A stretch of 64,000 nt of DNA from Clostridia bacterium (GTDB lineage: Bacteria; Bacillota; Clostridia; Oscillospirales; CAG-382), in contig JAFYPA010000089.1 of the NCBI GenBank assembly GCA_017560085.1, positions 62,001 through 126,000 on the forward strand, given 5' to 3'. The position numbers and the translations under genes were made by a program. Below the pieces are notes generated by a model. The model did not search any database and was not told the DNA's origin. It saw only the letters and a list, made by a program, of their open reading frames with translations. The first letter of the stretch is position 1. Each line of letters opens with the position of its first letter. Of the stretch, positions 1 through 64,000 are shown in pieces.

Positions 1-748
1 TTATCTGATGGGTTCTGCCGGTTTCAAGCTTCATTTCGCAAAGAGAAAATTCGCCGAAATCCTCAAGAACCTTGAAATGCGTTACCGCGTTTTTTGAATT
101 TTTCTCGGTAACTGCCATTTTTTTTCTGTCGTTGGGGTTTCTGCCTATCGGGGCATTGACCGTTCCGCTGTCATTTTGGGGATGACCATAGAGAAGTGCG
201 TTGTATATTCGTGTAAAGGAATGCTCCTTGATTTGCTCTGCAAGTCCTGCGTGGGCTTTGTCGTTTTTTGCGACAACCAGAAGACCGCTTGTGTCCTTGT
301 CTATTCTGTGGACTATACCCGGACGAATTACGCCGTTTATACCTGAAAGTCCATCCTTACAGTGCCACAGAAGGGCGTTTACAAGTGTTCCGTCGGGATT
401 ACCCGGTGCGGGATGCACTACCATTCCTTTAGGCTTATTTACAACAAGAAGATGCTCATCCTCATAGACTATATCAAGCGGGATATCCTGCGGTAATGCG
501 GTACAGTCCTCGGGCTCGGGAAGCTCAACAGTTACCGAATCTCCGCTTTTAAGCTTACAGCTTTTCTGGGTAACCGTTTTACCGTTTACCGTGACAGAGC
601 CGTTTTCTATGAGCTGCTGTGCACTGCTTCTTGACATATCGCAGTTTTCCGCAATCGAGCTGTCAAGTCTTGAGGCGGACTCTGCCGTGAAGGTAACAGC
701 CTCGTTTTCGATGACTTCGTTTATTTCTTCGGTGGGGAAATTATTCAT
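1..748 (-). CDS. rluD: RluD-family 23S rRNA pseudouridine synthase (3' end beyond window)
   Basis: Isomerises uridines of large-subunit rRNA to pseudouridine in the cytoplasm. I read MNNFPTEEINEVIENE at the N-terminus, then an S4-like RNA-binding segment (SRLDSSIAENCDMSRSSAQQ), then the synthase domain with the family signature HRIDKDTSGLLVVAKN, whose Asp is the catalytic residue, and the late motif ETGRTHQIR that runs into the window edge. Roughly 50-60 residues should be missing. The start ATG (746-748) lies inside the lspA stop region, giving an 8-bp overlap and suggesting translational coupling to lspA, as in many Firmicutes. Family assignment is firm; the exact target uridines (RluD against other RluA-family members) are not decidable here. 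Confidence 0.93.
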   Translation of the reverse strand, partial: MNNFPTEEINEVIENEAVTFTAESASRLDSSIAENCDMSRSSAQQLIENGSVTVNGKTVTQKSCKLKSGDSVTVELPEPEDCTALPQDIPLDIVYEDEHLLVVNKPKGMVVHPAPGNPDGTLVNALLWHCKDGLSGINGVIRPGIVHRIDKDTSGLLVVAKNDKAHAGLAEQIKEHSFTRIYNALLYGHPQNDSGTVNAPIGRNPNDRKKMAVTEKNSKNAVTHFKVLEDFGEFSLCEMKLETGRTHQI

Positions 749-1307
749 TACTGTCACCGCCTCCGAAGGTATTCAACGGCTTGTCATCCTCTTTTTCCTT
801 TTGGATTTTTCCGTCTATGAAAATGATATAGACAAACAGAAGTGAAGTTCCTACGGTCACTGCGCAGTCTGCAATATTGAAAACGGGGAAATCAATGAAC
901 GCCGCTTCAATAAAGTCAATCACCACGCCGTCAAGGGCTCTGTAGCCTTCACCGAAAAGCTTGCACGCACCGTCGAGAAATTCTTCGGTATAGAAAAGTC
1001 TGTCTATCATATTTCCTATTCCGCCGCCGAGAATCAGTGCAAGCGGAATTTTCATCATTATATGGGAATCTCTGTATTTTGCGAGAATAAAAATTATAAC
1101 CGCAATTGCAACAGTAGACATTATCAGGAATATCCAACGCTTATCATCAAACATTCCCCATGCGGCTCCGTCGTTTCTTATATAGGTGAAATTAAGAACA
1201 CCGGGAACAACATTGAAGGACTGATGAAGCTCCATGTTGGCATTTACGATAAGTTTAGTTACCTGGTCAAGTATAACAACCAGTACCGCAATTAAAATTA
1301 CCGCCAT
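741..1307 (-). CDS. lspA: Lipoprotein signal peptidase II
   Basis: Membrane aspartic protease that removes signal peptides from prolipoproteins after diacylglyceryl transfer. The 188-residue protein has four hydrophobic segments (about residues 3-20, 60-78, 85-105 and 140-162). It carries the two catalytic-Asp motifs, GNMIDRLF and FNIADCAVTVG, and the conserved YIRNDGAAWGMF stretch. Length is slightly above the usual 150-170 because of a charged C-terminal tail rich in Lys, Glu and Asp. It lies between ileS and rluD, the classic Firmicutes order, and overlaps rluD by 8 bp. The window also encodes a likely substrate, the prolipoprotein at 9535-10233. Confidence 0.96.
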   Translation of the reverse strand: MAVILIAVLVVILDQVTKLIVNANMELHQSFNVVPGVLNFTYIRNDGAAWGMFDDKRWIFLIMSTVAIAVIIFILAKYRDSHIMMKIPLALILGGGIGNMIDRLFYTEEFLDGACKLFGEGYRALDGVVIDFIEAAFIDFPVFNIADCAVTVGTSLLFVYIIFIDGKIQKEKEDDKPLNTFGGGDSNE

Positions 1308-1327
1308 TTTTACCTCGCTTAACTAAA

Positions 1328-1365
1328 ATATCCGTACCGTAAATCCGAGTCTACGGCACGGATAT
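1328..1365 (-). terminator. Hairpin after ileS
   Basis: Fourteen-base arms at 1328-1341 and 1352-1365 pair with one mismatch around a 10-base loop. On the minus strand the hairpin is followed by a short T-containing stretch (ATTTTAG). It sits between the ileS stop and the lspA start, so it probably ends or attenuates the ileS transcript. The T-run is weak, so read-through into lspA is plausible. Confidence 0.6.
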
Positions 1366-1376
1366 AATATTTTATT

Positions 1377-4199
1377 TTATGCGTTTGTTCCTGTTACAGC
1401 CGCACATCTGGGACAGAGGTACTGACCCTCGCCGATGTCCTTGGCATCCTCGGAAACGAACCAGCATCTGTCACACTTGTGACCCTGTGCTTCGCTTACA
1501 ACAACCTTGATTCCGCTTTCGGTTTCTGCAAATGCGTTTTCGGGCGCATTTTCACCGAGGTGGAGGTTAACCTTGGAAACGATAAACACTGTCTTAAGGT
1601 CATCACTGAACGCCTCAAATGTCTTCATTGCGTCGTTGTCTGCATCTGCATAGATATCGATACAAGCATCAAGGGATTTACCGATAAGCTTTTCAGCTCT
1701 TGCAATTTCAAGTGCCTTCATAACATCGTCACGAACTGCGAGAAGCTTTTCCCATCTTTCCGCAACATCTGCGAAGTTATATTCATCGCAGAATTCGGGC
1801 ATATCGTTAAGGAATACGCTTTCTGCCTTTTCGCCGTCAAGGTGAGCCATATAGCTCCATGTTTCTTCTGCTGTGTAAGAAAGGATAGGTGCGAGAAGCT
1901 TTACGATACCGTTGAGAACGATATACATAGCTGTCTGCGCGCTTCTTCTCTGAACGCTTTCCTTTTCTTCGCAGTAAACTCTGTCCTTGGTGATATCAAC
2001 GTAGAGCTTAGAGAGCTCGTTTGTGCAGAAGTCGTGTACCTCGTGGTAAATGATGTGGAATTCGAAATCGTTATATGCCTCGCGAACATTTGCAACGAGC
2101 TTATTGTATTCGCAAACAATCCACTTGTCAATCTCGTAAAGCTTATCCACGGGAAGCATATCCTTGTTTGGATCGAAATCTGCTTCAGGTGTACCGAGGT
2201 TTGCAAGGAGGATTCTGATTGTGTTTCTGATTTTTCTGTATGCTTCGGAGAGCTGCTTGAAGAGTGCATCGGAGCATCTTACGTCAACTCTGTAGTCACT
2301 GGAAGCAACCCAGAGTCTGAGGAGGTCGCCACCGTATACCTTGATAACATCCTCGGGATATACAGAGTTACCGAGAGACTTATGCATTGCCTTACCTTCG
2401 CCGTCAACTACCCAGCCGTGTGTAAGAACGGTCTTATAGGGAGCACCCTGACCCTGAGCCGCAACAGCTGTAAGGAGAGAGGACTGGAACCAGCCTCTGT
2501 ACTGGTCTGCACCCTCGAGGTACATATCAGCGGGCCAGTTGCCGCCCTTCTTAAGGGAAGCGAAGTGTGTGGAGCCGGAGTCAAACCAGCAGTCGAGTGT
2601 ATCTGTTTCCTTGGTGAATTCGGACTTGCCACAGTGAGGACATACGAATCCTTCGGGGAGAAGCTCCTTAACGTCCTTGTCAAACCAAGCGTTGGAGCCA
2701 AATTCGCCGAACACCTCGGAAATCTTTGCAATTGTTTCGGGAGTACAGATGGGCTTGCCGCAATCTGCGCAGTATACTACGGGAATGGGAAGACCCCAAT
2801 GTCTCTGACGGGAAATACACCAGTCCGCTCTTTCACGGATCATGGATGTCATTCTTTCCTTACCCCATGCAGGAAGCCAGGTTACGTCGTCACAAGCCTT
2901 AACAGCCTCATCCTTGAATGCATCAACGGAGCAGAACCACTGAGGAGTTGCTCTGAAGATGATAGGATTCTTACATCTCCAGCAGTGAGGATACTGGTGA
3001 GTGATTTCCTCGGATGCGAAGAGTGCACCGGACTCTTTCATGTCCTCAAGGATTGTTTCGTTGGACTTAGCATAGAACTGTCCTGCGAACTTGCCTGCTT
3101 CCTCGCCCTGATATCCCTTATCGTCTACGGGAACGATGATGTTCATCTTATAGCGCATACCTGTGTGGTAGTCGTCGGCACCGTAGCCGGGAGCTGTATG
3201 AACGCAGCCTGTACCGCTTTCCATTGTAACATATTCGGCAGTAACAAGAAGGCTGTCTCTGTCAAGGAAGGGATGCTGTGCTGTCATATATTCGAAGTCG
3301 CCGCCGGCAAATGTTGCAACAACCTCATAGTCGCACTGCTCAAAGCCTGCCATAAGCATTGTCTTGGCAAGAAGAGCCTCTGCAACGATATAGTTTTCAC
3401 CGTTCTTTGCCTTTGCAACAACGTATGTTTCTCTGGGATGTACGGCAATAGCCATATTTCCGGGAAGTGTCCAGATTGTTGTTGTCCAAATTACAAAGTA
3501 GGTCTTTGCAAGGTCAACAATGCCTGAAAGCTTGCCCTTATCGTCCTTAACCGCAAACTTAACATATACGGATGTACAAGGATCGTCGTTATATTCGATT
3601 TCAGCCTCAGCAAGAGCTGTTTCGTCGGCACAGCACCAGTAAACGGGCTTAAGTCCCTTATAGATGTAGCCCTTCTGATACATTTCGCCGAATACCTTTA
3701 CTTCCTCTGCCTCGAATTCGGGAGACATAGCGAGGTAAGGATTTTCCCAGTCACCGAGAACACCCAGTCTCTTGAAGGAGGTTCTCTGGATGTTTACGAA
3801 GTCCTGAGCGAAGTCGTGGCACGCATTTCTGAATGCGGAAATGCTCATGCTCTTTCTGTCAATCTTGTTCTTCTTGATAATGGCAGACTCGATAGGCATA
3901 CCGTGGTTATCCCAGCCGGGAACGTAGGGGACCTTGTAGCCGCCCATGGATTTTGATTTGTTTATGAAGTCCTTGAGAACCTTGTTCATTGCGGTACCCA
4001 TATGGATGTTACCGTTGGAGAAGGGAGGTCCGTCGTGGAGAATAAACAGGGGCTTGCCCTCGTTATTTTCAAGCATCTTGTGGTAAATGCCTTCGCTCTC
4101 CCACTTTTCAAGCGTCTTGGGCTCGTTCTGGGGCAGATTTGCACGCATGGGGAAATCTGTCTTGGGGAGATTAAGTGAATTAGAAAAGTCCTTTGCCAT
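1377..4199 (-). CDS. ileS: Isoleucyl-tRNA synthetase
   Basis: Charges tRNA-Ile with isoleucine, with a CP1 editing domain that removes mischarged valine. The 940 residues match the usual class Ia length. The HIGH motif is HMGT at residues 66-69, inside DGPPFSNGNIHMGTA. The KMSKS loop reads AMHKSLGN (about residue 600), a variant I regard as ordinary in clostridial IleRS. The C-terminus keeps the zinc-finger cysteines as CDRCW and CPRC. It follows divIVA as in Bacillus. There is no room for a T-box leader: only about 130 bp separate it from divIVA, and a terminator fills part of that. Confidence 0.97.
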   Translation of the reverse strand: MAKDFSNSLNLPKTDFPMRANLPQNEPKTLEKWESEGIYHKMLENNEGKPLFILHDGPPFSNGNIHMGTAMNKVLKDFINKSKSMGGYKVPYVPGWDNHGMPIESAIIKKNKIDRKSMSISAFRNACHDFAQDFVNIQRTSFKRLGVLGDWENPYLAMSPEFEAEEVKVFGEMYQKGYIYKGLKPVYWCCADETALAEAEIEYNDDPCTSVYVKFAVKDDKGKLSGIVDLAKTYFVIWTTTIWTLPGNMAIAVHPRETYVVAKAKNGENYIVAEALLAKTMLMAGFEQCDYEVVATFAGGDFEYMTAQHPFLDRDSLLVTAEYVTMESGTGCVHTAPGYGADDYHTGMRYKMNIIVPVDDKGYQGEEAGKFAGQFYAKSNETILEDMKESGALFASEEITHQYPHCWRCKNPIIFRATPQWFCSVDAFKDEAVKACDDVTWLPAWGKERMTSMIRERADWCISRQRHWGLPIPVVYCADCGKPICTPETIAKISEVFGEFGSNAWFDKDVKELLPEGFVCPHCGKSEFTKETDTLDCWFDSGSTHFASLKKGGNWPADMYLEGADQYRGWFQSSLLTAVAAQGQGAPYKTVLTHGWVVDGEGKAMHKSLGNSVYPEDVIKVYGGDLLRLWVASSDYRVDVRCSDALFKQLSEAYRKIRNTIRILLANLGTPEADFDPNKDMLPVDKLYEIDKWIVCEYNKLVANVREAYNDFEFHIIYHEVHDFCTNELSKLYVDITKDRVYCEEKESVQRRSAQTAMYIVLNGIVKLLAPILSYTAEETWSYMAHLDGEKAESVFLNDMPEFCDEYNFADVAERWEKLLAVRDDVMKALEIARAEKLIGKSLDACIDIYADADNDAMKTFEAFSDDLKTVFIVSKVNLHLGENAPENAFAETESGIKVVVSEAQGHKCDRCWFVSEDAKDIGEGQYLCPRCAAVTGTNA

Positions 4200-4274
4200 T
4201 ATCTTTACTCCTTAATTGATTTTCTACTTTATATAGTTACGGAATCTGCCGCAAATAAACACGGCAAAATCCAA

Positions 4275-4300
4275 AACAAACCGGGAAATCCCGATTTGTT
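4275..4300 (-). terminator. Terminator between divIVA and ileS
   Basis: Arms of 11 bases (4275-4285 and 4290-4300) pair completely, with one G-U, around a 4-base loop. A T-rich stretch follows on the minus strand. It would end the sepF-divIVA transcript, leaving about 75 bp for a separate ileS promoter. Confidence 0.7.
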
Positions 4301-4328
4301 ATTTTGCTGATTTTAATAAGGTAAATGC

Positions 4329-4886
4329 TTACTGCTCGGAAGAGCCCGACATCTTTTCCTTGAATGTCGCAGAAACCTCCGCTCCGAAGTTTACACCCGA
4401 AATATCCTCAGATGAGAACGCGGGGAAATTCTTCTGAATGTCGGCAACATGGCTCTTGTAAGCCTCAAGAAGAGTCTCTCTGAACTGCTTTGATTTTTCT
4501 TCAAGAGCGAGGAATTTGTTTTTCTCCTCCTCGAATGCCTCTGTATAGGAAGCAAGCATTTCGCTGCAGCTCTGCTTCATAGCGCTTGAAACCTCGCCCA
4601 CCTTCGACTGAGCCTCGGAAATAATTCTGTCGGCTTCCTTGTTCGCGTCGGCGATAATTGCTTCGGACATCTTCTTTACATTGTTCATTGCTTCCGATGC
4701 CTTTGCGCTTGTTTCCTTGTATTTTTCAACAACCGCCTGAAGCTTTTCTTCTGTTTCGGCATTCTTGAAGTAAAGCTCTCTGTACTCATTTATGAGCTGA
4801 TTTATGAAGCTGTCTACCTCACGAGGATTATATCCTTTGAACCCCTTTGAAAACTCGGGGACCATTATTTCTTCGGGTTTAAGCAT
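4329..4886 (-). CDS. divIVA: DivIVA-family septum/pole protein
   Basis: Curvature-sensing coiled-coil protein that marks division sites and poles. I start it at MLKPEEIMVPEFSKGF (ATG 4884-4886) because an AGAGG ribosome site precedes it. The longer frame up to 4976 would overlap the preceding stop and add residues unlike the family. The N-terminal lipid-binding module ends in GYNPREVDSFINQL, followed by a long Lys/Glu/Ala-rich coiled coil (about residues 30-155). The 185 residues fit the family. Genes upstream are ylmH, yggT and sepF; ileS follows, the standard ylm/sep order. Confidence 0.92.
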   Translation of the reverse strand: MLKPEEIMVPEFSKGFKGYNPREVDSFINQLINEYRELYFKNAETEEKLQAVVEKYKETSAKASEAMNNVKKMSEAIIADANKEADRIISEAQSKVGEVSSAMKQSCSEMLASYTEAFEEEKNKFLALEEKSKQFRETLLEAYKSHVADIQKNFPAFSSEDISGVNFGAEVSATFKEKMSGSSEQ

Positions 4887-4919
4887 TTTTCCTCTTTTCC
4901 GCTGTATTTTTGTATTGCA

Positions 4920-4955
4920 GACCTCGCCCTGCCTACAGCCGCAAGCGGCGGGGTC
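4920..4955 (-). other. GC-rich hairpin over the ylmH stop codon
   Basis: The bases between ylmH and divIVA can fold into a GC-rich stem with an inner GCCGC-TT-GCGGC hairpin. It overlaps the ylmH stop and has no T-run, so it is not a standard terminator. It could affect mRNA stability or the ylmH-divIVA expression ratio. That role is inference. Confidence 0.35.
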
Positions 4956-5745
4956 AGATGTATTTTTGAACCTCAAACCTGATTCTGCCCTTTCGGTTTG
5001 TGTCGCCTATATTCGAAAGTCTGTACTTACCGTAGCCTCTTACAGTAAAGACATCCCCCTGAAGGACCTCTTCGCTTTTCTCGGTAACGACCGCGTGATT
5101 AATACTCACAAGACCTGCCTCGGTAAGCTTTACGGATTTATCTCTTGAAAGATTCAGCACCTCGGAAATGAGCGCGTCTATTCTGAAGCTTGCAACGGTG
5201 CCCGTTATAAGCTCGAAGCTACGCTTTATCTCAAGGGCATTTCCCTGCGGGCATTCGGTAATCTTTATACCGTCACGACCTATGAGTCTGAGATTTTCCG
5301 TAATAAATCCGACTATTCTTTTATGAACGAACACGGTTGCCTCATAGCCATTATCGCCGACGATGATATCGCCGATGACAAACCGTTCTATTCCGAGACC
5401 GAGAATTGAGCCGAGATAGTCTCTGTGGTTATGCTCACGGAAGCCCGAGCACTGTATTTTCAGTGCGGTAATGGGGAATTCGGCGTACAGCTCCTCCTTT
5501 TCGAGATAGGCATAGTATTCGGGAAAGAAGCCTGCGACGGTTCGCTCTGCGTCCTCATAGCCGCCAAAGACGGTAAGGGAATCGAGAGCTCCGATTTCCG
5601 CTGCCTTTTCCGTTATAATCTGCTTTTCTCTGTCGGACAGAAATTCCGTAAATACGGGAACGCTGTTTTGTCTGCACCTTTGCAGGAGATCCTCCGCTCT
5701 TGCCGCAAGAACCTTTTCCTCGTCATTTAAAATGAGCTTGCCCAT
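4954..5745 (-). CDS. ylmH: YlmH-like S4-domain RNA-binding protein
   Basis: The 263 residues match YlmH of the division cluster: an N-terminal YlmH_RBD-like part with FTEFLSDREKQI and GFREHNHRDYLGSILGLG, then a C-terminal S4 fold beginning near SFRIDALISEVLNLSR (about residue 185). In Bacillus the protein has been tied to ribosome-associated quality control of stalled peptides, in addition to its position in the sepF-divIVA operon. Start ATG at 5743-5745, a few bases after the yggT stop. The S4 domain argues for 50S/tRNA binding; a direct role in division is not shown by sequence. Confidence 0.88.
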   Translation of the reverse strand: MGKLILNDEEKVLAARAEDLLQRCRQNSVPVFTEFLSDREKQIITEKAAEIGALDSLTVFGGYEDAERTVAGFFPEYYAYLEKEELYAEFPITALKIQCSGFREHNHRDYLGSILGLGIERFVIGDIIVGDNGYEATVFVHKRIVGFITENLRLIGRDGIKITECPQGNALEIKRSFELITGTVASFRIDALISEVLNLSRDKSVKLTEAGLVSINHAVVTEKSEEVLQGDVFTVRGYGKYRLSNIGDTNRKGRIRFEVQKYI

Positions 5746-5752
5746 AGTTCAC

Positions 5753-6034
5753 CTATATAGCAACCGCGGGAAGCAGCTCGCCGATTATCATAAGCGCAAA
5801 ATATGTACAGATATACGAAATATCTATCGGCAGGGACGAGAGAGTCTCGCTCCTTTCGACCAGCAGTCGCATAGGATACAGAACAGGTGCGCATATCATA
5901 TCCAGAAGACGAATAAAGGGACTGTCCTCGTTCACGGGAAGCCACGAGGTAATTGCGTAAACAAGCAGTGCAATCTTCAGAAAGCCTATAAGCAGATGCA
6001 CCGTGCTTACTGTTGCGTAGAGAAAATAGGACAT
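5753..6034 (-). CDS. YggT-family small membrane protein
   Basis: A 93-residue protein with two hydrophobic segments (about residues 8-30 and 70-92) flanking the YggT signature ITSWLPVNEDSPFIRLLDMICAP and the following PMR motif. The family (YlmG in Firmicutes) is linked to septum placement and is nearly always beside sepF. Here it lies 8 bp downstream of sepF and 7 bp upstream of ylmH, so one transcript is very likely. Confidence 0.88.
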   Translation of the reverse strand: MSYFLYATVSTVHLLIGFLKIALLVYAITSWLPVNEDSPFIRLLDMICAPVLYPMRLLVERSETLSSLPIDISYICTYFALMIIGELLPAVAI

Positions 6035-6042
6035 GAAGCGAA

Positions 6043-6477
6043 TCAGTTTTCGAATGCGGATTCTTCTTCTGCAACCTCGGCAGAGCCGGAAACATCAACA
6101 TTGTGGGGAGTAGCAACAAAAGTCTTCTTGCCAACCTTTTCGATCTTGCCGTCAACAGCGTGTACTACGCCTGCGAGGAAGTCGAGAAGTCTTCTTGCGT
6201 CCTCGAGAGATGTGGATTCGAGGTTGAGAAGAACTGTCTTTCTGTCAAGAAGAAGATCGCCGTACTGCTTTGCTTCTTCAATCTTATAGGAAGTGGGCTT
6301 AACAACCTTCATTTCAATTGTTGCACCGCTGTCTGCGCCTGAAATTTCTGTCTGTGATTCGTTTGAGCCGTAATCAAAGCTTGCTCTGTCGTCGTATACG
6401 TTTTCCATTTCGTCATCATACTCGGGAGAAATAACCGTATCTCCTCCGCCGCGCTTAAGAATATCCTTCAATGCCAT
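6043..6477 (-). CDS. sepF: Cell-division protein SepF
   Basis: Membrane-binding partner of FtsZ that aligns and tethers the Z-ring. The N-terminal amphipathic peptide MALKDILKRG fits lipid binding. An acidic linker follows (residues 15-50), then the SepF core with YGDLLLDRKTVLLNLEST and the dimer part RRLLDFLAGVVHAVDGKIEKVG. The 144 residues are normal. No ftsA is visible in the window, so SepF may be the main FtsZ anchor. This matters because the ftsZ frame here loses its C-terminal tail, which SepF is known to bind (see 30405-31490). Confidence 0.95.
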   Translation of the reverse strand: MALKDILKRGGGDTVISPEYDDEMENVYDDRASFDYGSNESQTEISGADSGATIEMKVVKPTSYKIEEAKQYGDLLLDRKTVLLNLESTSLEDARRLLDFLAGVVHAVDGKIEKVGKKTFVATPHNVDVSGSAEVAEEESAFEN

Positions 6478-6504
6478 AACTTTACCCTCCGTTTATTTAA
6501 TAAA

Positions 6505-7236
6505 TTATTTATAAATTCTTTCGCCGAAAATTGCTCTTCCGGGACGGACGATTGTTGCTCCGCACTTTACAGCCTCGCAGTAATCCGCCGACATGCCCAT
6601 CGACAATTCTCGCATAATAACATTATCTACATTTTCATTCAATATGTCAAGTGATAATTCCTTAACTTTTTTGAAATAAGCCTCGCAATTGTAAACTTTC
6701 TGTGAAACACCGTCGGAAGATTGGAAATCTGCGGGCTTTGCGGGAGGAATTGTCATAAGTCCGACGATTTTTATACCGTCAAACCGAGCTGCCTCCTTTA
6801 CGAAATCAACGACGTCCTCGGGCATTACTCCCGACTTTGATTCCTCGTGTCCTATGTTGACCTCGACAAGCACCTCCATAATCCTTCCGATAGATTTTGC
6901 TCTTTTGCTTATTTCCTCGCAAAGTCTCAGTGTGTCCACCGACTGAATCATATCAACCTTGTCTATGATGTACTTTACCTTGTTTGTCTGAAGCTTTCCG
7001 ATAAAGTGAATTTTGAAGCGCTTATCAAGAGCATCGTATTTTTCCAGAAGCTCCTGAACTCTGTTTTCGCCTATGGTATCTATTCCGCAGTCAAGAAGGA
7101 GATTTATTCTTTCCGCGCTCACGGTCTTTGTGGCGGGGACGATTTTTATTTCCGCTTCTTCCCTGCCCGCTTCCCTTGCGCACTCGGAAATCTCGCGCTT
7201 TATCTGTTCTGCATTGAATATCAAAGAATCTGTCAT
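6505..7236 (-). CDS. YggS/PLPHP-family pyridoxal-phosphate homeostasis protein
   Basis: Single-domain alanine-racemase-fold protein that binds pyridoxal phosphate and buffers PLP and amino-acid pools without known catalysis. The PLP lysine sits in VPATKTVSAE near residue 36. Family motifs IGENRVQE, HFIGKLQTNKVKYI, QSVD and LSMGMSADYCEAVKCGATIVRPGRAIFG follow in order. The 243 residues are slightly long because of an insert around PPAKPADFQSSDGVSQ. It is the YlmE equivalent, 27 bp upstream of sepF, the usual Firmicutes location. Confidence 0.93.
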   Translation of the reverse strand: MTDSLIFNAEQIKREISECAREAGREEAEIKIVPATKTVSAERINLLLDCGIDTIGENRVQELLEKYDALDKRFKIHFIGKLQTNKVKYIIDKVDMIQSVDTLRLCEEISKRAKSIGRIMEVLVEVNIGHEESKSGVMPEDVVDFVKEAARFDGIKIVGLMTIPPAKPADFQSSDGVSQKVYNCEAYFKKVKELSLDILNENVDNVIMRELSMGMSADYCEAVKCGATIVRPGRAIFGERIYK

Positions 7237-7274
7237 ATGTCAATACCCTTTTTCTGTTTGTGCTTTTTTCGGTA

Positions 7275-8582
7275 TTATTCTATTTTCATACCGTCGTAAA
7301 GATTTTTGCCGTCAACAACCACCGTATCGTAAAGGAACACCGATCTGTAGTAGGTTACGGTTTCCTTGCCCTCTTCGTCAACGGTTCTTGAGCGGACATA
7401 CTTTTTCTCGTATTTCGGAGAGTCCGCATCGGCTTCGATAATGTAATAGTCGTCAAGACTGTATATTTCCTCGGCTCGCTTGAATTCAAGCACGGCACCG
7501 CTGATTACGTACACGCCCTTTATATCATCCACAAAGCGGATTGCCTGCTTCGGAACCTTAAGACCGCTGTACTTCTTGTGTATTACCTTGATTTTCTGAT
7601 TGCGTGTGTATTCGAAATCCAAAGGCACCGTATTCGTTGTGAATACAAGCACGGCGGAATCAGTCTTGCTGTCCGATGTCTTTGAGTAGAGCGTCATATC
7701 AAGGACTGTGCCGTAGTTATAGGTGAATTCGATACTGTATTTGTTTCCCACGTCAAAAAGGCGTGCGGTTTCCGTGCTTACGGGACAGGCAATATACCAG
7801 TTGTGGTCGGTTACGATTTTGCCCGCGCTCTTTCCGATATACTGCTCGGGCTGACTGTTTATCATGGAATTCAGCTTTTCAACACTGAGATCCTTGATGT
7901 TTTCCGAGGAGAAGATGCTTTCGTAGCCGTCTACCGATGCGTAATAGTATCCCGAGGCGGGAGCGATTATTGCCGTTGAGCTTCCTGTAAGCCTTGAGCG
8001 GTATGCACTGCGCTCACGCATAAGCTCCTCTATTTTGTCCTCAAAGCTTTTGCCGGGATGGGAAAGAAGCCATCTCTTGTTCATCTTGACAAGCAAATCC
8101 TCCTTGCGGCTTATTGCTCCGACAAGGTCGTTGTCTGCGGTATAAACGAGAGTTTCCGAGAGGAGCTCGGCTATCTCGTCGTCCATTTTATTCAAATCCG
8201 CGGAAATATATGAGGTATCAAGGGAGCTCTTTTCAAGAACGGAGATTTTCTCGTCCGTTTCTCTTATGTAATTTTCCGTGGATAAATCGTTTTCCGTGTA
8301 GTAAATTCTTACAGCCTCTCTGTCCTTGGAGATTCGCTCGCCGTCCTTTACGGCGGCAAGCATTGTACCGCCCGAATCCGCAAAGAGAACCGTTTCCCGT
8401 CGCATTATGTAGCCGTCCATTTCAACAGATTCCTCCATGGTTACGGCAAGAGCCTTTTCGGTAGTAAGTCCCGAATTTACAAGTCTTACAAGCTGTATTG
8501 CCACCGCAACAACTGCCACAACACAGACCAGTGCGATAACGATTTTTTTCACTATCTTTTCCGGCGAAAAAAGCTCGGACAT
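7275..8582 (-). CDS. HlyD-like membrane-anchored protein upstream of the ylm cluster
   Basis: 435 residues with one N-terminal membrane helix (about residues 12-33), then an extracellular part. Residues 45-90 resemble a biotinyl-lipoyl half-motif (MDGYIMRRETVLFADSGGTM), residues 95-190 are predicted helical hairpin, and residues 200-225 (APASGYYYASVDGYES) look like the returning half-motif. A beta-rich C-terminus follows. This is the layout of HlyD/efflux adaptor proteins, but no ABC or MFS partner is nearby. Similar genes sit beside ylmE-sepF in clostridia, so a division or envelope role is possible. Function is not established. Confidence 0.6.
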   Translation of the reverse strand: MSELFSPEKIVKKIVIALVCVVAVVAVAIQLVRLVNSGLTTEKALAVTMEESVEMDGYIMRRETVLFADSGGTMLAAVKDGERISKDREAVRIYYTENDLSTENYIRETDEKISVLEKSSLDTSYISADLNKMDDEIAELLSETLVYTADNDLVGAISRKEDLLVKMNKRWLLSHPGKSFEDKIEELMRERSAYRSRLTGSSTAIIAPASGYYYASVDGYESIFSSENIKDLSVEKLNSMINSQPEQYIGKSAGKIVTDHNWYIACPVSTETARLFDVGNKYSIEFTYNYGTVLDMTLYSKTSDSKTDSAVLVFTTNTVPLDFEYTRNQKIKVIHKKYSGLKVPKQAIRFVDDIKGVYVISGAVLEFKRAEEIYSLDDYYIIEADADSPKYEKKYVRSRTVDEEGKETVTYYRSVFLYDTVVVDGKNLYDGMKIE

Positions 8583-8609
8583 TTTATCAGCTCCGTTTCC
8601 TTCTAAAGT

Positions 8610-9542
8610 TCACTCTCCGAGGAATTCATCGACATAGCCCGATGCCGTGGCGATTATTTCCTCAGCCGTAATATCATCAAGGTCAATCCATTTGATTTTG
8701 GGGTTTCTCTTAAACCAGGTCATCTGACGCTTGGCGTATTTTCTTGATTCCTGCTTGAGCTTTTCCGTGCATTCCTCAAGGGTCATTGTGCCGTCGAAAT
8801 AAGGATAGTATTCTTTATAGCCTATTGCCTGACCTGCTGTTACGGTGTCCTTGATTCCCATCGAGATAAGCTGTTTTACCTCGTCGAGAAGTCCCATTTC
8901 CAGCATTATATCGACGCGCTTGTTTATTCTTTCGTAGAGTCTTTCTCTGTCGTTATAGCGAAGTCCTATTATAAGGCTTTGGTGCTTCGGAGGCTCAAGC
9001 TTTGATTCGGCATTCCACTCGCCGAGGGTTTTGCCTGTAAGCTCGTACACCTCAAGAGCACGGATTACTCTTTTGGGGTTATGTCTGTCCACCGTGTTTT
9101 CGGGATCAACCGAGCACAGTCTTTCATACATTGCGTCTATTCCGACCTCGTCCAATTCCTTATAGAGTCTGTCACGAAGCTCGGGGTCATTTTCAAACTG
9201 GCCGAACTTTATGCCGTCAAGGAAGGAGTCCACGTAAAATCCCGTACCTCCGCACATAATTGGGAGCTTTCCGAGATTTTGTACCTCCTGCACTTCCCTG
9301 TCACATCTTTCGCAGAAGTCGGACACGGAGAAGCTTTCGGTGATATCGAGAATATCAATCATTCTGTGGGGGATGCCGTCCCGCTCTGCCATGTCGGGCT
9401 TTGCCGTACCTATATTCATACAGCGGTAAAACTGCATTGAGTCTGCGGAAATTATTTCGCCGCCGTATTTTTTTGCAAGGGCAATACTCAACGAAGTTTT
9501 GCCCGAGGCTGTCGGGCCTACTATTGCGATAACCTTACTCAT
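8610..9542 (-). CDS. miaA: tRNA dimethylallyltransferase
   Basis: Transfers a dimethylallyl group to A37 of tRNAs that read codons starting with U. The P-loop GPTASGKTSLSIALA is at residues 8-22. The family motifs SADSMQFYRCMNIGTAKP, GGTGFYVDSFL, RHNPKRVIRALEVYELTG and KQESRKYAKRQMTWFKRN occur in order. 310 residues is standard. The start overlaps the stop of the upstream prolipoprotein gene by 8 bp, so the two are probably translated from one message. No mutL or hfq neighbours are present. Confidence 0.96.
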   Translation of the reverse strand: MSKVIAIVGPTASGKTSLSIALAKKYGGEIISADSMQFYRCMNIGTAKPDMAERDGIPHRMIDILDITESFSVSDFCERCDREVQEVQNLGKLPIMCGGTGFYVDSFLDGIKFGQFENDPELRDRLYKELDEVGIDAMYERLCSVDPENTVDRHNPKRVIRALEVYELTGKTLGEWNAESKLEPPKHQSLIIGLRYNDRERLYERINKRVDIMLEMGLLDEVKQLISMGIKDTVTAGQAIGYKEYYPYFDGTMTLEECTEKLKQESRKYAKRQMTWFKRNPKIKWIDLDDITAEEIIATASGYVDEFLGE

Positions 9543-10233
9543 CTTTTATCCTTTGAACACCTGATTTTTCATCTAATTCTTTTTCTTTTTCTTCGCTTAT
9601 TTCGAAGTTAATTCCCCACTCATGACCATAATCGTAAACGCCTTTTGTGATTTTGGAAATTTCGTATTTTTCTTCGGGCATCCACATATGAATGAAGTTA
9701 TATTTGTCGCCGTAGGCACCCTCAATAAAGGTTGTGGAGCCGTCATATCCCAATCTTTCATCGGGATGCTCTGTGGGAATTGACCAGAATTTATTGCTGT
9801 TAAAAAGCTTTGTAATCTTTTCTGTCTGCTCGGCATTTAAATCTACAGAGCTTTCGGAAAGCATAATGCCACGGTCTTTGTATAAGTATTCATGGCTAAA
9901 ATATTTATACGTCATTTTGCCTTTTCCGTCGGGGTAAATCTTGACGTTAATATACCTGATTCCCATGAAGCTCATACTTTCAAGAACTGTGAAATCGCCG
10001 ATGAGCTCTTTCTTTTCTTCGGGCTCATTTTCATGCATTATTTCTACAGATCCAAGATACCAATCGGCAGTATAATCATCTGAAATTCTGTCGGAATACG
10101 GGAGCGGTGAAGCAAGCTTTGAGACGGTGGTTTCGGACTTTCCTCGACAGCCCGCAAGCGCAAGGGCAAGGCTACTTAAAGCGAGAATAATACAAAGTGT
10201 GATTGATGCTCTTTTGAAGTTGCATTTTTTCAT
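9535..10233 (-). CDS. Predicted prolipoprotein of unknown function
   Basis: I start at ATG 10231-10233, giving MKKCNFKRASIT, because a GAAAGGTGG site lies eight bases upstream. An upstream GTG (10245) falls inside that site. Residues 5-28 form a signal peptide ending in the lipobox LALAGC, so the mature protein should be a lipidated surface protein made by LspA. The 232-residue protein then has an acidic, Lys/Glu/Tyr-rich globular part with KIYPDGKGKMTYKYF and a charged tail. I recognise no catalytic motif or family. It overlaps miaA by 8 bp. Confidence 0.7.
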   Translation of the reverse strand: MKKCNFKRASITLCIILALSSLALALAGCRGKSETTVSKLASPLPYSDRISDDYTADWYLGSVEIMHENEPEEKKELIGDFTVLESMSFMGIRYINVKIYPDGKGKMTYKYFSHEYLYKDRGIMLSESSVDLNAEQTEKITKLFNSNKFWSIPTEHPDERLGYDGSTTFIEGAYGDKYNFIHMWMPEEKYEISKITKGVYDYGHEWGINFEISEEKEKELDEKSGVQRIKDE

Positions 10234-10511
10234 TGCGAAATCCACCTTTCAAAATTGATTAAACTTTCCCATTTTCCAATGGTAAATATATTATAATACA
10301 GATTTTTTATTATTTCAAGACAAATATATTAAAGAAGAAAAAACTTTGAATTTTCCATTATTATTCGGGCTTATTAAGTATTACAAAATTTCGGGAAATA
10401 CAGTATTTTGATACAATTTTACCGAAATAAATATGTTTTTTACTTGCAAAAACAAATATATTGTGTTATTATAGGCTTAAAGTAAAAATACAGCTTTGAA
10501 AGGAACAGATT
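10234..10511. other. AT-rich divergent intergenic region
   Basis: About 280 bp separate the minus-strand prolipoprotein gene from the plus-strand sialidase-like gene. It is strongly AT-rich. The right end carries the promoter listed at 10444-10472. I see no RNA gene or convincing hairpin in the rest. Confidence 0.5.
10444..10472 (+). promoter_or_regulatory. Sigma-A promoter of the sialidase-like operon
   Basis: TTGCAA (10444-10449), a 17-bp spacer and TATTAT (10467-10472) upstream of the ATG at 10512. A GAAAGGA ribosome site lies at about 10498-10504. Both boxes differ from consensus by one or two bases at ideal spacing. Confidence 0.7.
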
Positions 10512-11597
10512 ATGAAGCTTTGGAACAAAATCGAGCACAAGACATACACGGCTCTTATTTCCGAGCCCGAAATTCATATTGACAACAAAAAAAGAGGAAG
10601 AAGCGGTCATATGTCGCACGCAATGACTGAATTTCTTCCCGACACGATAATAGACTTCAACTCCAATTGCTCGCCCATAAGATGCTCGGGACATTCGGCT
10701 TACGGATGGATAGAATACAAGATTTCGACGGATGCGGGTGTTACCTATTCCGAGTCCCGTGATTTCCGCTATTCGGTGAAGTCTCTTGAGGACGGAATGT
10801 ATACGATTTCCGTTGAAAAGGCTGTTACCTGCGATGACGGTACGGTTGTTGCGTTCTGCCTTAAAAACGACACGCTGTTTGAGATTTGCTGTCAGCCGTG
10901 GTTTACTCCTTGTGCTGTCAGAAGTACAGACGGATGCAAGAGCTGGGAAGAGCCTGTTGAGGTTTCCCCCTTTGACGGAAGAATTTATGATGCGAGATAT
11001 CACGACGGAGTAATTTACGCATACGAATTCTGCAACAGCTCAAGAAACGATGACGGTACAATGGGCAACTGGACGGGAAACAAGCCCGAGCATTTATACA
11101 GAATTTTCACAAGCACGGACAGCGGTAAGACATTTAACGAGCATTGTGTTGTTCCCTTTGACAGTACATTCGGCAGGGCTTACGGAGCTATGATTTTCGA
11201 TGATGACGGAGTTCTTCACGCTTATGCGTATGACATAAACAACGAGGAAAATATGGATCACATCATTTCCCGTGACTGCGGAAAGAGTTGGGAAAAGTCG
11301 CAGAAGTGCTTTGTTGCGAAGGGTATAAGAAATCCTCAGGTGAACATTATTGACGGTGTATTTGTTCTTCAGGGACGAGGAAGCAAGGGCAAGAGCTTTG
11401 TTTTGTACACATCTCTTGACGGACAGAACTGGGATGAGGGTATTTACCTTGAGAAGGAAAAGGGTGCTTGCTACTACTCCAACAGCATTGTTCTGAACGA
11501 CCCCGAGGGTGGAAAGAGGTTGCTTGTGCAGTTCTCCGATACCTTTGAGGCGGCGAGAGTTAATGTTATGCATATGTGGGTGAAGATAAAGAAGTGA
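10512..11597 (+). CDS. Sialidase-like (BNR/Asp-box) beta-propeller protein, copy 1
   Basis: A 361-residue protein with at least five Asp-box-like repeats (S-x-D-x-G-x-T/S-W/F): STDAGVTYSE, STDGCKSWEE, STDSGKTFNE, SRDCGKSWEK and SLDGQNWDE. These mark a six-bladed sialidase-type propeller. There is no signal peptide, so the enzyme should act inside the cell on imported oligosaccharides. The canonical sialidase arginine triad is not obvious to me, so it may act on a related acidic sugar or be another propeller hydrolase. A close paralogue follows at 11687, and its end lies in a heptamer repeat. The neighbouring esterase and GH28-like genes point to one glycan pathway. Confidence 0.72.
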   Translation: MKLWNKIEHKTYTALISEPEIHIDNKKRGRSGHMSHAMTEFLPDTIIDFNSNCSPIRCSGHSAYGWIEYKISTDAGVTYSESRDFRYSVKSLEDGMYTISVEKAVTCDDGTVVAFCLKNDTLFEICCQPWFTPCAVRSTDGCKSWEEPVEVSPFDGRIYDARYHDGVIYAYEFCNSSRNDDGTMGNWTGNKPEHLYRIFTSTDSGKTFNEHCVVPFDSTFGRAYGAMIFDDDGVLHAYAYDINNEENMDHIISRDCGKSWEKSQKCFVAKGIRNPQVNIIDGVFVLQGRGSKGKSFVLYTSLDGQNWDEGIYLEKEKGACYYSNSIVLNDPEGGKRLLVQFSDTFEAARVNVMHMWVKIKK

Positions 11598-11649
11598 ACA
11601 GTGGACAAGGGACAGTGGACAGGGAAGGTTGATTGCTTCGCAATCTTCA
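11594..11649 (+). repeat. Heptamer array plus hairpin, copy A
   Basis: Period-7 units GTGAACA, GTGGACA, AGGGACA, GTGGACA (11594-11621) run over the stop codon of the upstream gene. They are followed, after GGGAAGG, by a hairpin GATTGC-TTC-GCAATC (11631-11645). The 22 bases at 11628-11649 recur exactly at 12811-12832, again right behind a period-7 array of different sequence. Confidence 0.75.
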
Positions 11650-11686
11650 TTGGGATTTTAATTGATTTGGTTAGTGAGGTGGATTT

Positions 11687-12790
11687 ATGAAAATCTGGAA
11701 TAAGCTTGATCATGAGAAATATGCGGCTGTGATGTATGAGCCGGAGATGTATGTGGATAATGAGGCTCGCGGGAGAAGTGGGCATATGAGCCATGCGCTT
11801 TGTGAGATTGCGCCGGATACTATTGTGGATTTTAATTCCAACTGTTCGGCGGTTAGATTCAGAGGGCATTCGGCGTTCGGTTGGGTGGAATACAGGATTT
11901 CGACCGATGCGGGAGTTACCTATTCGGAGCCTTGTGTTTTTTCTTTTTCCAAGAAGGCTTTTGAGGAGGGTATATTCAGCGTTTCCGTTGAAAATGCGGT
12001 TTGCTGTGATGATGGGACTGTTGTTGTAACTTGTCTTCGCAACGATATGCTTGGAGCTATCTGCTGTGAGCCGTGGTTTACGCCTTACGTTTGCAGAAGC
12101 ACGGACGGATGCAAGACATGGGAAGAGGCATACGAGCTTTCGCCCTATGCGGGAAGAGTTTATGATGCTGTTTACAAGGACGGTGCGATATACATTATAC
12201 TTCTTTGCAACGATGCGAGAAAGCCCGAAAGACACGAGGGTGGGCTTACCGAGTCCTTCTGTGCTTCCCGTCCCGAAGACGTTTACAGAATATACAAGAG
12301 TACGGACAGTGGAAAGAGCTTTTCTGAGCTTTGTGTTGTACCTATGGAAAGCACCTTTGGAAGAGGGTACTGTCAGCTTAAGTTTGATGAAGATGGCAAG
12401 CTGCATTTCTTCTCTTACAACAGCTTAGATGAGGTGAATATGGATCATCTCGTTTCGGATGATAATGGTGCGACTTGGGAAACCGTAAAGCCCTGCTATC
12501 TTGAAAAGGGCATCAGAAATCCGCAGGTCAACATCATTGACGGCATATGGGTGCTTCACGGCAGAGCGAAGGGATTCAAGGGATTTGTATTCTACACCTC
12601 CGAGGACGGATACACCTGGGACGAGGGTGTTTATCTTGAGACGGAGAAGAAGCAATGCTATTATTCTAACAACATTGTAGTTAAAGACCCCGACGGTGGC
12701 AAGAGGCTTCTTGTTCAGTTCTCGGATGCATATGAGGAAGCTCGTGTCAATGTTATGCATATGTGGGTGAAGATAATGCATAATGCATAA
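11687..12790 (+). CDS. Sialidase-like (BNR/Asp-box) beta-propeller protein, copy 2
   Basis: A 367-residue paralogue of the preceding gene, with the same opening pattern (MKIWNKLDHEKYAAVMYEPEM against MKLWNKIEHKTYTALISEPE) and Asp-boxes STDAGVTYSE, STDGCKTWEE, STDSGKSFSE, DDNGATWE and SEDGYTWDE. It has no signal peptide. The duplicates differ mainly in loops, including an extra PERHEGGLTESFCASRPED insertion here, so they have probably diverged in substrate. The last codons are built from an ATAATGC heptamer array: copy 1 ends in KIKK whereas this one ends in KIMHNA, so the repeat appears to have rewritten the C-terminus. Ribosome site AGTGAGG precedes the start. Confidence 0.72.
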   Translation: MKIWNKLDHEKYAAVMYEPEMYVDNEARGRSGHMSHALCEIAPDTIVDFNSNCSAVRFRGHSAFGWVEYRISTDAGVTYSEPCVFSFSKKAFEEGIFSVSVENAVCCDDGTVVVTCLRNDMLGAICCEPWFTPYVCRSTDGCKTWEEAYELSPYAGRVYDAVYKDGAIYIILLCNDARKPERHEGGLTESFCASRPEDVYRIYKSTDSGKSFSELCVVPMESTFGRGYCQLKFDEDGKLHFFSYNSLDEVNMDHLVSDDNGATWETVKPCYLEKGIRNPQVNIIDGIWVLHGRAKGFKGFVFYTSEDGYTWDEGVYLETEKKQCYYSNNIVVKDPDGGKRLLVQFSDAYEEARVNVMHMWVKIMHNA

Positions 12791-12832
12791 TGCATAATTC
12801 ATAATCGGAAGTTGATTGCTTCGCAATCTTCA
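12773..12832 (+). repeat. Heptamer array plus hairpin, copy B
   Basis: Five period-7 units, ATAATGC three times, then ATAATTC and ATAATCG (12773-12807), overlap the 3' end of the sialidase-like gene. The hairpin GATTGC-TTC-GCAATC follows at 12814-12828. The 22 bases at 12811-12832 are identical to copy A. Confidence 0.75.
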
Positions 12833-12863
12833 ATTTTAAAAAATTTATAAAGGAGATATAGTT

Positions 12864-13664
12864 ATGATTAACGAGGTTGTTTATTTGAGAGATGAGGATA
12901 AGAGTGTTACTCTTGAGACTTATGTGGCTACGGATATTGATCACAGCAAGAGAAGTGCGGTTCTGGTATTTCCCGGTGGCGGGTATTCTATTTGTGCTCA
13001 TCATGAGGGTGAGAAGATTGCGCTTCAGTATTTTGCTGCGGGTATCAATGCGTTTGTGCTTAAGTATTCCGTAAAGAGCAATAATCCCGATATGAAGTAT
13101 CCTATGCCTCAGGTGGATGCTTCAAATGCTATGAAGTACATTAGAGACAATGCGGAGAGATTCAATATTGACAAGGACAAGATTTTTGTTCTCGGCTTCT
13201 CTGCGGGCGGTCATCTTGCAAGTACTATGGGTACTATCTGGCATAGACCCGAAATTTACGAAAAGGCACAGCCTATGGAATACGGATACAACAAGCCCTC
13301 GGGTATGATTCTCTGCTATCCCGTTATAAGCTACAGCAACTTCGGTCACAAGGGCTCGTTCCACAATCTTTGCGGTGCGGGACTTCCCGTGGAGGAATAT
13401 CAGAAGTACAGCTCCGAGCTTAATGTTGACGAGCGCACCTGCCCCGCTTTCCTCTGGCACACATCCAACGACGGAGGAGTTCCGGTTGACAATTCGCTTG
13501 TAATGGCACTTGCCCTTAAAAAGCAGGGAATCAAATTTGAAATGCACGTATACCCCGACGGCAAGCACGGACTCGGACTTCCTAACGAAGATGAGCAGAA
13601 TATTCCGATGATGCACATATCCGAATGGATGGAAAACTCTATAAAGTGGGTTAAGAGTTTTTAA
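12864..13664 (+). CDS. Alpha/beta-hydrolase, acetyl-esterase/acetylxylan-esterase-like
   Basis: A 266-residue serine hydrolase of the COG0657 type. It has the oxyanion-hole motif FPGGGYSICAHHEGE at about residue 34, the nucleophile elbow GFSAGGH at about residue 114, a likely catalytic Asp in TSNDGGVPVDNS and His in PDGKHGLGLP near residue 235. No signal peptide, so a cytoplasmic deacylase, most simply removing O-acetyl groups from imported sugars. It is the third gene of the sialidase-like set. Some sialic acids are O-acetylated, which would fit. Start ATG at 12864 behind AAGGAG. Confidence 0.8.
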   Translation: MINEVVYLRDEDKSVTLETYVATDIDHSKRSAVLVFPGGGYSICAHHEGEKIALQYFAAGINAFVLKYSVKSNNPDMKYPMPQVDASNAMKYIRDNAERFNIDKDKIFVLGFSAGGHLASTMGTIWHRPEIYEKAQPMEYGYNKPSGMILCYPVISYSNFGHKGSFHNLCGAGLPVEEYQKYSSELNVDERTCPAFLWHTSNDGGVPVDNSLVMALALKKQGIKFEMHVYPDGKHGLGLPNEDEQNIPMMHISEWMENSIKWVKSF

Positions 13665-13726
13665 GAAATGCGAAATTATAAATATCTGCCGATTTGATAC
13701 GGCAGCAACAGCAAGGAGACATATCT

Positions 13727-14974
13727 ATGGTTAACGTAAATAATTTCAAAGGATGCAATGACTCGGAAATAATCAACAATGCGATAAAAGGTCGACATTC
13801 GGACGGAATTGTGGTTATTCCTCCGAGAGAGCAGGAAAACGACAAGGAGCGTAAATTCTGGCTTCTCGATTCTGCGATACTTCTTCCCGAAAACACGGTG
13901 GTAATTCTTCAAAATTGCAAAATAAAGCTTTCCGACAGCTGTCGTGACAACTTCTTCCGCACGGCTAACTGCGGTATGGGAATTGAGTTTCCCGAGAGAA
14001 TAAGCAACGTACACATAAAGGGCGAGGGGCTTTGCATTCTTGAGGGTGCGGACAGACCTCGTGCTACAGGTGACAGCTCAAAGCTTATTCACGCTCCCTG
14101 CCCTCACCAAAAGGAGGACCTTTGCAAAATTGCCGATTGGATTCCCGAGGAAAAGAGAAAAGCAGGACAAATTGATTTCTGGGATATACACGACCATTCC
14201 TACGGAACGGATGCGGGAAAGCCCGAAGAATCACAGTATGGTGACTGGAGAGGCATTGGCGTTCTGTTTGCTTGCATCAGCAATTTCTCCATTTCCAATA
14301 TCAGAATCGTAAAGCCTCACGGCTGGGGGATTTCCATCGAGGACGGAGCAAACGGCATAATCGAAAAAATCGACTTTGATGCTACCATGTACAAGGAAAT
14401 TGACGGAATGCTTATGAATATGGAAAATCAGGACGGCATTGACATTCGAAACGGCTGTCACCATATTACGATCTCCGATATTACAGGTAACACCGGCGAT
14501 GATGTTATTGCCCTTACCGCAATAAAGAAGGGAGACTACAAGCCGGGCGGATCTCTTCGTAACACTCACGTTATGCACAATGACTGGACAAAGCGTGGTT
14601 GCGACATTCATGATATTACAATCCGCAATGTTTGCGCTCACTCTTATCTGTGCTATCCTATACGACTTCTTCCCGGAAGTACACATATTTACAACGTTAT
14701 AATTGACGGAATCACAGATCCTGCACCCAATTGCTACACGATAGTTTGCGGAACTTTCGGCACTTACGGTGATAACTTCACGGATGGTCTTCGTAACATA
14801 ATAATTACAAACGTCAACTGTCACAGCAAAGCTGTAATGGGAGTTCACGGATATCTTTTGGACTCTGTTGTTTCCAATGTTATAAACAAAAATCCCGAGG
14901 GTAAAATCTTTGACGCGAGATACGAGGATTCTATTAACAATGTGCAGTGTATAGGATGTATCGAGCACTGCTGA
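13727..14974 (+). CDS. GH28-like (polygalacturonase-type) parallel beta-helix protein
   Basis: I start at ATG 13727 (MVNVNNFKGCNDSE), which has AAGGAG ten bases upstream; a frame extension to 13694 lacks a site. The 415-residue protein has the N-terminal DSEIINNAI segment and repeated helix rungs. It keeps two of the GH28 catalytic-type motifs, NQDGIDIRN and TGDDVIALT (about residues 237 and 255), whose aspartates are the family's catalytic residues. No signal peptide, so it probably acts on imported oligosaccharides. The GH28 histidine and Arg-x-Lys motifs are not clear, hence "GH28-like". A terminator follows, closing the operon begun at 10512. Confidence 0.75.
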   Translation: MVNVNNFKGCNDSEIINNAIKGRHSDGIVVIPPREQENDKERKFWLLDSAILLPENTVVILQNCKIKLSDSCRDNFFRTANCGMGIEFPERISNVHIKGEGLCILEGADRPRATGDSSKLIHAPCPHQKEDLCKIADWIPEEKRKAGQIDFWDIHDHSYGTDAGKPEESQYGDWRGIGVLFACISNFSISNIRIVKPHGWGISIEDGANGIIEKIDFDATMYKEIDGMLMNMENQDGIDIRNGCHHITISDITGNTGDDVIALTAIKKGDYKPGGSLRNTHVMHNDWTKRGCDIHDITIRNVCAHSYLCYPIRLLPGSTHIYNVIIDGITDPAPNCYTIVCGTFGTYGDNFTDGLRNIIITNVNCHSKAVMGVHGYLLDSVVSNVINKNPEGKIFDARYEDSINNVQCIGCIEHC

Positions 14975-14985
14975 ACAAAAATTAC

Positions 14986-15012
14986 GGCATACCGCTTTAT
15001 TGGCGGTATGCC
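14986..15012 (+). terminator. Terminator after the GH28-like gene
   Basis: A perfect 10-bp stem (14986-14995 with 15003-15012), 7-base loop, then ATTTTTAT. It closes the plus-strand operon and also lies just past the end of the minus-strand DUF4838 gene. Confidence 0.85.
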
Positions 15013-15062
15013 ATTTTTATATGCAAAAGCGGAGAAGATGTTCCCTTCCCCGCTATATTTTT

Positions 15063-16925
15063 TCATACGAGCTTATAAGGCTTACCCGTACCGATTTTGA
15101 TTCTGTTGGCTATGCAGTTAATGAAGTTCCAGCCGTCAACCACGGGCTGAAGGAAGTCCTCGTTTCTGAAGCAATAGTCGTATGCTCTTGTGCGGTATTC
15201 CTTGGACTTTTCAATGTTGCCGTCTATGTTTTCTATTATTGCTCTTGCAAAATCGCTGTACATATCGCCGTGGAGCTCAAGGTATTCCCAGGATTCTCTG
15301 TGGGCTTCGTTTTCGGTGTTTTTGTACTTTTCTATTGTCTTTTTGAAGTTATCCATAAGCTCGATACAGTTTTCCATAGCGGCACGCATTTTGGAGTTGT
15401 CTATTGTTTTTTCGAGCTTTATTGCCGCAATATCGAAGGCATCGGAAAGTGTGGAGAAATAGCTGCAAAGCTCGTCTACGGCTTGCGCTCCGAAGGAGTC
15501 TGCATAAAGCTTTCTTCTGACAGAATCGAAGTCGACGTCCTTATTCCAGAGTGTTCTTGCCATTGTGGTCATAGCAACGGATGTCGGGAAGAAGTTTCGC
15601 TGAATCTGACAGCTTACAAGTCCGTTCATACCGAGACCCTTCATATGCTTTATGTCTGTATGAAGCACCTTTGCAATTCGCTCGCCGCCTGCGTCAAGCA
15701 TATAGTCCCACATAAGGTGGTAGTCGAAGTCGATTGTATCACCGTTGTAGATTTGTCTCCAGTTGTAGATATAGGCAAGATTTTCGTCAACGCCTGAGGG
15801 CTTTGCAAAGCTGTTGGTTTTGTATTCGGGGATGTCCTTGATTTTATATTCCTCGGGGAAGACTTCACCGTAGGTTCTTGTTATGGGTGCAAACATCATT
15901 ATCGCCTTTTCGGGATGCTTGATTCTCTCCTTTTTCGGCGGATGCATACTGTCGAGGTAGATAATGAATACAAGCTTTTGCTCTATTCCCTCCTCTACCA
16001 TTTTATCGGTAATATCGTTTACAAGTCTTATATAGTGGTCGGAGTAATAGTCCTCAAGACAGCCCTCGCATTCGCAGGTATTAAGAACCGCATCACCGAG
16101 CCAGAACTGGAAAACATCGCATTCGGGCTGATTCTTGCAGGTTTTAATAACCTCCTCGACAAGTTTTTCACGCACAAGAGGATTTGAATAGCAAAGCTGT
16201 GTTTCAAGCGGAACCCCGTTCCAGCATTTTCTTTCACCGTTTACAAGGGCACATACATCGTGGAAGGATTGCGGGATATCGCTCTCATCGAATTTTGTCC
16301 AGCCGTTATCCGGCATACCGAAGGCACGGCAGTTCCATCCGTGACCGTATCTGTGGAAAACAAGACCTCTTTTTTTGATTTCGGCAATAACCTTATCGGT
16401 GAACATTATAGCCTTGTCAACGGAAAATTCCTCCGGCTCTTTAACGGTGCTGAGCTTATGCTCATACCAGCGCTGATAGAATTCGTAGCCCGTGGTAAAC
16501 TGAATGAAATATCCGTTAAGACCTACCTTCGGAAGCCAGTCCACCATATCAAGCACATTTTCCACGGAGCAGGCACCCTCGATGCAGACTATGCGGTGAC
16601 GAAGGCTTGCCTTTTCGAATATTTCCACATCCTGAGCAAGGCATACCTCGGGATAGCTTTCACGGCTTGCTCTTATCCAGCCTATACCCCATTCCTCAAG
16701 GAATCTGTAAACACCTATGAGGACGCTTCGCTCGTTTGAGCCTGCAATATAGCCCTTTTTGTTCTTGACTGAAATTGCGATTGCATCGTCCTGCTCCTTG
16801 TCGGGAAGCTCCATATTTATGTTGAAGTCCTCAAAAAGTCCGAGGGTGATATTCGCCTCGACTTCGAGATTTTTGAGATATTTTGAAAGCTCGCTTTTTG
16901 CGAAATCAATTGTGATACCGTTCAT
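15063..16925 (-). CDS. DUF4838-like protein, possible alpha-glucuronidase-related glycosidase
   Basis: A 620-residue protein with an N-terminal alpha/beta part (residues 1-95) ending in YRFLEEWGIGWIRA, like the N-terminal domain of family 20/67-type glycosidases. A TIM-barrel-like middle follows, containing WLPKVGLNGYFIQF, HRYGHGWNCRAFG and the cysteine motif CECEGC (about residue 285). The C-terminus is helical. The cysteine motif and the MMFAPITRTYGEVF stretch match my recollection of DUF4838. No signal peptide. It converges on the GH28-like gene, so both could serve uronic-acid or plant-glycan breakdown. Substrate is unknown. Confidence 0.6.
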   Translation of the reverse strand: MNGITIDFAKSELSKYLKNLEVEANITLGLFEDFNINMELPDKEQDDAIAISVKNKKGYIAGSNERSVLIGVYRFLEEWGIGWIRASRESYPEVCLAQDVEIFEKASLRHRIVCIEGACSVENVLDMVDWLPKVGLNGYFIQFTTGYEFYQRWYEHKLSTVKEPEEFSVDKAIMFTDKVIAEIKKRGLVFHRYGHGWNCRAFGMPDNGWTKFDESDIPQSFHDVCALVNGERKCWNGVPLETQLCYSNPLVREKLVEEVIKTCKNQPECDVFQFWLGDAVLNTCECEGCLEDYYSDHYIRLVNDITDKMVEEGIEQKLVFIIYLDSMHPPKKERIKHPEKAIMMFAPITRTYGEVFPEEYKIKDIPEYKTNSFAKPSGVDENLAYIYNWRQIYNGDTIDFDYHLMWDYMLDAGGERIAKVLHTDIKHMKGLGMNGLVSCQIQRNFFPTSVAMTTMARTLWNKDVDFDSVRRKLYADSFGAQAVDELCSYFSTLSDAFDIAAIKLEKTIDNSKMRAAMENCIELMDNFKKTIEKYKNTENEAHRESWEYLELHGDMYSDFARAIIENIDGNIEKSKEYRTRAYDYCFRNEDFLQPVVDGWNFINCIANRIKIGTGKPYKLV

Positions 16926-17024
16926 AAAAAAATCCCTCCGTATTATATGATTTCTCTTTTACTGAAAAGAATATTTTCACAAGAAGATTTTACCATATAT
17001 ACGGGGGAATGTCTTTATCAAATT

Positions 17025-17981
17025 TTATTTACTATTTATCATTTCTTCCGATTTGGGCTTATTACGGTTATTCTCCATAAGTCCGTCTATTCCCGACATA
17101 AATACCGCGGCAAGGATGAGAAGTGTACCCGCAACGAATCTTATGCTGAGAATATCGGTGCCGATTGAGATGGATACTACGCCCGTCAAAACGGCGGAAA
17201 GCGGATTCAGAAGCGTTACCTTTGCGGGGCTTATGTACTTAATTGCTTCGGTACGCATAAGCCAGCAGAGTCCTACGGAGAAAAGTCCGAAGAGAAGAAG
17301 TGCTATGAAGATTACGGGGCTTGCGGTGTATCTTAGGGGCTCAAGCGGAATTCCGTTTGTGTCGGTGATGGCGTTAAGTCCTATAGTCATAACGAGCGAG
17401 GTGAGGAAGTATACCGACATATATATTGTCATATAAAGGGATATATCAAGCTTTTTGACATAAACGCCCGTGAGACAAAGATTTATACCGCCCAGTATAC
17501 CTGCGAGAGAGCAGAGCATCTCCCCTATTCCGAAGGTGAATCCGTCGGTAAATGCACCGCTGAAAACAAAGCATCCGACAAGGCAGAAGGCTGATGCGAC
17601 AATACGAAGAGCGGATGGCTTTTTCCTTGTGAGGATGTAAAGGACTATGGGGACAATAACTATGCTTAATCTTTCAAGAAAGGCATAATTTGCGGGAGTG
17701 GTATACTGAAGTCCGATTCGCTGACTGAGGTTTGCAAGGGCGCTGAGAAGTGTTATCGGAAGGGCTATTTTTACATAGTCCATATTGAGATTTTTCAGCT
17801 TCCTTGCGGACATAATGATAAAAAATACCGCAGAGCCAAAGGTACATATTGCACTTACGAGCGAAGCCGAATAATACTTATAGAATGCGGAATTTACTAT
17901 CGGGTCAAGTCCCCAGGTGGTGATTACTGCGCCGAGGAGAATATAGTAAAAGGCTATGGAATGCTGTTTCTTTGTTGACAT
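17025..17981 (-). CDS. EamA-family (DMT) membrane transporter
   Basis: A 318-residue integral membrane protein with about ten hydrophobic segments arranged as two repeats (residues 10-140 and 150-295), the EamA layout. Typical elements are NYAFLERLSIVIVPIVLYI at the end of repeat one and SPAKVTLLNPLSAVLTGVVSI at the end of repeat two. The C-terminal tail is short and charged. The substrate cannot be told from sequence; metabolite efflux is the usual role. It lies between the DUF4838 gene and the glycyl radical enzyme on the same strand, so it may export or import a metabolite of that pathway. Confidence 0.85.
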   Translation of the reverse strand: MSTKKQHSIAFYYILLGAVITTWGLDPIVNSAFYKYYSASLVSAICTFGSAVFFIIMSARKLKNLNMDYVKIALPITLLSALANLSQRIGLQYTTPANYAFLERLSIVIVPIVLYILTRKKPSALRIVASAFCLVGCFVFSGAFTDGFTFGIGEMLCSLAGILGGINLCLTGVYVKKLDISLYMTIYMSVYFLTSLVMTIGLNAITDTNGIPLEPLRYTASPVIFIALLLFGLFSVGLCWLMRTEAIKYISPAKVTLLNPLSAVLTGVVSISIGTDILSIRFVAGTLLILAAVFMSGIDGLMENNRNKPKSEEMINSK

Positions 17982-18088
17982 CGGAATACCTCTTTGGTTT
18001 TATTACTGTAAAATAATACCACAGACTACATCATTTGTAAAGAGCCGATTTGTATTTTCCTGTGAAATTTTTCTTATGTATACAAAAA

Positions 18089-18122
18089 TCGGACGGTGGA
18101 TATAAAATCCTTTGCCGTCCGA
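18089..18122 (-). terminator. Terminator after the glycyl radical enzyme gene
   Basis: Perfect 8-bp arms (18089-18096, 18115-18122) with a small inner GGAT/ATCC pairing, followed on the minus strand by TTTTTGT. It sits just downstream of the enzyme's stop codon. Confidence 0.8.
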
Positions 18123-18129
18123 AAATTTA

Positions 18130-20112
18130 TCAGATTTGCACGGTGCGGTCAATTACCGTCCTTTTCATTTCTTCCGAAAGTGCGTTGAAGTACTCGGAAT
18201 ATCCGCCTGTGCGGACTATGAGGCTTTGATGCCTTTCCGGGTGGTCGAGGGCGTCTATCATATCCGCTCTCGAGACACAGTTTATCTGCATCTGCATACC
18301 GCCTCTCTGAAAATAGGTTTCCACTATCGGCTGAAGTGCGGTGTCGATATGCTCGGGCGAAAGGCTTAAATTAAGTACCGGTGTACCCAGCGCCTTTGAA
18401 AGCTTAAGCTTTGTTACGCTTCCGAGAAGTGCTGTCGGTCCCTGCTTGTCGTTTCCGTGTATTGCCGCTATACTGTCGCAAAGGGGCTCGCCCTTTCTTC
18501 TGCCGTCGGGGGTAGGTCCGACCTGTGCTCCCGCGTCTATATAGGTTATGAACTGTATGGATGCGGGAAGATAGCATTCGCCGAATTTGGGCTTTCTGCC
18601 GTCAAGGAGGGAGAAGAGTCTGTCGGAGAATTCTTCCGCAATGCTGTCCGCTGTCTCGTTATCGACACCATAGTGCGGACATTTTTTCAGCTCACGGTAG
18701 AACTCCTCATCCTCGCAGTCGAGAAGCCTTACGAATTCCTCTGCGGTATATTTTTTCTTTTCGTATACAAGCTCTCTGATTGTGCAGAGCGAGTCTATTA
18801 CGTTAATCATACCCGCAAAATTGATTATGCTCCAGTTGTATCTTGCACCGCCGGAGTTGAAGTCCTTGCGGTTATCTATACAGTCATCCACGAGAAGTGT
18901 ACGCATCGGATGAGGAATACTTGACATTCTGACGCTGTAAATTGCGGAGAGCTTTTCGAGGGTATCGGTTACTGCAATTTCGAAATTTTTGAAAAGTGCT
19001 TCGTAGAATTCGTCGTAGGTTTTACAATTACAAAGGCTTTCGGTTATTGTATCTCTGAGCACAAGGGCGGTATTTATACCCGCATCGGTAGAGCCCACTC
19101 TTGACACGCCCGCAAGCATTGTTTCGGTACATCCGCCCCCGTTGAATTTTATAAGGTCAGCTTTGGGGATATTGGGGAATTTCTCGGCAAGTTTCTTCTG
19201 ATAAAGCTCCTCGTTGTACAGTGCGGGAGAACCTCCGCCACCCTTTATTGCATCAATTGCTTCGTTCCAAATGCTTTTCGGCATATCGGGGGTTACACGA
19301 AGCTCTATAAGAGGTCTTCGCATTCCCTTGCAGGCACGGAGAACCTGTACGGTAAGGTCGTTATAATCGGGACCTATTGCGGATGACCAGCCGTTGTTGG
19401 CGTCTATATTACGGAAGAATTCACGAAGGATTTCAGTTACGTCCTCGCCCTTGTAATATTCGATAAGCTCCGCATCCAGTCTGCCTGCTTCGTCGCAGAA
19501 GTCAAGATAGAAAACGAAGTTTCTGCAGACAATTGCCTCGTAAAGTGTTTCGCAGGGCTCCATGGGGACTTTTTCAAGGGCGGATATAAGCTCGGCGTCC
19601 GCATTGCTTTCACGGAGCTTTGCAACGCATCTGTCACGGAGCTTTTCTATTCCCGCTATCATACAAAGAAGTCCGTCACGGAAGTCATCCTCGGGGAGCT
19701 TCATTATGCGCTCCTTGTATGAGTTGAAGCCTTCCTTGGCGATTCTTCCGTAATTCGGGAAGGAATGCACCCAGCCGTAACCGCCTATTGTGTGCGGAGT
19801 GGGTAGCCTTATCAGGGTGTTCATATCCTTATCCACGAACTGCGCGAATTCCTTTTTGCATTTCTCTCGGAATTTCGGGAAATTGATTGAGTAGGTATTG
19901 CAGTAATCGGGCTTTACGGTATATTCCGTGCCGAGTGCTATTCCGTAGGGGTAAAGCTTTCCGCCGTTATATTCGGGAAGGGTGCAGTTTTCGAAAAATC
20001 TTTCGTATGCTTTTGAAAAGCGGTAGAATTTTGTTCGCTCAATGTCTTCGAAAAATCCTTGTGCGAAGGGCTCGTTTATGCTTTTAAAATATTCGGAAAC
20101 TATATTGCTCAT
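18130..20112 (-). CDS. Glycyl radical enzyme (PFL superfamily) of unknown substrate
   Basis: Oxygen-sensitive radical enzyme. The active-site cysteine loop is GGGCTETM, with Cys328 and Glu330. Cys-x-Glu is the arrangement of dehydratases and lyases of the family rather than pyruvate formate-lyase, which has two adjacent cysteines. The glycyl radical loop near the end reads VRTGGYSEYF (probable radical Gly637), followed by the C-terminal QxxVIxRT-like MKRTVIDRTVQI. At 660 residues it is shorter than the usual 780-850. The Pro that normally follows the glutamate is Thr here. No activating radical-SAM enzyme lies in the window. A divergent AraC regulator suggests sugar-induced expression. Substrate cannot be assigned. 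Confidence 0.85.
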   Translation of the reverse strand: MSNIVSEYFKSINEPFAQGFFEDIERTKFYRFSKAYERFFENCTLPEYNGGKLYPYGIALGTEYTVKPDYCNTYSINFPKFREKCKKEFAQFVDKDMNTLIRLPTPHTIGGYGWVHSFPNYGRIAKEGFNSYKERIMKLPEDDFRDGLLCMIAGIEKLRDRCVAKLRESNADAELISALEKVPMEPCETLYEAIVCRNFVFYLDFCDEAGRLDAELIEYYKGEDVTEILREFFRNIDANNGWSSAIGPDYNDLTVQVLRACKGMRRPLIELRVTPDMPKSIWNEAIDAIKGGGGSPALYNEELYQKKLAEKFPNIPKADLIKFNGGGCTETMLAGVSRVGSTDAGINTALVLRDTITESLCNCKTYDEFYEALFKNFEIAVTDTLEKLSAIYSVRMSSIPHPMRTLLVDDCIDNRKDFNSGGARYNWSIINFAGMINVIDSLCTIRELVYEKKKYTAEEFVRLLDCEDEEFYRELKKCPHYGVDNETADSIAEEFSDRLFSLLDGRKPKFGECYLPASIQFITYIDAGAQVGPTPDGRRKGEPLCDSIAAIHGNDKQGPTALLGSVTKLKLSKALGTPVLNLSLSPEHIDTALQPIVETYFQRGGMQMQINCVSRADMIDALDHPERHQSLIVRTGGYSEYFNALSEEMKRTVIDRTVQI

Positions 20113-20172
20113 AATATATCTCCTGTCAAAAGTTCAAATATTATGATTGAATTATACCACGGCAAGTGATAA

Positions 20173-20198
20173 AATAATAGTAAATTTATGCTATTATT
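20173..20198. promoter_or_regulatory. Inverted repeat in the GRE/AraC divergent promoter region
   Basis: Perfect 8-bp arms AATAATAG (20173-20180) and CTATTATT (20191-20198) with a 10-bp spacer lie between the divergent starts. Position and symmetry fit an operator, but AT-rich DNA makes chance palindromes likely. Confidence 0.4.
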
Positions 20199-20236
20199 AT
20201 GTAAAATACAGTCATTGTTGTGAGGTGAAGGTCGAA

Positions 20237-21064
20237 ATGGTAGATGCCATTATGAATTTCCGCTCCGAGGAATTTTTTGATATTAAGAATAAAAATTACG
20301 GACTTGCGCTGACATTCGAAAGCTACAGCTTCTGTCCGCACACTCACGAATTCACGGAAATCAATATTGTTTACAGCGGAAGCGGATTCCACACATTGGG
20401 AAATACCCGGATACGGGTAAAGTCGGGAGACATTTTCGTTATTCCGTCGGGTACTGTGCATTCGTATGAAAACGAGGATAATCTTTGTGTATATCACATA
20501 ATCCTTTGCGATGAATTTATGAAAAAATACAGAGATGAATTATCCGAGTCACCGGGCTACAGTGTGTTTTTTGATATTGAGCCGAGCTTCAGAAGCAACA
20601 CGGCAGACAAATGGTTTCTTAATGTAAACGGAAGCACTCTCCGATATATTGAGAGCGAAATCCGGAAGTCTTGTCGGGTGACATCCGAAAAGCATTATGT
20701 ACTTAACAATGTGATTATACTGAATCTGATTTGTTTTCTGTGCGGAGAAATGGACAGCCATATCTCGGGAAACGGTAGGACTTTATCCGATTCGGGCTTG
20801 TCGCTTATCCGTGCGATTGAATATATTGATAAGAATATTTCGCAGAAGATAACCGTTGATGAGCTTGCGAGGATATCCAATATGTCGGCTTCCACATTCT
20901 GCAGGCATTTCAAGAAGCATCTCGGAATTGCGCCTGTTACTTACATTATACAGAAGAGGGTTAATCTTGCAAAACGACTTATTTCCGATGGAACAAGCAC
21001 TAAAACGGAGATTGCGCAGATTTGCGGGTTTTATGATTCTTCGCATATGGATAAATATTTATAA
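20237..21064 (+). CDS. AraC-family transcriptional regulator, shortened C-terminus
   Basis: I start at ATG 20237 (MVDAIMNFRSEEFF) behind GAGGTGAAGG. The N-terminal cupin domain has CPHTHEFTEINIVYSGSGFH and IPSGTVHSY (about residues 40-85). The C-terminal DNA-binding part has a first helix-turn-helix, ITVDELARISNMSASTFCRHFKKHLG, and a second starting TKTEIAQICGFYDSSHMDKYL. The protein stops there, whereas AraC proteins normally continue about 15-20 residues through the F-K-x-x-x-G-x-x-P-x-x-Y/F-R motif. A terminator begins only 16 bases later, suggesting a deletion. It faces the glycyl radical enzyme and probably controls it, if still functional. Confidence 0.82.
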   Translation: MVDAIMNFRSEEFFDIKNKNYGLALTFESYSFCPHTHEFTEINIVYSGSGFHTLGNTRIRVKSGDIFVIPSGTVHSYENEDNLCVYHIILCDEFMKKYRDELSESPGYSVFFDIEPSFRSNTADKWFLNVNGSTLRYIESEIRKSCRVTSEKHYVLNNVIILNLICFLCGEMDSHISGNGRTLSDSGLSLIRAIEYIDKNISQKITVDELARISNMSASTFCRHFKKHLGIAPVTYIIQKRVNLAKRLISDGTSTKTEIAQICGFYDSSHMDKYL

Positions 21065-21079
21065 AAGGCAACAAAAAAA

Positions 21080-21101
21080 CCGCCCTCCTGCTGAAGGGCG
21101 G
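21080..21101. terminator. Bidirectional terminator between araC-type gene and gap
   Basis: A 7-bp GC-rich stem (21080-21086 with 21095-21101) and 8-base loop. AATTTTATT follows on the plus strand and TTTTTTTGT on the minus strand, so it serves both converging genes. Confidence 0.85.
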
Positions 21102-21135
21102 AATTTTATTACAGTTTTAAGCTATGGAATAAAAC

Positions 21136-22173
21136 TTATGCAAGTTCAGCGAAGTACTTGATTGTTCTAACCATCTGGCTTGTGTAGCTGTTTTCGTTGT
21201 CGTACCAAGAAACAACCTGTACCTGGTATGTGTCGTCGTCGATCTTAGCTACCATTGTCTGTGTAGCATCGAAGAGAGAGCCGTATCTCATACCGATAAC
21301 GTCAGAGGAAACGATTTCTTCTTCGTTGTAACCGAAGGATTCGGAAGCAGCAGCCTTCATAGCAGCGTTGATGCCTTCCTTTGTTACGTCCTTGCCCTTA
21401 ACTACAGCAACGAGAATTGTTGTAGAACCTGTGCAAGTAGGAACTCTCTGTGCAGAACCGATGAGCTTGCCGTTGAGTTCGGGGATTACGAGGCCGATTG
21501 CCTTTGCTGCACCTGTGGAGTTAGGAACGATGTTCTGAGCACCAGCTCTTGCTCTTCTGAGGTCGCCCTTTCTGTGAGGACCGTCGAGGATCATCTGGTC
21601 GCCTGTGTAAGCGTGAACAGTTGTCATGATACCGCTCTGGATAGCTGCGTAGTCGTTGAGAGCCTTAGCCATGGGAGCGAGGCAGTTTGTTGTGCAGGAT
21701 GCAGCGGAGATGATCTTGTCATCAGCTGTAAGTGTGTTTTCGTTAACGCTGTAAACGATTGTCTTGAGGTCCTTACCGGCGGGAGCAGAGATAACTACCT
21801 TCTTTGCACCTGCGTCGATGTGAGCCTGAGACTTTTCGAGAGAGCAGTAGAAGCCTGTACATTCAAGAACAACGTCTACACCGATTTCGCCCCAAGGAAG
21901 ATCCTTAGCGTCCTTTTCAGCATAGATCTTGAGTGTCTTGCCGTCAACTGTGATTGTGCCTGCTTCATCATCAGCAGAAACAGTGTGGAGGTTTTCGCCG
22001 AGAGTGCCGCAGTAGCCACCCTGAGCTGTGTCGTACTTGAGAAGGTTAGCAAGCATAGAGGGCTTTGTGAGGTCGTTGATAGCAACAACATCATAACCTT
22101 CTGCGCCGAACATCTGGCGGAATGCGAGACGGCCTATACGACCGAAACCGTTAATAGCAACTTTAACTGACAT
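21136..22173 (-). CDS. gap: Glyceraldehyde-3-phosphate dehydrogenase
   Basis: Central glycolytic enzyme converting glyceraldehyde 3-phosphate to 1,3-bisphosphoglycerate. The Rossmann start is [19 protein letters not shown], the NAD-type contact INDLTK lies near residue 33, and the catalytic cysteine is in [12 protein letters not shown] (about residue 157). The substrate-loop and C-terminal [19 protein letters not shown] motifs are also present. 345 residues is standard. It is a single-gene unit with its own consensus-like promoter and a strong AGGAGG site. Codons are highly biased to preferred forms, as expected for an abundant protein. No pgk or tpi is adjacent. Confidence 0.98.
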
Positions 22174-22212
22174 TTTAATGTCCTCCTGTAAATAAAAATT
22201 TTTTACTCTTAT

Positions 22213-22241
22213 ATTTTAATACAAATTTCCGATAAATGCAA
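22213..22241 (-). promoter_or_regulatory. Sigma-A promoter of gap
   Basis: On the minus strand TTGCAT (22236-22241), a 17-bp spacer and TAAAAT (22213-22218), with the transcript starting about 35 bases before the AGGAGG site and ATG. Confidence 0.7.
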
Positions 22242-22366
22242 GAGACTTTGGCAAATTTTTCACATTTTTAAAAAATTCATCGGTATATACATATTCCCCG
22301 ATTATGCTCCGTAATATTCTTGCATTTTAAACAAAAAAATTGAACTTTTCTCCCAAATAACAACTA

Positions 22367-23044
22367 TTATCTGTCGTGTGAGAGCTCGGATGTACCCGAA
22401 ACGGGGATTGCTTCGCCGAGGTATGTGGGTTTCACATTGAATAGGTTGTACCAGAAATCCTTGAAAATCGCAAGGGATTCACGGAATTTATAGTAGTACA
22501 TTCCTGGCCATTCGTAATCGTCGGATGCTACACCGTATGCCTCTATCCCCTGCCTTCTTGCGTTGTATACGGCTCTGTACAAGTGGTATTTCTGCGTTAC
22601 GAAAACTGATTTTTCAACCTTGAAAATGTATTTTGCTCTGTATGCAGTTTCATAGGTGGAGAATCCTGCGTGGTCGAGGAAGACATTTTCCTTTGTTATA
22701 TCACATTCACGCAGGGCGTAGTCCATCATATTGTTGACCTCGTCGTAGTTTTTTCTGCCGTGGTCACCGCTCATCAGCATTTTGTTGCTTACGTCTTTAT
22801 TGTAAAGCTCGATTGCGGTATCAAGACGGCTTTCAAGCATATATGAGGGATTGCCGTCATTTTTGACGTGCGCTCCGAGGACGGTGATACAGTCTACATC
22901 TTCAAGGCTTGAGGCTTCTTCTGCGGTTATGATGTATTTTGAGGTGTATGAAATAACATAAATATTTACGGCTGAAAAAACAGCAATTCCGACTGCGGCA
23001 AGAATTGAAAGCCACAGTATGACTTTTTTTATTATCTTTTTCAT
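22367..23044 (-). CDS. SanA/YdcF-like DUF218 membrane-anchored protein
   Basis: Start ATG 23042-23044 (MKKIIKKVILWLSILAAVG); an upstream GTG overlaps the AAGGAG ribosome site and is discounted. One N-terminal membrane helix (residues 7-28) is followed by an extracellular DUF218 domain with DCITVLGAHVKNDG, LMSGDHGRKNYDEVNNMMDYAL and KSVFVTQKYHLYRAVY. This is the ordered motif set of the SanA/YdcF family, whose members affect envelope integrity and vancomycin exclusion in other bacteria. 225 residues is normal. Its biochemical activity is not known. It stands alone between gap and the epimerase fusion. Confidence 0.85.
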   Translation of the reverse strand: MKKIIKKVILWLSILAAVGIAVFSAVNIYVISYTSKYIITAEEASSLEDVDCITVLGAHVKNDGNPSYMLESRLDTAIELYNKDVSNKMLMSGDHGRKNYDEVNNMMDYALRECDITKENVFLDHAGFSTYETAYRAKYIFKVEKSVFVTQKYHLYRAVYNARRQGIEAYGVASDDYEWPGMYYYKFRESLAIFKDFWYNLFNVKPTYLGEAIPVSGTSELSHDR

Positions 23045-23163
23045 TTGTATCTCCTTATGCACATTTGTCTTGTTTATTTACATCGAGTTCATTTAATCAA
23101 TCATTTTCAATGTTAAAATCAAGAAAAAATGAAAGGTTTGCTTTATGCTTAATGGTTGTGTAA

Positions 23164-24669
23164 ATGATAAATATTGCATTACAGCTGTTTTCTATAGATA
23201 ACATTTCAAAGGAACAGGGTCTTCGTGCGACACTGAAGATGGCGGCAGAGCTCGGCTACAACAGCGTTGAGTTTGCGGGATATTTCGGGCTTTCAATCGA
23301 GGAAATCAAGGCGGAGCTTGAAAAGAACGGGCTTTCCGTAACGGGCGCTCATATGAGCTACAATGATATTATAAGCAATTACGATGATTGTGTAAAGGGT
23401 CTAAAGCGTCTCGGAGCATACAGCTTATGTGTTGATTACCACGTTACCAATACAGCCGAGGGATGGGTTGATTTTGCCAACAAGCTTAACGACCTCGGAA
23501 AAAGACTTCGTGCCGCCGGAATTCTTTTCGGATATCATAACCACGCACACGAATTTGTTGAATACGACGGCAAGAGAGCCATTGATATTATTTTTGATAT
23601 TTGCGAGCCCGAAAATGTATTTTTCGAATTTGATACAAGGCACTGTGCCATTGCAAAGGTTGACCCTGTAGAATATGCAAGAAAATACAAGGGCAGAATT
23701 CCCGTACTTCACGCAAGAGATACCGATATGACCGCAGATACGGCTGTAGGCTCAGGTGTTGTTGATTTCAAGGCTGTTATAGAGGCTGCCGAAGGAATCC
23801 GTGCATTGGTTGTTGAAAACGGAAACATCGGTAAAAATATCGAGCAGCTTCGTGAAAGCTCGGCGTTTCTTAAGTCTATCTTATTATTAATTTACGGTAA
23901 TATCTTAAGTTTCATAAAATTACGAAAGGATACCTTTAAAATGAGAAGCATCGCATTACAGTTATTTTCCATAAAAGACATTTCCCACGATCCCGAGAAG
24001 GGACTTCGCGAATCGCTTAAAAAGGCTGCGGAGCTTGGATATAACAGCGTTGAGTTTGCAGGATACTTCGGTCTTACAATTGATGAAATAAAAGAGGAGC
24101 TTAAAAAGTACAATCTCTCGGTTACGGGAGCTCATATAAAAATCGAAGAATTCGAAAACAATTACGAGGAAACCGTTGCGGGACTTAAGGCTCTCGGTGC
24201 TTACTCGGCTTGTATACCTCACGCAAAATTCGAAAGTGCCGAGGAATGGGCAGATTTCGGAAAGAGACTTGACGTCATAGGAAAGAAAATGCGCAAGGAC
24301 GGCATTCTTTTCGGATTCCACAATCACGTCATCGAATTTGAAGAAATTGACGGCAAGAGAGTGCTTGACATCATTCTCGAAAACTGTGAGCCGGAAAACG
24401 TATTCCTTGAGTTTGACACAAGACACTGTGCCATTGCAAAGGTTGATCCCGTGGAATACGCAAGAAAGTACAAGGGCAGAATTCCCGTGCTTCACGCAAG
24501 AGATACGGATATGACAAACGATACCGCTGTCGGCTCGGGTGTTGTTGATTTCAAGGCTGTTGTGGATGCGGCTGAAGGCATCTGTGCTTTCGTTGTTGAA
24601 AACGGAAACATCGGTGAAAACCTTGACCAGCTTCGTGAAAGCTCCGCTTTTCTTAAAACTCTCGCTTAA
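23164..24669 (+). CDS. Fusion of two duplicated sugar-phosphate isomerase/epimerase TIM barrels
   Basis: One 501-residue open frame contains two whole copies of an IolE-like AP-endonuclease-2-fold epimerase: residues 1-237 and 260-501. Both begin IALQLFSI and both contain LGYNSVEFAGYFGL, HNH, FDTRHCAIAKVDPVEYARKYK, LHARDTDMT and VVENGNIG, including the metal-binding Asp, His and Glu. The 22-residue linker (23875-23940) looks like translated intergenic DNA: it contains an AAAGGA ribosome site and ends exactly at ATG 23941, copy 2's own start. So copy 1 seems to have lost its stop, by one indel or substitution, after a tandem duplication. Copy 2 may still be made separately. Substrate unknown. 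Confidence 0.8.
   Translation: MINIALQLFSIDNISKEQGLRATLKMAAELGYNSVEFAGYFGLSIEEIKAELEKNGLSVTGAHMSYNDIISNYDDCVKGLKRLGAYSLCVDYHVTNTAEGWVDFANKLNDLGKRLRAAGILFGYHNHAHEFVEYDGKRAIDIIFDICEPENVFFEFDTRHCAIAKVDPVEYARKYKGRIPVLHARDTDMTADTAVGSGVVDFKAVIEAAEGIRALVVENGNIGKNIEQLRESSAFLKSILLLIYGNILSFIKLRKDTFKMRSIALQLFSIKDISHDPEKGLRESLKKAAELGYNSVEFAGYFGLTIDEIKEELKKYNLSVTGAHIKIEEFENNYEETVAGLKALGAYSACIPHAKFESAEEWADFGKRLDVIGKKMRKDGILFGFHNHVIEFEEIDGKRVLDIILENCEPENVFLEFDTRHCAIAKVDPVEYARKYKGRIPVLHARDTDMTNDTAVGSGVVDFKAVVDAAEGICAFVVENGNIGENLDQLRESSAFLKTLA
23941..24669 (+). CDS. Internal start giving epimerase copy 2 alone
   Basis: ATG 23941 (MRSIALQLFSIKDISHD) has its own AAAGGA site at 23925-23930 and yields a complete 242-residue single-barrel protein ending SSAFLKTLA. 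It is the ancestral second gene of the duplication and probably still translated in addition to the fusion. Confidence 0.55.
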   Translation: MRSIALQLFSIKDISHDPEKGLRESLKKAAELGYNSVEFAGYFGLTIDEIKEELKKYNLSVTGAHIKIEEFENNYEETVAGLKALGAYSACIPHAKFESAEEWADFGKRLDVIGKKMRKDGILFGFHNHVIEFEEIDGKRVLDIILENCEPENVFLEFDTRHCAIAKVDPVEYARKYKGRIPVLHARDTDMTNDTAVGSGVVDFKAVVDAAEGICAFVVENGNIGENLDQLRESSAFLKTLA

Positions 24670-24675
24670 AAATTT

Positions 24676-24699
24676 TCCGCTTGTCTTACGGCAGGCGGA
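24676..24699 (+). terminator. Terminator after the epimerase fusion
   Basis: A fully paired 10-bp stem with three G-U pairs (24676-24685 with 24690-24699), TTAC loop, then TTTTTATTTT on the plus strand. Confidence 0.8.
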
Positions 24700-24702
24700 T
24701 TT

Positions 24703-25353
24703 TTATTTTAAAAGGTATTCGCAAAGTGCTTCGGGTGTTTCGCATACAGCGATTGCACCTGCGTCTTCAAGCTCCTCCCTTGTGCCGTAGCCGTAGAGGA
24801 CTCCGACGGTGGGGATATTGAACTTTTTTGCGCCCTCGACGTCGTGGTATCTGTCGCCTACCATTATGCATTCCGATGTGTCGGTTATATTACATTCGGT
24901 AAGGCAATATTCTATTACCTCGTCCTTTTTCATTCTGGTGCTTTCGTCCATACACGCACCGCCTATGAAGGTGAAATATTTTGCAAAGCCGTATCTTTCG
25001 AGTATTTCAGCGGCGAATTTTTCGGGCTTGGATGTGGCGAGTATCAGCTTTTTACCTGCGGAATGAAGTGTGCGGAGAAGGTACTCAACTCCGTCATACG
25101 GTGTGTTCTCAAGTATGCCCTTTGCTTCGAATCTTTCACGGAAATACTGTATTGCCTTGGAGGTGTTTTCGGGATTCATTCCGTATTTGTCGCGGAAGGC
25201 CTCGTAAAGCGGAGGACCAACGAAATATCCGAGGTTTTCCGCCTTTTCGTGTATGCCGAATTTCTCAAGGGCATATGCCACGGATTTTGTGATACCCGGA
25301 GCGGAATCGGACAGAGTTCCGTCAAGGTCGAAGAGGATATATTTAAAGCTCAT
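24703..25353 (-). CDS. HAD-family phosphatase, phosphoglycolate-phosphatase-like
   Basis: A 216-residue haloacid-dehalogenase phosphatase. Motif I FDLDGTLSDSAPG (nucleophile Asp9) is followed by an alpha-helical cap, motif II as LATSKP, the conserved lysine in RMKKDEVI, and motif III as MVGDRYHDVEGAKKFNIPTVGV. The Gph/PpaX subfamily is the closest by length and by the VGPPLYEAF and PYDGVEYLL stretches. The physiological phosphoester cannot be told. The gene converges on the epimerase fusion, sharing the intergenic hairpin region. Confidence 0.85.
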   Translation of the reverse strand: MSFKYILFDLDGTLSDSAPGITKSVAYALEKFGIHEKAENLGYFVGPPLYEAFRDKYGMNPENTSKAIQYFRERFEAKGILENTPYDGVEYLLRTLHSAGKKLILATSKPEKFAAEILERYGFAKYFTFIGGACMDESTRMKKDEVIEYCLTECNITDTSECIMVGDRYHDVEGAKKFNIPTVGVLYGYGTREELEDAGAIAVCETPEALCEYLLK

Positions 25354-25502
25354 TTTATTCTCCTTTCGGGTGGTTGATTATATTATATCATCCGATGCAC
25401 CATAATTCTGTTTTATGTGATTGTGGGATTGTAAATATTGAGTTAATGCTTTTAAAATCCCAACGCCGTTCAAAGATTTTAACGCAAATTAACATATTAT
25501 GA

Positions 25503-25531
25503 TTGACATTTTAAATTTCGGGTAATATAAT
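25503..25531 (+). promoter_or_regulatory. Consensus sigma-A promoter of the hydrolase-murF-ddl operon
   Basis: TTGACA (25503-25508), exactly 17 bp, TATAAT (25526-25531). Both hexamers are perfect consensus. The CGGAGG ribosome site and TTG start follow 45-60 bases downstream. The remaining intergenic DNA (25354-25502) shows nothing else. Confidence 0.88.
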
Positions 25532-25588
25532 AATTATGTATGTAAAAATTTCCACAAAGATATTTTTGTTTTTATCGGAGGTTTTCTC

Positions 25589-26368
25589 TTGGATATAAAT
25601 TTTAAGGGCGAAATGCTCAGCCTCAATCTTTCCGACACGGGAAGCGGAGATGCTGTTTTGCTTCTTCACGGATGGGGCACTACAATGGCGGTGTACAAGA
25701 GTATAATTGATTATCTTACACCGTACAGAAGAGTCATTTCCTATGAAATCCCGGGCTTTGGCGAAAGCTCTGCTCCGTCCTTTGCTTTTTCTACGGATGA
25801 TTATGCAGACCTTGCTCTATCGGTGCTTGAGGCTCTCGGAATAAAAAAGGTTACTCTTATAGGTCATTCCCACGGGGGAAGAACTATTCTTAATCTTGCA
25901 TCGAGGAATACCGATACGGTTGAGATTGAGAAGATAATTCTTGTTGATTCGGCGGGCATAGTTCCGAAGAAATCCCTTATGCACAAGCTGAAGGTCAAGA
26001 AATACAAGCTCGGTAAGGCGATTCTTTCAAGCGCTCCCATGAAGAAGCTTTTCCCGAATGCTATCGAGAATTACAAGGCTAAGCACGGCTCTGCTGACTA
26101 CAAGTCTGTTTGCGGTACCGTAAGAGACAGTCTTGTAAAGGTTGTAAATGACGACTACAAGGAAAGAATGAAAAATGTAAAGCCCTCTACCCTTCTCATC
26201 TGGGGTACGAAGGACGATGCAACTCCTATTTCCGATGCTGAATTTATGGAAAAGACCATTCCCGATGCGGGTCTTGTCAGAGTCGAGGGTGCTGGTCACT
26301 ACAGCTTCCTTGATAATCCGGGGCTTGTAAAGAGAGTTATTTTTTCATTCCTTGCCATCACCGAATAA
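25589..26368 (+). CDS. Alpha/beta-fold hydrolase
   Basis: A 259-residue hydrolase with the oxyanion strand LLLHGWGTT, the nucleophile elbow GHSHGG (Ser near residue 93), the catalytic Asp in LIWGTKDDATP and the His in GAGHYSFLDNP. The start is a TTG at 25589, chosen because CGGAGG lies seven bases upstream and the next Met would cut the first strand. It is the first gene of a three-gene operon with a MurF-like ligase and ddl, with 15 bp to the next gene, so a cell-wall-related ester or amide substrate is possible but unproven. Confidence 0.85.
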   Translation: MDINFKGEMLSLNLSDTGSGDAVLLLHGWGTTMAVYKSIIDYLTPYRRVISYEIPGFGESSAPSFAFSTDDYADLALSVLEALGIKKVTLIGHSHGGRTILNLASRNTDTVEIEKIILVDSAGIVPKKSLMHKLKVKKYKLGKAILSSAPMKKLFPNAIENYKAKHGSADYKSVCGTVRDSLVKVVNDDYKERMKNVKPSTLLIWGTKDDATPISDAEFMEKTIPDAGLVRVEGAGHYSFLDNPGLVKRVIFSFLAITE

Positions 26369-26383
26369 AGAAAGGATATTTTT

Positions 26384-27931
26384 ATGCTTGATACAGTTAT
26401 TTCGGTTGTGTTCAGACTGACTGCCATTTTCGGCTATGTTCTGGCTATGACCTACTATATGCATATGTTCCAGCTGAACTCATATCACGCAAATGTGCAG
26501 ATGAAGTGGCTTCGTGAGAACTTTGTCGGAGGGTATGCTGTAAGAGTTGCGCCTGCGATTATGTCGCTTGTGCTCAGCTTCTTCGGAAGCATAGGTCTTG
26601 CGGTTGGTGTTCTTGCGAACATTGCTTATCTTATAAGACATCTTCCCGTCAAGGCTAAAAAGCCGCTTGTGTTTACCGCAAGAGTTAAACGGATGATTGT
26701 TTCCTTTGTGGTGCTTTCGCTTGTGGTTATTATTCCCGTTGCGTATTTTACGGGTATGCATTTTATTTACTCCGTGATGCTTTTCCTTCCCTGCTTTATG
26801 ATTATTGCGGCTAACTTCGTAAACAAGCCCATTGAGAAGGCTGTGGGAAATCACTTCATTAACGAGGCAAAGACGAAGATAAACGCACTTCCGAATCTTA
26901 TTGTAATCGGTATTACGGGAAGCTACGGTAAGACAAGCACGAAGTTCTATCTTCAGAAGCTTCTTTCTTCAAAATACAATGTACTTATGACCCCCGAAAG
27001 CTACAACACAACAATGGGCGTTGTAAAGACCGTAAGAGAACAGCTTGATGCGACATATGACATATTCATCTGCGAGATGGGTGCGAAGAATGTGGGCGAA
27101 ATCAAGGAGATATGCGATATTGTAAAGCCGAAGTACGGTATTATTACCTCTATCGGTCCTGCTCATCTTGAGTCCTTTAAGTCCATCGAAAACATAATCA
27201 AGACTAAATTCGAGCTTTGCGATGCTCTTCCCGAGGACGGTGTTATCTTCCTTAACGGGGACAACGAATATATTGCAAAGCATACGCCTTCAAGAAAGGC
27301 TGTTTACTACGGTACTGAAAACAAGCAGCTTGAAAAGGTATTCGGTGACAATCTCGGTGTTTCCGACAAGGGTACATCCTTTACGGCTCATACGGAAGAG
27401 GACAGCTACGACTACGATACGAAGATTCTCGGAAAGCATTCTGTTGTGAATATTCTCGGATGTATTGCAATGGCAAGATTCCTTGGATGCGATGCAAAGC
27501 AGCTTGTGCTTCCCATAAAGAGACTTGAAACCGCTCCCCACAGACTTCAGCTTCGCCTTGGCGGTGAGGTTACCATTATTGACGATGCGTTCAACTCGAA
27601 CCCCAGCGGAAGCAAGGCGGCTCTTGATGTTCTTTCTGCCTTTGACGGTGTGAGAATTATGATTACTCCCGGTATGGTTGAGCTTGGTGACAAGGAAGAG
27701 CAGTACAACCGTGAATTCGGTGAGTATGCCGCAGACAAGTGCGATTATGTTCTTCTTGTGGGTCACAGAATCACAAAGAGCATAGCCGAGGGACTCAAGA
27801 ACAGAAATTATCCCGATGACAGATGCTACACCTTCTCAAAGGTAACGGAAGCAATCGCTTATGCAAACTCTCTTGAGGCAGGCAAAAAGAAGTATGTGCT
27901 TCTTGAAAACGACCTTCCCGACAACTATTGA
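26384..27931 (+). CDS. murF: Membrane-anchored MurF-like Mur ligase
   Basis: ATP-dependent ligase, most likely adding D-Ala-D-Ala to UDP-MurNAc-tripeptide. Unusually for MurF it begins with several membrane helices (about residues 1-25, 52-85, 103-123, 128-146). Residues 170-515 then hold the Mur ligase core: P-loop GITGSYGKTST (177-186), EMGAKNVGEI, the SIGPAHLESFKSIENI segment and the C-terminal DDAFNSNPSGSKAALD. The usual N-terminal UDP-binding MurF domain is replaced by the membrane part, an arrangement I recall in clostridia. The next gene is ddl, which would supply the dipeptide substrate. Start behind GAAAGGATA. Confidence 0.82.
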   Translation: MLDTVISVVFRLTAIFGYVLAMTYYMHMFQLNSYHANVQMKWLRENFVGGYAVRVAPAIMSLVLSFFGSIGLAVGVLANIAYLIRHLPVKAKKPLVFTARVKRMIVSFVVLSLVVIIPVAYFTGMHFIYSVMLFLPCFMIIAANFVNKPIEKAVGNHFINEAKTKINALPNLIVIGITGSYGKTSTKFYLQKLLSSKYNVLMTPESYNTTMGVVKTVREQLDATYDIFICEMGAKNVGEIKEICDIVKPKYGIITSIGPAHLESFKSIENIIKTKFELCDALPEDGVIFLNGDNEYIAKHTPSRKAVYYGTENKQLEKVFGDNLGVSDKGTSFTAHTEEDSYDYDTKILGKHSVVNILGCIAMARFLGCDAKQLVLPIKRLETAPHRLQLRLGGEVTIIDDAFNSNPSGSKAALDVLSAFDGVRIMITPGMVELGDKEEQYNREFGEYAADKCDYVLLVGHRITKSIAEGLKNRNYPDDRCYTFSKVTEAIAYANSLEAGKKKYVLLENDLPDNY

Positions 27932-27967
27932 TATATTTATTGAATTTATATTGAAAGGCTGATACAG

Positions 27968-29191
27968 ATGATACTTAAGACAAAAATCGGTGTCTTCTTC
28001 GGAGGACGCTCAACGGAGCACGAAATTTCAGTCATTTCCGCTATGCAGGCAATTGCCGCATTTGACAAGGAAAAGTATGACGTTATTCCCGTTTACATTT
28101 CAAAGGACTGCAAGTTCTACACGGGCGAGGCTGCAGGCAGAATCGACAGCTACAAGGATATTCCCGCTCTTATAAAGACTCTTACGAGAGTTACTCTTGA
28201 GGGTGAAAACGGAAAGCTCAATCTTATTGCTTATCCTGCTCCCACCTTCGGCAAGGGACTTGTTGATACTATCGATGTTGCGTTCCCCGTAGTACACGGC
28301 ACAAACGTTGAGGACGGTACTCTTCAGGGCTATTTCCAGTCCTTCGGCATTCCATATGCGGGATGTGATGTTCCCTCCTCTGCTCTCGGTATGGACAAGT
28401 TTGCTTCCAAGGCTGTACTCAAGATGTGCGGTCTTCCCGTGCTTGACTGCGTAAGAGTTCACGCAAACGAATTCACACTTGACGGTGACAAGATTATTGA
28501 TAGCATTGAGGCACAGACAAGATATCCCGTTATTGTAAAGCCCGTAAATCTCGGCTCAAGCATCGGTATCAAGAAGGCTGACGACAGAGATGCTCTTAAT
28601 GAGGCACTTGAATATGCATTCGGATTTGCTAATCTTATTATCGTTGAGAATGCCGTTCAGAATCTTCGTGAAATCAACTGCTCGGTTCTCGGCAACAAGG
28701 ACGACTGCAGAGCTTCCGTTTGCGAGGAGCCTCTCAATGCCACAACAATTCTCACATTTGAGGACAAGTATATGGCAGGCGGTAAGAGTGGCGGTGTTAA
28801 GGGCTCAAAGGGTACAAGCGCAGGTATGGCTGACACAAAGAGACAGTGTCCCGCAAACATTCCCGATGAGCTTCGTGACAAGATTCAGCAGTACGCCATG
28901 AAGACCTTTGAGGTACTCGGCTGCAGCGGAGTTTCAAGAATTGACTTCCTTATGGACAATGAAACAAAGGAAGTATGGGTAAACGAAATCAACACCTGTC
29001 CCGGCTCGCTTTCCTTCTATCTCTGGGAGGCTACGGGTATCAAGTTTGCAGAGCTTCTTGACAATATCGTTAAGATTGCACTTACAAGAGCAAGAGAGGA
29101 AAAGAATCTTACCTTCTCCTTTGACACCAACATTCTTCAGGGAATAAATCTCGGTGGCGGTGCTAAGGGTGCGAAGGGTGCAAAGGCTTAA
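27968..29191 (+). CDS. ddl: D-alanine--D-alanine ligase
   Basis: ATP-grasp enzyme that makes the D-Ala-D-Ala dipeptide of peptidoglycan. N-terminal GVFFGGRSTEHEISVISA, the central VKPVNLGSSIGI ATP loop, REINCSVLG and the C-terminal RIDFLMDNETKEVWVNEINTCPGS metal-binding segment are in order. At 407 residues it is longer than the usual 300-370. One reason is a Gly/Lys/Ser-rich insert (about residues 272-288) near the omega-loop; the other is a C-terminal GGGAKGAKGAKA tail. Which D-amino acid is accepted in the second site is not decided by what I can see. Together with the MurF-like gene it forms the end of the precursor pathway. Confidence 0.93.
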   Translation: MILKTKIGVFFGGRSTEHEISVISAMQAIAAFDKEKYDVIPVYISKDCKFYTGEAAGRIDSYKDIPALIKTLTRVTLEGENGKLNLIAYPAPTFGKGLVDTIDVAFPVVHGTNVEDGTLQGYFQSFGIPYAGCDVPSSALGMDKFASKAVLKMCGLPVLDCVRVHANEFTLDGDKIIDSIEAQTRYPVIVKPVNLGSSIGIKKADDRDALNEALEYAFGFANLIIVENAVQNLREINCSVLGNKDDCRASVCEEPLNATTILTFEDKYMAGGKSGGVKGSKGTSAGMADTKRQCPANIPDELRDKIQQYAMKTFEVLGCSGVSRIDFLMDNETKEVWVNEINTCPGSLSFYLWEATGIKFAELLDNIVKIALTRAREEKNLTFSFDTNILQGINLGGGAKGAKGAKA

Positions 29192-29228
29192 GCGAAAATT
29201 CCGTACATCTTCGGTGAAAAATTGAGTA

Positions 29229-29257
29229 TTGACAAAAAAGAATTAAAGTAATATAAT
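29229..29257 (+). promoter_or_regulatory. Consensus sigma-A promoter of galE
   Basis: TTGACA (29229-29234), 17 bp, TATAAT (29252-29257), all consensus, 33 bases ahead of the galE start with GAAAGGA between. It makes galE independent of the murF-ddl transcript. Confidence 0.88.
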
Positions 29258-29289
29258 AAGACAGTAAATAACAGAAAGGACATATACTT

Positions 29290-30294
29290 ATGAACATTTT
29301 AGTTACAGGCGGTACCGGTTATATCGGTTCCCACACTTGCGTAGAGCTTATCAAGGCAGGTCACGACGTTGTTATTGTTGACAACCTTTGCAACTCCAAG
29401 ATTGAGGTTCTTGACTACATCAAGGAAATCACGGGCTACACATGCAAGTTCTATGAATGCGACATTCTTGACAGAGAAGGTCTTCAGAAGGTATTCACGG
29501 AAAACAAGATTGATTCCGTAATTCACTTCGCAGGTCTTAAGGCAGTTGGTGAATCCTGCGCAAAGCCTCTTATGTACTACAGAAACAACATCAGCGGTAC
29601 TGTTATCCTTTGCGAGGTTATGGCTGAATTCGGTGTTAAGAGCATTGTATTCTCCTCCAGCGCAACAGTTTACGGTATCCCGAAGGAAGTACCTCTCAAG
29701 GAGGATTTCCCCCTTTCCACAACAAATCCTTACGGCTCCACAAAGCTTATGATTGAGGGTATTCTCAAGGACCTTTACAACGCAGATAACGAATGGGACA
29801 TCACTGTTCTCCGTTACTTCAACCCCATCGGTGCTCACGAGAGCGGACTTATCGGTGAGGACCCCAACGGTATTCCCAACAACCTTATGCCCTACATAAC
29901 AAAGGTTGCCTCCAAGCAGCTTCCCTGCCTCGGTGTATTCGGTAACGACTACCCCACTCCCGACGGAACGGGTATCCGTGACTACATCCACGTTGTAGAC
30001 CTTGCAGACGGTCACGTTAAGGCGATTGACCATATGGACGGCTATCAGGTATTCAACCTCGGTACAGGCGTTGGTTACAGCGTTCTTGACCTTGTAAACG
30101 CATTCATCAAGGTTAACGGCGTTGATGTTCCTTACGAAATCAAGGACAGACGCCCCGGTGACATTGCTGAAAACTTTGCTGATGCTACAAGAGCAAAGGA
30201 AGTTCTCGGCTGGACAGCGAAGTACGGCGTTGAGGATATGTGCCGTTCCTCCTGGAATTTCACAGTAAAGGCACTTGAAAGAAAGTCTAAGTAA
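29290..30294 (+). CDS. galE: UDP-glucose 4-epimerase
   Basis: Interconverts UDP-glucose and UDP-galactose. Extended SDR fold with the NAD motif GGTGYIGSHT (residues 7-16), the catalytic Ser/Tyr/Lys as SSSATVYG and YGSTK, and the family stretches RYFNPIGAH, GTGIRDYIHVVDLADGH and NLGTGVGYSVLDLV. 334 residues is standard. It is a single-gene unit with a perfect promoter and its own terminator. The codons are strongly biased, suggesting high expression; products would feed surface polysaccharide or galactose use. Confidence 0.97.
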   Translation: MNILVTGGTGYIGSHTCVELIKAGHDVVIVDNLCNSKIEVLDYIKEITGYTCKFYECDILDREGLQKVFTENKIDSVIHFAGLKAVGESCAKPLMYYRNNISGTVILCEVMAEFGVKSIVFSSSATVYGIPKEVPLKEDFPLSTTNPYGSTKLMIEGILKDLYNADNEWDITVLRYFNPIGAHESGLIGEDPNGIPNNLMPYITKVASKQLPCLGVFGNDYPTPDGTGIRDYIHVVDLADGHVKAIDHMDGYQVFNLGTGVGYSVLDLVNAFIKVNGVDVPYEIKDRRPGDIAENFADATRAKEVLGWTAKYGVEDMCRSSWNFTVKALERKSK

Positions 30295-30313
30295 TTTCAG
30301 ATAAAATAAATTT

Positions 30314-30339
30314 ACCGTGTATCCGATTGGGTACACGGT
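30314..30339 (+). terminator. galE terminator
   Basis: Perfect 8-bp stem (30314-30321 with 30332-30339), 10-base loop, then TATTTTTT. Confidence 0.88.
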
Positions 30340-30360
30340 TATTTTTTGCACAAAAAGAAG

Positions 30361-30388
30361 GACGACGCACCGAATTTGGTACGTCGCC
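30361..30388 (-). terminator. ftsZ terminator
   Basis: An 11-bp stem with two G-U pairs (30361-30371 with 30378-30388), 6-base loop, then TTCTTTTTG on the minus strand. It lies just beyond the second stop of the ftsZ frame (30405-30407), not beyond the first, which supports the tail having been part of the gene. Confidence 0.85.
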
Positions 30389-30404
30389 TTATGTAATTAT
30401 TTAA

Positions 30405-30518
30405 TTACTTCTTTGCGCCGAAGAGGTCTTCGAAGTCCCAGCCGTCGTTTTCCTTGATGGGAGCGGGTCTCTTATGCTCTGCGGAAATTGTTCCACTGTC
30501 GCCTGCGGACTTAACAGC
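30405..30518 (-). other. ftsZ: Preserved in-frame ftsZ C-terminal tail after a TAA
   Basis: Directly after the ftsZ TAA (30519-30521) the same frame continues for 37 sense codons to a second TAA (30405-30407). The encoded tail runs AVKSAGDSGTISAEHK, then a proline-containing linker and ends DGWDFEDLFGAKK. A short charged linker plus an acidic/aromatic end peptide is what an FtsZ C-terminal tail looks like in this group. Any single change of the TAA first base (to CAA, GAA or AAA) gives a 361-residue protein. Unexpressed unless read-through occurs or the base is a sequence error. Confidence 0.75.
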
Positions 30519-31490
30519 TTAGCCTACCTGGGAGTCATTGTCAAAGCCTGTAGCGATAACGGTAACCTTCATTTCGTCGTCGTAGCTTTCGTCGAATGCA
30601 ACACCCCAGATGATGATTGCATCAGGATTTGCTTCGCTGGAGATGCTTGCTGCTGTTGCGTCGATATCGTCAAGACCAATGTCGGGAGATACGGTGAAGT
30701 TGATGATAAGACCCTTAGCGCCTGTGATTGCTGTTTCAAGAAGGGGGCTGGAAATAGCGGCTCTGGATGCGAGCTCTGCCTTGTCCTTGCCCTTAGCTCT
30801 GCCGATACCCATATGAGCAAGACCTGCGTTGGACATAATTGTTGTAACGTCGGCAAAGTCGAGGTTGATCATACCGGGAACATTAATGAGTTCGGAGATG
30901 CTCTGTACACCCTGACGGAGAACGTCGTCTGCTGTTGCAAATGCGTTCATCATTGTAATCTTGTTTTCTGTAACGTACTTGAGCTTTTCGTTGGGGATAA
31001 CAACGAGAGAGTCAACGTATTCTCTGAGGTTTTCGATACCCTTAAGAGCGTTCTGCATCTTAACATTACCCTCGAATGTGAAGGGCTTTGTAACGATACC
31101 TACAGTAAGGATACCCATATCACGGGCAAGCTTTGCGATAACGGGAGCGGAGCCTGTACCTGTACCGCCGCCCATACCTGCGGTGATGAAGAGCATATCT
31201 GTGCCCTGAAGAACCTGTCTGATATCCTCAAGGTTTTCTTCACAAGCGTTCTTACCTACGTCGGGATTTGCACCTGCACCTCTGCCGCGGGTAATCTTTT
31301 CGCCGAGAAGAATCTTTGTGGGAGCTGCGCACTTACGAAGTGCCATTGCGTCTGTATTAACCGCAATGAATTCAACACCCTTTGTATTATTTTCAATCAT
31401 TCTGTTAACTGCGTTTCCACCTGCACCGCCTGCGCCGATTACTTTAATGGAAACTATGTTTTCGTCCATATCCATGTTAAAGTTATTCAT
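30519..31490 (-). CDS. ftsZ: Cell-division GTPase FtsZ, core domain, interrupted before its tail
   Basis: Tubulin-like GTPase that forms the Z-ring. Start ATG 31488-31490 (MNNFNMDMDENIVSIKVIG) with AAGGAGG upstream; a longer frame has no site. GTP-binding motifs GAGGAGGNAVNRM and GGGTGTGSAPV are intact, as is the core end KVTVIATGF. The frame stops after residue 323, just past the core, whereas FtsZ normally continues 30-80 residues as a linker plus a peptide that binds SepF/FtsA. That tail is still encoded in frame behind the TAA (30405-30518). It may be a truncated FtsZ, a read-through case or a sequence error. The promoter is at 31548-31576. Confidence 0.93.
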   Translation of the reverse strand: MNNFNMDMDENIVSIKVIGAGGAGGNAVNRMIENNTKGVEFIAVNTDAMALRKCAAPTKILLGEKITRGRGAGANPDVGKNACEENLEDIRQVLQGTDMLFITAGMGGGTGTGSAPVIAKLARDMGILTVGIVTKPFTFEGNVKMQNALKGIENLREYVDSLVVIPNEKLKYVTENKITMMNAFATADDVLRQGVQSISELINVPGMINLDFADVTTIMSNAGLAHMGIGRAKGKDKAELASRAAISSPLLETAITGAKGLIINFTVSPDIGLDDIDATAASISSEANPDAIIIWGVAFDESYDDEMKVTVIATGFDNDSQVG

Positions 31491-31547
31491 TTTATATATC
31501 CTCCTTGTATTTTTACACATTTATTTTTTATATAATTAACTTATTAT

Positions 31548-31576
31548 ATAATACAACATTACTTTTGATTTTGCAA
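31548..31576 (-). promoter_or_regulatory. ftsZ promoter
   Basis: On the minus strand TTGCAA (31571-31576), 17-bp spacer, TATTAT (31548-31553), about 50 bases before the AAGGAGG site. It gives ftsZ its own transcription in addition to read-through from ftsQ. Confidence 0.72.
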
Positions 31577-31641
31577 TAGACTTTATAAAACTTTTATAAT
31601 TTTTCAAAAGATTATTTTCTTTCTCGCCCATTTCCGACACT

Positions 31642-32451
31642 TCAGCTCCTTGAAAATACCGCATTTCGTATTTCTCCGTCGGAAAAGTCGATTGTTCCGA
31701 CATCCTGAGGGTCAAGCTCCTTAAGGATTCCGCAGAGGATTTCAAGCTTGGTATCACACTCGAGAATGTTTCCGAGCTTTACCTTGTACTTTATGCCGTG
31801 AATAAGCTTTATGTCGAATTTGTCTCTGAAGTCGATTTCGGTAATATCATAGAAAAGCTCGTACTTCATAAGGCTTTCGCTCAGCTGCTTTACCATTTCG
31901 GGGATATCGGGGTCGTCGGTTACTATTTGCTCGCCGATTATGCACCTTGTTACATCGGGAAAATAAACTCGTTTGAGTCCCTTCATTTCGGCGCCCTCGA
32001 TTGTATCGAATCTTGATACAACACGAAGGTTATTGTCAAGCGAGTAATAGCTTTCGCCAACGGCAAGGAACATTATTTCCTCGGTTTCCTCGACTTCCAG
32101 AACCACTGTCGAGGGTAGCTTTTTTCTTATGCGCACTTTTTCTATGGCGGGAAGCTCATTACGAAGTCGCTCTTCTATATTGTCCGAGCCGAGGGTGATT
32201 ATGTTTTCCCCCTGCTCTATTCCGGAGGCTGCAATTATTTCCTCGGGACTGTAAAGTATGCTTCCGACAGCCTCAACTGTTTTAACCTTCAGGAAAAGTG
32301 TTAGCACAAGCACCAGAAGCACTATTGCTGCAACAATAATGAATACGGCTATATACAGGTGTCTTTTTTGCCTTTCCATTATTGCTTTTCTTTTGGTAAG
32401 CGAAATTTTAATTTCGCCCTTCGGAGTCGCGTTTGTATTATCCTTATTCAT
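31642..32451 (-). CDS. ftsQ: Cell-division protein FtsQ/DivIB
   Basis: Bitopic divisome protein that couples with FtsL-type partners and the septal synthase. The cytoplasmic N-terminus (residues 1-30) is basic, the membrane helix spans about residues 32-54, and the extracellular POTRA domain follows (VKTVEAVGSILYSPEEIIAASGIEQGENI). The FtsQ beta-domain comes next (RKKLPSTVVLEVEETEEI, SYYSLDNNLRVV). 269 residues fit. It has GGGAGAG upstream and follows murG by 29 bp. Confidence 0.88.
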   Translation of the reverse strand: MNKDNTNATPKGEIKISLTKRKAIMERQKRHLYIAVFIIVAAIVLLVLVLTLFLKVKTVEAVGSILYSPEEIIAASGIEQGENIITLGSDNIEERLRNELPAIEKVRIRKKLPSTVVLEVEETEEIMFLAVGESYYSLDNNLRVVSRFDTIEGAEMKGLKRVYFPDVTRCIIGEQIVTDDPDIPEMVKQLSESLMKYELFYDITEIDFRDKFDIKLIHGIKYKVKLGNILECDTKLEILCGILKELDPQDVGTIDFSDGEIRNAVFSRS

Positions 32452-32480
32452 TTTTCACTCTCCCATCCGCAAAGACTTAA

Positions 32481-33617
32481 TCAGCCTTCGTTTTTTGAGG
32501 GAAGAAGCTCTTTTATTACCTTGTCTACCCTTTCAAGGCTGTCCTCAACGGCAAACTGTCTTACGTTTGTCTTTATGGAATCCAGCCTTGCCTTGTCGGA
32601 AATAAGGCATTCAAGCTCCTTTGCAAGAACCTCGGGAGTGAGATTCTTTTCCTCTATAAGCACCGCCGCTCCCGCTTTTGCGAGCACGGACGCGTTCTTG
32701 AACTGATGGTTGTTTGTGACATTGGGTGAAGGAATCATCACCGCAGCCTTACCCATTGCTGAAAGCTCTGCGATTGTCATTGCACCCGCTCTTGAGATTA
32801 CTATATCTGATGCAGAAAGAAGCACGGGCATATCGTAGATATACTCTCTTACGGTTACCTTGCCCTTGGTTACATAGTCGCCGTTGTCGGTATAGCCTCT
32901 TTCAAGAAGCTTTGCTTTGATTTCCTGCCATGCTCCCCTGCCCGTTGCGTGTATGTGGTAGACGTCCTTCTTTTCGCTGAAGGATTCTATTACACCGAGG
33001 ACATTTTCGTTGATCTTGAGTGCACCGAGGCTTCCGCCGTAGGAAAGAATCATCGGCGTGGATTCATCAAGACCGAGCTTTTTTCTTGATTCGTTTGCGT
33101 TCTGACGAAGCATTTCGCTCTTTACGGGGTTACCGGTGAGGACAAGCTTTTCGGGGCAATCGAAAAGGGCTCTTGATTCCTCAAAGCTTATCATAATTTT
33201 ATCTACGTACTTTGAAAGCATTTTCACGGTCATACCCACAACCGCATTCTGCTCGTGGACTGCTGTCGGGATGCCCATTTTTGCCGCCGCCTTAAGCACG
33301 GGCCAGCAGACATAGCCTCCCGTACCGATGACGATATCGGGCTTGAATTCCTTTATGATTTTCTTAGCTTCCCACACACTTGTTACAGCCTTTATTGCCG
33401 CGTCGATATTGACGGGACTGAGGCTTCTCTGAAAGCCTCTGACCTTGACTGTGTGGAGCTTATAGCCTTCTCTCGGTACGAGCTTTGTTTCAAGTCCTCG
33501 CTTTGTTCCTACATATTCTATAACGGAGTCCTTGTAGTTTTCCTTAATCATACCTGCAATTGCAAGCGCGGGGTTTATATGACCGCCCGTGCCGCCGCCG
33601 CTTATCAGTACTCTCAT
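32481..33617 (-). CDS. murG: MurG: lipid I to lipid II GlcNAc transferase
   Basis: Peripheral-membrane GT28 enzyme that adds GlcNAc to lipid I. I start at ATG 33615-33617 (MRVLISGGGTGGHINPALAIAG), which has AAAGGA upstream and puts the glycine-rich loop at the expected N-terminus; a frame extension to 33650 overlaps ftsW. Further motifs are VIGTGGYVCWPVLKAA, HEQNAVVG, LSYGGSLGALKIN, SRAGAMTIAELSAMGKA and the NNHQ sugar-binding turn. The 378 residues are slightly long. The gene sits between ftsW and ftsQ as in many Firmicutes. Confidence 0.95.
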   Translation of the reverse strand: MRVLISGGGTGGHINPALAIAGMIKENYKDSVIEYVGTKRGLETKLVPREGYKLHTVKVRGFQRSLSPVNIDAAIKAVTSVWEAKKIIKEFKPDIVIGTGGYVCWPVLKAAAKMGIPTAVHEQNAVVGMTVKMLSKYVDKIMISFEESRALFDCPEKLVLTGNPVKSEMLRQNANESRKKLGLDESTPMILSYGGSLGALKINENVLGVIESFSEKKDVYHIHATGRGAWQEIKAKLLERGYTDNGDYVTKGKVTVREYIYDMPVLLSASDIVISRAGAMTIAELSAMGKAAVMIPSPNVTNNHQFKNASVLAKAGAAVLIEEKNLTPEVLAKELECLISDKARLDSIKTNVRQFAVEDSLERVDKVIKELLPSKNEG

Positions 33618-33639
33618 AGCTGTTTTCCTTTCGGATTTA

Positions 33640-34878
33640 TTATTTATCAATAAGTGAATAACGAGAAATATTAAGAACTATTCCCATTTCAGCAAGCAGA
33701 ATCAAAAGCGATGTACCGCCGTAGCTGAAGAACGGGAGGGATATACCCGTACTTGGTATTGTATTTGTTACAACAAGAATATTAAGTGCCATCTGAATTC
33801 CGACCTGAATTATGATTCCCGCCGCAAGGAGTGAGGAAAATCTGTCGGGTGCACGAAGGGCAATTTTGATTCCGCGGTAGATAAGAAATACGAATATTGC
33901 AATTACGCTGATTGCTCCTATAAAGCCGAGCTCCTCACAGAGAATTGAGAAGATGTAGTCGTTCTGAGGCTCGGGAAGATATAACTGCTTCTGCTTACTT
34001 GCACCGAAGCCTACGCCCCAGAAGCCGCCGGAGGATATTGCAAGAAGCGACTGTGAGGGCTGCCAGCCTCCGTCTCTGATGTATAAGGGATTGAAGGGGT
34101 CGAACCACACCTCAAATCGGCTCATTGAGTGAGTAAGAAGAATCGGGACGGCTATAGCTATTGCCACAGCGCAAAGAATGAACAGACCGACTATAACCTT
34201 GAAGTCCGATCCTCCGAGGAACATCATACAGAATACAAGCATCATCGAGATGATACATCCGGAAAGGTGATCCTGCATTACAAATGGTATTGCAACCACA
34301 ATTCCTACGAAGAGATACGAAAGAAATCCGTATTTGATTCTCTCTCTGAAAATCGGAGACTGTATTTTTTTATGATTCTTTGAAACATAGTTTGCCAAGA
34401 ATATTATAATTGACAGCTTGAATATTTCGGAGGGCTGGAAGGAAAGCGGACCGAGGGCAAGCCATCTTGCCGCACCCTTATGTTCCTCGCCCGAGCTTGT
34501 AAATACTACAAGAAGCATAAGAAGCAGTGCTACGCAGAAAATAGGCACGGAGACAAGCTTTATTACCTTGTAATCGACGTATGTCATTGCAATCATAATT
34601 ACTATCCCGAGTCCCGCAAACATCAGCTGCTTTTTGATGAAATGATAGCTGTCGCCCATAAATTCACCTGCATATGCATAGCTTGCGCTGAATATCATTA
34701 TTGTTCCGAATGCAAGAAGGATAAGCACGGTTATGAAAAAGACCTTATCAAATGCACTGACTGTTCTTATCTTCTGAACATTGTCAAGCTCAGAGACGAT
34801 ATGTGTCTTTTTTGGCTTTTGTACGGCAGGCTTTGCGCTCTGTCGGCGTACGTCCGTGTTTCTGTTTTTGTCCATCAT
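33640..34878 (-). CDS. ftsW: FtsW: septal peptidoglycan polymerase (SEDS)
   Basis: SEDS-family glycosyltransferase partnered with the penicillin-binding protein encoded at 35930. 412 residues, with a charged N-terminal 40 residues, then about ten membrane helices. The family motifs GAARWLALGPLSFQPSEIFKL, WFDPFNPLYIRDGGWQPSQSLLAISSGGFWGVG, DYIFSILCEELGFIG and TGISLPFFSYGGTSLLI are all present. The position between mraY and murG, rather than beside rodZ/mreC genes, favours FtsW over RodA or SpoVE; SpoVE remains possible in a spore former. Confidence 0.9.
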   Translation of the reverse strand: MMDKNRNTDVRRQSAKPAVQKPKKTHIVSELDNVQKIRTVSAFDKVFFITVLILLAFGTIMIFSASYAYAGEFMGDSYHFIKKQLMFAGLGIVIMIAMTYVDYKVIKLVSVPIFCVALLLMLLVVFTSSGEEHKGAARWLALGPLSFQPSEIFKLSIIIFLANYVSKNHKKIQSPIFRERIKYGFLSYLFVGIVVAIPFVMQDHLSGCIISMMLVFCMMFLGGSDFKVIVGLFILCAVAIAIAVPILLTHSMSRFEVWFDPFNPLYIRDGGWQPSQSLLAISSGGFWGVGFGASKQKQLYLPEPQNDYIFSILCEELGFIGAISVIAIFVFLIYRGIKIALRAPDRFSSLLAAGIIIQVGIQMALNILVVTNTIPSTGISLPFFSYGGTSLLILLAEMGIVLNISRYSLIDK

Positions 34879-34913
34879 CGTGCCCCCATTCCTTTATTTT
34901 TTATTCGGTATTA

Positions 34914-35897
34914 TTAAAGAAGAACTATGTATCCCGCAACGCCGAGCACTGCAAATACTGCCGCTACAAACGAGAATACAACGCCTATTTTGATTTCTCC
35001 CCATCCGCACATTTCAAAGTGATGATGTATGGGAGACATTTTGAAAACGCGCTTTTTAAAGAGCTTGAAGCTTGTTACCTGAATCACAACGGAAAGAGCC
35101 TCACAGATATAAACAACACCCGCAAAAAGCACGAGAATCGGATGTCCGAGCATAAAGCAAACACAAACCACCGCTCCGCCGAGGAACAATGAGCCCGTAT
35201 CGCCCATAAACACCTTTGCGGGATGGAAATTATAATAGAGGAATCCCGCAGTACCGCCGATTATTGCGGCACAGAAATGAAATGCAAGTGTGTTCTTCAT
35301 CATAAAACAAAGAACGGAGAGTGCAATCATTACGACAAGTGTTACGCTTGAGCAGAGTCCGTCTATGCCGTCGGTAAGGTTTACGGCGTTCACTACATAT
35401 ACTATGCCGATTATTGCGATAATATAGAAGAAAATTCCCATATCAAAGGAAATTCCGCAGAAGGGAAGCACGATTTCGGTTGTAAGTGCACCGCACATCT
35501 TGAGTCCCGCAAGGTATATTGCTGCAGAGCCGAACTGAAATACAAGCTTCTGCTTAGGTGTAAGTCCCTCGTTCTGCTTTTTGAAAAACTTAACATAGTC
35601 GTCTATAAAGCCCGTCACCGCGCAAAGGGCAACAAAGAGGCAATTCACCGCAAGAACACCGAACACGCCGTCCTTATTTGCGGCATAGATTCCGAAGCTG
35701 AGCATTGATACAAGGAAGGATGCGATAAAGAACAGACCGCCCATGGTGGGTGTTCCCTCCTTGGATTTGTGCCATCTGGGACCTATATCAAGTATCTTCT
35801 GTCCCATTTTTATACTCTTGAGCACGGGGATGAATTTTTTGCCGAGTATCACTGTAATTATAAACGTAATTGCTATATTAAGTACAAAAAACAACAT
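34914..35897 (-). CDS. mraY: MraY: phospho-MurNAc-pentapeptide transferase
   Basis: Integral membrane enzyme making lipid I. The 327 residues form about ten membrane helices with the polyprenyl-phosphate transferase motifs: KEGTPTMGGLFF, the Asp pair in GFIDDYVKFFKKQNEGLTPKQK, NAVNLTDGIDGLCSSV and the C-terminal HHHFEMCGWGEIKI histidine cluster. It lies between the PBP gene and ftsW with short gaps. murE, murF and murD, usually around mraY, are absent from this cluster. Confidence 0.97.
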   Translation of the reverse strand: MLFFVLNIAITFIITVILGKKFIPVLKSIKMGQKILDIGPRWHKSKEGTPTMGGLFFIASFLVSMLSFGIYAANKDGVFGVLAVNCLFVALCAVTGFIDDYVKFFKKQNEGLTPKQKLVFQFGSAAIYLAGLKMCGALTTEIVLPFCGISFDMGIFFYIIAIIGIVYVVNAVNLTDGIDGLCSSVTLVVMIALSVLCFMMKNTLAFHFCAAIIGGTAGFLYYNFHPAKVFMGDTGSLFLGGAVVCVCFMLGHPILVLFAGVVYICEALSVVIQVTSFKLFKKRVFKMSPIHHHFEMCGWGEIKIGVVFSFVAAVFAVLGVAGYIVLL

Positions 35898-35929
35898 GGT
35901 TCTGTTTCCTTGCCTTCCCGAAATTTATA

Positions 35930-38167
35930 TCAGTCGTAGCTGTCGTTATGCTTGAATTCTACGGTTACCGTTGTACCGGGTGTTACGAGGCTTCCTCCCT
36001 CGGGGTCCTGCTTTACAGCAACCGCTCCCTGAACACCCTCACGGTATGCACCGGTAATTTTTATGTTTAATCCCGCGGACTCAAGAACGTTTGTCGCCTG
36101 AGTTGCGCTGTAGTTCTTAAGATTCGGCACCGTTACGTTTGCCGCAGGTACCTCGTCGCCGGTATAAAGGATGATTGTACCACCCGCGGAAATTGCTGAG
36201 TTGCCTCTGGGAAGCTGTTCGTTTACAACCTCGCCGTTACCCTTTACTATGATATTGAAGCCGTCCGCCTTTCCGATTCGCTTTGCTTCCTCTACGGCGT
36301 AGCCTGTGTAATTTCTTACGGTTACCTCAAGAGTGCTCTTTTCCTTCTCGGTGTAGGACTTTTCCACATTGAGATAAGGAAGCACATCGGAAAGCACGGC
36401 ACTTGCTACAGGTGCCGCTACGGTACCGCCGTAATAAGCTCCCGCACTGGGCTCGTCTACTATTATGAGAATCGCTATCTGAGGATCATCCGCAGGTGCG
36501 AAGGACACGCAGGAGGATACGTAATATCCCTCCTCCATATCTCGCTTCTGGGAAGTCCCCGTCTTTGCGGCTACCTTGTAGCCCTTGACGTATGCGTTCT
36601 TTGTAGAGCCTACATTTATGCCGTTGTAGAGATATTCCATTATCTTCTTAGATGTTTCGTCGGAGGATACCTGTCTTACTACCTCGGGCGAGAAGCTTTC
36701 GATTGTATTTCCGTCATCGTCAACAAGCTTTCTTACTACATACGGCTTCATAAGGCTTCCGCCGTTTGCACACGCCGCAAGGGTTGTTATAAGTCTTATG
36801 GGTGTAATCTTAAAGGTCTGACCGAAGGAGTATACCGCAAGCTCGGTCTGATTAAAGCCGTTTATATCATTATGATAAATGGAATCGCTTTCATAAGGAA
36901 GGTCGATTCCCGTTTTTTCGTTCATTCCGAAGGATTTGAAATAGTTATAGAAGGAAGTCTTTCCGAGTCTTTCCGCTACCTCCATAAATACGGGGTTGCA
37001 GGAATTCTGAAGTCCCTCCTCGAAGCATTCGTAGCCGTGTCCCGCCACCTTGTGGCACTTGATGGGCCATCCGCCTACAACTCTTACGCCCGTACAGTAA
37101 AATCTTTCCGACTCGGTTACAACATTTTCCTCAAGAGCCATTGCGGAGGTTACGATTTTGAAGGTCGAGCCGGGCTCGTAAAGCTCCTGCACTGCTTTAT
37201 TCTTCCAGAGGTAGTTCTTATAGTCATTGACTGTTTTGTCTTTATTTTCGGGCTTTGACAGATAGCTGTCCTGAAATTCAAGAGCAAGGTCTGTCAGCAT
37301 ATTGTGGTTATTGGGATTGAAATCCGGCTTTGAGGACATTGCGAGCACCTCGCCCGTGTTTATGTCCATAATGATTCCGCAGACCTTATTGGTTGCCTTA
37401 TTGTCACGGAGCGCCGTTTCAAGGTGCTTTTCAAGATAGCTCTGTATTGTCCAGTCGATGGTAAGAACTATGTTCATACCGTTTTCCGCTTCTATGTAGC
37501 TCTCATACTTGAAGGGCATTTCCTCCTGAACGCCGTTCTTGGCGGTGAGAATTCTGCCGGGTGTTCCCTGAAGGTAGCTGTCGTACTGCCTTTCAATACC
37601 GGTTATGCCGACAACCTCGGCACCGCTGTTTTCGGTATAGCCGGTAAAGCCGAGCACCGTTGAGGCGAGCTCGTTACCGGGGTAAAATCTTTTTGTGCTT
37701 TCTTCAAAGTATACAACCTCGCCGAGCTTGTTTTCGTAAACGAACTCTCTTACCTTGTTTGCGGTTTCAATGTCGATTTTTTCCTTTATTTTTCTGTAGC
37801 TTGTATCCTTTGCTATATGAGCGTTCAGATCCTCGCTCGATATTTCAAGAAGCTCGCAGAGTCCCTTTTCGAGGATGGCTCTCTGTTCTGTGTCGATATA
37901 TTCGGGATTCTTTATTTTACTCGGAACTATTATACAGTCCTCGGCGGTGATGCTTATCGCCATTTCCTTCATGTTTCTGTCGTATATAGTTCCGCGCTTG
38001 GCTTTTATTACCGTTTCCTTAGTGTACTGGGTGTATGCCTTCTGCTTGTATTCGTCGCCCTTTACGAACTGTATATAGCATAATCTTATAAGTATTATTG
38101 CAAGTGCGAGGGCGAAAAAGCCCACCAAAATCATTATTCTTCCGGCAACCGCTCTTCTGTCGTTCAT
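35930..38167 (-). CDS. Class B penicillin-binding protein with two PASTA domains (FtsI/SpoVD-type)
   Basis: Septal transpeptidase. One membrane helix (residues 10-32), a class-B dimerisation domain (about 40-230), the transpeptidase with SxxK in PGSTFKIV, SxN in QNSCNPV and KTG in AAKTGTSQ. Two C-terminal PASTA modules follow (about residues 605-675 and 676-742). 745 residues. In Bacillus the neighbouring dcw copies are PbpB and SpoVD. With one class-B gene here, both septal and spore-cortex roles are possible. The gene follows the FtsL-like gene with an 87-bp gap holding a small hairpin. Confidence 0.93.
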   Translation of the reverse strand: MNDRRAVAGRIMILVGFFALALAIILIRLCYIQFVKGDEYKQKAYTQYTKETVIKAKRGTIYDRNMKEMAISITAEDCIIVPSKIKNPEYIDTEQRAILEKGLCELLEISSEDLNAHIAKDTSYRKIKEKIDIETANKVREFVYENKLGEVVYFEESTKRFYPGNELASTVLGFTGYTENSGAEVVGITGIERQYDSYLQGTPGRILTAKNGVQEEMPFKYESYIEAENGMNIVLTIDWTIQSYLEKHLETALRDNKATNKVCGIIMDINTGEVLAMSSKPDFNPNNHNMLTDLALEFQDSYLSKPENKDKTVNDYKNYLWKNKAVQELYEPGSTFKIVTSAMALEENVVTESERFYCTGVRVVGGWPIKCHKVAGHGYECFEEGLQNSCNPVFMEVAERLGKTSFYNYFKSFGMNEKTGIDLPYESDSIYHNDINGFNQTELAVYSFGQTFKITPIRLITTLAACANGGSLMKPYVVRKLVDDDGNTIESFSPEVVRQVSSDETSKKIMEYLYNGINVGSTKNAYVKGYKVAAKTGTSQKRDMEEGYYVSSCVSFAPADDPQIAILIIVDEPSAGAYYGGTVAAPVASAVLSDVLPYLNVEKSYTEKEKSTLEVTVRNYTGYAVEEAKRIGKADGFNIIVKGNGEVVNEQLPRGNSAISAGGTIILYTGDEVPAANVTVPNLKNYSATQATNVLESAGLNIKITGAYREGVQGAVAVKQDPEGGSLVTPGTTVTVEFKHNDSYD

Positions 38168-38202
38168 CGCTTCACCCTTCCTTCATTATTTCATTAACCT
38201 AA

Positions 38203-38230
38203 ATTATGGGAAGCTTTCACCTCCCATAAT
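38203..38230 (-). other. Hairpin between the FtsL-like and PBP genes
   Basis: Perfect 9-bp arms (38203-38211 with 38222-38230) around a 10-base loop, with no T-run. Inside the dcw operon it could be a processing site or partial attenuator; it is not a standard terminator. Confidence 0.4.
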
Positions 38231-38254
38231 CCATTCTATGCGCAAGCACTTTGC

Positions 38255-38950
38255 TTAATTACCGTCTACAAAATTGGCTATTACGTTTTTAAAGCCCGAA
38301 AGGAGAACACCGTTGGATGCTGCGTCGCCTTCCTCGTTGACCTTGATGTTTACAACATCCTTTTCGGATATATTGATATAGTGCTTTGTTATCTTTTCGT
38401 TTCTTACCATTCCGAGTGTTTCGGTGGCGTATTCCTCGATACCGAGCTTGTTGTTACGCTCCTCTATTGCCACAAGAAGCTTGGACTGATCGTCACGGCA
38501 AGCGGCAATCTGAGACTGCATATCCTTTGAGGTGCGGAAGGTATCGTAGTATTCGCAATAGCTTCCCGCAACAAAGAACATAAGAACGGCAAACATAAGG
38601 ATGAGTACCACCTTATCAAAACAGCTCTTTTCCTCGGACTTTACTCTCATTGTACAGAACCAGTCCTTGAAGGTTCCCTTTACGCCACTGTGTTCGACAT
38701 AGACAAAGCCCTTTGTCTTTTCATTTGCACCGGAAACCACGGGTGCTCCCGCTTCGGTTGTTCTTACGGAAACAGAGGCTCTGCCGGAAACTCTGTATTT
38801 TTCCTTGATGCCGCCGCATTCGGAAACGGTTCTGGGGAATGAAACAGCCGTCTCGTTTTTGATTTTATTTTCTGCATTTGCATTTGTCTTACCGTTATAT
38901 CTTACTCTTGTAACATTAATGGCGCCATTCTGTGCATACGCGCTGTTCAT
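38255..38950 (-). CDS. FtsL/DivIC-like septum protein
   Basis: A 231-residue protein placed exactly where ftsL lies, between rsmH and the class-B PBP. It has a long, low-complexity cytoplasmic N-terminus (1-110), one membrane helix (about 114-135) and a short coiled coil (SQIAACRDDQSKLLVAIEERNNK), then a YATETLGMVRNEKI segment resembling the DivIC/FtsL end. The cytoplasmic part is much longer than in known FtsL (about 100-130 residues in total). Assigned mainly by position and topology. Confidence 0.7.
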   Translation of the reverse strand: MNSAYAQNGAINVTRVRYNGKTNANAENKIKNETAVSFPRTVSECGGIKEKYRVSGRASVSVRTTEAGAPVVSGANEKTKGFVYVEHSGVKGTFKDWFCTMRVKSEEKSCFDKVVLILMFAVLMFFVAGSYCEYYDTFRTSKDMQSQIAACRDDQSKLLVAIEERNNKLGIEEYATETLGMVRNEKITKHYINISEKDVVNIKVNEEGDAASNGVLLSGFKNVIANFVDGN

Positions 38951-38987
38951 TTAATCCATCCTCTTTTCCGTTATGTATTTTTATATT

Positions 38988-39953
38988 TTAAAGCTTTTCA
39001 AGTACTCTTAGCTTTGCGCTTCTGGATCTGGGGTTTTCCTCAAGCTCCTCTTCGGAGGGAAGTATCGGCTTCTTTGTTATTATCTGTGCCTCGGGCTTTT
39101 TTCCGCATACGCACACGGGAAAATCCTTCGGGCAGGTACAGCCCTCTGTGTGTGAAAGGAAGGTATGCTTGATTATTCTGTCCTCAAGCGAATGGAAGCT
39201 GATAAATGACATTCTTCCCTTGCTTGCAAGATACGGGAAAAGACCGTTGATTACCTTGTCTATTACATCAAGCTCGCCATTGACCTCAATTCGGAGAGCC
39301 TGGAAGGTTCTTTTTGCGGGATGAGGTCCGTCCTTCCTGAATTTTGCGGGGATTGCGTTCTTGATTATTTCCGAAAGCTCAAGTGTGCTTTCGATAAGCT
39401 TCTTTGCTCTTGCCTCTACTATAAAGGAAGCAATTCTCGAGGAGAACTTTTCCTCACCATAGCTGTATATAATTCTCTTGAGGTCCTCCTCGGAGTATCC
39501 GTTTACAACATCGTATGCGGACATTCCCTCGCCCTTGGACATACGCATATCAAGCGGTGCGTCCTGCATATAGCTGAAGCCTCTCGAGCTCTCGTCCAGC
39601 TGTCTTGAGCTTACACCAAGGTCTGCCGTTACGCCGTCTATTTTTTCTATACCGAGGCTGTCGAGTATCTGCGGTGCTTCACAGAAGTTGCCTCGTCTTA
39701 TTATGCTTCTTTCGCCGAAGCAGGCAAGCCTCTTCCCTGCCGCTTCAATCGCTTCGGGGTCACGGTCGATGCTTATAAGCTTACCGCTTCCGCCCATTTC
39801 CGTAAGTCTCCGCAAAATTTCGGAGGAATGACCGCCTCCGCCGAGGGTACAGTCAACGTATATTCCGTCGGGCTTTATATCAAGGCCGTCGACGGTTTCC
39901 TTGAGCATTACCGAATAATGCTTGAATTCTATGTTTTCAGCTTCTTTGTTCAT
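38988..39953 (-). CDS. rsmH: 16S rRNA m4C1402 methyltransferase RsmH
   Basis: SAM-dependent methyltransferase acting on the ribosomal P site. The opening [18 protein letters not shown] motif [51 protein letters not shown] and [17 protein letters not shown] are in order; 321 residues is standard. The second gene of the dcw cluster after mraZ, with a 23-bp gap. Confidence 0.97.
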
Positions 39954-39976
39954 TTTCGTAAATCCTTATGCAGTTA

Positions 39977-40396
39977 TCAGAATCCGTTTTTGATAAGATA
40001 CTCGTCTATGGCATCGGAGCTTTCTTCCTCGACGGAGCTGTGTGCCTTTTCTTCCGTCCAGATTTCCACCGTGTCGTACATACCGACAAAAAGAACCTCT
40101 TTATCAAGTCCTGCATACTCACGAAGCTCGTTTGTGAGAAGGATTCTTCCCTGAGCATCCGGCTCCATGCTTACGGCTGTAAGGTTGAGGTATCTGAGAT
40201 ACTTTTTGGCGGCTGTTTCACCGTTCTTTCTCAGTCTCTCAACGTATTCCATGTACTTTTCTTCGGTATATACGATAAGGCAGCCCTCTGCGCCCTTGAT
40301 GATTATTATCCGGTCACCGAGATAAGTTCTGAATTTGGCAGGCAAAAATACTCTGCCCTTGGCATCTATGGTGTTTTTATAGCTTCCGACAAGCAT
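39977..40396 (-). CDS. mraZ: Transcriptional regulator MraZ
   Basis: AbrB-fold DNA-binding protein at the head of the dcw cluster. Start ATG 40394-40396 (MLVGSYKNTIDAKGRVFLPAKFR) with GGAGGGG nearby; the longer frame to 40495 crosses the leader repeats and is rejected. It has the two MraZ repeats, DAKGRVFLPAKFRTYLGDRI and DAQGRILLTNELREYAGLDK, each with the conserved DxxGR signature. 139 residues. In other bacteria it autoregulates the operon by binding short repeats upstream; candidates are at 40423-40460. Confidence 0.95.
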   Translation of the reverse strand: MLVGSYKNTIDAKGRVFLPAKFRTYLGDRIIIIKGAEGCLIVYTEEKYMEYVERLRKNGETAAKKYLRYLNLTAVSMEPDAQGRILLTNELREYAGLDKEVLFVGMYDTVEIWTEEKAHSSVEEESSDAIDEYLIKNGF

Positions 40397-40422
40397 TTTC
40401 GCCCCTCCTTTCGGAAATTTTC

Positions 40423-40460
40423 GGTGAGATTTTTTGATTTTTCGGGTGATTTTGCGGTGC
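40423..40460 (-). promoter_or_regulatory. Periodic GGTGA/C repeats upstream of mraZ (possible MraZ boxes)
   Basis: On the plus strand GGTGA (40423), GGTGA (40445) and GGTGC (40456) are spaced 22 and 11 bp, matching two and one turns of DNA, each followed by T-rich DNA. Known MraZ sites are three or four short G-containing repeats at about 10-bp period just upstream of mraZ. Two further copies in the opposite sense lie at 40481 and 40487. Confidence 0.5.
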
Positions 40461-40542
40461 ATTTTCGCTCCATTTACTACCACCTTGCACCACATTTAGG
40501 TTTTTTTATGCTTTTTGTATGTATTTTCAACCCACTGCGATT

Positions 40543-40571
40543 ATTATACTACTATTTTTTATATATTGCAA
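40543..40571 (-). promoter_or_regulatory. dcw-cluster promoter
   Basis: On the minus strand TTGCAA (40566-40571), 17-bp spacer, TATAAT (40543-40548). It gives an mraZ leader of about 140 nt containing the GGTG repeats. Confidence 0.78.
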
Positions 40572-40668
40572 GTGTTTTTGAGCACAAAAATCAAGTTTAA
40601 AAAATGTTTTACAATTTGTTAAAAAACAGAGAACGGGAAGCACATTTTCGGCATGCTTCCCGTGTATT

Positions 40669-41316
40669 TCAGCGGCTTTTTTCCACTATTTTTATGTTCT
40701 CGGGAGCAAAGCCGGTTTCGTTTACGGCAATCTCCTTAATCTGTGCGACCTCGTTTGTGAGAAGTCCGTTTGTTTTAACGACGATATTCAGATTATCACC
40801 ATTGATTACGGCAATACAATCCTCAAAGCCCTTCGCCTTGACCATCATGCTTACGTTGTTTTCTATTTCGATATTGCCTGCGATAGCCATCATTTCCTCG
40901 TAGGCTCTTTCCTTGACATCGGGCATTGAATCGGCACTGTCAACGACGGTCTGAAGTATTTCGCAGGCCTCCCGTCTGGACTTCTGTCTGTCCACCTGCA
41001 TTGCGGAAAAATATGTGTCGTAGGTGCTTGCCTGTGCCGATTCATCGGAGGATGCCTCGGTGCTGATGCTCTCACCCACTCTGCCGTTTTCGTCGGGGCT
41101 CATAATGCTGTCAACGAATGCCGCCTCACCGAGGATTTTTGCGTTTTGGTTTTCGTTTTCGGTGCCTGCGGTGTAGAGGTATTCGGCGGATGCGGAAATT
41201 TCGTCACCGTTAAGCTTGCTGTCTGTGTATGCCGCGGCACAGATGAGCAGCACAAATGCTCCCGCAATTATTGTTCTTGTATGGAATTTAAGCTTCGGTA
41301 ATTTGATTTTTGACAT
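40669..41316 (-). CDS. spoIIIAH: SpoIIIAH, engulfment channel protein
   Basis: Mother-cell membrane protein that meets forespore SpoIIQ across the intermembrane space. Start ATG 41314-41316 because AAAGGA lies nine bases upstream. One membrane helix (about residues 15-34), a low-complexity Ser/Glu linker, then the C-terminal YscJ/FliF-like ring domain with RREACEILQTVVDSA, DVKERAYEEMMAIA, MVKAKGFEDCIAVINGDNLNIVV and the C-terminal NIKIVEKSR. 215 residues match. Last gene of the spoIIIA operon; it lies about 270 bp from the mraZ start. Confidence 0.95.
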   Translation of the reverse strand: MSKIKLPKLKFHTRTIIAGAFVLLICAAAYTDSKLNGDEISASAEYLYTAGTENENQNAKILGEAAFVDSIMSPDENGRVGESISTEASSDESAQASTYDTYFSAMQVDRQKSRREACEILQTVVDSADSMPDVKERAYEEMMAIAGNIEIENNVSMMVKAKGFEDCIAVINGDNLNIVVKTNGLLTNEVAQIKEIAVNETGFAPENIKIVEKSR

Positions 41317-41352
41317 AACAATCATTCCTTTCTGTAGGTATGTTAAAAGCTG

Positions 41353-41865
41353 TTATTTCCCTTCGGTTACATAGACCTTATAGTCGGCAATGCCGAAGAG
41401 GACGGATATTGCTTCCTTTATTTTTCTTTCGACCTCGCCGTCTCCCGCTCCCTTGCAGACGACTGCCACGCCCTTTACCCTCGGGCATATTTCCTTGAGA
41501 AGTATCGGCTTTTCTCCGCTTGTGCCGAGACCCGCAAGGACTATTTGCTTTTCCGTGGTCTTTGAGGTGCCGGTGCCGGAAACGGGGATGCCGTTTTCCT
41601 CTTGTCTGATATTCCCCGCATAGACCTTTTCAAAGGAGCTTTCAAAGGTAATCATTACGCTTGCGCTTTCCGCACCGCAGATTCCCTCTATCACGGAGAC
41701 AAGCTTGCCTTCAAGCTCGTCGGCGTAAAGCTCGAGGTCGCCCTTGGTAAGTGTTGCTTCGGTGTCTGCTTCTTCTTTGTCGGAGAGCAGTATTATCATT
41801 ATACCGACAAGGACTGCGAGAATGAGTATTACCGCTCTTGCGTTTTGTTTAATAAATTCTTTCAT
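41353..41865 (-). CDS. spoIIIAG: SpoIIIAG
   Basis: Ring-forming spore protein. I start at ATG 41863-41865 (MKEFIKQNARAVILILAVLVG); the frame before it overlaps spoIIIAF. A membrane helix spans about residues 10-30, followed by the ring-building domain ELEGKLVSVIEGICGAESASVMITFES and RVKGVAVVCKGAGDGEVERKIKEAISVLFGI. 170 residues. The gene begins one base after the spoIIIAF stop, indicating tight coupling. Confidence 0.93.
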   Translation of the reverse strand: MKEFIKQNARAVILILAVLVGIMIILLSDKEEADTEATLTKGDLELYADELEGKLVSVIEGICGAESASVMITFESSFEKVYAGNIRQEENGIPVSGTGTSKTTEKQIVLAGLGTSGEKPILLKEICPRVKGVAVVCKGAGDGEVERKIKEAISVLFGIADYKVYVTEGK

Positions 41866-41866
41866 A

Positions 41867-42346
41867 TTACTCTTTATACACCGTTTCGAATTCATCCGTT
41901 CCCAATGCAGACCTCACCGCTTCCTCAAGAATTACACGATTTTCGGGTGTGAGGCTTTCTACGGTGAGTACAACTCTCTCGAGGCACGGTCTTTCGCCGT
42001 TCCATTTAAGGCTTATTTCTGTGTCGGAAAGGGTTATTCCGCATTTTTCTGTGATTTCAGTTACGAGCTTTTCTTCACATTCTCTTTCAAGGAGATACAG
42101 GCTGTTTTCCGTATAATTCGATTCCGTTATTTTCGGAATTTCGTTTATTATGCCGTATAGCTCTCCGCTTTTCCCGAATGTCAGAAGCGGAATTACAATG
42201 CAGGCAACCACACAGACCGCCGTTCCGAATTTTATGTACCCCGCAAGGCCCTTGATTCTGCCCGAATATGAGGTGTTTACAATATCCGATACAACGCCTA
42301 TTGCTCCCGCGGCGGTAACGGTCAGAAGATATTCGTTAAATCCCAT
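41867..42346 (-). CDS. spoIIIAF: SpoIIIAF
   Basis: Spore stage III protein with two N-terminal membrane helices (about residues 8-25 and 37-58) and a C-terminal SpoIIIAF/ring-like domain with ENSLYLLERECEEKLVTEITEKCG and LTPENRVILEEAVRSALG. 159 residues. Sixth gene of the A-to-H operon. Confidence 0.9.
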   Translation of the reverse strand: MGFNEYLLTVTAAGAIGVVSDIVNTSYSGRIKGLAGYIKFGTAVCVVACIVIPLLTFGKSGELYGIINEIPKITESNYTENSLYLLERECEEKLVTEITEKCGITLSDTEISLKWNGERPCLERVVLTVESLTPENRVILEEAVRSALGTDEFETVYKE

Positions 42347-42356
42347 TTTTATCCTT

Positions 42357-43418
42357 TCATAATCCGAATGCCGACCTTGCGAAAATACCGAGAATCATTA
42401 TAAGCACGAGGGATATTCCTATAACCGCACCCATAAGAAGATTCATTATTCCCGAAAGCTCCGTAAGGTACAGCGATGCTTTGTTGCAGGAAAACAGTCT
42501 TGCCGTTCCCGCACATATTCCAAGAAAGAATCTGCACACAAGAATTGCGGCTATCGGTGATGCTATTATTCCGATAACGGCAAAGATTCCGCCAACTCCC
42601 GTAACACACCTTACAAGCCTTAAGCTTTCGGAGATTGTTCTTGCGCTTTCCGAAACGGTATTGCCTATTACGGGAATGAACCTTGAGGCGGCAAATCTTA
42701 CAGTTCTTCCCATAAGTCCGTCCTTTGATGCGGCAACTACATTCTGAAATGCTATGACGGATGCCATAACCGCCATAAGTATGCCGAACATCCACCCTAC
42801 CGTATTTTTGACAAACGCCGAAAATCCCGAATAGTCAAAGCTTTCCGAAACGAAACCTATTACCGAAAGCACGGTTATGCATTTTACTCCCGGAATTATA
42901 ACCGAGGTAAAGGCGGCATTACATAGATTCAGCAAGAGAAGAGTCGTGCCGTAATTCACGGCGGCACTTGCAGGTGCTCCCGACATCGAGTACAGTGTTG
43001 TCATCGCGGGCAGTGCGGAAAGCATAAAGGCTTGCAGTGAATCCAGCACCGAGCTTATGCTTTTTGTTACATTGGCAACCACAGAGAACGAAAAGGCACA
43101 AAGGCAGATATTTCCCGCATAAATCACGGCACTGCTTTTTGCCGCAAGCCTTGTGATTCCGAGGAGGAAGGTTGTAAAAAGCATAGCGGCAAATACCGAG
43201 GAAAAGCTTTTTACCGAGCTTGTAATTCCGTTGCAGAAGGATTTCAGAATGTTGGTAAAAGCATCGGGGCTCGCAAGCTCCTCGGCTTTAATCAGCGCAC
43301 TGTTTGTTTCTTCATCAAGGTCTGATGCAATGGCGGTGACACTGTTGCAAAAAAGCAGGCAAAGGCATAACGCAAGAAGCAGAATCATCACTGGTTTTAT
43401 ACATATTTTATTTTTCAT
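42357..43418 (-). CDS. spoIIIAE: SpoIIIAE
   Basis: Polytopic membrane protein of the spoIIIA complex. I start at ATG 43416-43418 (MKNKICIKPVMILLLAL), which gives a signal peptide ending in CNSVTAIA; the ribosome site is weak and the start lies 5 bases past the spoIIIAD stop, so coupling is likely. Six to seven membrane helices follow, with CASRFIPVIGN-type and SPIAAILVCRFFLGICAGTARL segments. 353 residues is usual. Confidence 0.9.
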   Translation of the reverse strand: MKNKICIKPVMILLLALCLCLLFCNSVTAIASDLDEETNSALIKAEELASPDAFTNILKSFCNGITSSVKSFSSVFAAMLFTTFLLGITRLAAKSSAVIYAGNICLCAFSFSVVANVTKSISSVLDSLQAFMLSALPAMTTLYSMSGAPASAAVNYGTTLLLLNLCNAAFTSVIIPGVKCITVLSVIGFVSESFDYSGFSAFVKNTVGWMFGILMAVMASVIAFQNVVAASKDGLMGRTVRFAASRFIPVIGNTVSESARTISESLRLVRCVTGVGGIFAVIGIIASPIAAILVCRFFLGICAGTARLFSCNKASLYLTELSGIMNLLMGAVIGISLVLIMILGIFARSAFGL

Positions 43419-43422
43419 AAAT

Positions 43423-43809
43423 TCAGCTTTGAAGGAAATCACCGACGGAATTGACAAGGTGTCGGAGCACGGGAAGCACGGTAAGTGCCGCCGCTCCCTT
43501 GCCTACAAGCTCGACACCCGATGCTATTGCGTGCTCGCCCGCATCCGAGCATATACCCGAGGCTATCGCACAGACCGTACCGATGGCGGTAAGCTTCAGA
43601 ATAATTCCGCCGTATATACCGATGCCCGTGCTCTGCGAAAGCTCGCGAAGATATTCTATCACGGGGCTGAAGCTTTGAAAGGCAAGCATGGAGAGAGCGA
43701 GGCTCGTAAGAGCGGACACATAAAGAGACCAGGCTCCTCCGAGCGGCTTTAAAATCAGCGAAACGGAAAAACCGCACAGAGCTATGCCGATTATACCGAA
43801 AAGACTCAT
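43423..43809 (-). CDS. spoIIIAD: SpoIIIAD
   Basis: A 128-residue protein with four hydrophobic segments, of the SpoIIIAC/AD family. The first 25 residues resemble SpoIIIAC, and ILKLTAIGTVCAIASGICSDAGEHAIASGVELVGKGAA is the family signature. The start overlaps the SpoIIIAC stop by 4 bp. Confidence 0.92.
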   Translation of the reverse strand: MSLFGIIGIALCGFSVSLILKPLGGAWSLYVSALTSLALSMLAFQSFSPVIEYLRELSQSTGIGIYGGIILKLTAIGTVCAIASGICSDAGEHAIASGVELVGKGAAALTVLPVLRHLVNSVGDFLQS

Positions 43810-44003
43810 ATCCCGAACACACTCCTTACGGTGGAGAGAAGAACACGCACCTCGCTCATAAGCATCGCAAGGATAACCACAACGCCCGATAGCGAGACAA
43901 ACGCGGAAAGGTCGTCTCTGCCCGCTCTTGCGAGCATCTGATTTATGCAGGCTACAAGTATTCCTATTCCTCCTATTTTCAGTATAAGTCCTATTTCCAT
44001 CAA
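43806..44003 (-). CDS. spoIIIAC: SpoIIIAC
   Basis: Small 65-residue membrane protein with two helices (about residues 4-22 and 33-58) and the signature GIGILVACINQMLARAGRDDLSAFVSLSGVVVIL. It overlaps spoIIIAD by 4 bp. Together with AD it forms a related pair of unknown precise role in the channel. Confidence 0.92.
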   Translation of the reverse strand: MMEIGLILKIGGIGILVACINQMLARAGRDDLSAFVSLSGVVVILAMLMSEVRVLLSTVRSVFGI

Positions 44004-44028
44004 AATTTTCCTTTCTTGTTGTTTTCCG

Positions 44029-44499
44029 TTATATCAGTATGATGCAGATAAGAATCCCGAGTATCGCGCCGAGCTTCGGAAAAAGCGCGCTTTTGTTCTT
44101 TTGGCTCTTTCGCTTTTCAGCGAGAATCTCACGAAGCTCGCTTGCGGTCTCGGTGCATTTTTCCGAGCATCGGCAGGCATCGGGGCATCTTCCGACAAAG
44201 GTCAGGAGGGTTATGCATTTATCGGCGCATTCACGGCATCCGTTTATCTTCTTTAAGTCCTCCAGACATCGGAGCAATTCCCGTCTTGAATCTCCCGAAA
44301 GGTGCTTTGGAGAAAGCTCCGAGCGAAATCTCGATATTATTTCGCAAAGGGGAATCCGCTTTGAAATTCCCGCCTCAAGCCGTGCTGCAAGCTCGCATAT
44401 TTCTTCACAGATTTCAAGGGCACGGCGCTCCCTTTCAGAAAAAACAAATCCGAGAAGGAAGCAGCACACAAAAACCGTCGCACATCCCACAAGCTTCAT
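44029..44499 (-). CDS. spoIIIAB: SpoIIIAB
   Basis: A 156-residue protein with a membrane helix at each end (residues 3-19 and 140-155) and a helical Cys/Arg/Glu-rich soluble part resembling the type II secretion GspF fold. RALEICEEICELAARLEAGISKR and the C-terminal GAILGILICIILI are typical. It overlaps spoIIIAA by 4 bp. Known to anchor and control the AA ATPase. Confidence 0.92.
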   Translation of the reverse strand: MKLVGCATVFVCCFLLGFVFSERERRALEICEEICELAARLEAGISKRIPLCEIISRFRSELSPKHLSGDSRRELLRCLEDLKKINGCRECADKCITLLTFVGRCPDACRCSEKCTETASELREILAEKRKSQKNKSALFPKLGAILGILICIILI

Positions 44500-45425
44500 T
44501 CTTTGCCGTACTCCGAAAGGTCGACTATATCCCCGCCCCAGCCGTGCTCGGGTCCCTTCAGAAGGTATGCGGTTTTGATTATTCCGTGCTTCAGTGCACG
44601 GTCGAGAGCACTGTAACGAAGCACATCGGAAATTCCGTTTCCGTGGATTGAGGCGGCAACGTAAACACCACCCGAAAATGCAGATTCGAGAAGCTCGGCT
44701 TCGCGGTTGCTTCCTATTTCGTCAAGGACAATTACCTGCGGTGACAGTGAACGTATTGCCATTTCAATGGCTGTTGTTTTAGGGATTCCCGAAAGAACAT
44801 CGCACAGGCAGTCACGGGTCATACCGGTGTCGGCAAGCTCTCCCCGCTCGTCAAGAAGGCAGACTCTTACTCCAAGTCCGCAGGATTCCGAAAGTCCCCT
44901 TGCGAGGGCTCTGAGAAAGGTTGTTTTACCCATATTTGGCGGTGACACCGCTATAATTCCCATTGAATCGGGAAGTCCCTTTTCTTTTATATAAGAGAGA
45001 GCTTTATCGGCGGCATCTTCTCTGAAAATCGGAATTCTTACGGACAGAGAGGTAATATTGCGAAGTCCCTCAAGTCCGCCGCATCCCGTACCGCCTATGC
45101 CGATTCTTGTGCCGTTGTACGGAATGTAGCCCTCCTTCATCTGCCGTGCGTAGGCGTAAACCGAGCCGTCGCAAAGCTCCTCGAGAATTTCTTCTATTTC
45201 GCTCACTGTGGCTTTTATAATTTTTCCTTCGCCGTCTCTCATAGGGACATTGACGCCCTTACAGGTAAAGGAGCAGGGGCATTCCGCTCGGATTCGTATT
45301 TCGGAAAGGCTTTGCTTTTCCGCTTCGGAAAGCAGAGAATAAGCATATGTGTATTTCCGTGGAAGGTCACAAAGGAGCTTTGTTAGGAATTCAGGTCTTG
45401 CGGTGTTCTCTGTACTTACAAGCAT
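44496..45425 (-). CDS. spoIIIAA: SpoIIIAA, sporulation ATPase
   Basis: Cytoplasmic ATPase related to secretion ATPases that powers the SpoIIIA-SpoIIQ feeding channel. Walker A SPPNMGKTTFLRALARGL (about residues 162-179), Walker B VIVLDEIGS, and sensor-like ASIHGNG; 309 residues fit. The start lies inside the end of the peptidoglycan-binding gene (10-bp overlap), so the spoIIIA operon is translationally coupled to that gene. Confidence 0.94.
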   Translation of the reverse strand: MLVSTENTARPEFLTKLLCDLPRKYTYAYSLLSEAEKQSLSEIRIRAECPCSFTCKGVNVPMRDGEGKIIKATVSEIEEILEELCDGSVYAYARQMKEGYIPYNGTRIGIGGTGCGGLEGLRNITSLSVRIPIFREDAADKALSYIKEKGLPDSMGIIAVSPPNMGKTTFLRALARGLSESCGLGVRVCLLDERGELADTGMTRDCLCDVLSGIPKTTAIEMAIRSLSPQVIVLDEIGSNREAELLESAFSGGVYVAASIHGNGISDVLRYSALDRALKHGIIKTAYLLKGPEHGWGGDIVDLSEYGKE

Positions 45426-47551
45426 AATCCGTTGTCCGAGTCTGCCTCGCAGATAAGTCTGTTCCAGAGTGCTTTATCTACGGCTCCGCTTCTTGCAAGC
45501 CCCTTTGATTTTTGATATGACATTACGGCAAGCTCGGTTTCCGAATCGAATTCGCCGTTCACGGGGAGGTATGCTCCTTTGCCGTTTCTTTTGCTTATGA
45601 CATTCAGTGCGTTCTGGATGTATTTGACATGTCTGCCGTTGCTTCCCCTTTTAAGAGTAACTCCCGGATATTCCACCGATGGGACGGAATCTGCAAAGGC
45701 GGGAAGCTCAGCTCTTTCGGACTGTCTTCGCTCCGTGTTGTCTATAAAGTTTGCTATTTCCACAATCCTTGTCCATGTAAGAGCACCGATAATGCCGTCG
45801 GGATCGAGGTTATATCTTTGCTGGAAGTCCTTTATTGCAGACTCAAATTCACTGTCGAATATGTCGTTTACGGTAACGGTAGGTAGCTCACCGTAGTAGG
45901 CTGCTATTTTGTTATAATATATTTTCATAAGCTCAACTCCTCTGCCCGAATCACCGACCCTAAGCGGTGTGCCGGGATATTTTTGTTCGTCGCCGGTTCC
46001 TTTTATTGCTCTGTTTATTTCTCCCGAAACGGCATAAAGTGCGTCCCATGTTGTCTCTCCCACCTTGCCGTCCGCCTCAAGTCCGAAGGTTTTCTGAAAG
46101 CCGATGACCGAGCCTTCGGTACCGCTTCCGAAGTATCCGTCAACTGTCGGGACGGGGATTGTCGGGTAGAAGAAGGAAAGGTATTCAAGTATAAACTGTA
46201 CGAGTCTTACGTTATCTCCCGAGGAGCCCTTATAGAGCACCTCATCGGGAGGATTTTCGGGGATGAAGGTTTCCGTTCCCTCGGAGGTTATTTCGCCGAG
46301 TCTTGTTACGGCGGAGTATATTCTTGAGATTTTATACCAGGTCGCCTTCCCCACTATGCCGTCGGTGGAAAGGTCGAATATATCCTGAAAGACACGCACG
46401 GCGGATTCAGTTTCGCTTCCGAATCTTCCGTTGAGCCGTGTTATTTCGGGAATGAGCGGATAGTCCTCTCTTATTCTGTCAAGCTGAATCTGCATTTCAA
46501 GAACGTCTCTGCCAACGCTCCCGAGGCGAAGCGGTGTGCCCGGATATGATACGGGTGCGTCACGGATATTGTCCGTTGTGGCAAGCTCAATTGTATCGCC
46601 GTAGTAGTTTTTCAGAATCTCCGTTGCGGTATATCCCCTTTCCGCAAGGCTTTGCGAGCCCCACTGTGACATTCCGTTGCAGGTTGTTCTGATGCCGTCG
46701 CAATACTGAGCGAAAAATGGCTCGTAATTGCCGTCCTTCCGAAGATAGGTATTGAAGATTTCGTCAACGATTCTGCTGATATTATCATAGATATTTCTGC
46801 CGTTGACAAATGCCTGATCGAACTGTGTGCTGTTGGTTATCTGAAAGGGATACCCTCTTGCGGCATACCATTCGGTGTAGATTCTGTTCAGGGCGAGAGA
46901 AATCTGTGCGTAGATATTCGCTCGGATTGCTTCCTCATTCCAGGTCGGGAAAATTTCCGAGGAGGCGACGTTTTTCACATAGTCGGTAAAGGGCACGGTG
47001 ACATTCTGTGCTGTAGTATCGGACGGTGTACCGAGGTGTACGACTATTGTGGATGGAATAACAACCTCGGAAAGAACATCGGGTGTAATAGTGCTTCCCG
47101 AATATTCGGGTGTTCTCTCGGGAGTGCTTACCGCCGCATTCTGCGGAATGCTGTAGCTCTGAACGAAATTTCTCGGGAATGTGCTGACATAGGGCTCAAG
47201 ATTTATGGGAAGCTCGCTCTGAAGGTTCGGGAAAATCTGTACGCCCCTTACGAACACAGGTACAAAATCCGATGCCTCAACAAGCACATCAAACCTTGAA
47301 TAGGCTTTATCCGCACTCCCCTCTCCGAAGGAATATTCAACACTGGGAGCATCAAGCCGTATGGGGCTGCTTTTGCCGTTTTCGTCTGTGACGGTATAGT
47401 AATCGTAGCTTTTCTCGGAAACGTCGGTTTCGGGGTTATACTGTCCCGACAAGGCTTCGTCACGGCTTTTTCGTATGTATATTCTTGCGCCGGATATGGG
47501 ACTTGCGTCGTTGTATATTCCCGTTCTGACAACAAAATATCCGTCTGTCAT
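45416..47551 (-). CDS. SpoIID-like, four-repeat peptidoglycan-binding protein heading the spoIIIA operon
   Basis: 711 residues from ATG 47549-47551 (MTDGYFVVRTGIYNDAS), with AAAGGA ten bases upstream. Residues 1-60 form a beta-sandwich-like module. Residues 215-330 resemble SpoIID/LytB-type amidase-enhancer folds, ending CNGMSQWGSQSLAERGYTATEILKNYYG. Four PG_binding_1 domains follow (about residues 355-420, 450-520, 540-605 and 640-705), each with G-x-x-VxxxQ and DGxxGxxTW-like patterns. No signal peptide or membrane helix is seen, so export is unclear. I recall such proteins in spore-forming clostridia, with unknown role. The overlap with spoIIIAA ties it to stage III sporulation. Confidence 0.75.
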   Translation of the reverse strand: MTDGYFVVRTGIYNDASPISGARIYIRKSRDEALSGQYNPETDVSEKSYDYYTVTDENGKSSPIRLDAPSVEYSFGEGSADKAYSRFDVLVEASDFVPVFVRGVQIFPNLQSELPINLEPYVSTFPRNFVQSYSIPQNAAVSTPERTPEYSGSTITPDVLSEVVIPSTIVVHLGTPSDTTAQNVTVPFTDYVKNVASSEIFPTWNEEAIRANIYAQISLALNRIYTEWYAARGYPFQITNSTQFDQAFVNGRNIYDNISRIVDEIFNTYLRKDGNYEPFFAQYCDGIRTTCNGMSQWGSQSLAERGYTATEILKNYYGDTIELATTDNIRDAPVSYPGTPLRLGSVGRDVLEMQIQLDRIREDYPLIPEITRLNGRFGSETESAVRVFQDIFDLSTDGIVGKATWYKISRIYSAVTRLGEITSEGTETFIPENPPDEVLYKGSSGDNVRLVQFILEYLSFFYPTIPVPTVDGYFGSGTEGSVIGFQKTFGLEADGKVGETTWDALYAVSGEINRAIKGTGDEQKYPGTPLRVGDSGRGVELMKIYYNKIAAYYGELPTVTVNDIFDSEFESAIKDFQQRYNLDPDGIIGALTWTRIVEIANFIDNTERRQSERAELPAFADSVPSVEYPGVTLKRGSNGRHVKYIQNALNVISKRNGKGAYLPVNGEFDSETELAVMSYQKSKGLARSGAVDKALWNRLICEADSDNGLCL

Positions 47552-47649
47552 TGTCTCACTTTCCTTTCGTTTAGTGTTATGTAACAATATGACGGGACGG
47601 GCGGAAATATTCCGTCCTTGTGTGCGGAATAAAATATTTCCTTCGCTTG

Positions 47650-47685
47650 TTTGCGACATATTTTTTCATTGTCACGCTGTATAAT
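47650..47685 (+). promoter_or_regulatory. spoIIGA promoter with Spo0A-box-like site
   Basis: A TATAAT (47680-47685) precedes spoIIGA. Instead of a 17-bp -35 box there is TTGCGA at 47651-47656 (23-bp spacing), overlapping TGCGACA (47652-47658), one base off the reversed Spo0A box TTCGACA. In Bacillus the spoIIG promoter also has over-long spacing and is driven by Spo0A~P. Suggestive only. Confidence 0.45.
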
Positions 47686-47708
47686 ACACATATGGAAAGG
47701 AGGACAGC

Positions 47709-48560
47709 ATGACAGAAATTATTTATGCCGATTTGTTGCTTCTTATAAATTTAACCGCAGATTTTCTGATACTTCTTTTGACCTCTCTTTTTTCGGGAGC
47801 AGCTCCGAGGCTCGGAAGATTTTTGCTTTCAGCCCTTATCGGTGCACTCGTAGGGACTTGCACGGTATGTATCGGAGAAAACGGTATAATATCCGTTCTT
47901 GCCGTTTGCATAACTCCTGTAATTATGTGCTTTGTTGCCTTCGGGAAAAGGCGCATACGGGCATTTGCCGGGCTTGTATTTTACTTTTATCTTTCATCTG
48001 TTTTACTTTACGGAGGTATGTACGCAATGATTTCTTTTGTATCTCTTTTTGGAAGCGGCTCTGCGCCCTCGCTCGGATTTTCTCTTTCCCTGCTTTTACT
48101 TGGCGGTGTTTTTATTATATATATGTTATGCTCCTCGCTGTGCAGAAGCGGTATTAAGCACCGTGAGAATCAGGTGAAGGCAGAGCTGTTTGACGGGATA
48201 AGGTCGTACAGTCTTAATCTTCTTGTGGACTCGGGAAATGTTGCCCGCGATCCGTTTTCGGCAAAGCCTGTGGCGGTGATATCGGGAAGCGCTCTTGACA
48301 AGGAGCTTATACGGGCGGTCAGTGCGGGATTTGATGAGACGATAACACAGAGTGAATACTCTCATATAAAGCCGAGGGTTATTCCGCTGAAAACCGTTTC
48401 GGGAACATCGCTTCTTTATGCGTTTATTCCGAATAGCCTTTACATTCACACGGGAGGCAAAAAAATAAAAGCCGACTGCATTGTTGCAATCGACACGCAC
48501 GACAACTCCTTTTTCGGCAGGGACGGAATAATTCCGCAGAGTCTTATTGGGACTGTCTGA
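47709..48560 (+). CDS. spoIIGA: SpoIIGA, pro-sigma-E processing aspartic protease
   Basis: Membrane protease that converts inactive pro-sigma-E to sigma-E in the mother cell. Five N-terminal membrane helices (residues 5-140) precede the cytoplasmic protease domain with the catalytic motif LVDSGN (Asp174) and KPVAVISG. It is cotranscribed with sigE 35 bp downstream. Ribosome site AAGGAGG lies five bases before the ATG. 283 residues fit the family. Confidence 0.95.
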   Translation: MTEIIYADLLLLINLTADFLILLLTSLFSGAAPRLGRFLLSALIGALVGTCTVCIGENGIISVLAVCITPVIMCFVAFGKRRIRAFAGLVFYFYLSSVLLYGGMYAMISFVSLFGSGSAPSLGFSLSLLLLGGVFIIYMLCSSLCRSGIKHRENQVKAELFDGIRSYSLNLLVDSGNVARDPFSAKPVAVISGSALDKELIRAVSAGFDETITQSEYSHIKPRVIPLKTVSGTSLLYAFIPNSLYIHTGGKKIKADCIVAIDTHDNSFFGRDGIIPQSLIGTV

Positions 48561-48595
48561 ATTTAAAATATTACGATTATGAAAAGAGGGATTTT

Positions 48596-49351
48596 ATGAG
48601 TATCAAAAGTATTCAAGGGTCACAGAGCATCGGGAAATGCAGGTCTTTTATGGCAAGGCTTCTGTCTTTGCTGTTTTTCAGGGACAACGAGATACACTAC
48701 ATAGGCGGTCCAGAGGTGCTTCCCGCACCGCTCAGTGCCTCGGAGGAGGCTGAGCTTGTGGCACAGCTCGGTGAGAGTGAGGAGAAGGATGCACAGATAA
48801 AGAACACTCTTGTCGAGCGCAATCTTCGTCTTGTGGTATATATAGCAAAGAGATTTGAAAACACCAAAATAGGCATTGAGGATCTGATTTCCATAGGCAC
48901 AATAGGACTTATGAAGGCTATAAGTACCTTCCGCTCGGACAAGAATATAAAGCTTGCGACCTATGCCTCAAGGTGTATTGAAAACGAGATTCTTATGTTT
49001 ATACGAAAGACCGCCTCGCAGAAGGCTGAGGTTTCACTTGACGAGCCTCTGAACGTTGACTGGGACGGCAACGAGCTTTTACTTTCGGATATACTGGGCA
49101 CGGACAAGGATGAAATTCACAAGGGTATTGAGCAGGCAGAGGAAAAGCAATGCATTTACAGTGCCGTGGAAAGGCTTTGTGAGCGTGACAGAAGAATTAT
49201 TCTTATGCGCTTCGGATTCTTTACGGGCGGACGGGAAATGACTCAGAAGGAGGTTGCGGATTCGCTTGGGATTTCGCAGTCATACATATCAAGGCTTGAG
49301 AAAAAGATTATTTCACAGCTGAAAAAGGATATATCCTCCTTTTACGGATAA
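48596..49351 (+). CDS. sigE: RNA polymerase sigma-E (mother-cell sporulation)
   Basis: Early mother-cell sigma factor. The N-terminal pro-region (about 1-40) ends in EIHYIGGPEVLPAPLS, matching the pro-sigma-E processing site; cleavage is likely by SpoIIGA. Region 2 has NLRLVVYIAKRFENTKIGIEDLISIGTIGLMKAISTF, region 4 has RRIILMRFGF and the helix-turn-helix EVADSLGISQSYISRLEKK. 251 residues. SpoIIIA operons are classic sigma-E targets, so this locus carries both regulator and target divergently. sigG, usually next to sigE, is not here; a terminator follows. Confidence 0.97.
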   Translation: MSIKSIQGSQSIGKCRSFMARLLSLLFFRDNEIHYIGGPEVLPAPLSASEEAELVAQLGESEEKDAQIKNTLVERNLRLVVYIAKRFENTKIGIEDLISIGTIGLMKAISTFRSDKNIKLATYASRCIENEILMFIRKTASQKAEVSLDEPLNVDWDGNELLLSDILGTDKDEIHKGIEQAEEKQCIYSAVERLCERDRRIILMRFGFFTGGREMTQKEVADSLGISQSYISRLEKKIISQLKKDISSFYG

Positions 49352-49358
49352 AGAAAAA

Positions 49359-49386
49359 GGACTGTCGTAATGCTTCACGACAGTCC
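49359..49386. terminator. Terminator between sigE and the histidine kinase gene
   Basis: A perfect 10-bp stem (49359-49368 with 49377-49386), 8-base loop, then GATTTTTATG on the plus strand; on the minus strand TTTTTC follows. It serves both converging genes. Confidence 0.9.
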
Positions 49387-49391
49387 GATTT

Positions 49392-50702
49392 TTATGCTGT
49401 TTTTTCTGCAAAGGTTACAACCGAGATAACATTGCCGTCCTTCTGATATATGCTGAAATTACCGAGATGCTTTTTGCTTGTTTCGTAAACGGAGCGAAGT
49501 CCTATACCGTGCTTCTCCTTGTCCTCCTTGGTGGTGGTTGCCTTGGCTACATTTTCTGGGATGTAAAGCTCGTCAAGGTTGCAGGTGTTTTCCACCTTTA
49601 TAATGTAGAAGCCCTGCTGCATTCCGAATGTAAGCTCGACCTTCTTTTCCTCCTTGCATTTAAGGCACGCGTCCCTTGCGTTGTCAAGAAGGTTTGAAAG
49701 CACGCTTGTAAGCTCTCTGTCGGAGGCGGGGAAATTACACAGCTCGCATTTTACGTTTACGGTAAAGCTTATGCCGTGGGTTTTCATATCCTCATTCCTA
49801 AGTGCCGCTATTACGTTTACTATATCGTTATCGCACACTGCGACGGGAGTTGTGGATTTGTTTACTCTGTCAATATCCGAAAGAAGCTCCTTGCCCTTCT
49901 GGATATCTCCGTTGTGAATAAGCGTCATTGCCGCCTGAAGAGTATTGCCTATATCGTGGCGGAGCACGGAAAGCATTTCGTTGTTTTTGAGGGCAAGCTT
50001 ATAGTAGTCGTACTCCATATCCGCCTTGGTATTTTCGAATTCCTTTTCTCTTTCGTCAATCTCAAGCTTTGTTACGGAGAGGATTGCTCTTGTGCAGAAA
50101 AGGCTGAGTATTATTCCGGGAATCTGGATTATGGAAATAATGTACACCATTTCCCTCGAGGGATTTCCCGAATTGAAATAGGCAAGCATTATCATTGAAA
50201 TCTGCGTTATCATAATAACCGCCTGGACAACGGCAACACGCCAGAGTGCACGCACCTTGGTTTTTCGGCGAAGCATAATTCCGACGGGCACTATGCCTGC
50301 GACAAATACGGCAAGAACAAGGCTCATTACCGCTCTTTCCGGGGTATCGTATTCCATTATGTTAAAGCCCGCATCATCAACGAGAACGCATACAATAAGA
50401 CCGAAGCCCTCTCCCACCATTGCCATCATTATGTTTTCAAACACGGTACGGATTTTGTTGGCAATTCCCGTTTCAAAGAATGCAAATGCGGAAATAAGCA
50501 TTACGGAAAGAACGCTGAAAAATCTTATGGGCGGTGTGTATCTGAAAATATGGGAAACCAGAGCAATCAGGACGACGGTAAGAACAAGTCCCACTTCGTT
50601 TACCCATCTTGCCTTTCGCTTTACGCTCATTACGCCCGTGAAATATACGATTGAGGTAAATCCGTTAAACAGATGAATCAGTATGTCATAAAAAGGATTC
50701 AT
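49392..50702 (-). CDS. GHKL sensor histidine kinase
   Basis: 436-residue membrane kinase of the AgrC type. The first 190 residues form about six helices. The dimerisation/phosphoacceptor segment reads SVLRHDIGNTLQAAMTLIHNGDIQKG, with His in RHD (about residue 245). The GHKL ATPase domain has NLLDNARDAC and the G-box EKHGIGLRSVYE. There is no extracellular sensor domain, so the membrane part probably senses a peptide or small molecule. It overlaps the LytTR response regulator by 4 bp. No agrB/agrD peptide gene is nearby. Confidence 0.88.
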   Translation of the reverse strand: MNPFYDILIHLFNGFTSIVYFTGVMSVKRKARWVNEVGLVLTVVLIALVSHIFRYTPPIRFFSVLSVMLISAFAFFETGIANKIRTVFENIMMAMVGEGFGLIVCVLVDDAGFNIMEYDTPERAVMSLVLAVFVAGIVPVGIMLRRKTKVRALWRVAVVQAVIMITQISMIMLAYFNSGNPSREMVYIISIIQIPGIILSLFCTRAILSVTKLEIDEREKEFENTKADMEYDYYKLALKNNEMLSVLRHDIGNTLQAAMTLIHNGDIQKGKELLSDIDRVNKSTTPVAVCDNDIVNVIAALRNEDMKTHGISFTVNVKCELCNFPASDRELTSVLSNLLDNARDACLKCKEEKKVELTFGMQQGFYIIKVENTCNLDELYIPENVAKATTTKEDKEKHGIGLRSVYETSKKHLGNFSIYQKDGNVISVVTFAEKTA

Positions 50703-51394
50703 TTCAGTAGACCTCCGAGAAATACGGTATGGGCATCGCGGGCACCTGCGGCACAGGAGCGGCTGACTGACAGCTCTTCTCCCGTTACAAGCTCGATTTT
50801 CGCGCCGATAAAGGTTTTGATGTATACCATATTCACAATATAGCTTTTATGGCAACGAAGGAAGGTTTCACCGAGCTGATCTTCAAGCTCGTCAAGTCTT
50901 CCGTAGCATTCGGTTACTCCGTCCGTTTTGTATATTTTCAGCTTTCTGCCATTGCTTTCGATATACTTGATTCGCTTTTTTCTGATGCAGATATTACCGC
51001 CGTTGCAGGGCAGAAAAAGCATATCGTCGTTCTCCGAGGCGATTTCGTTCTCGCATTTTTCTATTGCCTCAAGAAGTGCGGATGCTTCAAAGGGCTTTAC
51101 GAGGAAATGGCTGGGATTAGATTTGAATATTCGGGTTGCGTTCTGCACAAAGCCTGTCATATATATGATTTTCAGCTTGTCGTTCTTCTGCTGAAGCGCA
51201 CCGAGGGTTTCTATGGCATCGCCGTCACCGAGGCAGATATCGGAAATTATTATATCCGTTGCAAAGAGATTGGCGGGTGAAAGCTCCCCTATTTTCCCGT
51301 AGGTGTATACCGTAGCCTCGGGGCGAAGCTCACAGACCATTCTCTTTACTTCCTCCATTATAAGGGCGTTGTCCTCAAGGATTGTTATTACCAT
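50699..51394 (-). CDS. LytTR-family response regulator
   Basis: 231 residues. The receiver has LEDN (acidic pair), the phosphoacceptor Asp in IIISDICLGDGDAIE (about residue 53), T in YMTGFVQ and Lys in FLVKPFEASAL. The C-terminal LytTR DNA-binding domain has FLPCNGGNICIRKKRIKYIESNGRKLKIY and LRCHKSYIVNMVYI. It binds direct repeats in AgrA-like promoters. One base is shared with the upstream epimerase stop (TAATG), so this two-component system is translated from the epimerase message. Confidence 0.92.
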   Translation of the reverse strand: MVITILEDNALIMEEVKRMVCELRPEATVYTYGKIGELSPANLFATDIIISDICLGDGDAIETLGALQQKNDKLKIIYMTGFVQNATRIFKSNPSHFLVKPFEASALLEAIEKCENEIASENDDMLFLPCNGGNICIRKKRIKYIESNGRKLKIYKTDGVTECYGRLDELEDQLGETFLRCHKSYIVNMVYIKTFIGAKIELVTGEELSVSRSCAAGARDAHTVFLGGLLK

Positions 51395-52299
51395 TACTGC
51401 GCTTTTGCCTCGTAAATTTTGGAGATAAGATTTCTGCCTGTTACCTCCATAAGCTCGAAGGCTTTTCTCATAAGAATCTTATCATTCTTGTAGGGGTTGG
51501 TATATGCACCGCAGACCTCATAGGTAAAGTCGCCGTCGTAGTCTACGTCTGCAAGCGCCTTTGTTATGGCATCCCAGTCCATTCTGCCCATATAAGGAAT
51601 TGTGTGAAGGTCTCTTACATGGTCGTTATCGTGAACATGGAGTGCGTGGAGTCTTGAGCCCAGTGCACGGATTGCGTTGTCTGCGGATTCGCCCACAAGA
51701 CCGCAATGTCCCACATCAAGGCAGACGGTGAAGTACTTAGGGTCAAGAGCATCGTAATAGTCACCGAGGTCGCGTCCGAGACTGCACACGTTGGGAACTA
51801 TTTTGTTTGTATCCACCTGGCTGTGTCCCCACATATTTTCAAGTGCCACCTTTATGTTATATTCACGGCAATAAGGCACGAGCTTATTGTAAAACTCAAG
51901 GTTGAATTCCTTCTGGATGCTCTTATCGGGAACATCTATGGGGTGAACGATTATCTGCTCCGCTCCGAGAATACCTGCGGCTTTGATGGAATTTATAAGC
52001 TTGGGATACACCTTTTCGTTGTATTCGTCCATCTTTTCCTTATCCGCCATAAATCTGTACGACGGGAAGGGTGCGTGTGCCTGATTGAAGTATATGCCGC
52101 ATTCCTTTGCGGTTTTAAGAAGCATCGCGCAGGTTGCTTCAAGGTTGGAGTCGGAAAATTCATCGTTATAGATGCAGGTGATGAGGTTCATATCGAGGGC
52201 ATCATAGCCTATTTCCGCAAGAGTTCTTATTCCTTCCTCGTAGCCGAAAAGCTGAAAGAAGGGCTCCGTTGTGGTTGAAAGCTTCATATTCTTCTTCAT
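51394..52299 (-). CDS. Sugar-phosphate isomerase/epimerase (TIM barrel)
   Basis: A 301-residue xylose-isomerase-like barrel (AP-endonuclease-2 family) with the metal/catalytic motifs VALENMWGHS, VCLDVGHCGLVGE, LHVHDNDHVRDLH and FTYEVCG. Related to, but clearly different from, the duplicated epimerases at 23164-24669. The gene begins an operon with the LytTR/GHKL pair, which is unusual. No substrate is suggested by the sequence. Confidence 0.85.
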   Translation of the reverse strand: MKKNMKLSTTTEPFFQLFGYEEGIRTLAEIGYDALDMNLITCIYNDEFSDSNLEATCAMLLKTAKECGIYFNQAHAPFPSYRFMADKEKMDEYNEKVYPKLINSIKAAGILGAEQIIVHPIDVPDKSIQKEFNLEFYNKLVPYCREYNIKVALENMWGHSQVDTNKIVPNVCSLGRDLGDYYDALDPKYFTVCLDVGHCGLVGESADNAIRALGSRLHALHVHDNDHVRDLHTIPYMGRMDWDAITKALADVDYDGDFTYEVCGAYTNPYKNDKILMRKAFELMEVTGRNLISKIYEAKAQ

Positions 52300-52337
52300 T
52301 TTGTGTTCTCCTTACTGTTTCGGTATATCTTAAAAAA

Positions 52338-52364
52338 CGGCAAGCCCCTTTGCGAAGCCTGCCG
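52338..52364 (-). terminator. Terminator after the fucosidase gene
   Basis: An 8-bp stem with one mismatch around an 11-base loop (52338-52364), followed by TTTTTTA on the minus strand, just downstream of the fucosidase stop. The next 70 bases toward the fucosidase gene show nothing else. Confidence 0.65.
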
Positions 52365-52466
52365 ACATTAAAGGGCAAAGTTTATATTACAACCTTTTAC
52401 ATTAAATGGATTATATCAATTATTGAGATAAATTTCAATGCACAAATTGTAAAAAGCAATACGGAA

Positions 52467-53684
52467 TTACTCCGCCCATTCGATTTCGGCGATTATCGGC
52501 TCATCGGCGTAATCATCCGAATCAAAGCCTATTATATGCAGACTTCTTCCGTTTATGCTGTCCGCATTACCCGTGAACATTTCGGGAAGGTATTCCGCCG
52601 TAAAGGAAAGCTCCTTGCCGCTGTTAAGAAGGCGAACTTTTTTCGGAAGGCAAGGGAAATTTCTCATAACAATAGCATCAGAAACAAGACCGTCGTAAAA
52701 ATGGAGATAGGTTTTGCCGTTCTTTTTTGAGGTGAAGTATTTATTGCCTTCGACGGAATAATTGCGGTCGTCCTCCGCTCCCCCCTCAAGGCATCCTTCC
52801 GTGCGGTTATACCAATCTCCGACAGAAAGAAGCTTCTTTTCGTATTTTCCCGATATTTCTCCGTTTGCATCGGGGCCTACGTTTAGAAGGTAGCTTGCGC
52901 CCAACGCCATATATTTGTTTATTGAACAGCAGAGAAAACGCTTCGAGAAAAAGTCCTCACCTCTTCTGTAGCCCCAGCTTTGCTGTCCTACGGAGTTGCA
53001 GGCCTCCGTCATATACTCGTAATGCTTTCCCTCGGAGTCGGCGCTTCGTCTTTCGGGAGTGGAGAAATCGCCCTCGCTCCAGCCTCTGTCGTTTATGATT
53101 ATTCCGGGCTGAAGCTCTCTTACAAGTGCGTTAAGTGATGCATCCTCGATTTTCGGAGGTATATCCCAGAAGAAGCTGTATATTTTGCCGTAGCCCGTCA
53201 GAAGCTCTCTTACCTGTGCTTTGACGAATTCTCTGTATTTTTCTGTGTCGCACACATCGGGGTATTTTGCCTTCCACTGATGGGTCGATTCGGGATTGTA
53301 GCCGTATTTATGATGCCAGTCGGGGTTACTGTAGTAAACAGAAAGTAACATTCCGTGCTTTTCGCAGGCATCGGCAAGCATTTTGAGGGTATCCTTGCCG
53401 TAGGGGGTGTTCATTATATTGTAGTCTGTTTGCTTGGTGTCCCACATACAGAAGCCGTCGTGGTGCTTGGCGGTAAAGCATATGTATTTCATTCCGCATT
53501 TTTTGGCAAGAAGAACCCATTTTTCGGGGTCGTATTTTACGGGATTGAATATTTCTGCGAGCTTTTCGTACTCTTCACAGCTCATATCGTATCTTGCAAG
53601 AGCCTGCTCGTGCTTTTCCACAAGAGAATAAAGTCCCCAATGAATAAACATTCCGAATTTATTTTTGAAGTTTGATTTCAGCAT
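52467..53684 (-). CDS. GH29 alpha-L-fucosidase
   Basis: Hydrolyses alpha-linked L-fucose. I start at ATG 53682-53684 (MLKSNFKNKFGMFIHWGLYSLVE) behind GGAGG; the open frame extends to 53882 but crosses the tRNA gene and terminator and is not coding there. The GH29 opening FGMFIHWGLYS, TAKHHDGFCMWDTKQTDYN, probable nucleophile region YSFFWDIPP, and YLLNVGPDANGE are all present. 405 residues, with no signal peptide, so imported oligosaccharides are the substrate. Mucin or milk glycans are typical fucose sources in the gut. Confidence 0.9.
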   Translation of the reverse strand: MLKSNFKNKFGMFIHWGLYSLVEKHEQALARYDMSCEEYEKLAEIFNPVKYDPEKWVLLAKKCGMKYICFTAKHHDGFCMWDTKQTDYNIMNTPYGKDTLKMLADACEKHGMLLSVYYSNPDWHHKYGYNPESTHQWKAKYPDVCDTEKYREFVKAQVRELLTGYGKIYSFFWDIPPKIEDASLNALVRELQPGIIINDRGWSEGDFSTPERRSADSEGKHYEYMTEACNSVGQQSWGYRRGEDFFSKRFLCCSINKYMALGASYLLNVGPDANGEISGKYEKKLLSVGDWYNRTEGCLEGGAEDDRNYSVEGNKYFTSKKNGKTYLHFYDGLVSDAIVMRNFPCLPKKVRLLNSGKELSFTAEYLPEMFTGNADSINGRSLHIIGFDSDDYADEPIIAEIEWAE

Positions 53685-53725
53685 AGCATCCTCCGATTTT
53701 AAAATAAATCCATATAAAACAAAAA

Positions 53726-53745
53726 ATCCCATCTTACGATGGGAT
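53726..53745 (-). terminator. tRNA-Arg terminator
   Basis: Perfect 8-bp stem (53726-53733 with 53738-53745), TTAC loop, then TTTTTTG on the minus strand, six bases after the tRNA CCA end. Confidence 0.88.
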
Positions 53746-53751
53746 TCTTTA

Positions 53752-53828
53752 TGGCGCGTCACGAGGGACTCGAACCCCCGACCTACTGGTTCGTAGCCAG
53801 TTACTCTATCCAGCTGAGCTAGTAACGC
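53752..53828 (-). tRNA. tRNA-Arg(ACG)
   Basis: 77 nt including an encoded CCA (plus-strand TGG at 53752-53754). Acceptor GCGTTAC pairs with GTGACGC. The D-arm has GCTC-AGCTGGATA-GAGT. The anticodon arm ACTGG-CTACGAA-CCAGT gives anticodon ACG (inosine at the wobble reads CGU/CGC/CGA). The T-arm contains GGTTCGAGTCCC. Promoter and terminator are both present. Confidence 0.95.
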
Positions 53829-53853
53829 ATTTGCACTCGTTGAGTACTGATAT

Positions 53854-53882
53854 ATAATATCACATTTTCTTCCGTTTGTCAA
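53854..53882 (-). promoter_or_regulatory. tRNA-Arg promoter
   Basis: On the minus strand TTGACA (53877-53882), 17-bp spacer, TATTAT (53854-53859), 26 bases before the tRNA 5' end. Confidence 0.82.
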
Positions 53883-53970
53883 GAGGTTTTGAGAAATAAT
53901 TTAGTTTTTTGGAGATTTGACAAATATTGATGGAATTAGCCTTGGCTATTGTGTAATATTGCAATTAAAT

Positions 53971-54873
53971 TCAGAGTGAGGCAAAAATTTCGTCAATGAA
54001 GCTTCTTTTGGCAAGGTCGGATGAAAAGGCTGTTGCCGCTCCGCACGCCGTACCGAGCTTCAGGGCGTGGGCGTAGTCACCTGCTTCCATATATCCCGAT
54101 ACAAAGCCTGCGACCATTGAGTCCCCCGCTCCGACTGAGTTTACGGCTTTGCCAACTGCGGCTTTGATTCTGTGGATATTGCCGTCCTCGGAAAGGAGGA
54201 TTGCACCGTCCGCCGCTCTTGATACGAGGACGTTTCTTGCGCCCATTTTGCGAAGTCTTTCGGCGTAGTGAATTATTTCTTCCTCGGTTTCGATTTTTAC
54301 GCCGAACATTTCGGAAAGCTCTGCGGTGTTGGGCTTTACAAGGAAGGGCTTATATTCAAGGACATTGAGAAGTAGCTTTCCGCTTGCATCGACAACAGTG
54401 TTTATATTCTTATCGGAGAGCATAGCGAGGAGATCGGCATACACGGTATTCGGGAGGCTTCCGGGGATGCTTCCTGCAAGGATTATTGTGTCACCGTCGG
54501 AAAGGGCTTTGATTTTTTCGCGGAAGGCAGAGTATTCCTTTTCGGGGATATCGGGACCTTTGCCGTTGATTTCCGTTTCAGCGTTTCCTTTAAGCTTTAC
54601 GTTTATTCTTGTGTTTCCGTGCGGAAGCCTTACGAAATCGCACAGTACTCCCTTTTCGGTCAGGTGGTTTACGACTTCCTCGCCCGTGAAGCCTGCGACA
54701 AAGCCAAGGGCGGTAGATTCAGTGCCGAGCTCGTGAAGTACGAGAGAGACATTTATTCCTTTTCCGCCGATATATATTTCCTCGGAGATGCTTCTGTTGG
54801 TTTCGCCTATGCTTATGTTATCCGCGTGCATTATATAGTCAAGCGCGGGATTGAAGGTTACGGTGTATATCAT
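53971..54873 (-). CDS. fruK: 1-phosphofructokinase / PfkB-family hexose kinase
   Basis: 300 residues. N-terminal TVTFNPALDYIM, substrate loop EEIYIGGKGINVSLVLHELG, and the ATP/anion-hole motif SVGAGDSMVAGFVSGY (Asp catalytic) near residue 248 are those of FruK/LacC. FruK converts fructose 1-phosphate, LacC tagatose 6-phosphate; sequence alone does not separate them well, though FruK is the more common. No fructose PTS gene or FruR is adjacent, which is unusual for a fru operon. Divergent from the serine dehydratase fusion. Confidence 0.85.
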   Translation of the reverse strand: MIYTVTFNPALDYIMHADNISIGETNRSISEEIYIGGKGINVSLVLHELGTESTALGFVAGFTGEEVVNHLTEKGVLCDFVRLPHGNTRINVKLKGNAETEINGKGPDIPEKEYSAFREKIKALSDGDTIILAGSIPGSLPNTVYADLLAMLSDKNINTVVDASGKLLLNVLEYKPFLVKPNTAELSEMFGVKIETEEEIIHYAERLRKMGARNVLVSRAADGAILLSEDGNIHRIKAAVGKAVNSVGAGDSMVAGFVSGYMEAGDYAHALKLGTACGAATAFSSDLAKRSFIDEIFASL

Positions 54874-55009
54874 GTTATCACTCCTCGGATTCAGTATACA
54901 TTATTTTCCGCAAAAAAGCAAGCGGAATTTTGAAAGAGGAGGAAATTGAACCGATAGTTGACATATTTTGCAAATTATTTTAATTTATGCCACGATTGTT
55001 TACACAAAG

Positions 55010-55039
55010 AATGTTATAATAATGCTGTAATTATACATT
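55010..55039 (+). promoter_or_regulatory. Extended -10 promoter and near-palindrome ahead of the HTH-serine dehydratase gene
   Basis: TGT followed by TATAAT (55012-55020) makes an extended -10 promoter without a good -35 box. It lies in an imperfect inverted repeat: AATGTTATAAT (55010-55020) and ATTATACATT (55030-55039) pair except for one bulged T. A repressor at this site would block the promoter, and the encoded fusion carries an XRE domain. Inference. Confidence 0.5.
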
Positions 55040-55057
55040 CAATCGGGAGATTTTGCT

Positions 55058-56503
55058 ATGATAAATACGGTTTCCGAAAAAATTAAGTCCATACGAATTG
55101 ACAACGGCATTTCCCAGAGGGAGCTTGCAAAGAAGCTTGGCATCAGCAACAGAGCGGTTTCCAAGTGGGAGAGCGGTCTTTCCTACCCTTCTACGGAGAA
55201 TCTTATCCGAATTGCGGAGGTTTTCTCTGTGCCTCTGGAATATTTCTTTGAAAAGGCGAAGGAGGACAACGAGAAGAAGAACGATGTAAAGCCTCTCGGA
55301 ATGGAGTCTCTTGCGGAGCTTTACAAGACGGGTGCGGGTCCTTCAAGCTCGCATACAATGGGTCCCGAGAAGGCTTGCGGAATTTTTGCGAAGCGTAACG
55401 ACAACGCAGATTCCTTCAAGGTTATTCTTTACGGGTCGCTTGCGAAAACGGGTAAGGGTCACGGTACGGATTTTGTTATCAAGAAAACTCTTGCACCCAA
55501 GAAGGTTGACATTGAATTTGATACTACGGTTCCTATGGTTTCCCTTCCTCATCCGAATACTATGGATATTACCGCTCTTAAAAACGGCAGAAAAATTGAC
55601 AGTGCAAGAATTATGAGTGTCGGTGGCGGTAGCATTGTGTTTGAGAATTTTATAAATCCCACGCCTCCTCTTATATACAAGGAAACAAGCTTCAGCGAGA
55701 TAGCGGAGATTTGCAGAAAGAACAAGCTTCGTCTCTGGCAATACGCGGAAATGCGTGAGGGTGAGGGCTTTGCATCTCATATGGAGAGCATATGGGAAAC
55801 AATGAAGGACTCCATCAACAGAGGTCTTGAGGATGAGGGTGTGCTTCCGGGCGGTCTCGGAGTTGTCAAGAAGGCAAAGACTCTTTTCAATTCACAGCAC
55901 ATTGACGAAAGTGCGGAGACAAGGGTTAACAGAATCGTGTGCTCCTACGCCTTTGCGGTAAGTGAGCAGAATGCCTCCTGCGGCAAGGTTGTAACAGCAC
56001 CCACCTGCGGAGCCTCGGGGGTTGTTCCTGCGTGTCTTTACTATCAACAGCAGAAGAACGGCTACAGTGATGTTCAGATTATCCGTGCTCTTGAAACGGC
56101 GGGGATTATCGGGAATCTTATAAAGACAAACGCTTCTATATCCGGTGCGCTTCACGGCTGTCAGGCGGAAATAGGTACTGCCTGCGCAATGGCTGCCGCG
56201 GCTCTCGGTGAGCTTTTCGGGCTTAACCTTGACAAGATTGAGTACGCCGCAGAAATTGCAATTGAGCATCATCTCGGTCTTACCTGCGACCCTATCTGCG
56301 GACTCGTTCAGATTCCCTGCATTGAAAGAAATGCGGTTGCGGCGATGCGTGCGATAAATGCGGTCAGCCTTGCAAGCTTTCTTTCCGACACAAGAAAGAT
56401 TTCGCTTGATACGGTTATCAAGGCTATGAAGGAAACAGGAAGAGATATTGCGAGACAGTACAAGGAAACAGGCGAAGGCGGGCTTGCTAATATCGGAATC
56501 TGA
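55058..56503 (+). CDS. XRE helix-turn-helix domain fused to single-chain L-serine dehydratase
   Basis: One 481-residue frame. Residues 5-64 form a complete XRE/Cro HTH (GISQRELAKKLGISNRAVSKWES then LIRIAEVFSVPLEYFF). After a 16-residue Lys/Asn-rich linker, residues 81-481 form a full iron-sulfur L-serine ammonia-lyase: beta domain with LYKTGAGPSSSHTMGPEKA, alpha domain with CGKVVTAPTCGASGVVPAC. Cys368, Cys410 and Cys421 have the 42- and 11-residue spacings I recall for the Fe-S ligands of Legionella serine dehydratase. It converts serine to pyruvate and ammonia. The DNA-binding domain suggests serine- or redox-dependent autoregulation. Ribosome site GGGAGA. Confidence 0.88.
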   Translation: MINTVSEKIKSIRIDNGISQRELAKKLGISNRAVSKWESGLSYPSTENLIRIAEVFSVPLEYFFEKAKEDNEKKNDVKPLGMESLAELYKTGAGPSSSHTMGPEKACGIFAKRNDNADSFKVILYGSLAKTGKGHGTDFVIKKTLAPKKVDIEFDTTVPMVSLPHPNTMDITALKNGRKIDSARIMSVGGGSIVFENFINPTPPLIYKETSFSEIAEICRKNKLRLWQYAEMREGEGFASHMESIWETMKDSINRGLEDEGVLPGGLGVVKKAKTLFNSQHIDESAETRVNRIVCSYAFAVSEQNASCGKVVTAPTCGASGVVPACLYYQQQKNGYSDVQIIRALETAGIIGNLIKTNASISGALHGCQAEIGTACAMAAAALGELFGLNLDKIEYAAEIAIEHHLGLTCDPICGLVQIPCIERNAVAAMRAINAVSLASFLSDTRKISLDTVIKAMKETGRDIARQYKETGEGGLANIGI

Positions 56504-56524
56504 TTTTAATTGAATATAAAGCTT

Positions 56525-56552
56525 CGGCGATGCATCGTAAGATACACCGCCG
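56525..56552 (+). terminator. Terminator after the serine dehydratase fusion
   Basis: A 12-bp stem with two mismatches (56525-56552), GTAA loop, then TTTTTTTATTTT. Confidence 0.82.
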
Positions 56553-56557
56553 TTTTT

Positions 56558-58609
56558 TTATTTTGTACACTCAAGAAGAACAAAGTCAAATCCGCAAAGG
56601 TCTGTTGTGATTTTGCCGTCCGTGGAGAGCTGTTCACCGCTGAGGGCGTTTCTGATATTCGGGTATTTGCTTGTAATTGTAACCGTGTCCTTGAAGGCTG
56701 TGTAGGTTGAAGCACATACCGCGAGGATTTTATCCTCAGACTCCCATACGGAGATTTTCACCTCGGGGTTATTGCAGGAAATTTTGTCGCAAGGCTCGAA
56801 GTACGGCTTCCATTCGGAGTCTTCAAGAGGAAAGGCATCCAGGGCGTCCCAGATTTTCGACATAAGCTCAAGAGGCTCGCCGATGTCTACGGGCTTCGGT
56901 ACAGAGCCGTGGAGAAGTGCTATTGAGGATGCGCTTTTAAATGTCCACACAGGCTCGTTGGAATAGCAGAGCGAATATACGGGTATTCCCGTATCGACTC
57001 CCGTGAACTGTGCGCGCATAAGCATTTCGGGCATTTCAAAGAGCTTACCCTTGAGAAGAAGCGACTGGAAGGTTTCGCCCTCCCACAGAGAATCGCAGAA
57101 TGCAAGTGACGGGAGATTGAAGGAACCGAAGGAATGGACGTTCATTGTGCCTCCCCTGCTCTTTACAAAGGCATAGGTCTTTTTTATAAATTCCCTTATC
57201 TGCCACACGGGATAGGTCGGCTGAAGATTACCGTCCTTATCACGGTAACCGCATCCGTGCTTTTCGTTTTTGCAGGCTCTGGGTGAGGTTGTGGTATCAA
57301 AGTAAAGTCCGTCAAAGCCAAGCTCGTCGTAAAGCTTTGTTATGCCGTTATAGAGGATGTCGGGCCATATGCTTGCCATACATACGAATCTGTCTCGCTG
57401 ATAGGGGTATCTGTACCAATGACCGTGCTTGATTTTGCTGTCCAGTCTTGTAAGGTCATCGCCGTATTTTGCCCATATGGGTGAAAGGGTGGAAAGCTCA
57501 TAGCCGAAGTACGGAATCACCTTGATGTCACGCTTGTGGCATTCGGAAATTATGTATTTTATTCTCTTTACGGTGTCCTCGGTAAGGATGGGTGAATTCT
57601 GTATGTCGTTCCACTTTTCGTGAAGGTACAGCACCTTAACACCAAGGCGTTTTATTCTGTCAAAGCCTATTTCGGAAAGCTCGCCGACAACAGGCGTGCC
57701 GTCTGCGTTCATTTTACCGCTGAGGAATTCATCGTAATTGCAGAAGATTTTCTTGAAGCAATCTATGTGGAGGCTTCTTTGGTAAAAATCTCTTTTGGGA
57801 TAAGGCTTTACGGGGGTTACAAGCATTCCGAATCTGACTCTGAACGGGTCAAGGTCGATTGAGTATTGGTTGTCGGTTCCCTTATACTGCCACGCTTCGG
57901 GGGCTTCGTCGAGAATATTCAGCCTTATTACAAAGCAGTCCTCTTCCTCGATAATCTGAACTGCGTTTGTTTTGTCGATGTTATTCCACACGGAATTATC
58001 CGAAAAGAAAAGTCCGAGACCACAGCTTCTTCCGCCGAGGAAAATCTGCTCCTTGAAGGCACAATGAAAGCCACCTTCGGGAATCGCGCCTGCGTAGTCG
58101 AGGTTGGTATTTGGGATATCTTTTGTATTACCGATAAGACCGCCAAAGGGAAACGTATGATAAAATTCGGCAACGGACTTTTTTATCGGGAAGTCTATGT
58201 AAAGCTTATCGATATTGAATAAATCGGTACGGAGCGGTGCAAGGCCGAAAACCTGAGCAACGCTTCTGCCTCTCGGCATTACGGAAACGGTGATGTCGTC
58301 GCAGCCGTCCTCCTCTATGATATGGCAGATATTTACAACGGCAGAGTCGGACTCAAAGGTGCAGACAATCGTTTTTCGTTCGGTATTCTCATCCGCAACT
58401 ACAAAGGACAGCGTTTTTCCGAAGGCTATTTTTTCACCTTCCGAGATTGCGTTTACCGTTGCGGGTCTTGCGAGGATTTCCTTGCCGTCTGAGATAATGG
58501 ATGAAAAGATTGCTCCGCCGTGACCTATTGTATAATCTCTGTTCCACAGAGAAATCTTACATTCGTCCCCGTTCTTTTTTACATCAATGAAATTTGTGTC
58601 GATTATCAT
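56558..58609 (-). CDS. Glycoside-hydrolase-like TIM-barrel protein, family not assigned
   Basis: 683 residues, no signal peptide. Residues 1-260 form a beta-rich N-terminal domain. Residues 285-560 look like a (beta/alpha)8 barrel: GVKVLYLHEKWNDIQNSP, HKRDIKVIPYFGYELS, GFDGLYFDTTTSP and the late FCDSLWEGETF, with acidic residues at strand ends. A small beta domain ends the protein. The order resembles uncharacterised clostridial and Bacteroidota glycosidase-like proteins (DUF6067/GH123-like), but I cannot fix the family. The gene follows the serine dehydratase terminator and precedes a DUF5107 gene in the same direction, so the two are likely one operon. Confidence 0.55.
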   Translation of the reverse strand: MIIDTNFIDVKKNGDECKISLWNRDYTIGHGGAIFSSIISDGKEILARPATVNAISEGEKIAFGKTLSFVVADENTERKTIVCTFESDSAVVNICHIIEEDGCDDITVSVMPRGRSVAQVFGLAPLRTDLFNIDKLYIDFPIKKSVAEFYHTFPFGGLIGNTKDIPNTNLDYAGAIPEGGFHCAFKEQIFLGGRSCGLGLFFSDNSVWNNIDKTNAVQIIEEEDCFVIRLNILDEAPEAWQYKGTDNQYSIDLDPFRVRFGMLVTPVKPYPKRDFYQRSLHIDCFKKIFCNYDEFLSGKMNADGTPVVGELSEIGFDRIKRLGVKVLYLHEKWNDIQNSPILTEDTVKRIKYIISECHKRDIKVIPYFGYELSTLSPIWAKYGDDLTRLDSKIKHGHWYRYPYQRDRFVCMASIWPDILYNGITKLYDELGFDGLYFDTTTSPRACKNEKHGCGYRDKDGNLQPTYPVWQIREFIKKTYAFVKSRGGTMNVHSFGSFNLPSLAFCDSLWEGETFQSLLLKGKLFEMPEMLMRAQFTGVDTGIPVYSLCYSNEPVWTFKSASSIALLHGSVPKPVDIGEPLELMSKIWDALDAFPLEDSEWKPYFEPCDKISCNNPEVKISVWESEDKILAVCASTYTAFKDTVTITSKYPNIRNALSGEQLSTDGKITTDLCGFDFVLLECTK

Positions 58610-58622
58610 TTTTTTGCTCCTG

Positions 58623-60608
58623 TCAATGCATTCTGAAGTCTATCGCATAGGGAATCGGGTATTCGGCAAGGACTTCCTTGTCGGAAATTTCAGATTCTGC
58701 GACGCCTCGCTTTGCGGCAAGCTCCTTTTTATAGAGCATTACCCAGATGTTTGAGATTGCGTATTCGCCCTCGCGCACGTCCTCAACTATGAGGTCCTTG
58801 TTTATGTAGGTCTTTGCTTCCTCGTATCTGTCGGCACAGACAAGGCACTGACCGACGTACATTTTCATTCTGCCGTTTGATTTCATTACGGCTTCGCAGG
58901 AATTGTAGAAGTCAATAAAGTCGTTATAATGCTCGCACTTGATTGCGGCTTCGCCGAACTTTATTGCAAGAGGAATGTACGTGGGATTGTGCTTTACGGC
59001 ATCAAAAATGAAGGCATAACCCTTTTCGAATTCCTCGCGGACGTTTATGCAGAGAAGTCCGAGGGCAGCGAGATTATAGTATTCCTTTTTAGCCTCCACC
59101 GATTTTGTGAGGTATTCAAAGGACTTTTCGTAGTCGAGGTTTGCGTATGCGTTTACGCCGAGGATGTAGTAGTCGAAATAGGTTTTCTCCGTTTTACCTT
59201 CTATGACGGTCTGCCACATTTTGTTGTAGATAAATGCCGTTTTGTCGTTACCGAGGCTTTCTTTGCCGTCGAGGATGTCGAGATAGTATTTTTCGTTTTC
59301 GCCGATGCTTTCTTCGGGAAATTCGCAAAGAGGATGGAATTTTTCGCCTCTGAGCTTTTCTTCGAGGTAACCCTTACCGCAACCGTAGTATTCGAGGGGC
59401 ATAACCTCATCCGCGTCGAACCAGGCGTTATTGTCCAGCTTATCGGGGACGATTGCGTCTATTTTTGCGCAGATTTCGTTGTAGTCACCATCGTTTGAGC
59501 CGAGGTCTATGCCGAAGTATTCCTCGTTCCAGGAAAGCTCTGTTTCCGCATCCACAAGGAAGTGCTCGAACTGTGTTTTGCAAAGTCCCGCCTGAATTTC
59601 AAGGTAGTCACGGACTCCTTCTCTCCCGGCGTTACCGAGGGTCTGCATATCGGTTGTTTCGTTCTTGTTGGTGAGCCATCTGTTCCAATGGTAGCCGCCG
59701 GGCTCCTTGCCCCAGAGGAAGGTCTTTCTGCCCTGAAGGAGCGGATCGGAGCACTGGAGAAGTCCTCTGCCGTCGGCTTCAAGTCCCGACACCCACTTTT
59801 TGTTCTGCTTGGGGATATCATAGAAATAGTCGATGGCAATTTTGGAGTTTCTGGCGTAGGAAATATCAACGCCCGCACTTGTTACGGGGACATCTATTTT
59901 GGAGATTCTGTAGCCACCCTCACGGTAGGAGGTTACGAAGGTTTTGTTTGTGGGGACGAAAACTCTTGTGTCCTTTGTTTCCTCAACGGCGATGTTTGAC
60001 CACCAGTACATATAGGTGGACTCGTTCCTTGTGTTCTTTACGGTGATGTGGATAAGGAGCCTTTCATCCCTTAGGGTTGCTTCTATGCAGTAGATGAGAC
60101 CTCTGATTTCCTCGTATTCGTACATACGGAGAATGTCGTTGCCCTTTTTTCCCACAACTTTCCTTGCGAACATATTGTCGCAGGTGAAATAGGTATGACC
60201 GCGGACACCGATATTCCATTCGACACCGCCCGCAAACCAGGCGTTACGCAATGCGAGATTTGCGAATATAAGGGAATCGTTTTTGTAAACAAGGTCGCGC
60301 TTCATTTTTTTATCGTAAAGAGACCATAGTCTTCCGCCGAGTGCGGGGATGAATTCGGCACGGAGATATTCGTTTTCAAGTATTGCCGCATTGTACTCAC
60401 GGATTTCGAATTTTCTGTCGTAGCTGTTCTGCATTGTGTACGGAAGAATGGAGGCAACCATACCCGAGCCGAAATTTGCTCCGTCGCCATCCTCCATGGA
60501 ATCCTCGCAGATAAAGAACGGAACTGCGGAGGGCTTCTGGATATCGGGAATTGTACTTCCGAGGCCTAAATTTGTGCTGTCAAGCTTTATTTTTTCGAAT
60601 TTCAACAT
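58623..60608 (-). CDS. DUF5107 domain protein with TPR-like repeats
   Basis: Start ATG 60606-60608 (MLKFEKIKLDSTNLG) behind GAAAGGA; the longer frame to 60710 has no site. 661 residues. The N-terminal DUF5107-like part, which I recall as galactose-mutarotase-like (about 35-330), has LGGRLWSLYDKKMKRDLVY, NAWFAGGVEWNIGVRGHT and WGKEPGGYHWNRWLT. Residues 470-640 contain helical TPR-like repeats (YDYYILGVNAYANLDYEKSFEYLTKS). No signal peptide. Such proteins often sit with AraC regulators and glycosidases; this one faces an AraC gene at 60797 across an 86-bp promoter region. Confidence 0.7.
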   Translation of the reverse strand: MLKFEKIKLDSTNLGLGSTIPDIQKPSAVPFFICEDSMEDGDGANFGSGMVASILPYTMQNSYDRKFEIREYNAAILENEYLRAEFIPALGGRLWSLYDKKMKRDLVYKNDSLIFANLALRNAWFAGGVEWNIGVRGHTYFTCDNMFARKVVGKKGNDILRMYEYEEIRGLIYCIEATLRDERLLIHITVKNTRNESTYMYWWSNIAVEETKDTRVFVPTNKTFVTSYREGGYRISKIDVPVTSAGVDISYARNSKIAIDYFYDIPKQNKKWVSGLEADGRGLLQCSDPLLQGRKTFLWGKEPGGYHWNRWLTNKNETTDMQTLGNAGREGVRDYLEIQAGLCKTQFEHFLVDAETELSWNEEYFGIDLGSNDGDYNEICAKIDAIVPDKLDNNAWFDADEVMPLEYYGCGKGYLEEKLRGEKFHPLCEFPEESIGENEKYYLDILDGKESLGNDKTAFIYNKMWQTVIEGKTEKTYFDYYILGVNAYANLDYEKSFEYLTKSVEAKKEYYNLAALGLLCINVREEFEKGYAFIFDAVKHNPTYIPLAIKFGEAAIKCEHYNDFIDFYNSCEAVMKSNGRMKMYVGQCLVCADRYEEAKTYINKDLIVEDVREGEYAISNIWVMLYKKELAAKRGVAESEISDKEVLAEYPIPYAIDFRMH

Positions 60609-60796
60609 AATAAATCTTCCTTTCGGATTTATATAATCTTCTGATTTTATTTTACACTCTTGCTTCTGCTTTTTAAATGTACAATACCACGATTTTTTTG
60701 TAAAAAACAACTGTGTTTATAAAAGGTTTACAGGTAATTAAAGCATTTTCTTTGTGAAATAAATATAATAATAAAAAAGTACAGAGAGGTGATTTT

Positions 60797-61588
60797 ATGA
60801 CAAGCAGGGACTCGTTATCCTTTGATATATACGGTATTACCACCTGCACGGAAAAGCACGAGGGTGCGGGATTTGACTTTCGCAACAGGTGCAGAGCCAT
60901 TGACGGCTTTGTATTATTCACCGACGGAGAAGCGGAGCTTGATATTGTCGGTGAGGAAAAGCTTTGTGTAAAAAAGGGTGATTTTATTATCTTCAATCAG
61001 GGTGACAACTACCGCTTTTACGCTGAAAAGCCCTGCTCGTACATCACCTGCGGATTTATGCTTGACTTTAAATCGGGAAACAAGACTAAAGCTTTGCCGA
61101 GGATGATCAAGTGCACGGATGAGCAATTTTCCAGAATCGACCTTCTTGCCAAGGAATGGGGTGTCAGCAGATACGACAGTGAAATGTCCTGCAGAATCGG
61201 CATTATGGCGTTTTATCTCGATTTATTCCGTGCGACGGCTAACAAGGAGCTTTCCGATAACGACCCCGCCATAAAGCTTGCGATTGACTTCCTCCACGGC
61301 AACTTCAAGCGTAACTTCAAGACGGAGGAAATTGCAAGATTCTGCTCGCTCAGTCCTTCATATCTTCGTTCAAGGTTTTCCGAGAAAATGGGAATGACGC
61401 TTACCGAATACCGTGACAGGCTTCGTATCAAGGCGGCAAGGGAGCTTTTGTCCGGCGGCGAATTCAGCATTAAGGAAACGGCTATGGAGCTCGGATTCTG
61501 CGATGTTTACCATTTCTCGAAGTTTTTTACAAGGTATGCGTACACCACTCCCGCAAGGTTTGCGAAGGAGAAAAGGCATCTGGGATGA
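60797..61588 (+). CDS. AraC-family transcriptional regulator
   Basis: 263 residues. Residues 1-110 form the cupin ligand domain (FVLFTDGEAELDIVGEEKLCVKKGDFIIFNQGDNY). Residues 165-258 hold both helix-turn-helix units (FKTEEIARFCSLSPSYLRSRFSEKMGMTLTEY and IKETAMELGFCDVYHFSKFFTRYAYTTPARF). The C-terminal family motif is intact. Divergent from the DUF5107 gene, so it is the likely regulator of that glycan gene set. Confidence 0.92.
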   Translation: MTSRDSLSFDIYGITTCTEKHEGAGFDFRNRCRAIDGFVLFTDGEAELDIVGEEKLCVKKGDFIIFNQGDNYRFYAEKPCSYITCGFMLDFKSGNKTKALPRMIKCTDEQFSRIDLLAKEWGVSRYDSEMSCRIGIMAFYLDLFRATANKELSDNDPAIKLAIDFLHGNFKRNFKTEEIARFCSLSPSYLRSRFSEKMGMTLTEYRDRLRIKAARELLSGGEFSIKETAMELGFCDVYHFSKFFTRYAYTTPARFAKEKRHLG

Positions 61589-61597
61589 ATATATAAA

Positions 61598-61625
61598 AAA
61601 TCGACCTCCGTTGGGAAGTCGATTT
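61598..61625. terminator. Bidirectional terminator at 61.6 kb
   Basis: AAATCGAC (61598-61605) pairs with GTCGATTT (61618-61625), with extra inner pairs. CTTTTTTG follows on the plus strand and a T-rich stretch on the minus strand. It ends both the AraC gene and the converging SLH/beta-helix gene. Confidence 0.82.
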
Positions 61626-61635
61626 CTTTTTTGCT

Positions 61636-64000
61636 TTATTCGGTTTCAAGAGGTGGCAGGAAGTATGCCTTTGCGTTTTTGTCGCCCGAGGTTTCTTTTA
61701 TAAAGTCGAGGATGTTCGAGTTATACTTACTGCTTGTTCTGTAGAGCATCGAGCCGAATTCGCCGTTGTAATACTGGATGAATGTGTTGGAATCACACAC
61801 GGGAGCCCACGCCTCATCCCCTGCGGCTACCGCCATAAGGTAGTATTTCGACAGAGCGAAAATATTGTTCTTGAGGGTATAATTGTATGCCTCGTTGTAG
61901 GTATTCCATCCCTTGATTGCGGTTGCGGCATTTTTGTCGGGACGCTGGTCGCCGAAGCCGAAGCCCGTTCGCATTATGATGTTGCCGGAGATTTCCACGT
62001 TTTCCATCATATGAGTTACGCCTTCGTTTGGCTCAGCAAAGAAATACTCGACGGGATAGGTCGTATCGGTGATTACGTTGTTGGTGTACTTTATATTTTT
62101 CATCGTGAGATTTAAGCCCTCACCGTTAGAGTACTGATGCGTTACACCCGCATCGTAGACCTGAGTAATGTAGCAATTATCCACAATGTAGCCGTCACAG
62201 GAGCCGTAGACCTCGACTGCATTACCGTATCTCGATAAGGTATCCGTTCTGAACCAGGAGCCGCCTATGAAGTAGAATTCACAGTTCTGAACGACAAGAT
62301 TCCTGATTGTGCCCGCACCTATTGCGTGGGCACCCGTGTATTTAAAGCAAATGTTGTCTACAAGAATATCGTTTGTCGCTTTTATGATATGGTCTCTCGG
62401 GGAAACTTCGATGGAATCAAAGCGCTTACCGGGGTTTCCGAGGTCGGAGCGGAGGTACAGATAACCCGTATCGTTTGTCGGAGTTTTAACGTCGTGCCAC
62501 ATTGTGAGGTCCTTGTCGAGATCCCATAGGTCACCCGCAAGGAAGTCGGGGCGTCCCTTGATTCGCTTTTCGCTCCAGGCTTCGCCGTTGTTGAACACCA
62601 CAAGACCTACATCGTGGGTAATGGGTGTTGTGAGCTTCCATACATTGGGAACATCGGTTGACTCCCAGTTGGATGCGCCTGCGAAGTTTGCGGGAGATGC
62701 TGTCAGAATAGGCTTTGCTCCCGTACCGTAGCTTGAGTAGGTTACGCCTTCAACCGCGGTAAATGTGCCTCTGAAGGTATCGCCTCTGTTGAAGAATACG
62801 GCATCACCGGGGTCAAGCTCGAGATTCTTCAGCGCTTCGATTGTCCTTTTTGGGTTTTCCGGGGTTCTGCCGCTGTTTTTATCGTCACCGTTGGATGCAA
62901 AGTAATAGCGTGCTCCCCAGACATCAACATCGGTTTCGGTGGATTGGATTTCTACTATTCTCACCATTTCCCTATTTTCGACCTCGGCAAGCTTTTTTTC
63001 TCCGAGGGCGTACTCTTCGTCAGACGGGGGAACTTCAATTTGAGTGTAATCCTTATATACAAGCTTGTATTCGTTGCTGTTCTTTTCTCTGTAATATGCG
63101 AAGGCACTGCTTGCGGTTATGATGTCCTCATATGCCCACATTTCTCTTGTTGCATCGGCGAAGGTCAGCTCGGTCTCGGATGCGAATGAAGTTTTGTTCT
63201 TGTCGTAAAGAGCATTTATAAAGGAAGCCGCCTGAGCTCTGGTTATGTATTTGTCAGGAAGGGCATTGAAATTTTCGGTAAAGCTTCCGTTTTTTGCGGA
63301 ATCGGGAACTTTTATTGTGGACTTGAGAAGGATATCGAAGAATTCATCTGCTGTGATATAGTCCTCGGGGGAAAGCTTATTTCCGAAGGCGGACAAAAGT
63401 CCTATGCTTTCGCAGTAGGCTACAAAGCCGTAGTACCACTTCCCTTTTGATACATCGGTAAATCTTGTGGTTCCTTCAAAGCCTTCGGCTTGTTCGTTTC
63501 CGAGAAGTCTTGCTGTTACGGCGCAGACCTCTGCCTTTGTCATATATCTTGATGCACCGAAGGTTCCGTCATCGTAGCCCTCCATATAGGGTGCGCTGAC
63601 AACGGTTTCGTCGGGGATATCCGTGTGGAATGTAATGCCGTGGATGTATGCTCTCATATCCTTGTCAACATTCTGCACATTGACTCTTCCGAAGGGATAG
63701 ACATGGAAATGGTCGAGAAAATGTTTATTTTCGGGGTTTAGATATTTAAGAGTCGGGATTTCCACCACGGTACAACGCCAGCCACCGCTGTATGTATCGG
63801 TACGGATATGCTTTGACTGTGCTCCGCCCACTATTTCGCCGTTGTGTGATGCGATATAGATTGTGGGGGCGGTTACATCGTCGTATACATTTTCGTATTT
63901 ATAGAAAATTGTAACGTATTTATACAGGTCGAGGTCGATTTTTTTATTCTGGACGTTCGCTCCGTAGTTATCAAGAGCGAGGATACCCTTGTTTTCCGAG
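61636..64000 (-). CDS. Surface SLH-domain, parallel beta-helix protein (5' end beyond window)
   Basis: The frame is open from the right edge (64000) to the stop at 61636, so the N-terminus is missing; a GTG at 63831 is internal. Three S-layer-homology modules follow one another, with YDDGTFGASRYMTKAEVCAVTARLL, DVSKGKWYYGFVAYCESIGLL and KYITRAQAASFINALY. Next come YYFASNGDDKNSGRTPENPKRTI and a right-handed beta-helix (NILVDNICFKYTGAHAIGAG, NGYIVDNC-like rungs). SLH domains bind the cell wall, so this is a displayed polysaccharide-degrading or binding protein of unknown substrate. The signal peptide should lie upstream of the window. Confidence 0.8.
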   Translation of the reverse strand, partial: SENKGILALDNYGANVQNKKIDLDLYKYVTIFYKYENVYDDVTAPTIYIASHNGEIVGGAQSKHIRTDTYSGGWRCTVVEIPTLKYLNPENKHFLDHFHVYPFGRVNVQNVDKDMRAYIHGITFHTDIPDETVVSAPYMEGYDDGTFGASRYMTKAEVCAVTARLLGNEQAEGFEGTTRFTDVSKGKWYYGFVAYCESIGLLSAFGNKLSPEDYITADEFFDILLKSTIKVPDSAKNGSFTENFNALPDKYITRAQAASFINALYDKNKTSFASETELTFADATREMWAYEDIITASSAFAYYREKNSNEYKLVYKDYTQIEVPPSDEEYALGEKKLAEVENREMVRIVEIQSTETDVDVWGARYYFASNGDDKNSGRTPENPKRTIEALKNLELDPGDAVFFNRGDTFRGTFTAVEGVTYSSYGTGAKPILTASPANFAGASNWESTDVPNVWKLTTPITHDVGLVVFNNGEAWSEKRIKGRPDFLAGDLWDLDKDLTMWHDVKTPTNDTGYLYLRSDLGNPGKRFDSIEVSPRDHIIKATNDILVDNICFKYTGAHAIGAGTIRNLVVQNCEFYFIGGSWFRTDTLSRYGNAVEVYGSCDGYIVDNCYITQVYDAGVTHQYSNGEGLNLTMKNIKYTNNVITDTTYPVEYFFAEPNEGVTHMMENVEISGNIIMRTGFGFGDQRPDKNAATAIKGWNTYNEAYNYTLKNNIFALSKYYLMAVAAGDEAWAPVCDSNTFIQYYNGEFGSMLYRTSSKYNSNILDFIKETSGDKNAKAYFLPPLETE

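Follow-up and report, generated by a model that had tools for sequence, protein, structure and literature searches.

Inverted heptad arms in a Clostridia genome and their proposed relation to S23-type intervening sequences

Intervening sequences (IVSs) of rRNA genes encode S23/IVP, a four-helix-bundle protein (PF05635). The 23S IVS of Coxiella shows three tandem heptamers before the S23 ORF and is excised by RNase III; a pentameric S23 homologue has been reported, and the same paper calls the origin and function of rRNA IVSs and of their S23 protein unclear (PMC4990558). The repeats analyzed here share with IVSs the pairing inverted ends, a gene for the S23 four-helix bundle, heptamers next to this ORF, and a location in 23S rRNA. 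In contrast to IVSs, their ends are dispersed in intergenic DNA and occur also within RNase P RNA and 16S rRNA. Most copies are devoid of an S23 gene, other genes are present in some, and many consist of one arm only.

REPs, REPINs, and BIMEs, elements linked to RAYT, are likewise short, intergenic, high-copy hairpins that are often arranged as inverted pairs. Here, however, period-7 arms lie outside the hairpin, the GTAG tag is lacking, the hairpin is not conserved, and RAYT is not needed. MITEs resemble the repeats as short non-autonomous units with inverted ends, but the ends found here are unconserved heptad arrays, no parent transposase was found, and S23/IVP is what the gene-bearing relative encodes. 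MITEs would share conserved terminal inverted repeats with a parent that bears a transposase, and no transposase was encountered among the arm-enclosed genes examined. The STRR heptamers of cyanobacteria are intergenic tandem heptamers as well, for which we know of neither a hairpin plus inverted-array architecture nor a link to S23. The TAACTGA repeats of Beggiatoaceae also consist of intergenic tandem heptamers, although the abstract of the source reports neither a paired hairpin and inverted-array architecture nor an S23 link (PMC4679880).

The present analysis concentrates on a window, i.e. the whole analyzed DNA stretch of 64,000 nucleotides, from a Clostridia bacterium. Its two repeat copies, A and B, are read here, with a probability of roughly 80%, as solo, gene-less arms of an element family of the IVS/S23 type.

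Copies A and B and the repeat in the host genome

Both window copies (Table 1) are intergenic, unlike the family members found in rRNA, and lie in the same orientation. The initial annotation had reported 22 identical bases in the two copies and an array B that supplies the last codons of a protein; both statements were confirmed, and the two composites lie at the positions given there. The common bases are GTTGATTGCTTCGCAATCTTCA, and the ORF of sialidase-like gene 2 takes its last codons and its stop from array B (ending in ...VKI-MHNA, then stop), whereas the stop codon of sialidase-like gene 1 is located inside the first heptad of arm A. Both arrays were detected by TRF. Neither copy has an S23 gene or ORF, nor an inverted partner within the window. 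Copy A folds no better than its shuffles (z 0.01), and copy B reaches a z of -1.6.

Table 1. Window coordinates of copies A and B and of the adjacent host genes
Feature	Position	Strand	Basis
BNR/sialidase-like gene 1, host gene upstream of A	10512..11597	+	PF13088
Arm A, five heptads GTGAACA GTGGACA AGGGACA GTGGACA GGGAAGG	11594..11628	+	sequence, TRF, heptad register
Copy A, 22-base block common to B; stem-loop GATTGC-TTC-GCAATC at 11631-11645	11628..11649	+	
Arm A, AT-rich inner tail TTCATTGGGATTTTAATT, extent estimated	11646..11663	+	comparison with other copies, inference
BNR/sialidase-like gene 2, host gene between A and B, end from B	11687..12790	+	
Arm B, ATGCATA x3, ATTCATA, then ATCGGAAG	12776..12811	+	sequence, TRF
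Copy B, 22-base block common to A; stem-loop at 12814-12828	12811..12832	+	
Arm B, AT-rich inner tail TTCAATTTTAAAAAATTT, extent estimated	12829..12846	+	comparison with other copies, inference
Alpha/beta-hydrolase (BD-FAE-like) gene downstream of B	12864..13664	+	

The host genome, comprising 3.1 Mb in 128 contigs, was examined by stretches and by pattern searches. The hairpin GATTGCTTCGCAATC occurs there in 49 exact copies, compared with none for the reversed-sequence control. All 49 copies were read, and nearly all show the same order: the period-7 array comes first, followed by a linker that ends in GAGGTT, GGAAGG-TT, or similar, then the hairpin, and finally AT-rich sequence as a tail. 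Within 214 kb around the copies, 49 period-7 tandem runs were counted, while any other period was met at most three times, except for the multiple 14. Given 49 copies versus none and the excess of period 7, this architecture is beyond chance. It is also much more general than first described, and neither of the two refuting outcomes named by the initial annotation was observed: many further copies exist, and in nearly all cases their flanks carry period-7 structure. A perfect hairpin follows within the next 45 bp in 62 of 90 arrays, and 10 of the 90 have one upstream; for random 45-mers, the value is 3%.

The array classes ATGCATA, ATGCACA, GTGGACA, GTGAATA, and GGAACTA draw on a common pool of hairpins (90 arrays), with the stems GATTGC, GATTCC, GGAAGC, GGAAAC, GATTTCC, GAAAGC, and others taking the same position. 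Array class and hairpin assort freely. Since the classes share this varied pool, hairpin and heptamers vary to the same degree, and what persists is the architecture alone. The initial annotation was right in stating that the heptamers change whereas their length, period, and position stay constant, which holds across the copies, but its fixed hairpin had to be given up, and variable heptamers being added beside it found no support, each array class being a dispersed family.

Each arm typically comprises five heptads, followed by TT and the hairpin. When anchored two bases before the stem, five heptads are the commonest length (37/74 host arms), the fifth of them being degenerate and often ending in GG; the number per arm ranges from three to eight, with 13 in one arm. 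The tag before the stem is usually GGTT or GGTG, in place of the GTAG or CGTC at the foot of REP hairpins. ATGCAAA-type arrays (L018, L124, L130, L136, L014) often have a CGGTGC-hairpin next to their opposite side; this is a further mosaic repeat family of the host genome. A related but distinct array type, found at L264 in genome G174, forms dense clusters of TTGACA/GTGGACA heptads that are joined by GGGGACGG linkers.

Inverted pairs, complete elements and S23/IVP genes

The degenerate pattern (RTGVAYA)3 is present in 25 of the order's 197 genomes, compared with a handful of single hits for the reversed control, and in 8 of 398 genomes across the phylum, sets that include many draft assemblies. 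Three of the eight phylum-set positives are the host, one further member of the order, and one genome of the same class. Array-rich genomes of other families harbor complete elements in which two inverted arrays, often differing in heptad class, enclose a single central hairpin.

Most arms occur in inverted pairs, and adjacent arms tend to face each other. In the host sample, 13 convergent versus 4 divergent pairs were counted, three of the latter resting on hairpins that we consider doubtful. Further loci, mostly from other families, yielded 32 convergent versus 12 divergent adjacent arrays, and 18 versus 1 for arrays less than 60 bp apart. Inverted pairs enclose nothing, an unrelated single gene, or an S23/IVP gene (PF05635), the last exemplified by a convergent pair in genome G180 around a four-helix-bundle S23/IVP gene. 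Single genes between some host pairs encode a NUDIX protein, a GNAT acetyltransferase, an EamA transporter, or an HTH protein with a zinc ribbon; another pair encloses a 131-residue protein with weak likeness to DUF5071, and others are empty or contain nested repeats, including GTAG-tagged hairpins. No transposase was found among the examined genes between inverted arms.

A complete element of the host (L301) consists of five GGAACTA-type heptads, TT, GAAAGC TTC GCTTTC, an S23/IVP gene, and the same arm in inverted orientation, the two arms being near-identical. These arms align in register with copies A and B and with the ends of the NUDIX and GNAT cassettes, an invariant A recurring at 7-base intervals, and arms of the same type also bound the NUDIX cassette. 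The predicted fold of this element is one arm-to-arm stem. Complete elements fold with z from -9.0 to -2.9; in an element from another family (L232, z -9.0), each heptad contributes about six base pairs and a single mismatch. A host S23/IVP protein has a PDB match to 2rld, which comprises five chains.

Such elements are also located in genes for structural RNAs. Three copies reside inside 16S rRNA (L093, L094, L095), and S23/IVP elements occur in 23S rRNA (L350, L356, L361), the latter being classical IVSs. Another S23/IVP element with heptad arms interrupts RNase P RNA (L359; gene 1501-1818, RNA 1229-2003), and in five genomes S23/IVP elements are situated just upstream of tRNA-Leu (L273, L277, L278, L280, L294). 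The 16S rRNA copies lie in the V1 region with a long hairpin on each side; these flanking hairpins match their partner within a genome and differ between genomes.

Of the order's 197 genomes, 94 have PF05635, as do 19 of its 25 array-positive genomes (Fisher p 0.003, hand count). The remaining six array-positive genomes gave no PF05635 match, one of them being 47% and another 75% complete. Genome G000 combines 7-8 PF05635 matches with 207 matches of the array pattern. In an independent reverse test, PF05635 genes were gathered by protein search alone, followed by inspection of their flanks. Period-7 arrays lie beside 20 of 47 PF05635 genes of the order (0/32 control genes of the same loci) and beside 20 of 30 in a second, phylum-wide set mostly from outside the order (controls 2/21), both control-ORF sets being small. 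Periods 5, 6, and 8-10 scored 0 or 1 in these flanks. Arrays border 28 PF05635 genes on both sides, and 25 of these 28 pairs are inverted.

Another type of flank is seen at roughly half of the PF05635 genes from the order; here, short motifs lie between several hairpins, and a 7-mer occurs at least three times (23/27 versus 2/20 controls). At L302, L303, L305-L308, L314-L317, and other loci, the motifs ATTTCAT, ACTTCAC, AGCTAAA, and ATGAATT alternate with several different perfect hairpins. This second type looks like a sister architecture with repeats interleaved instead of tandem.

Matching sites in a relative and competing explanations

Genome G001, the only other genome of the same genus among the relatives searched, has about 75-83% DNA identity to the host. 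As the initial annotation had suggested, the orthologous loci were compared. Copy A is found at the same place, with diverged heptads and an unchanged hairpin, whereas the junction of copy B is empty and sialidase-like gene 2 runs on without the array; the comparison sets no far boundary for B, because the sequence beyond differs in G001. Two solo arms on another host contig are missing between the same two genes, the NUDIX cassette is missing where its two flanking genes overlap, and the region of the GNAT cassette is likewise missing at the matching site. A target-site duplication is illegible at the empty sites, because the compared species have diverged, and the two genomes fit either an insertion in one line or a precise loss in the other. 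The small element that had been proposed is upheld as a putatively mobile unit, present or absent at matching sites of relatives.

An assignment to a REP/REPIN-like family moved by a host RAYT, where GGTT plus the hairpin would be the REP and the heptads its passengers, draws on the inverted hairpin pairs, as formed by REPINs, and on the distribution of RAYT matches (E<=1e-10), which are commoner in array-positive genomes (11/25 versus 30/172). A RAYT-like gene is located between ruvA and ruvB (L142 1392-1935; NF047646 76.9 bits, cut-off 80). The association is partial, however. The array-rich genomes G055, G175, G180, G111, and G126 yielded no RAYT match, period-7 arrays flank 0 of 14 RAYT genes, the tag differs from GTAG, and true GTAG-tagged hairpins form a separate group in the host genome, some of them nested inside heptad elements. 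Such an origin is hence very unlikely. The RAYT-like reading frame of L142 contains a GTAG-tagged hairpin sequence itself, and GTAG-type repeats occur elsewhere in the same genome.

It is highly improbable that the arrays are fixed cis-regulatory sites bound by an RNA- or DNA-binding regulator of the neighboring genes. They occur in both orientations relative to flanking co-directional gene pairs (19 sense, 11 antisense), enclose S23 genes or unrelated cargo as inverted pairs of arms, and are missing at orthologous sites within the same genus; orientation and empty sites do not fit a regulatory site, even though the arrays are intergenic and lie near stop or start codons, and even though regulator binding has already been proposed for the TAACTGA repeats (PMC4679880).

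Little likelihood is left for arrays generated by repair or slippage, with heptamers arising de novo beside a fixed hairpin. The number of heptads does vary, and Coxiella strains differ by one heptad, so slippage does alter array length (PMC4990558). Yet the adjoining hairpin is not fixed, the arrays occur as inverted pairs and as units present or absent, and the recurrence of the same few heptad classes throughout the genome means that arrays arise by copying and not afresh at every site. A CRISPR or an IS, already dismissed by the initial annotation, does not come into question, as there is neither a repeat-spacer array nor a transposase between the arms.

The proposed element and its biological meaning

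The reading preferred here regards the window arrays as arms of a larger element with inverted arms, which in its complete form contains a gene for S23/IVP. Points against it are the lack of an S23 gene and of a partner arm at A and B, their common direction, the fold of A at the level of its shuffles, the excess of array matches over PF05635 matches in G000, the array-positive genomes that gave no PF05635 match, and the second flank type of PF05635 genes. The complete element would be built from about five heptads, TT, a short hairpin, an inner part, the inverted hairpin, TT, and the inverted heptads, and the inner part would be empty or hold an S23/IVP gene (PF05635) or one unrelated gene. 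The two heptad arrays may pair into a long stem, either in the transcript or in single-stranded DNA, which would make the inserts tolerable even in RNase P RNA and in 16S and 23S rRNA, in the way of classical IVSs, which RNase III removes. The arms would be constrained solely in their period and self-complementarity, leaving the sequences of heptads and hairpins free to drift and to recombine. The units would move as such, S23/IVP would drive or assist this movement in trans, and solo arms would be remnants of full elements after a deletion, or partial copies of them.

More tentatively, and with the odds rather against it, a pentameric S23/IVP ring might bind five-heptad arms with one heptad per subunit and move or insert any DNA or RNA bounded by them, single cargo genes included; the targets would be intergenic sites and genes for structured RNAs, and no classical transposase would be involved. 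The correspondence between five heptads and a pentamer is a suggestion, and arms of three to eight units are seen as well. The literature searched on heptanucleotide repeats, 16S V1 inserts, and Avd/S23, subscription papers excepted, contained no description of a rule of inverted period-7 arms.

Inverted period-7 arms constitute a general structural rule, which ties classical IVSs to small gene cassettes and to intergenic repeats that number in the hundreds. The rule accounts for unassigned tandem heptamers in many genomes of the phylum, and S23-type inserts are able to sit in RNase P RNA. It makes testable whether S23/IVP recognizes heptad arrays and moves what lies between them, and the arm architecture offers a lead on how the long-puzzling rRNA inserts are built and how they spread.
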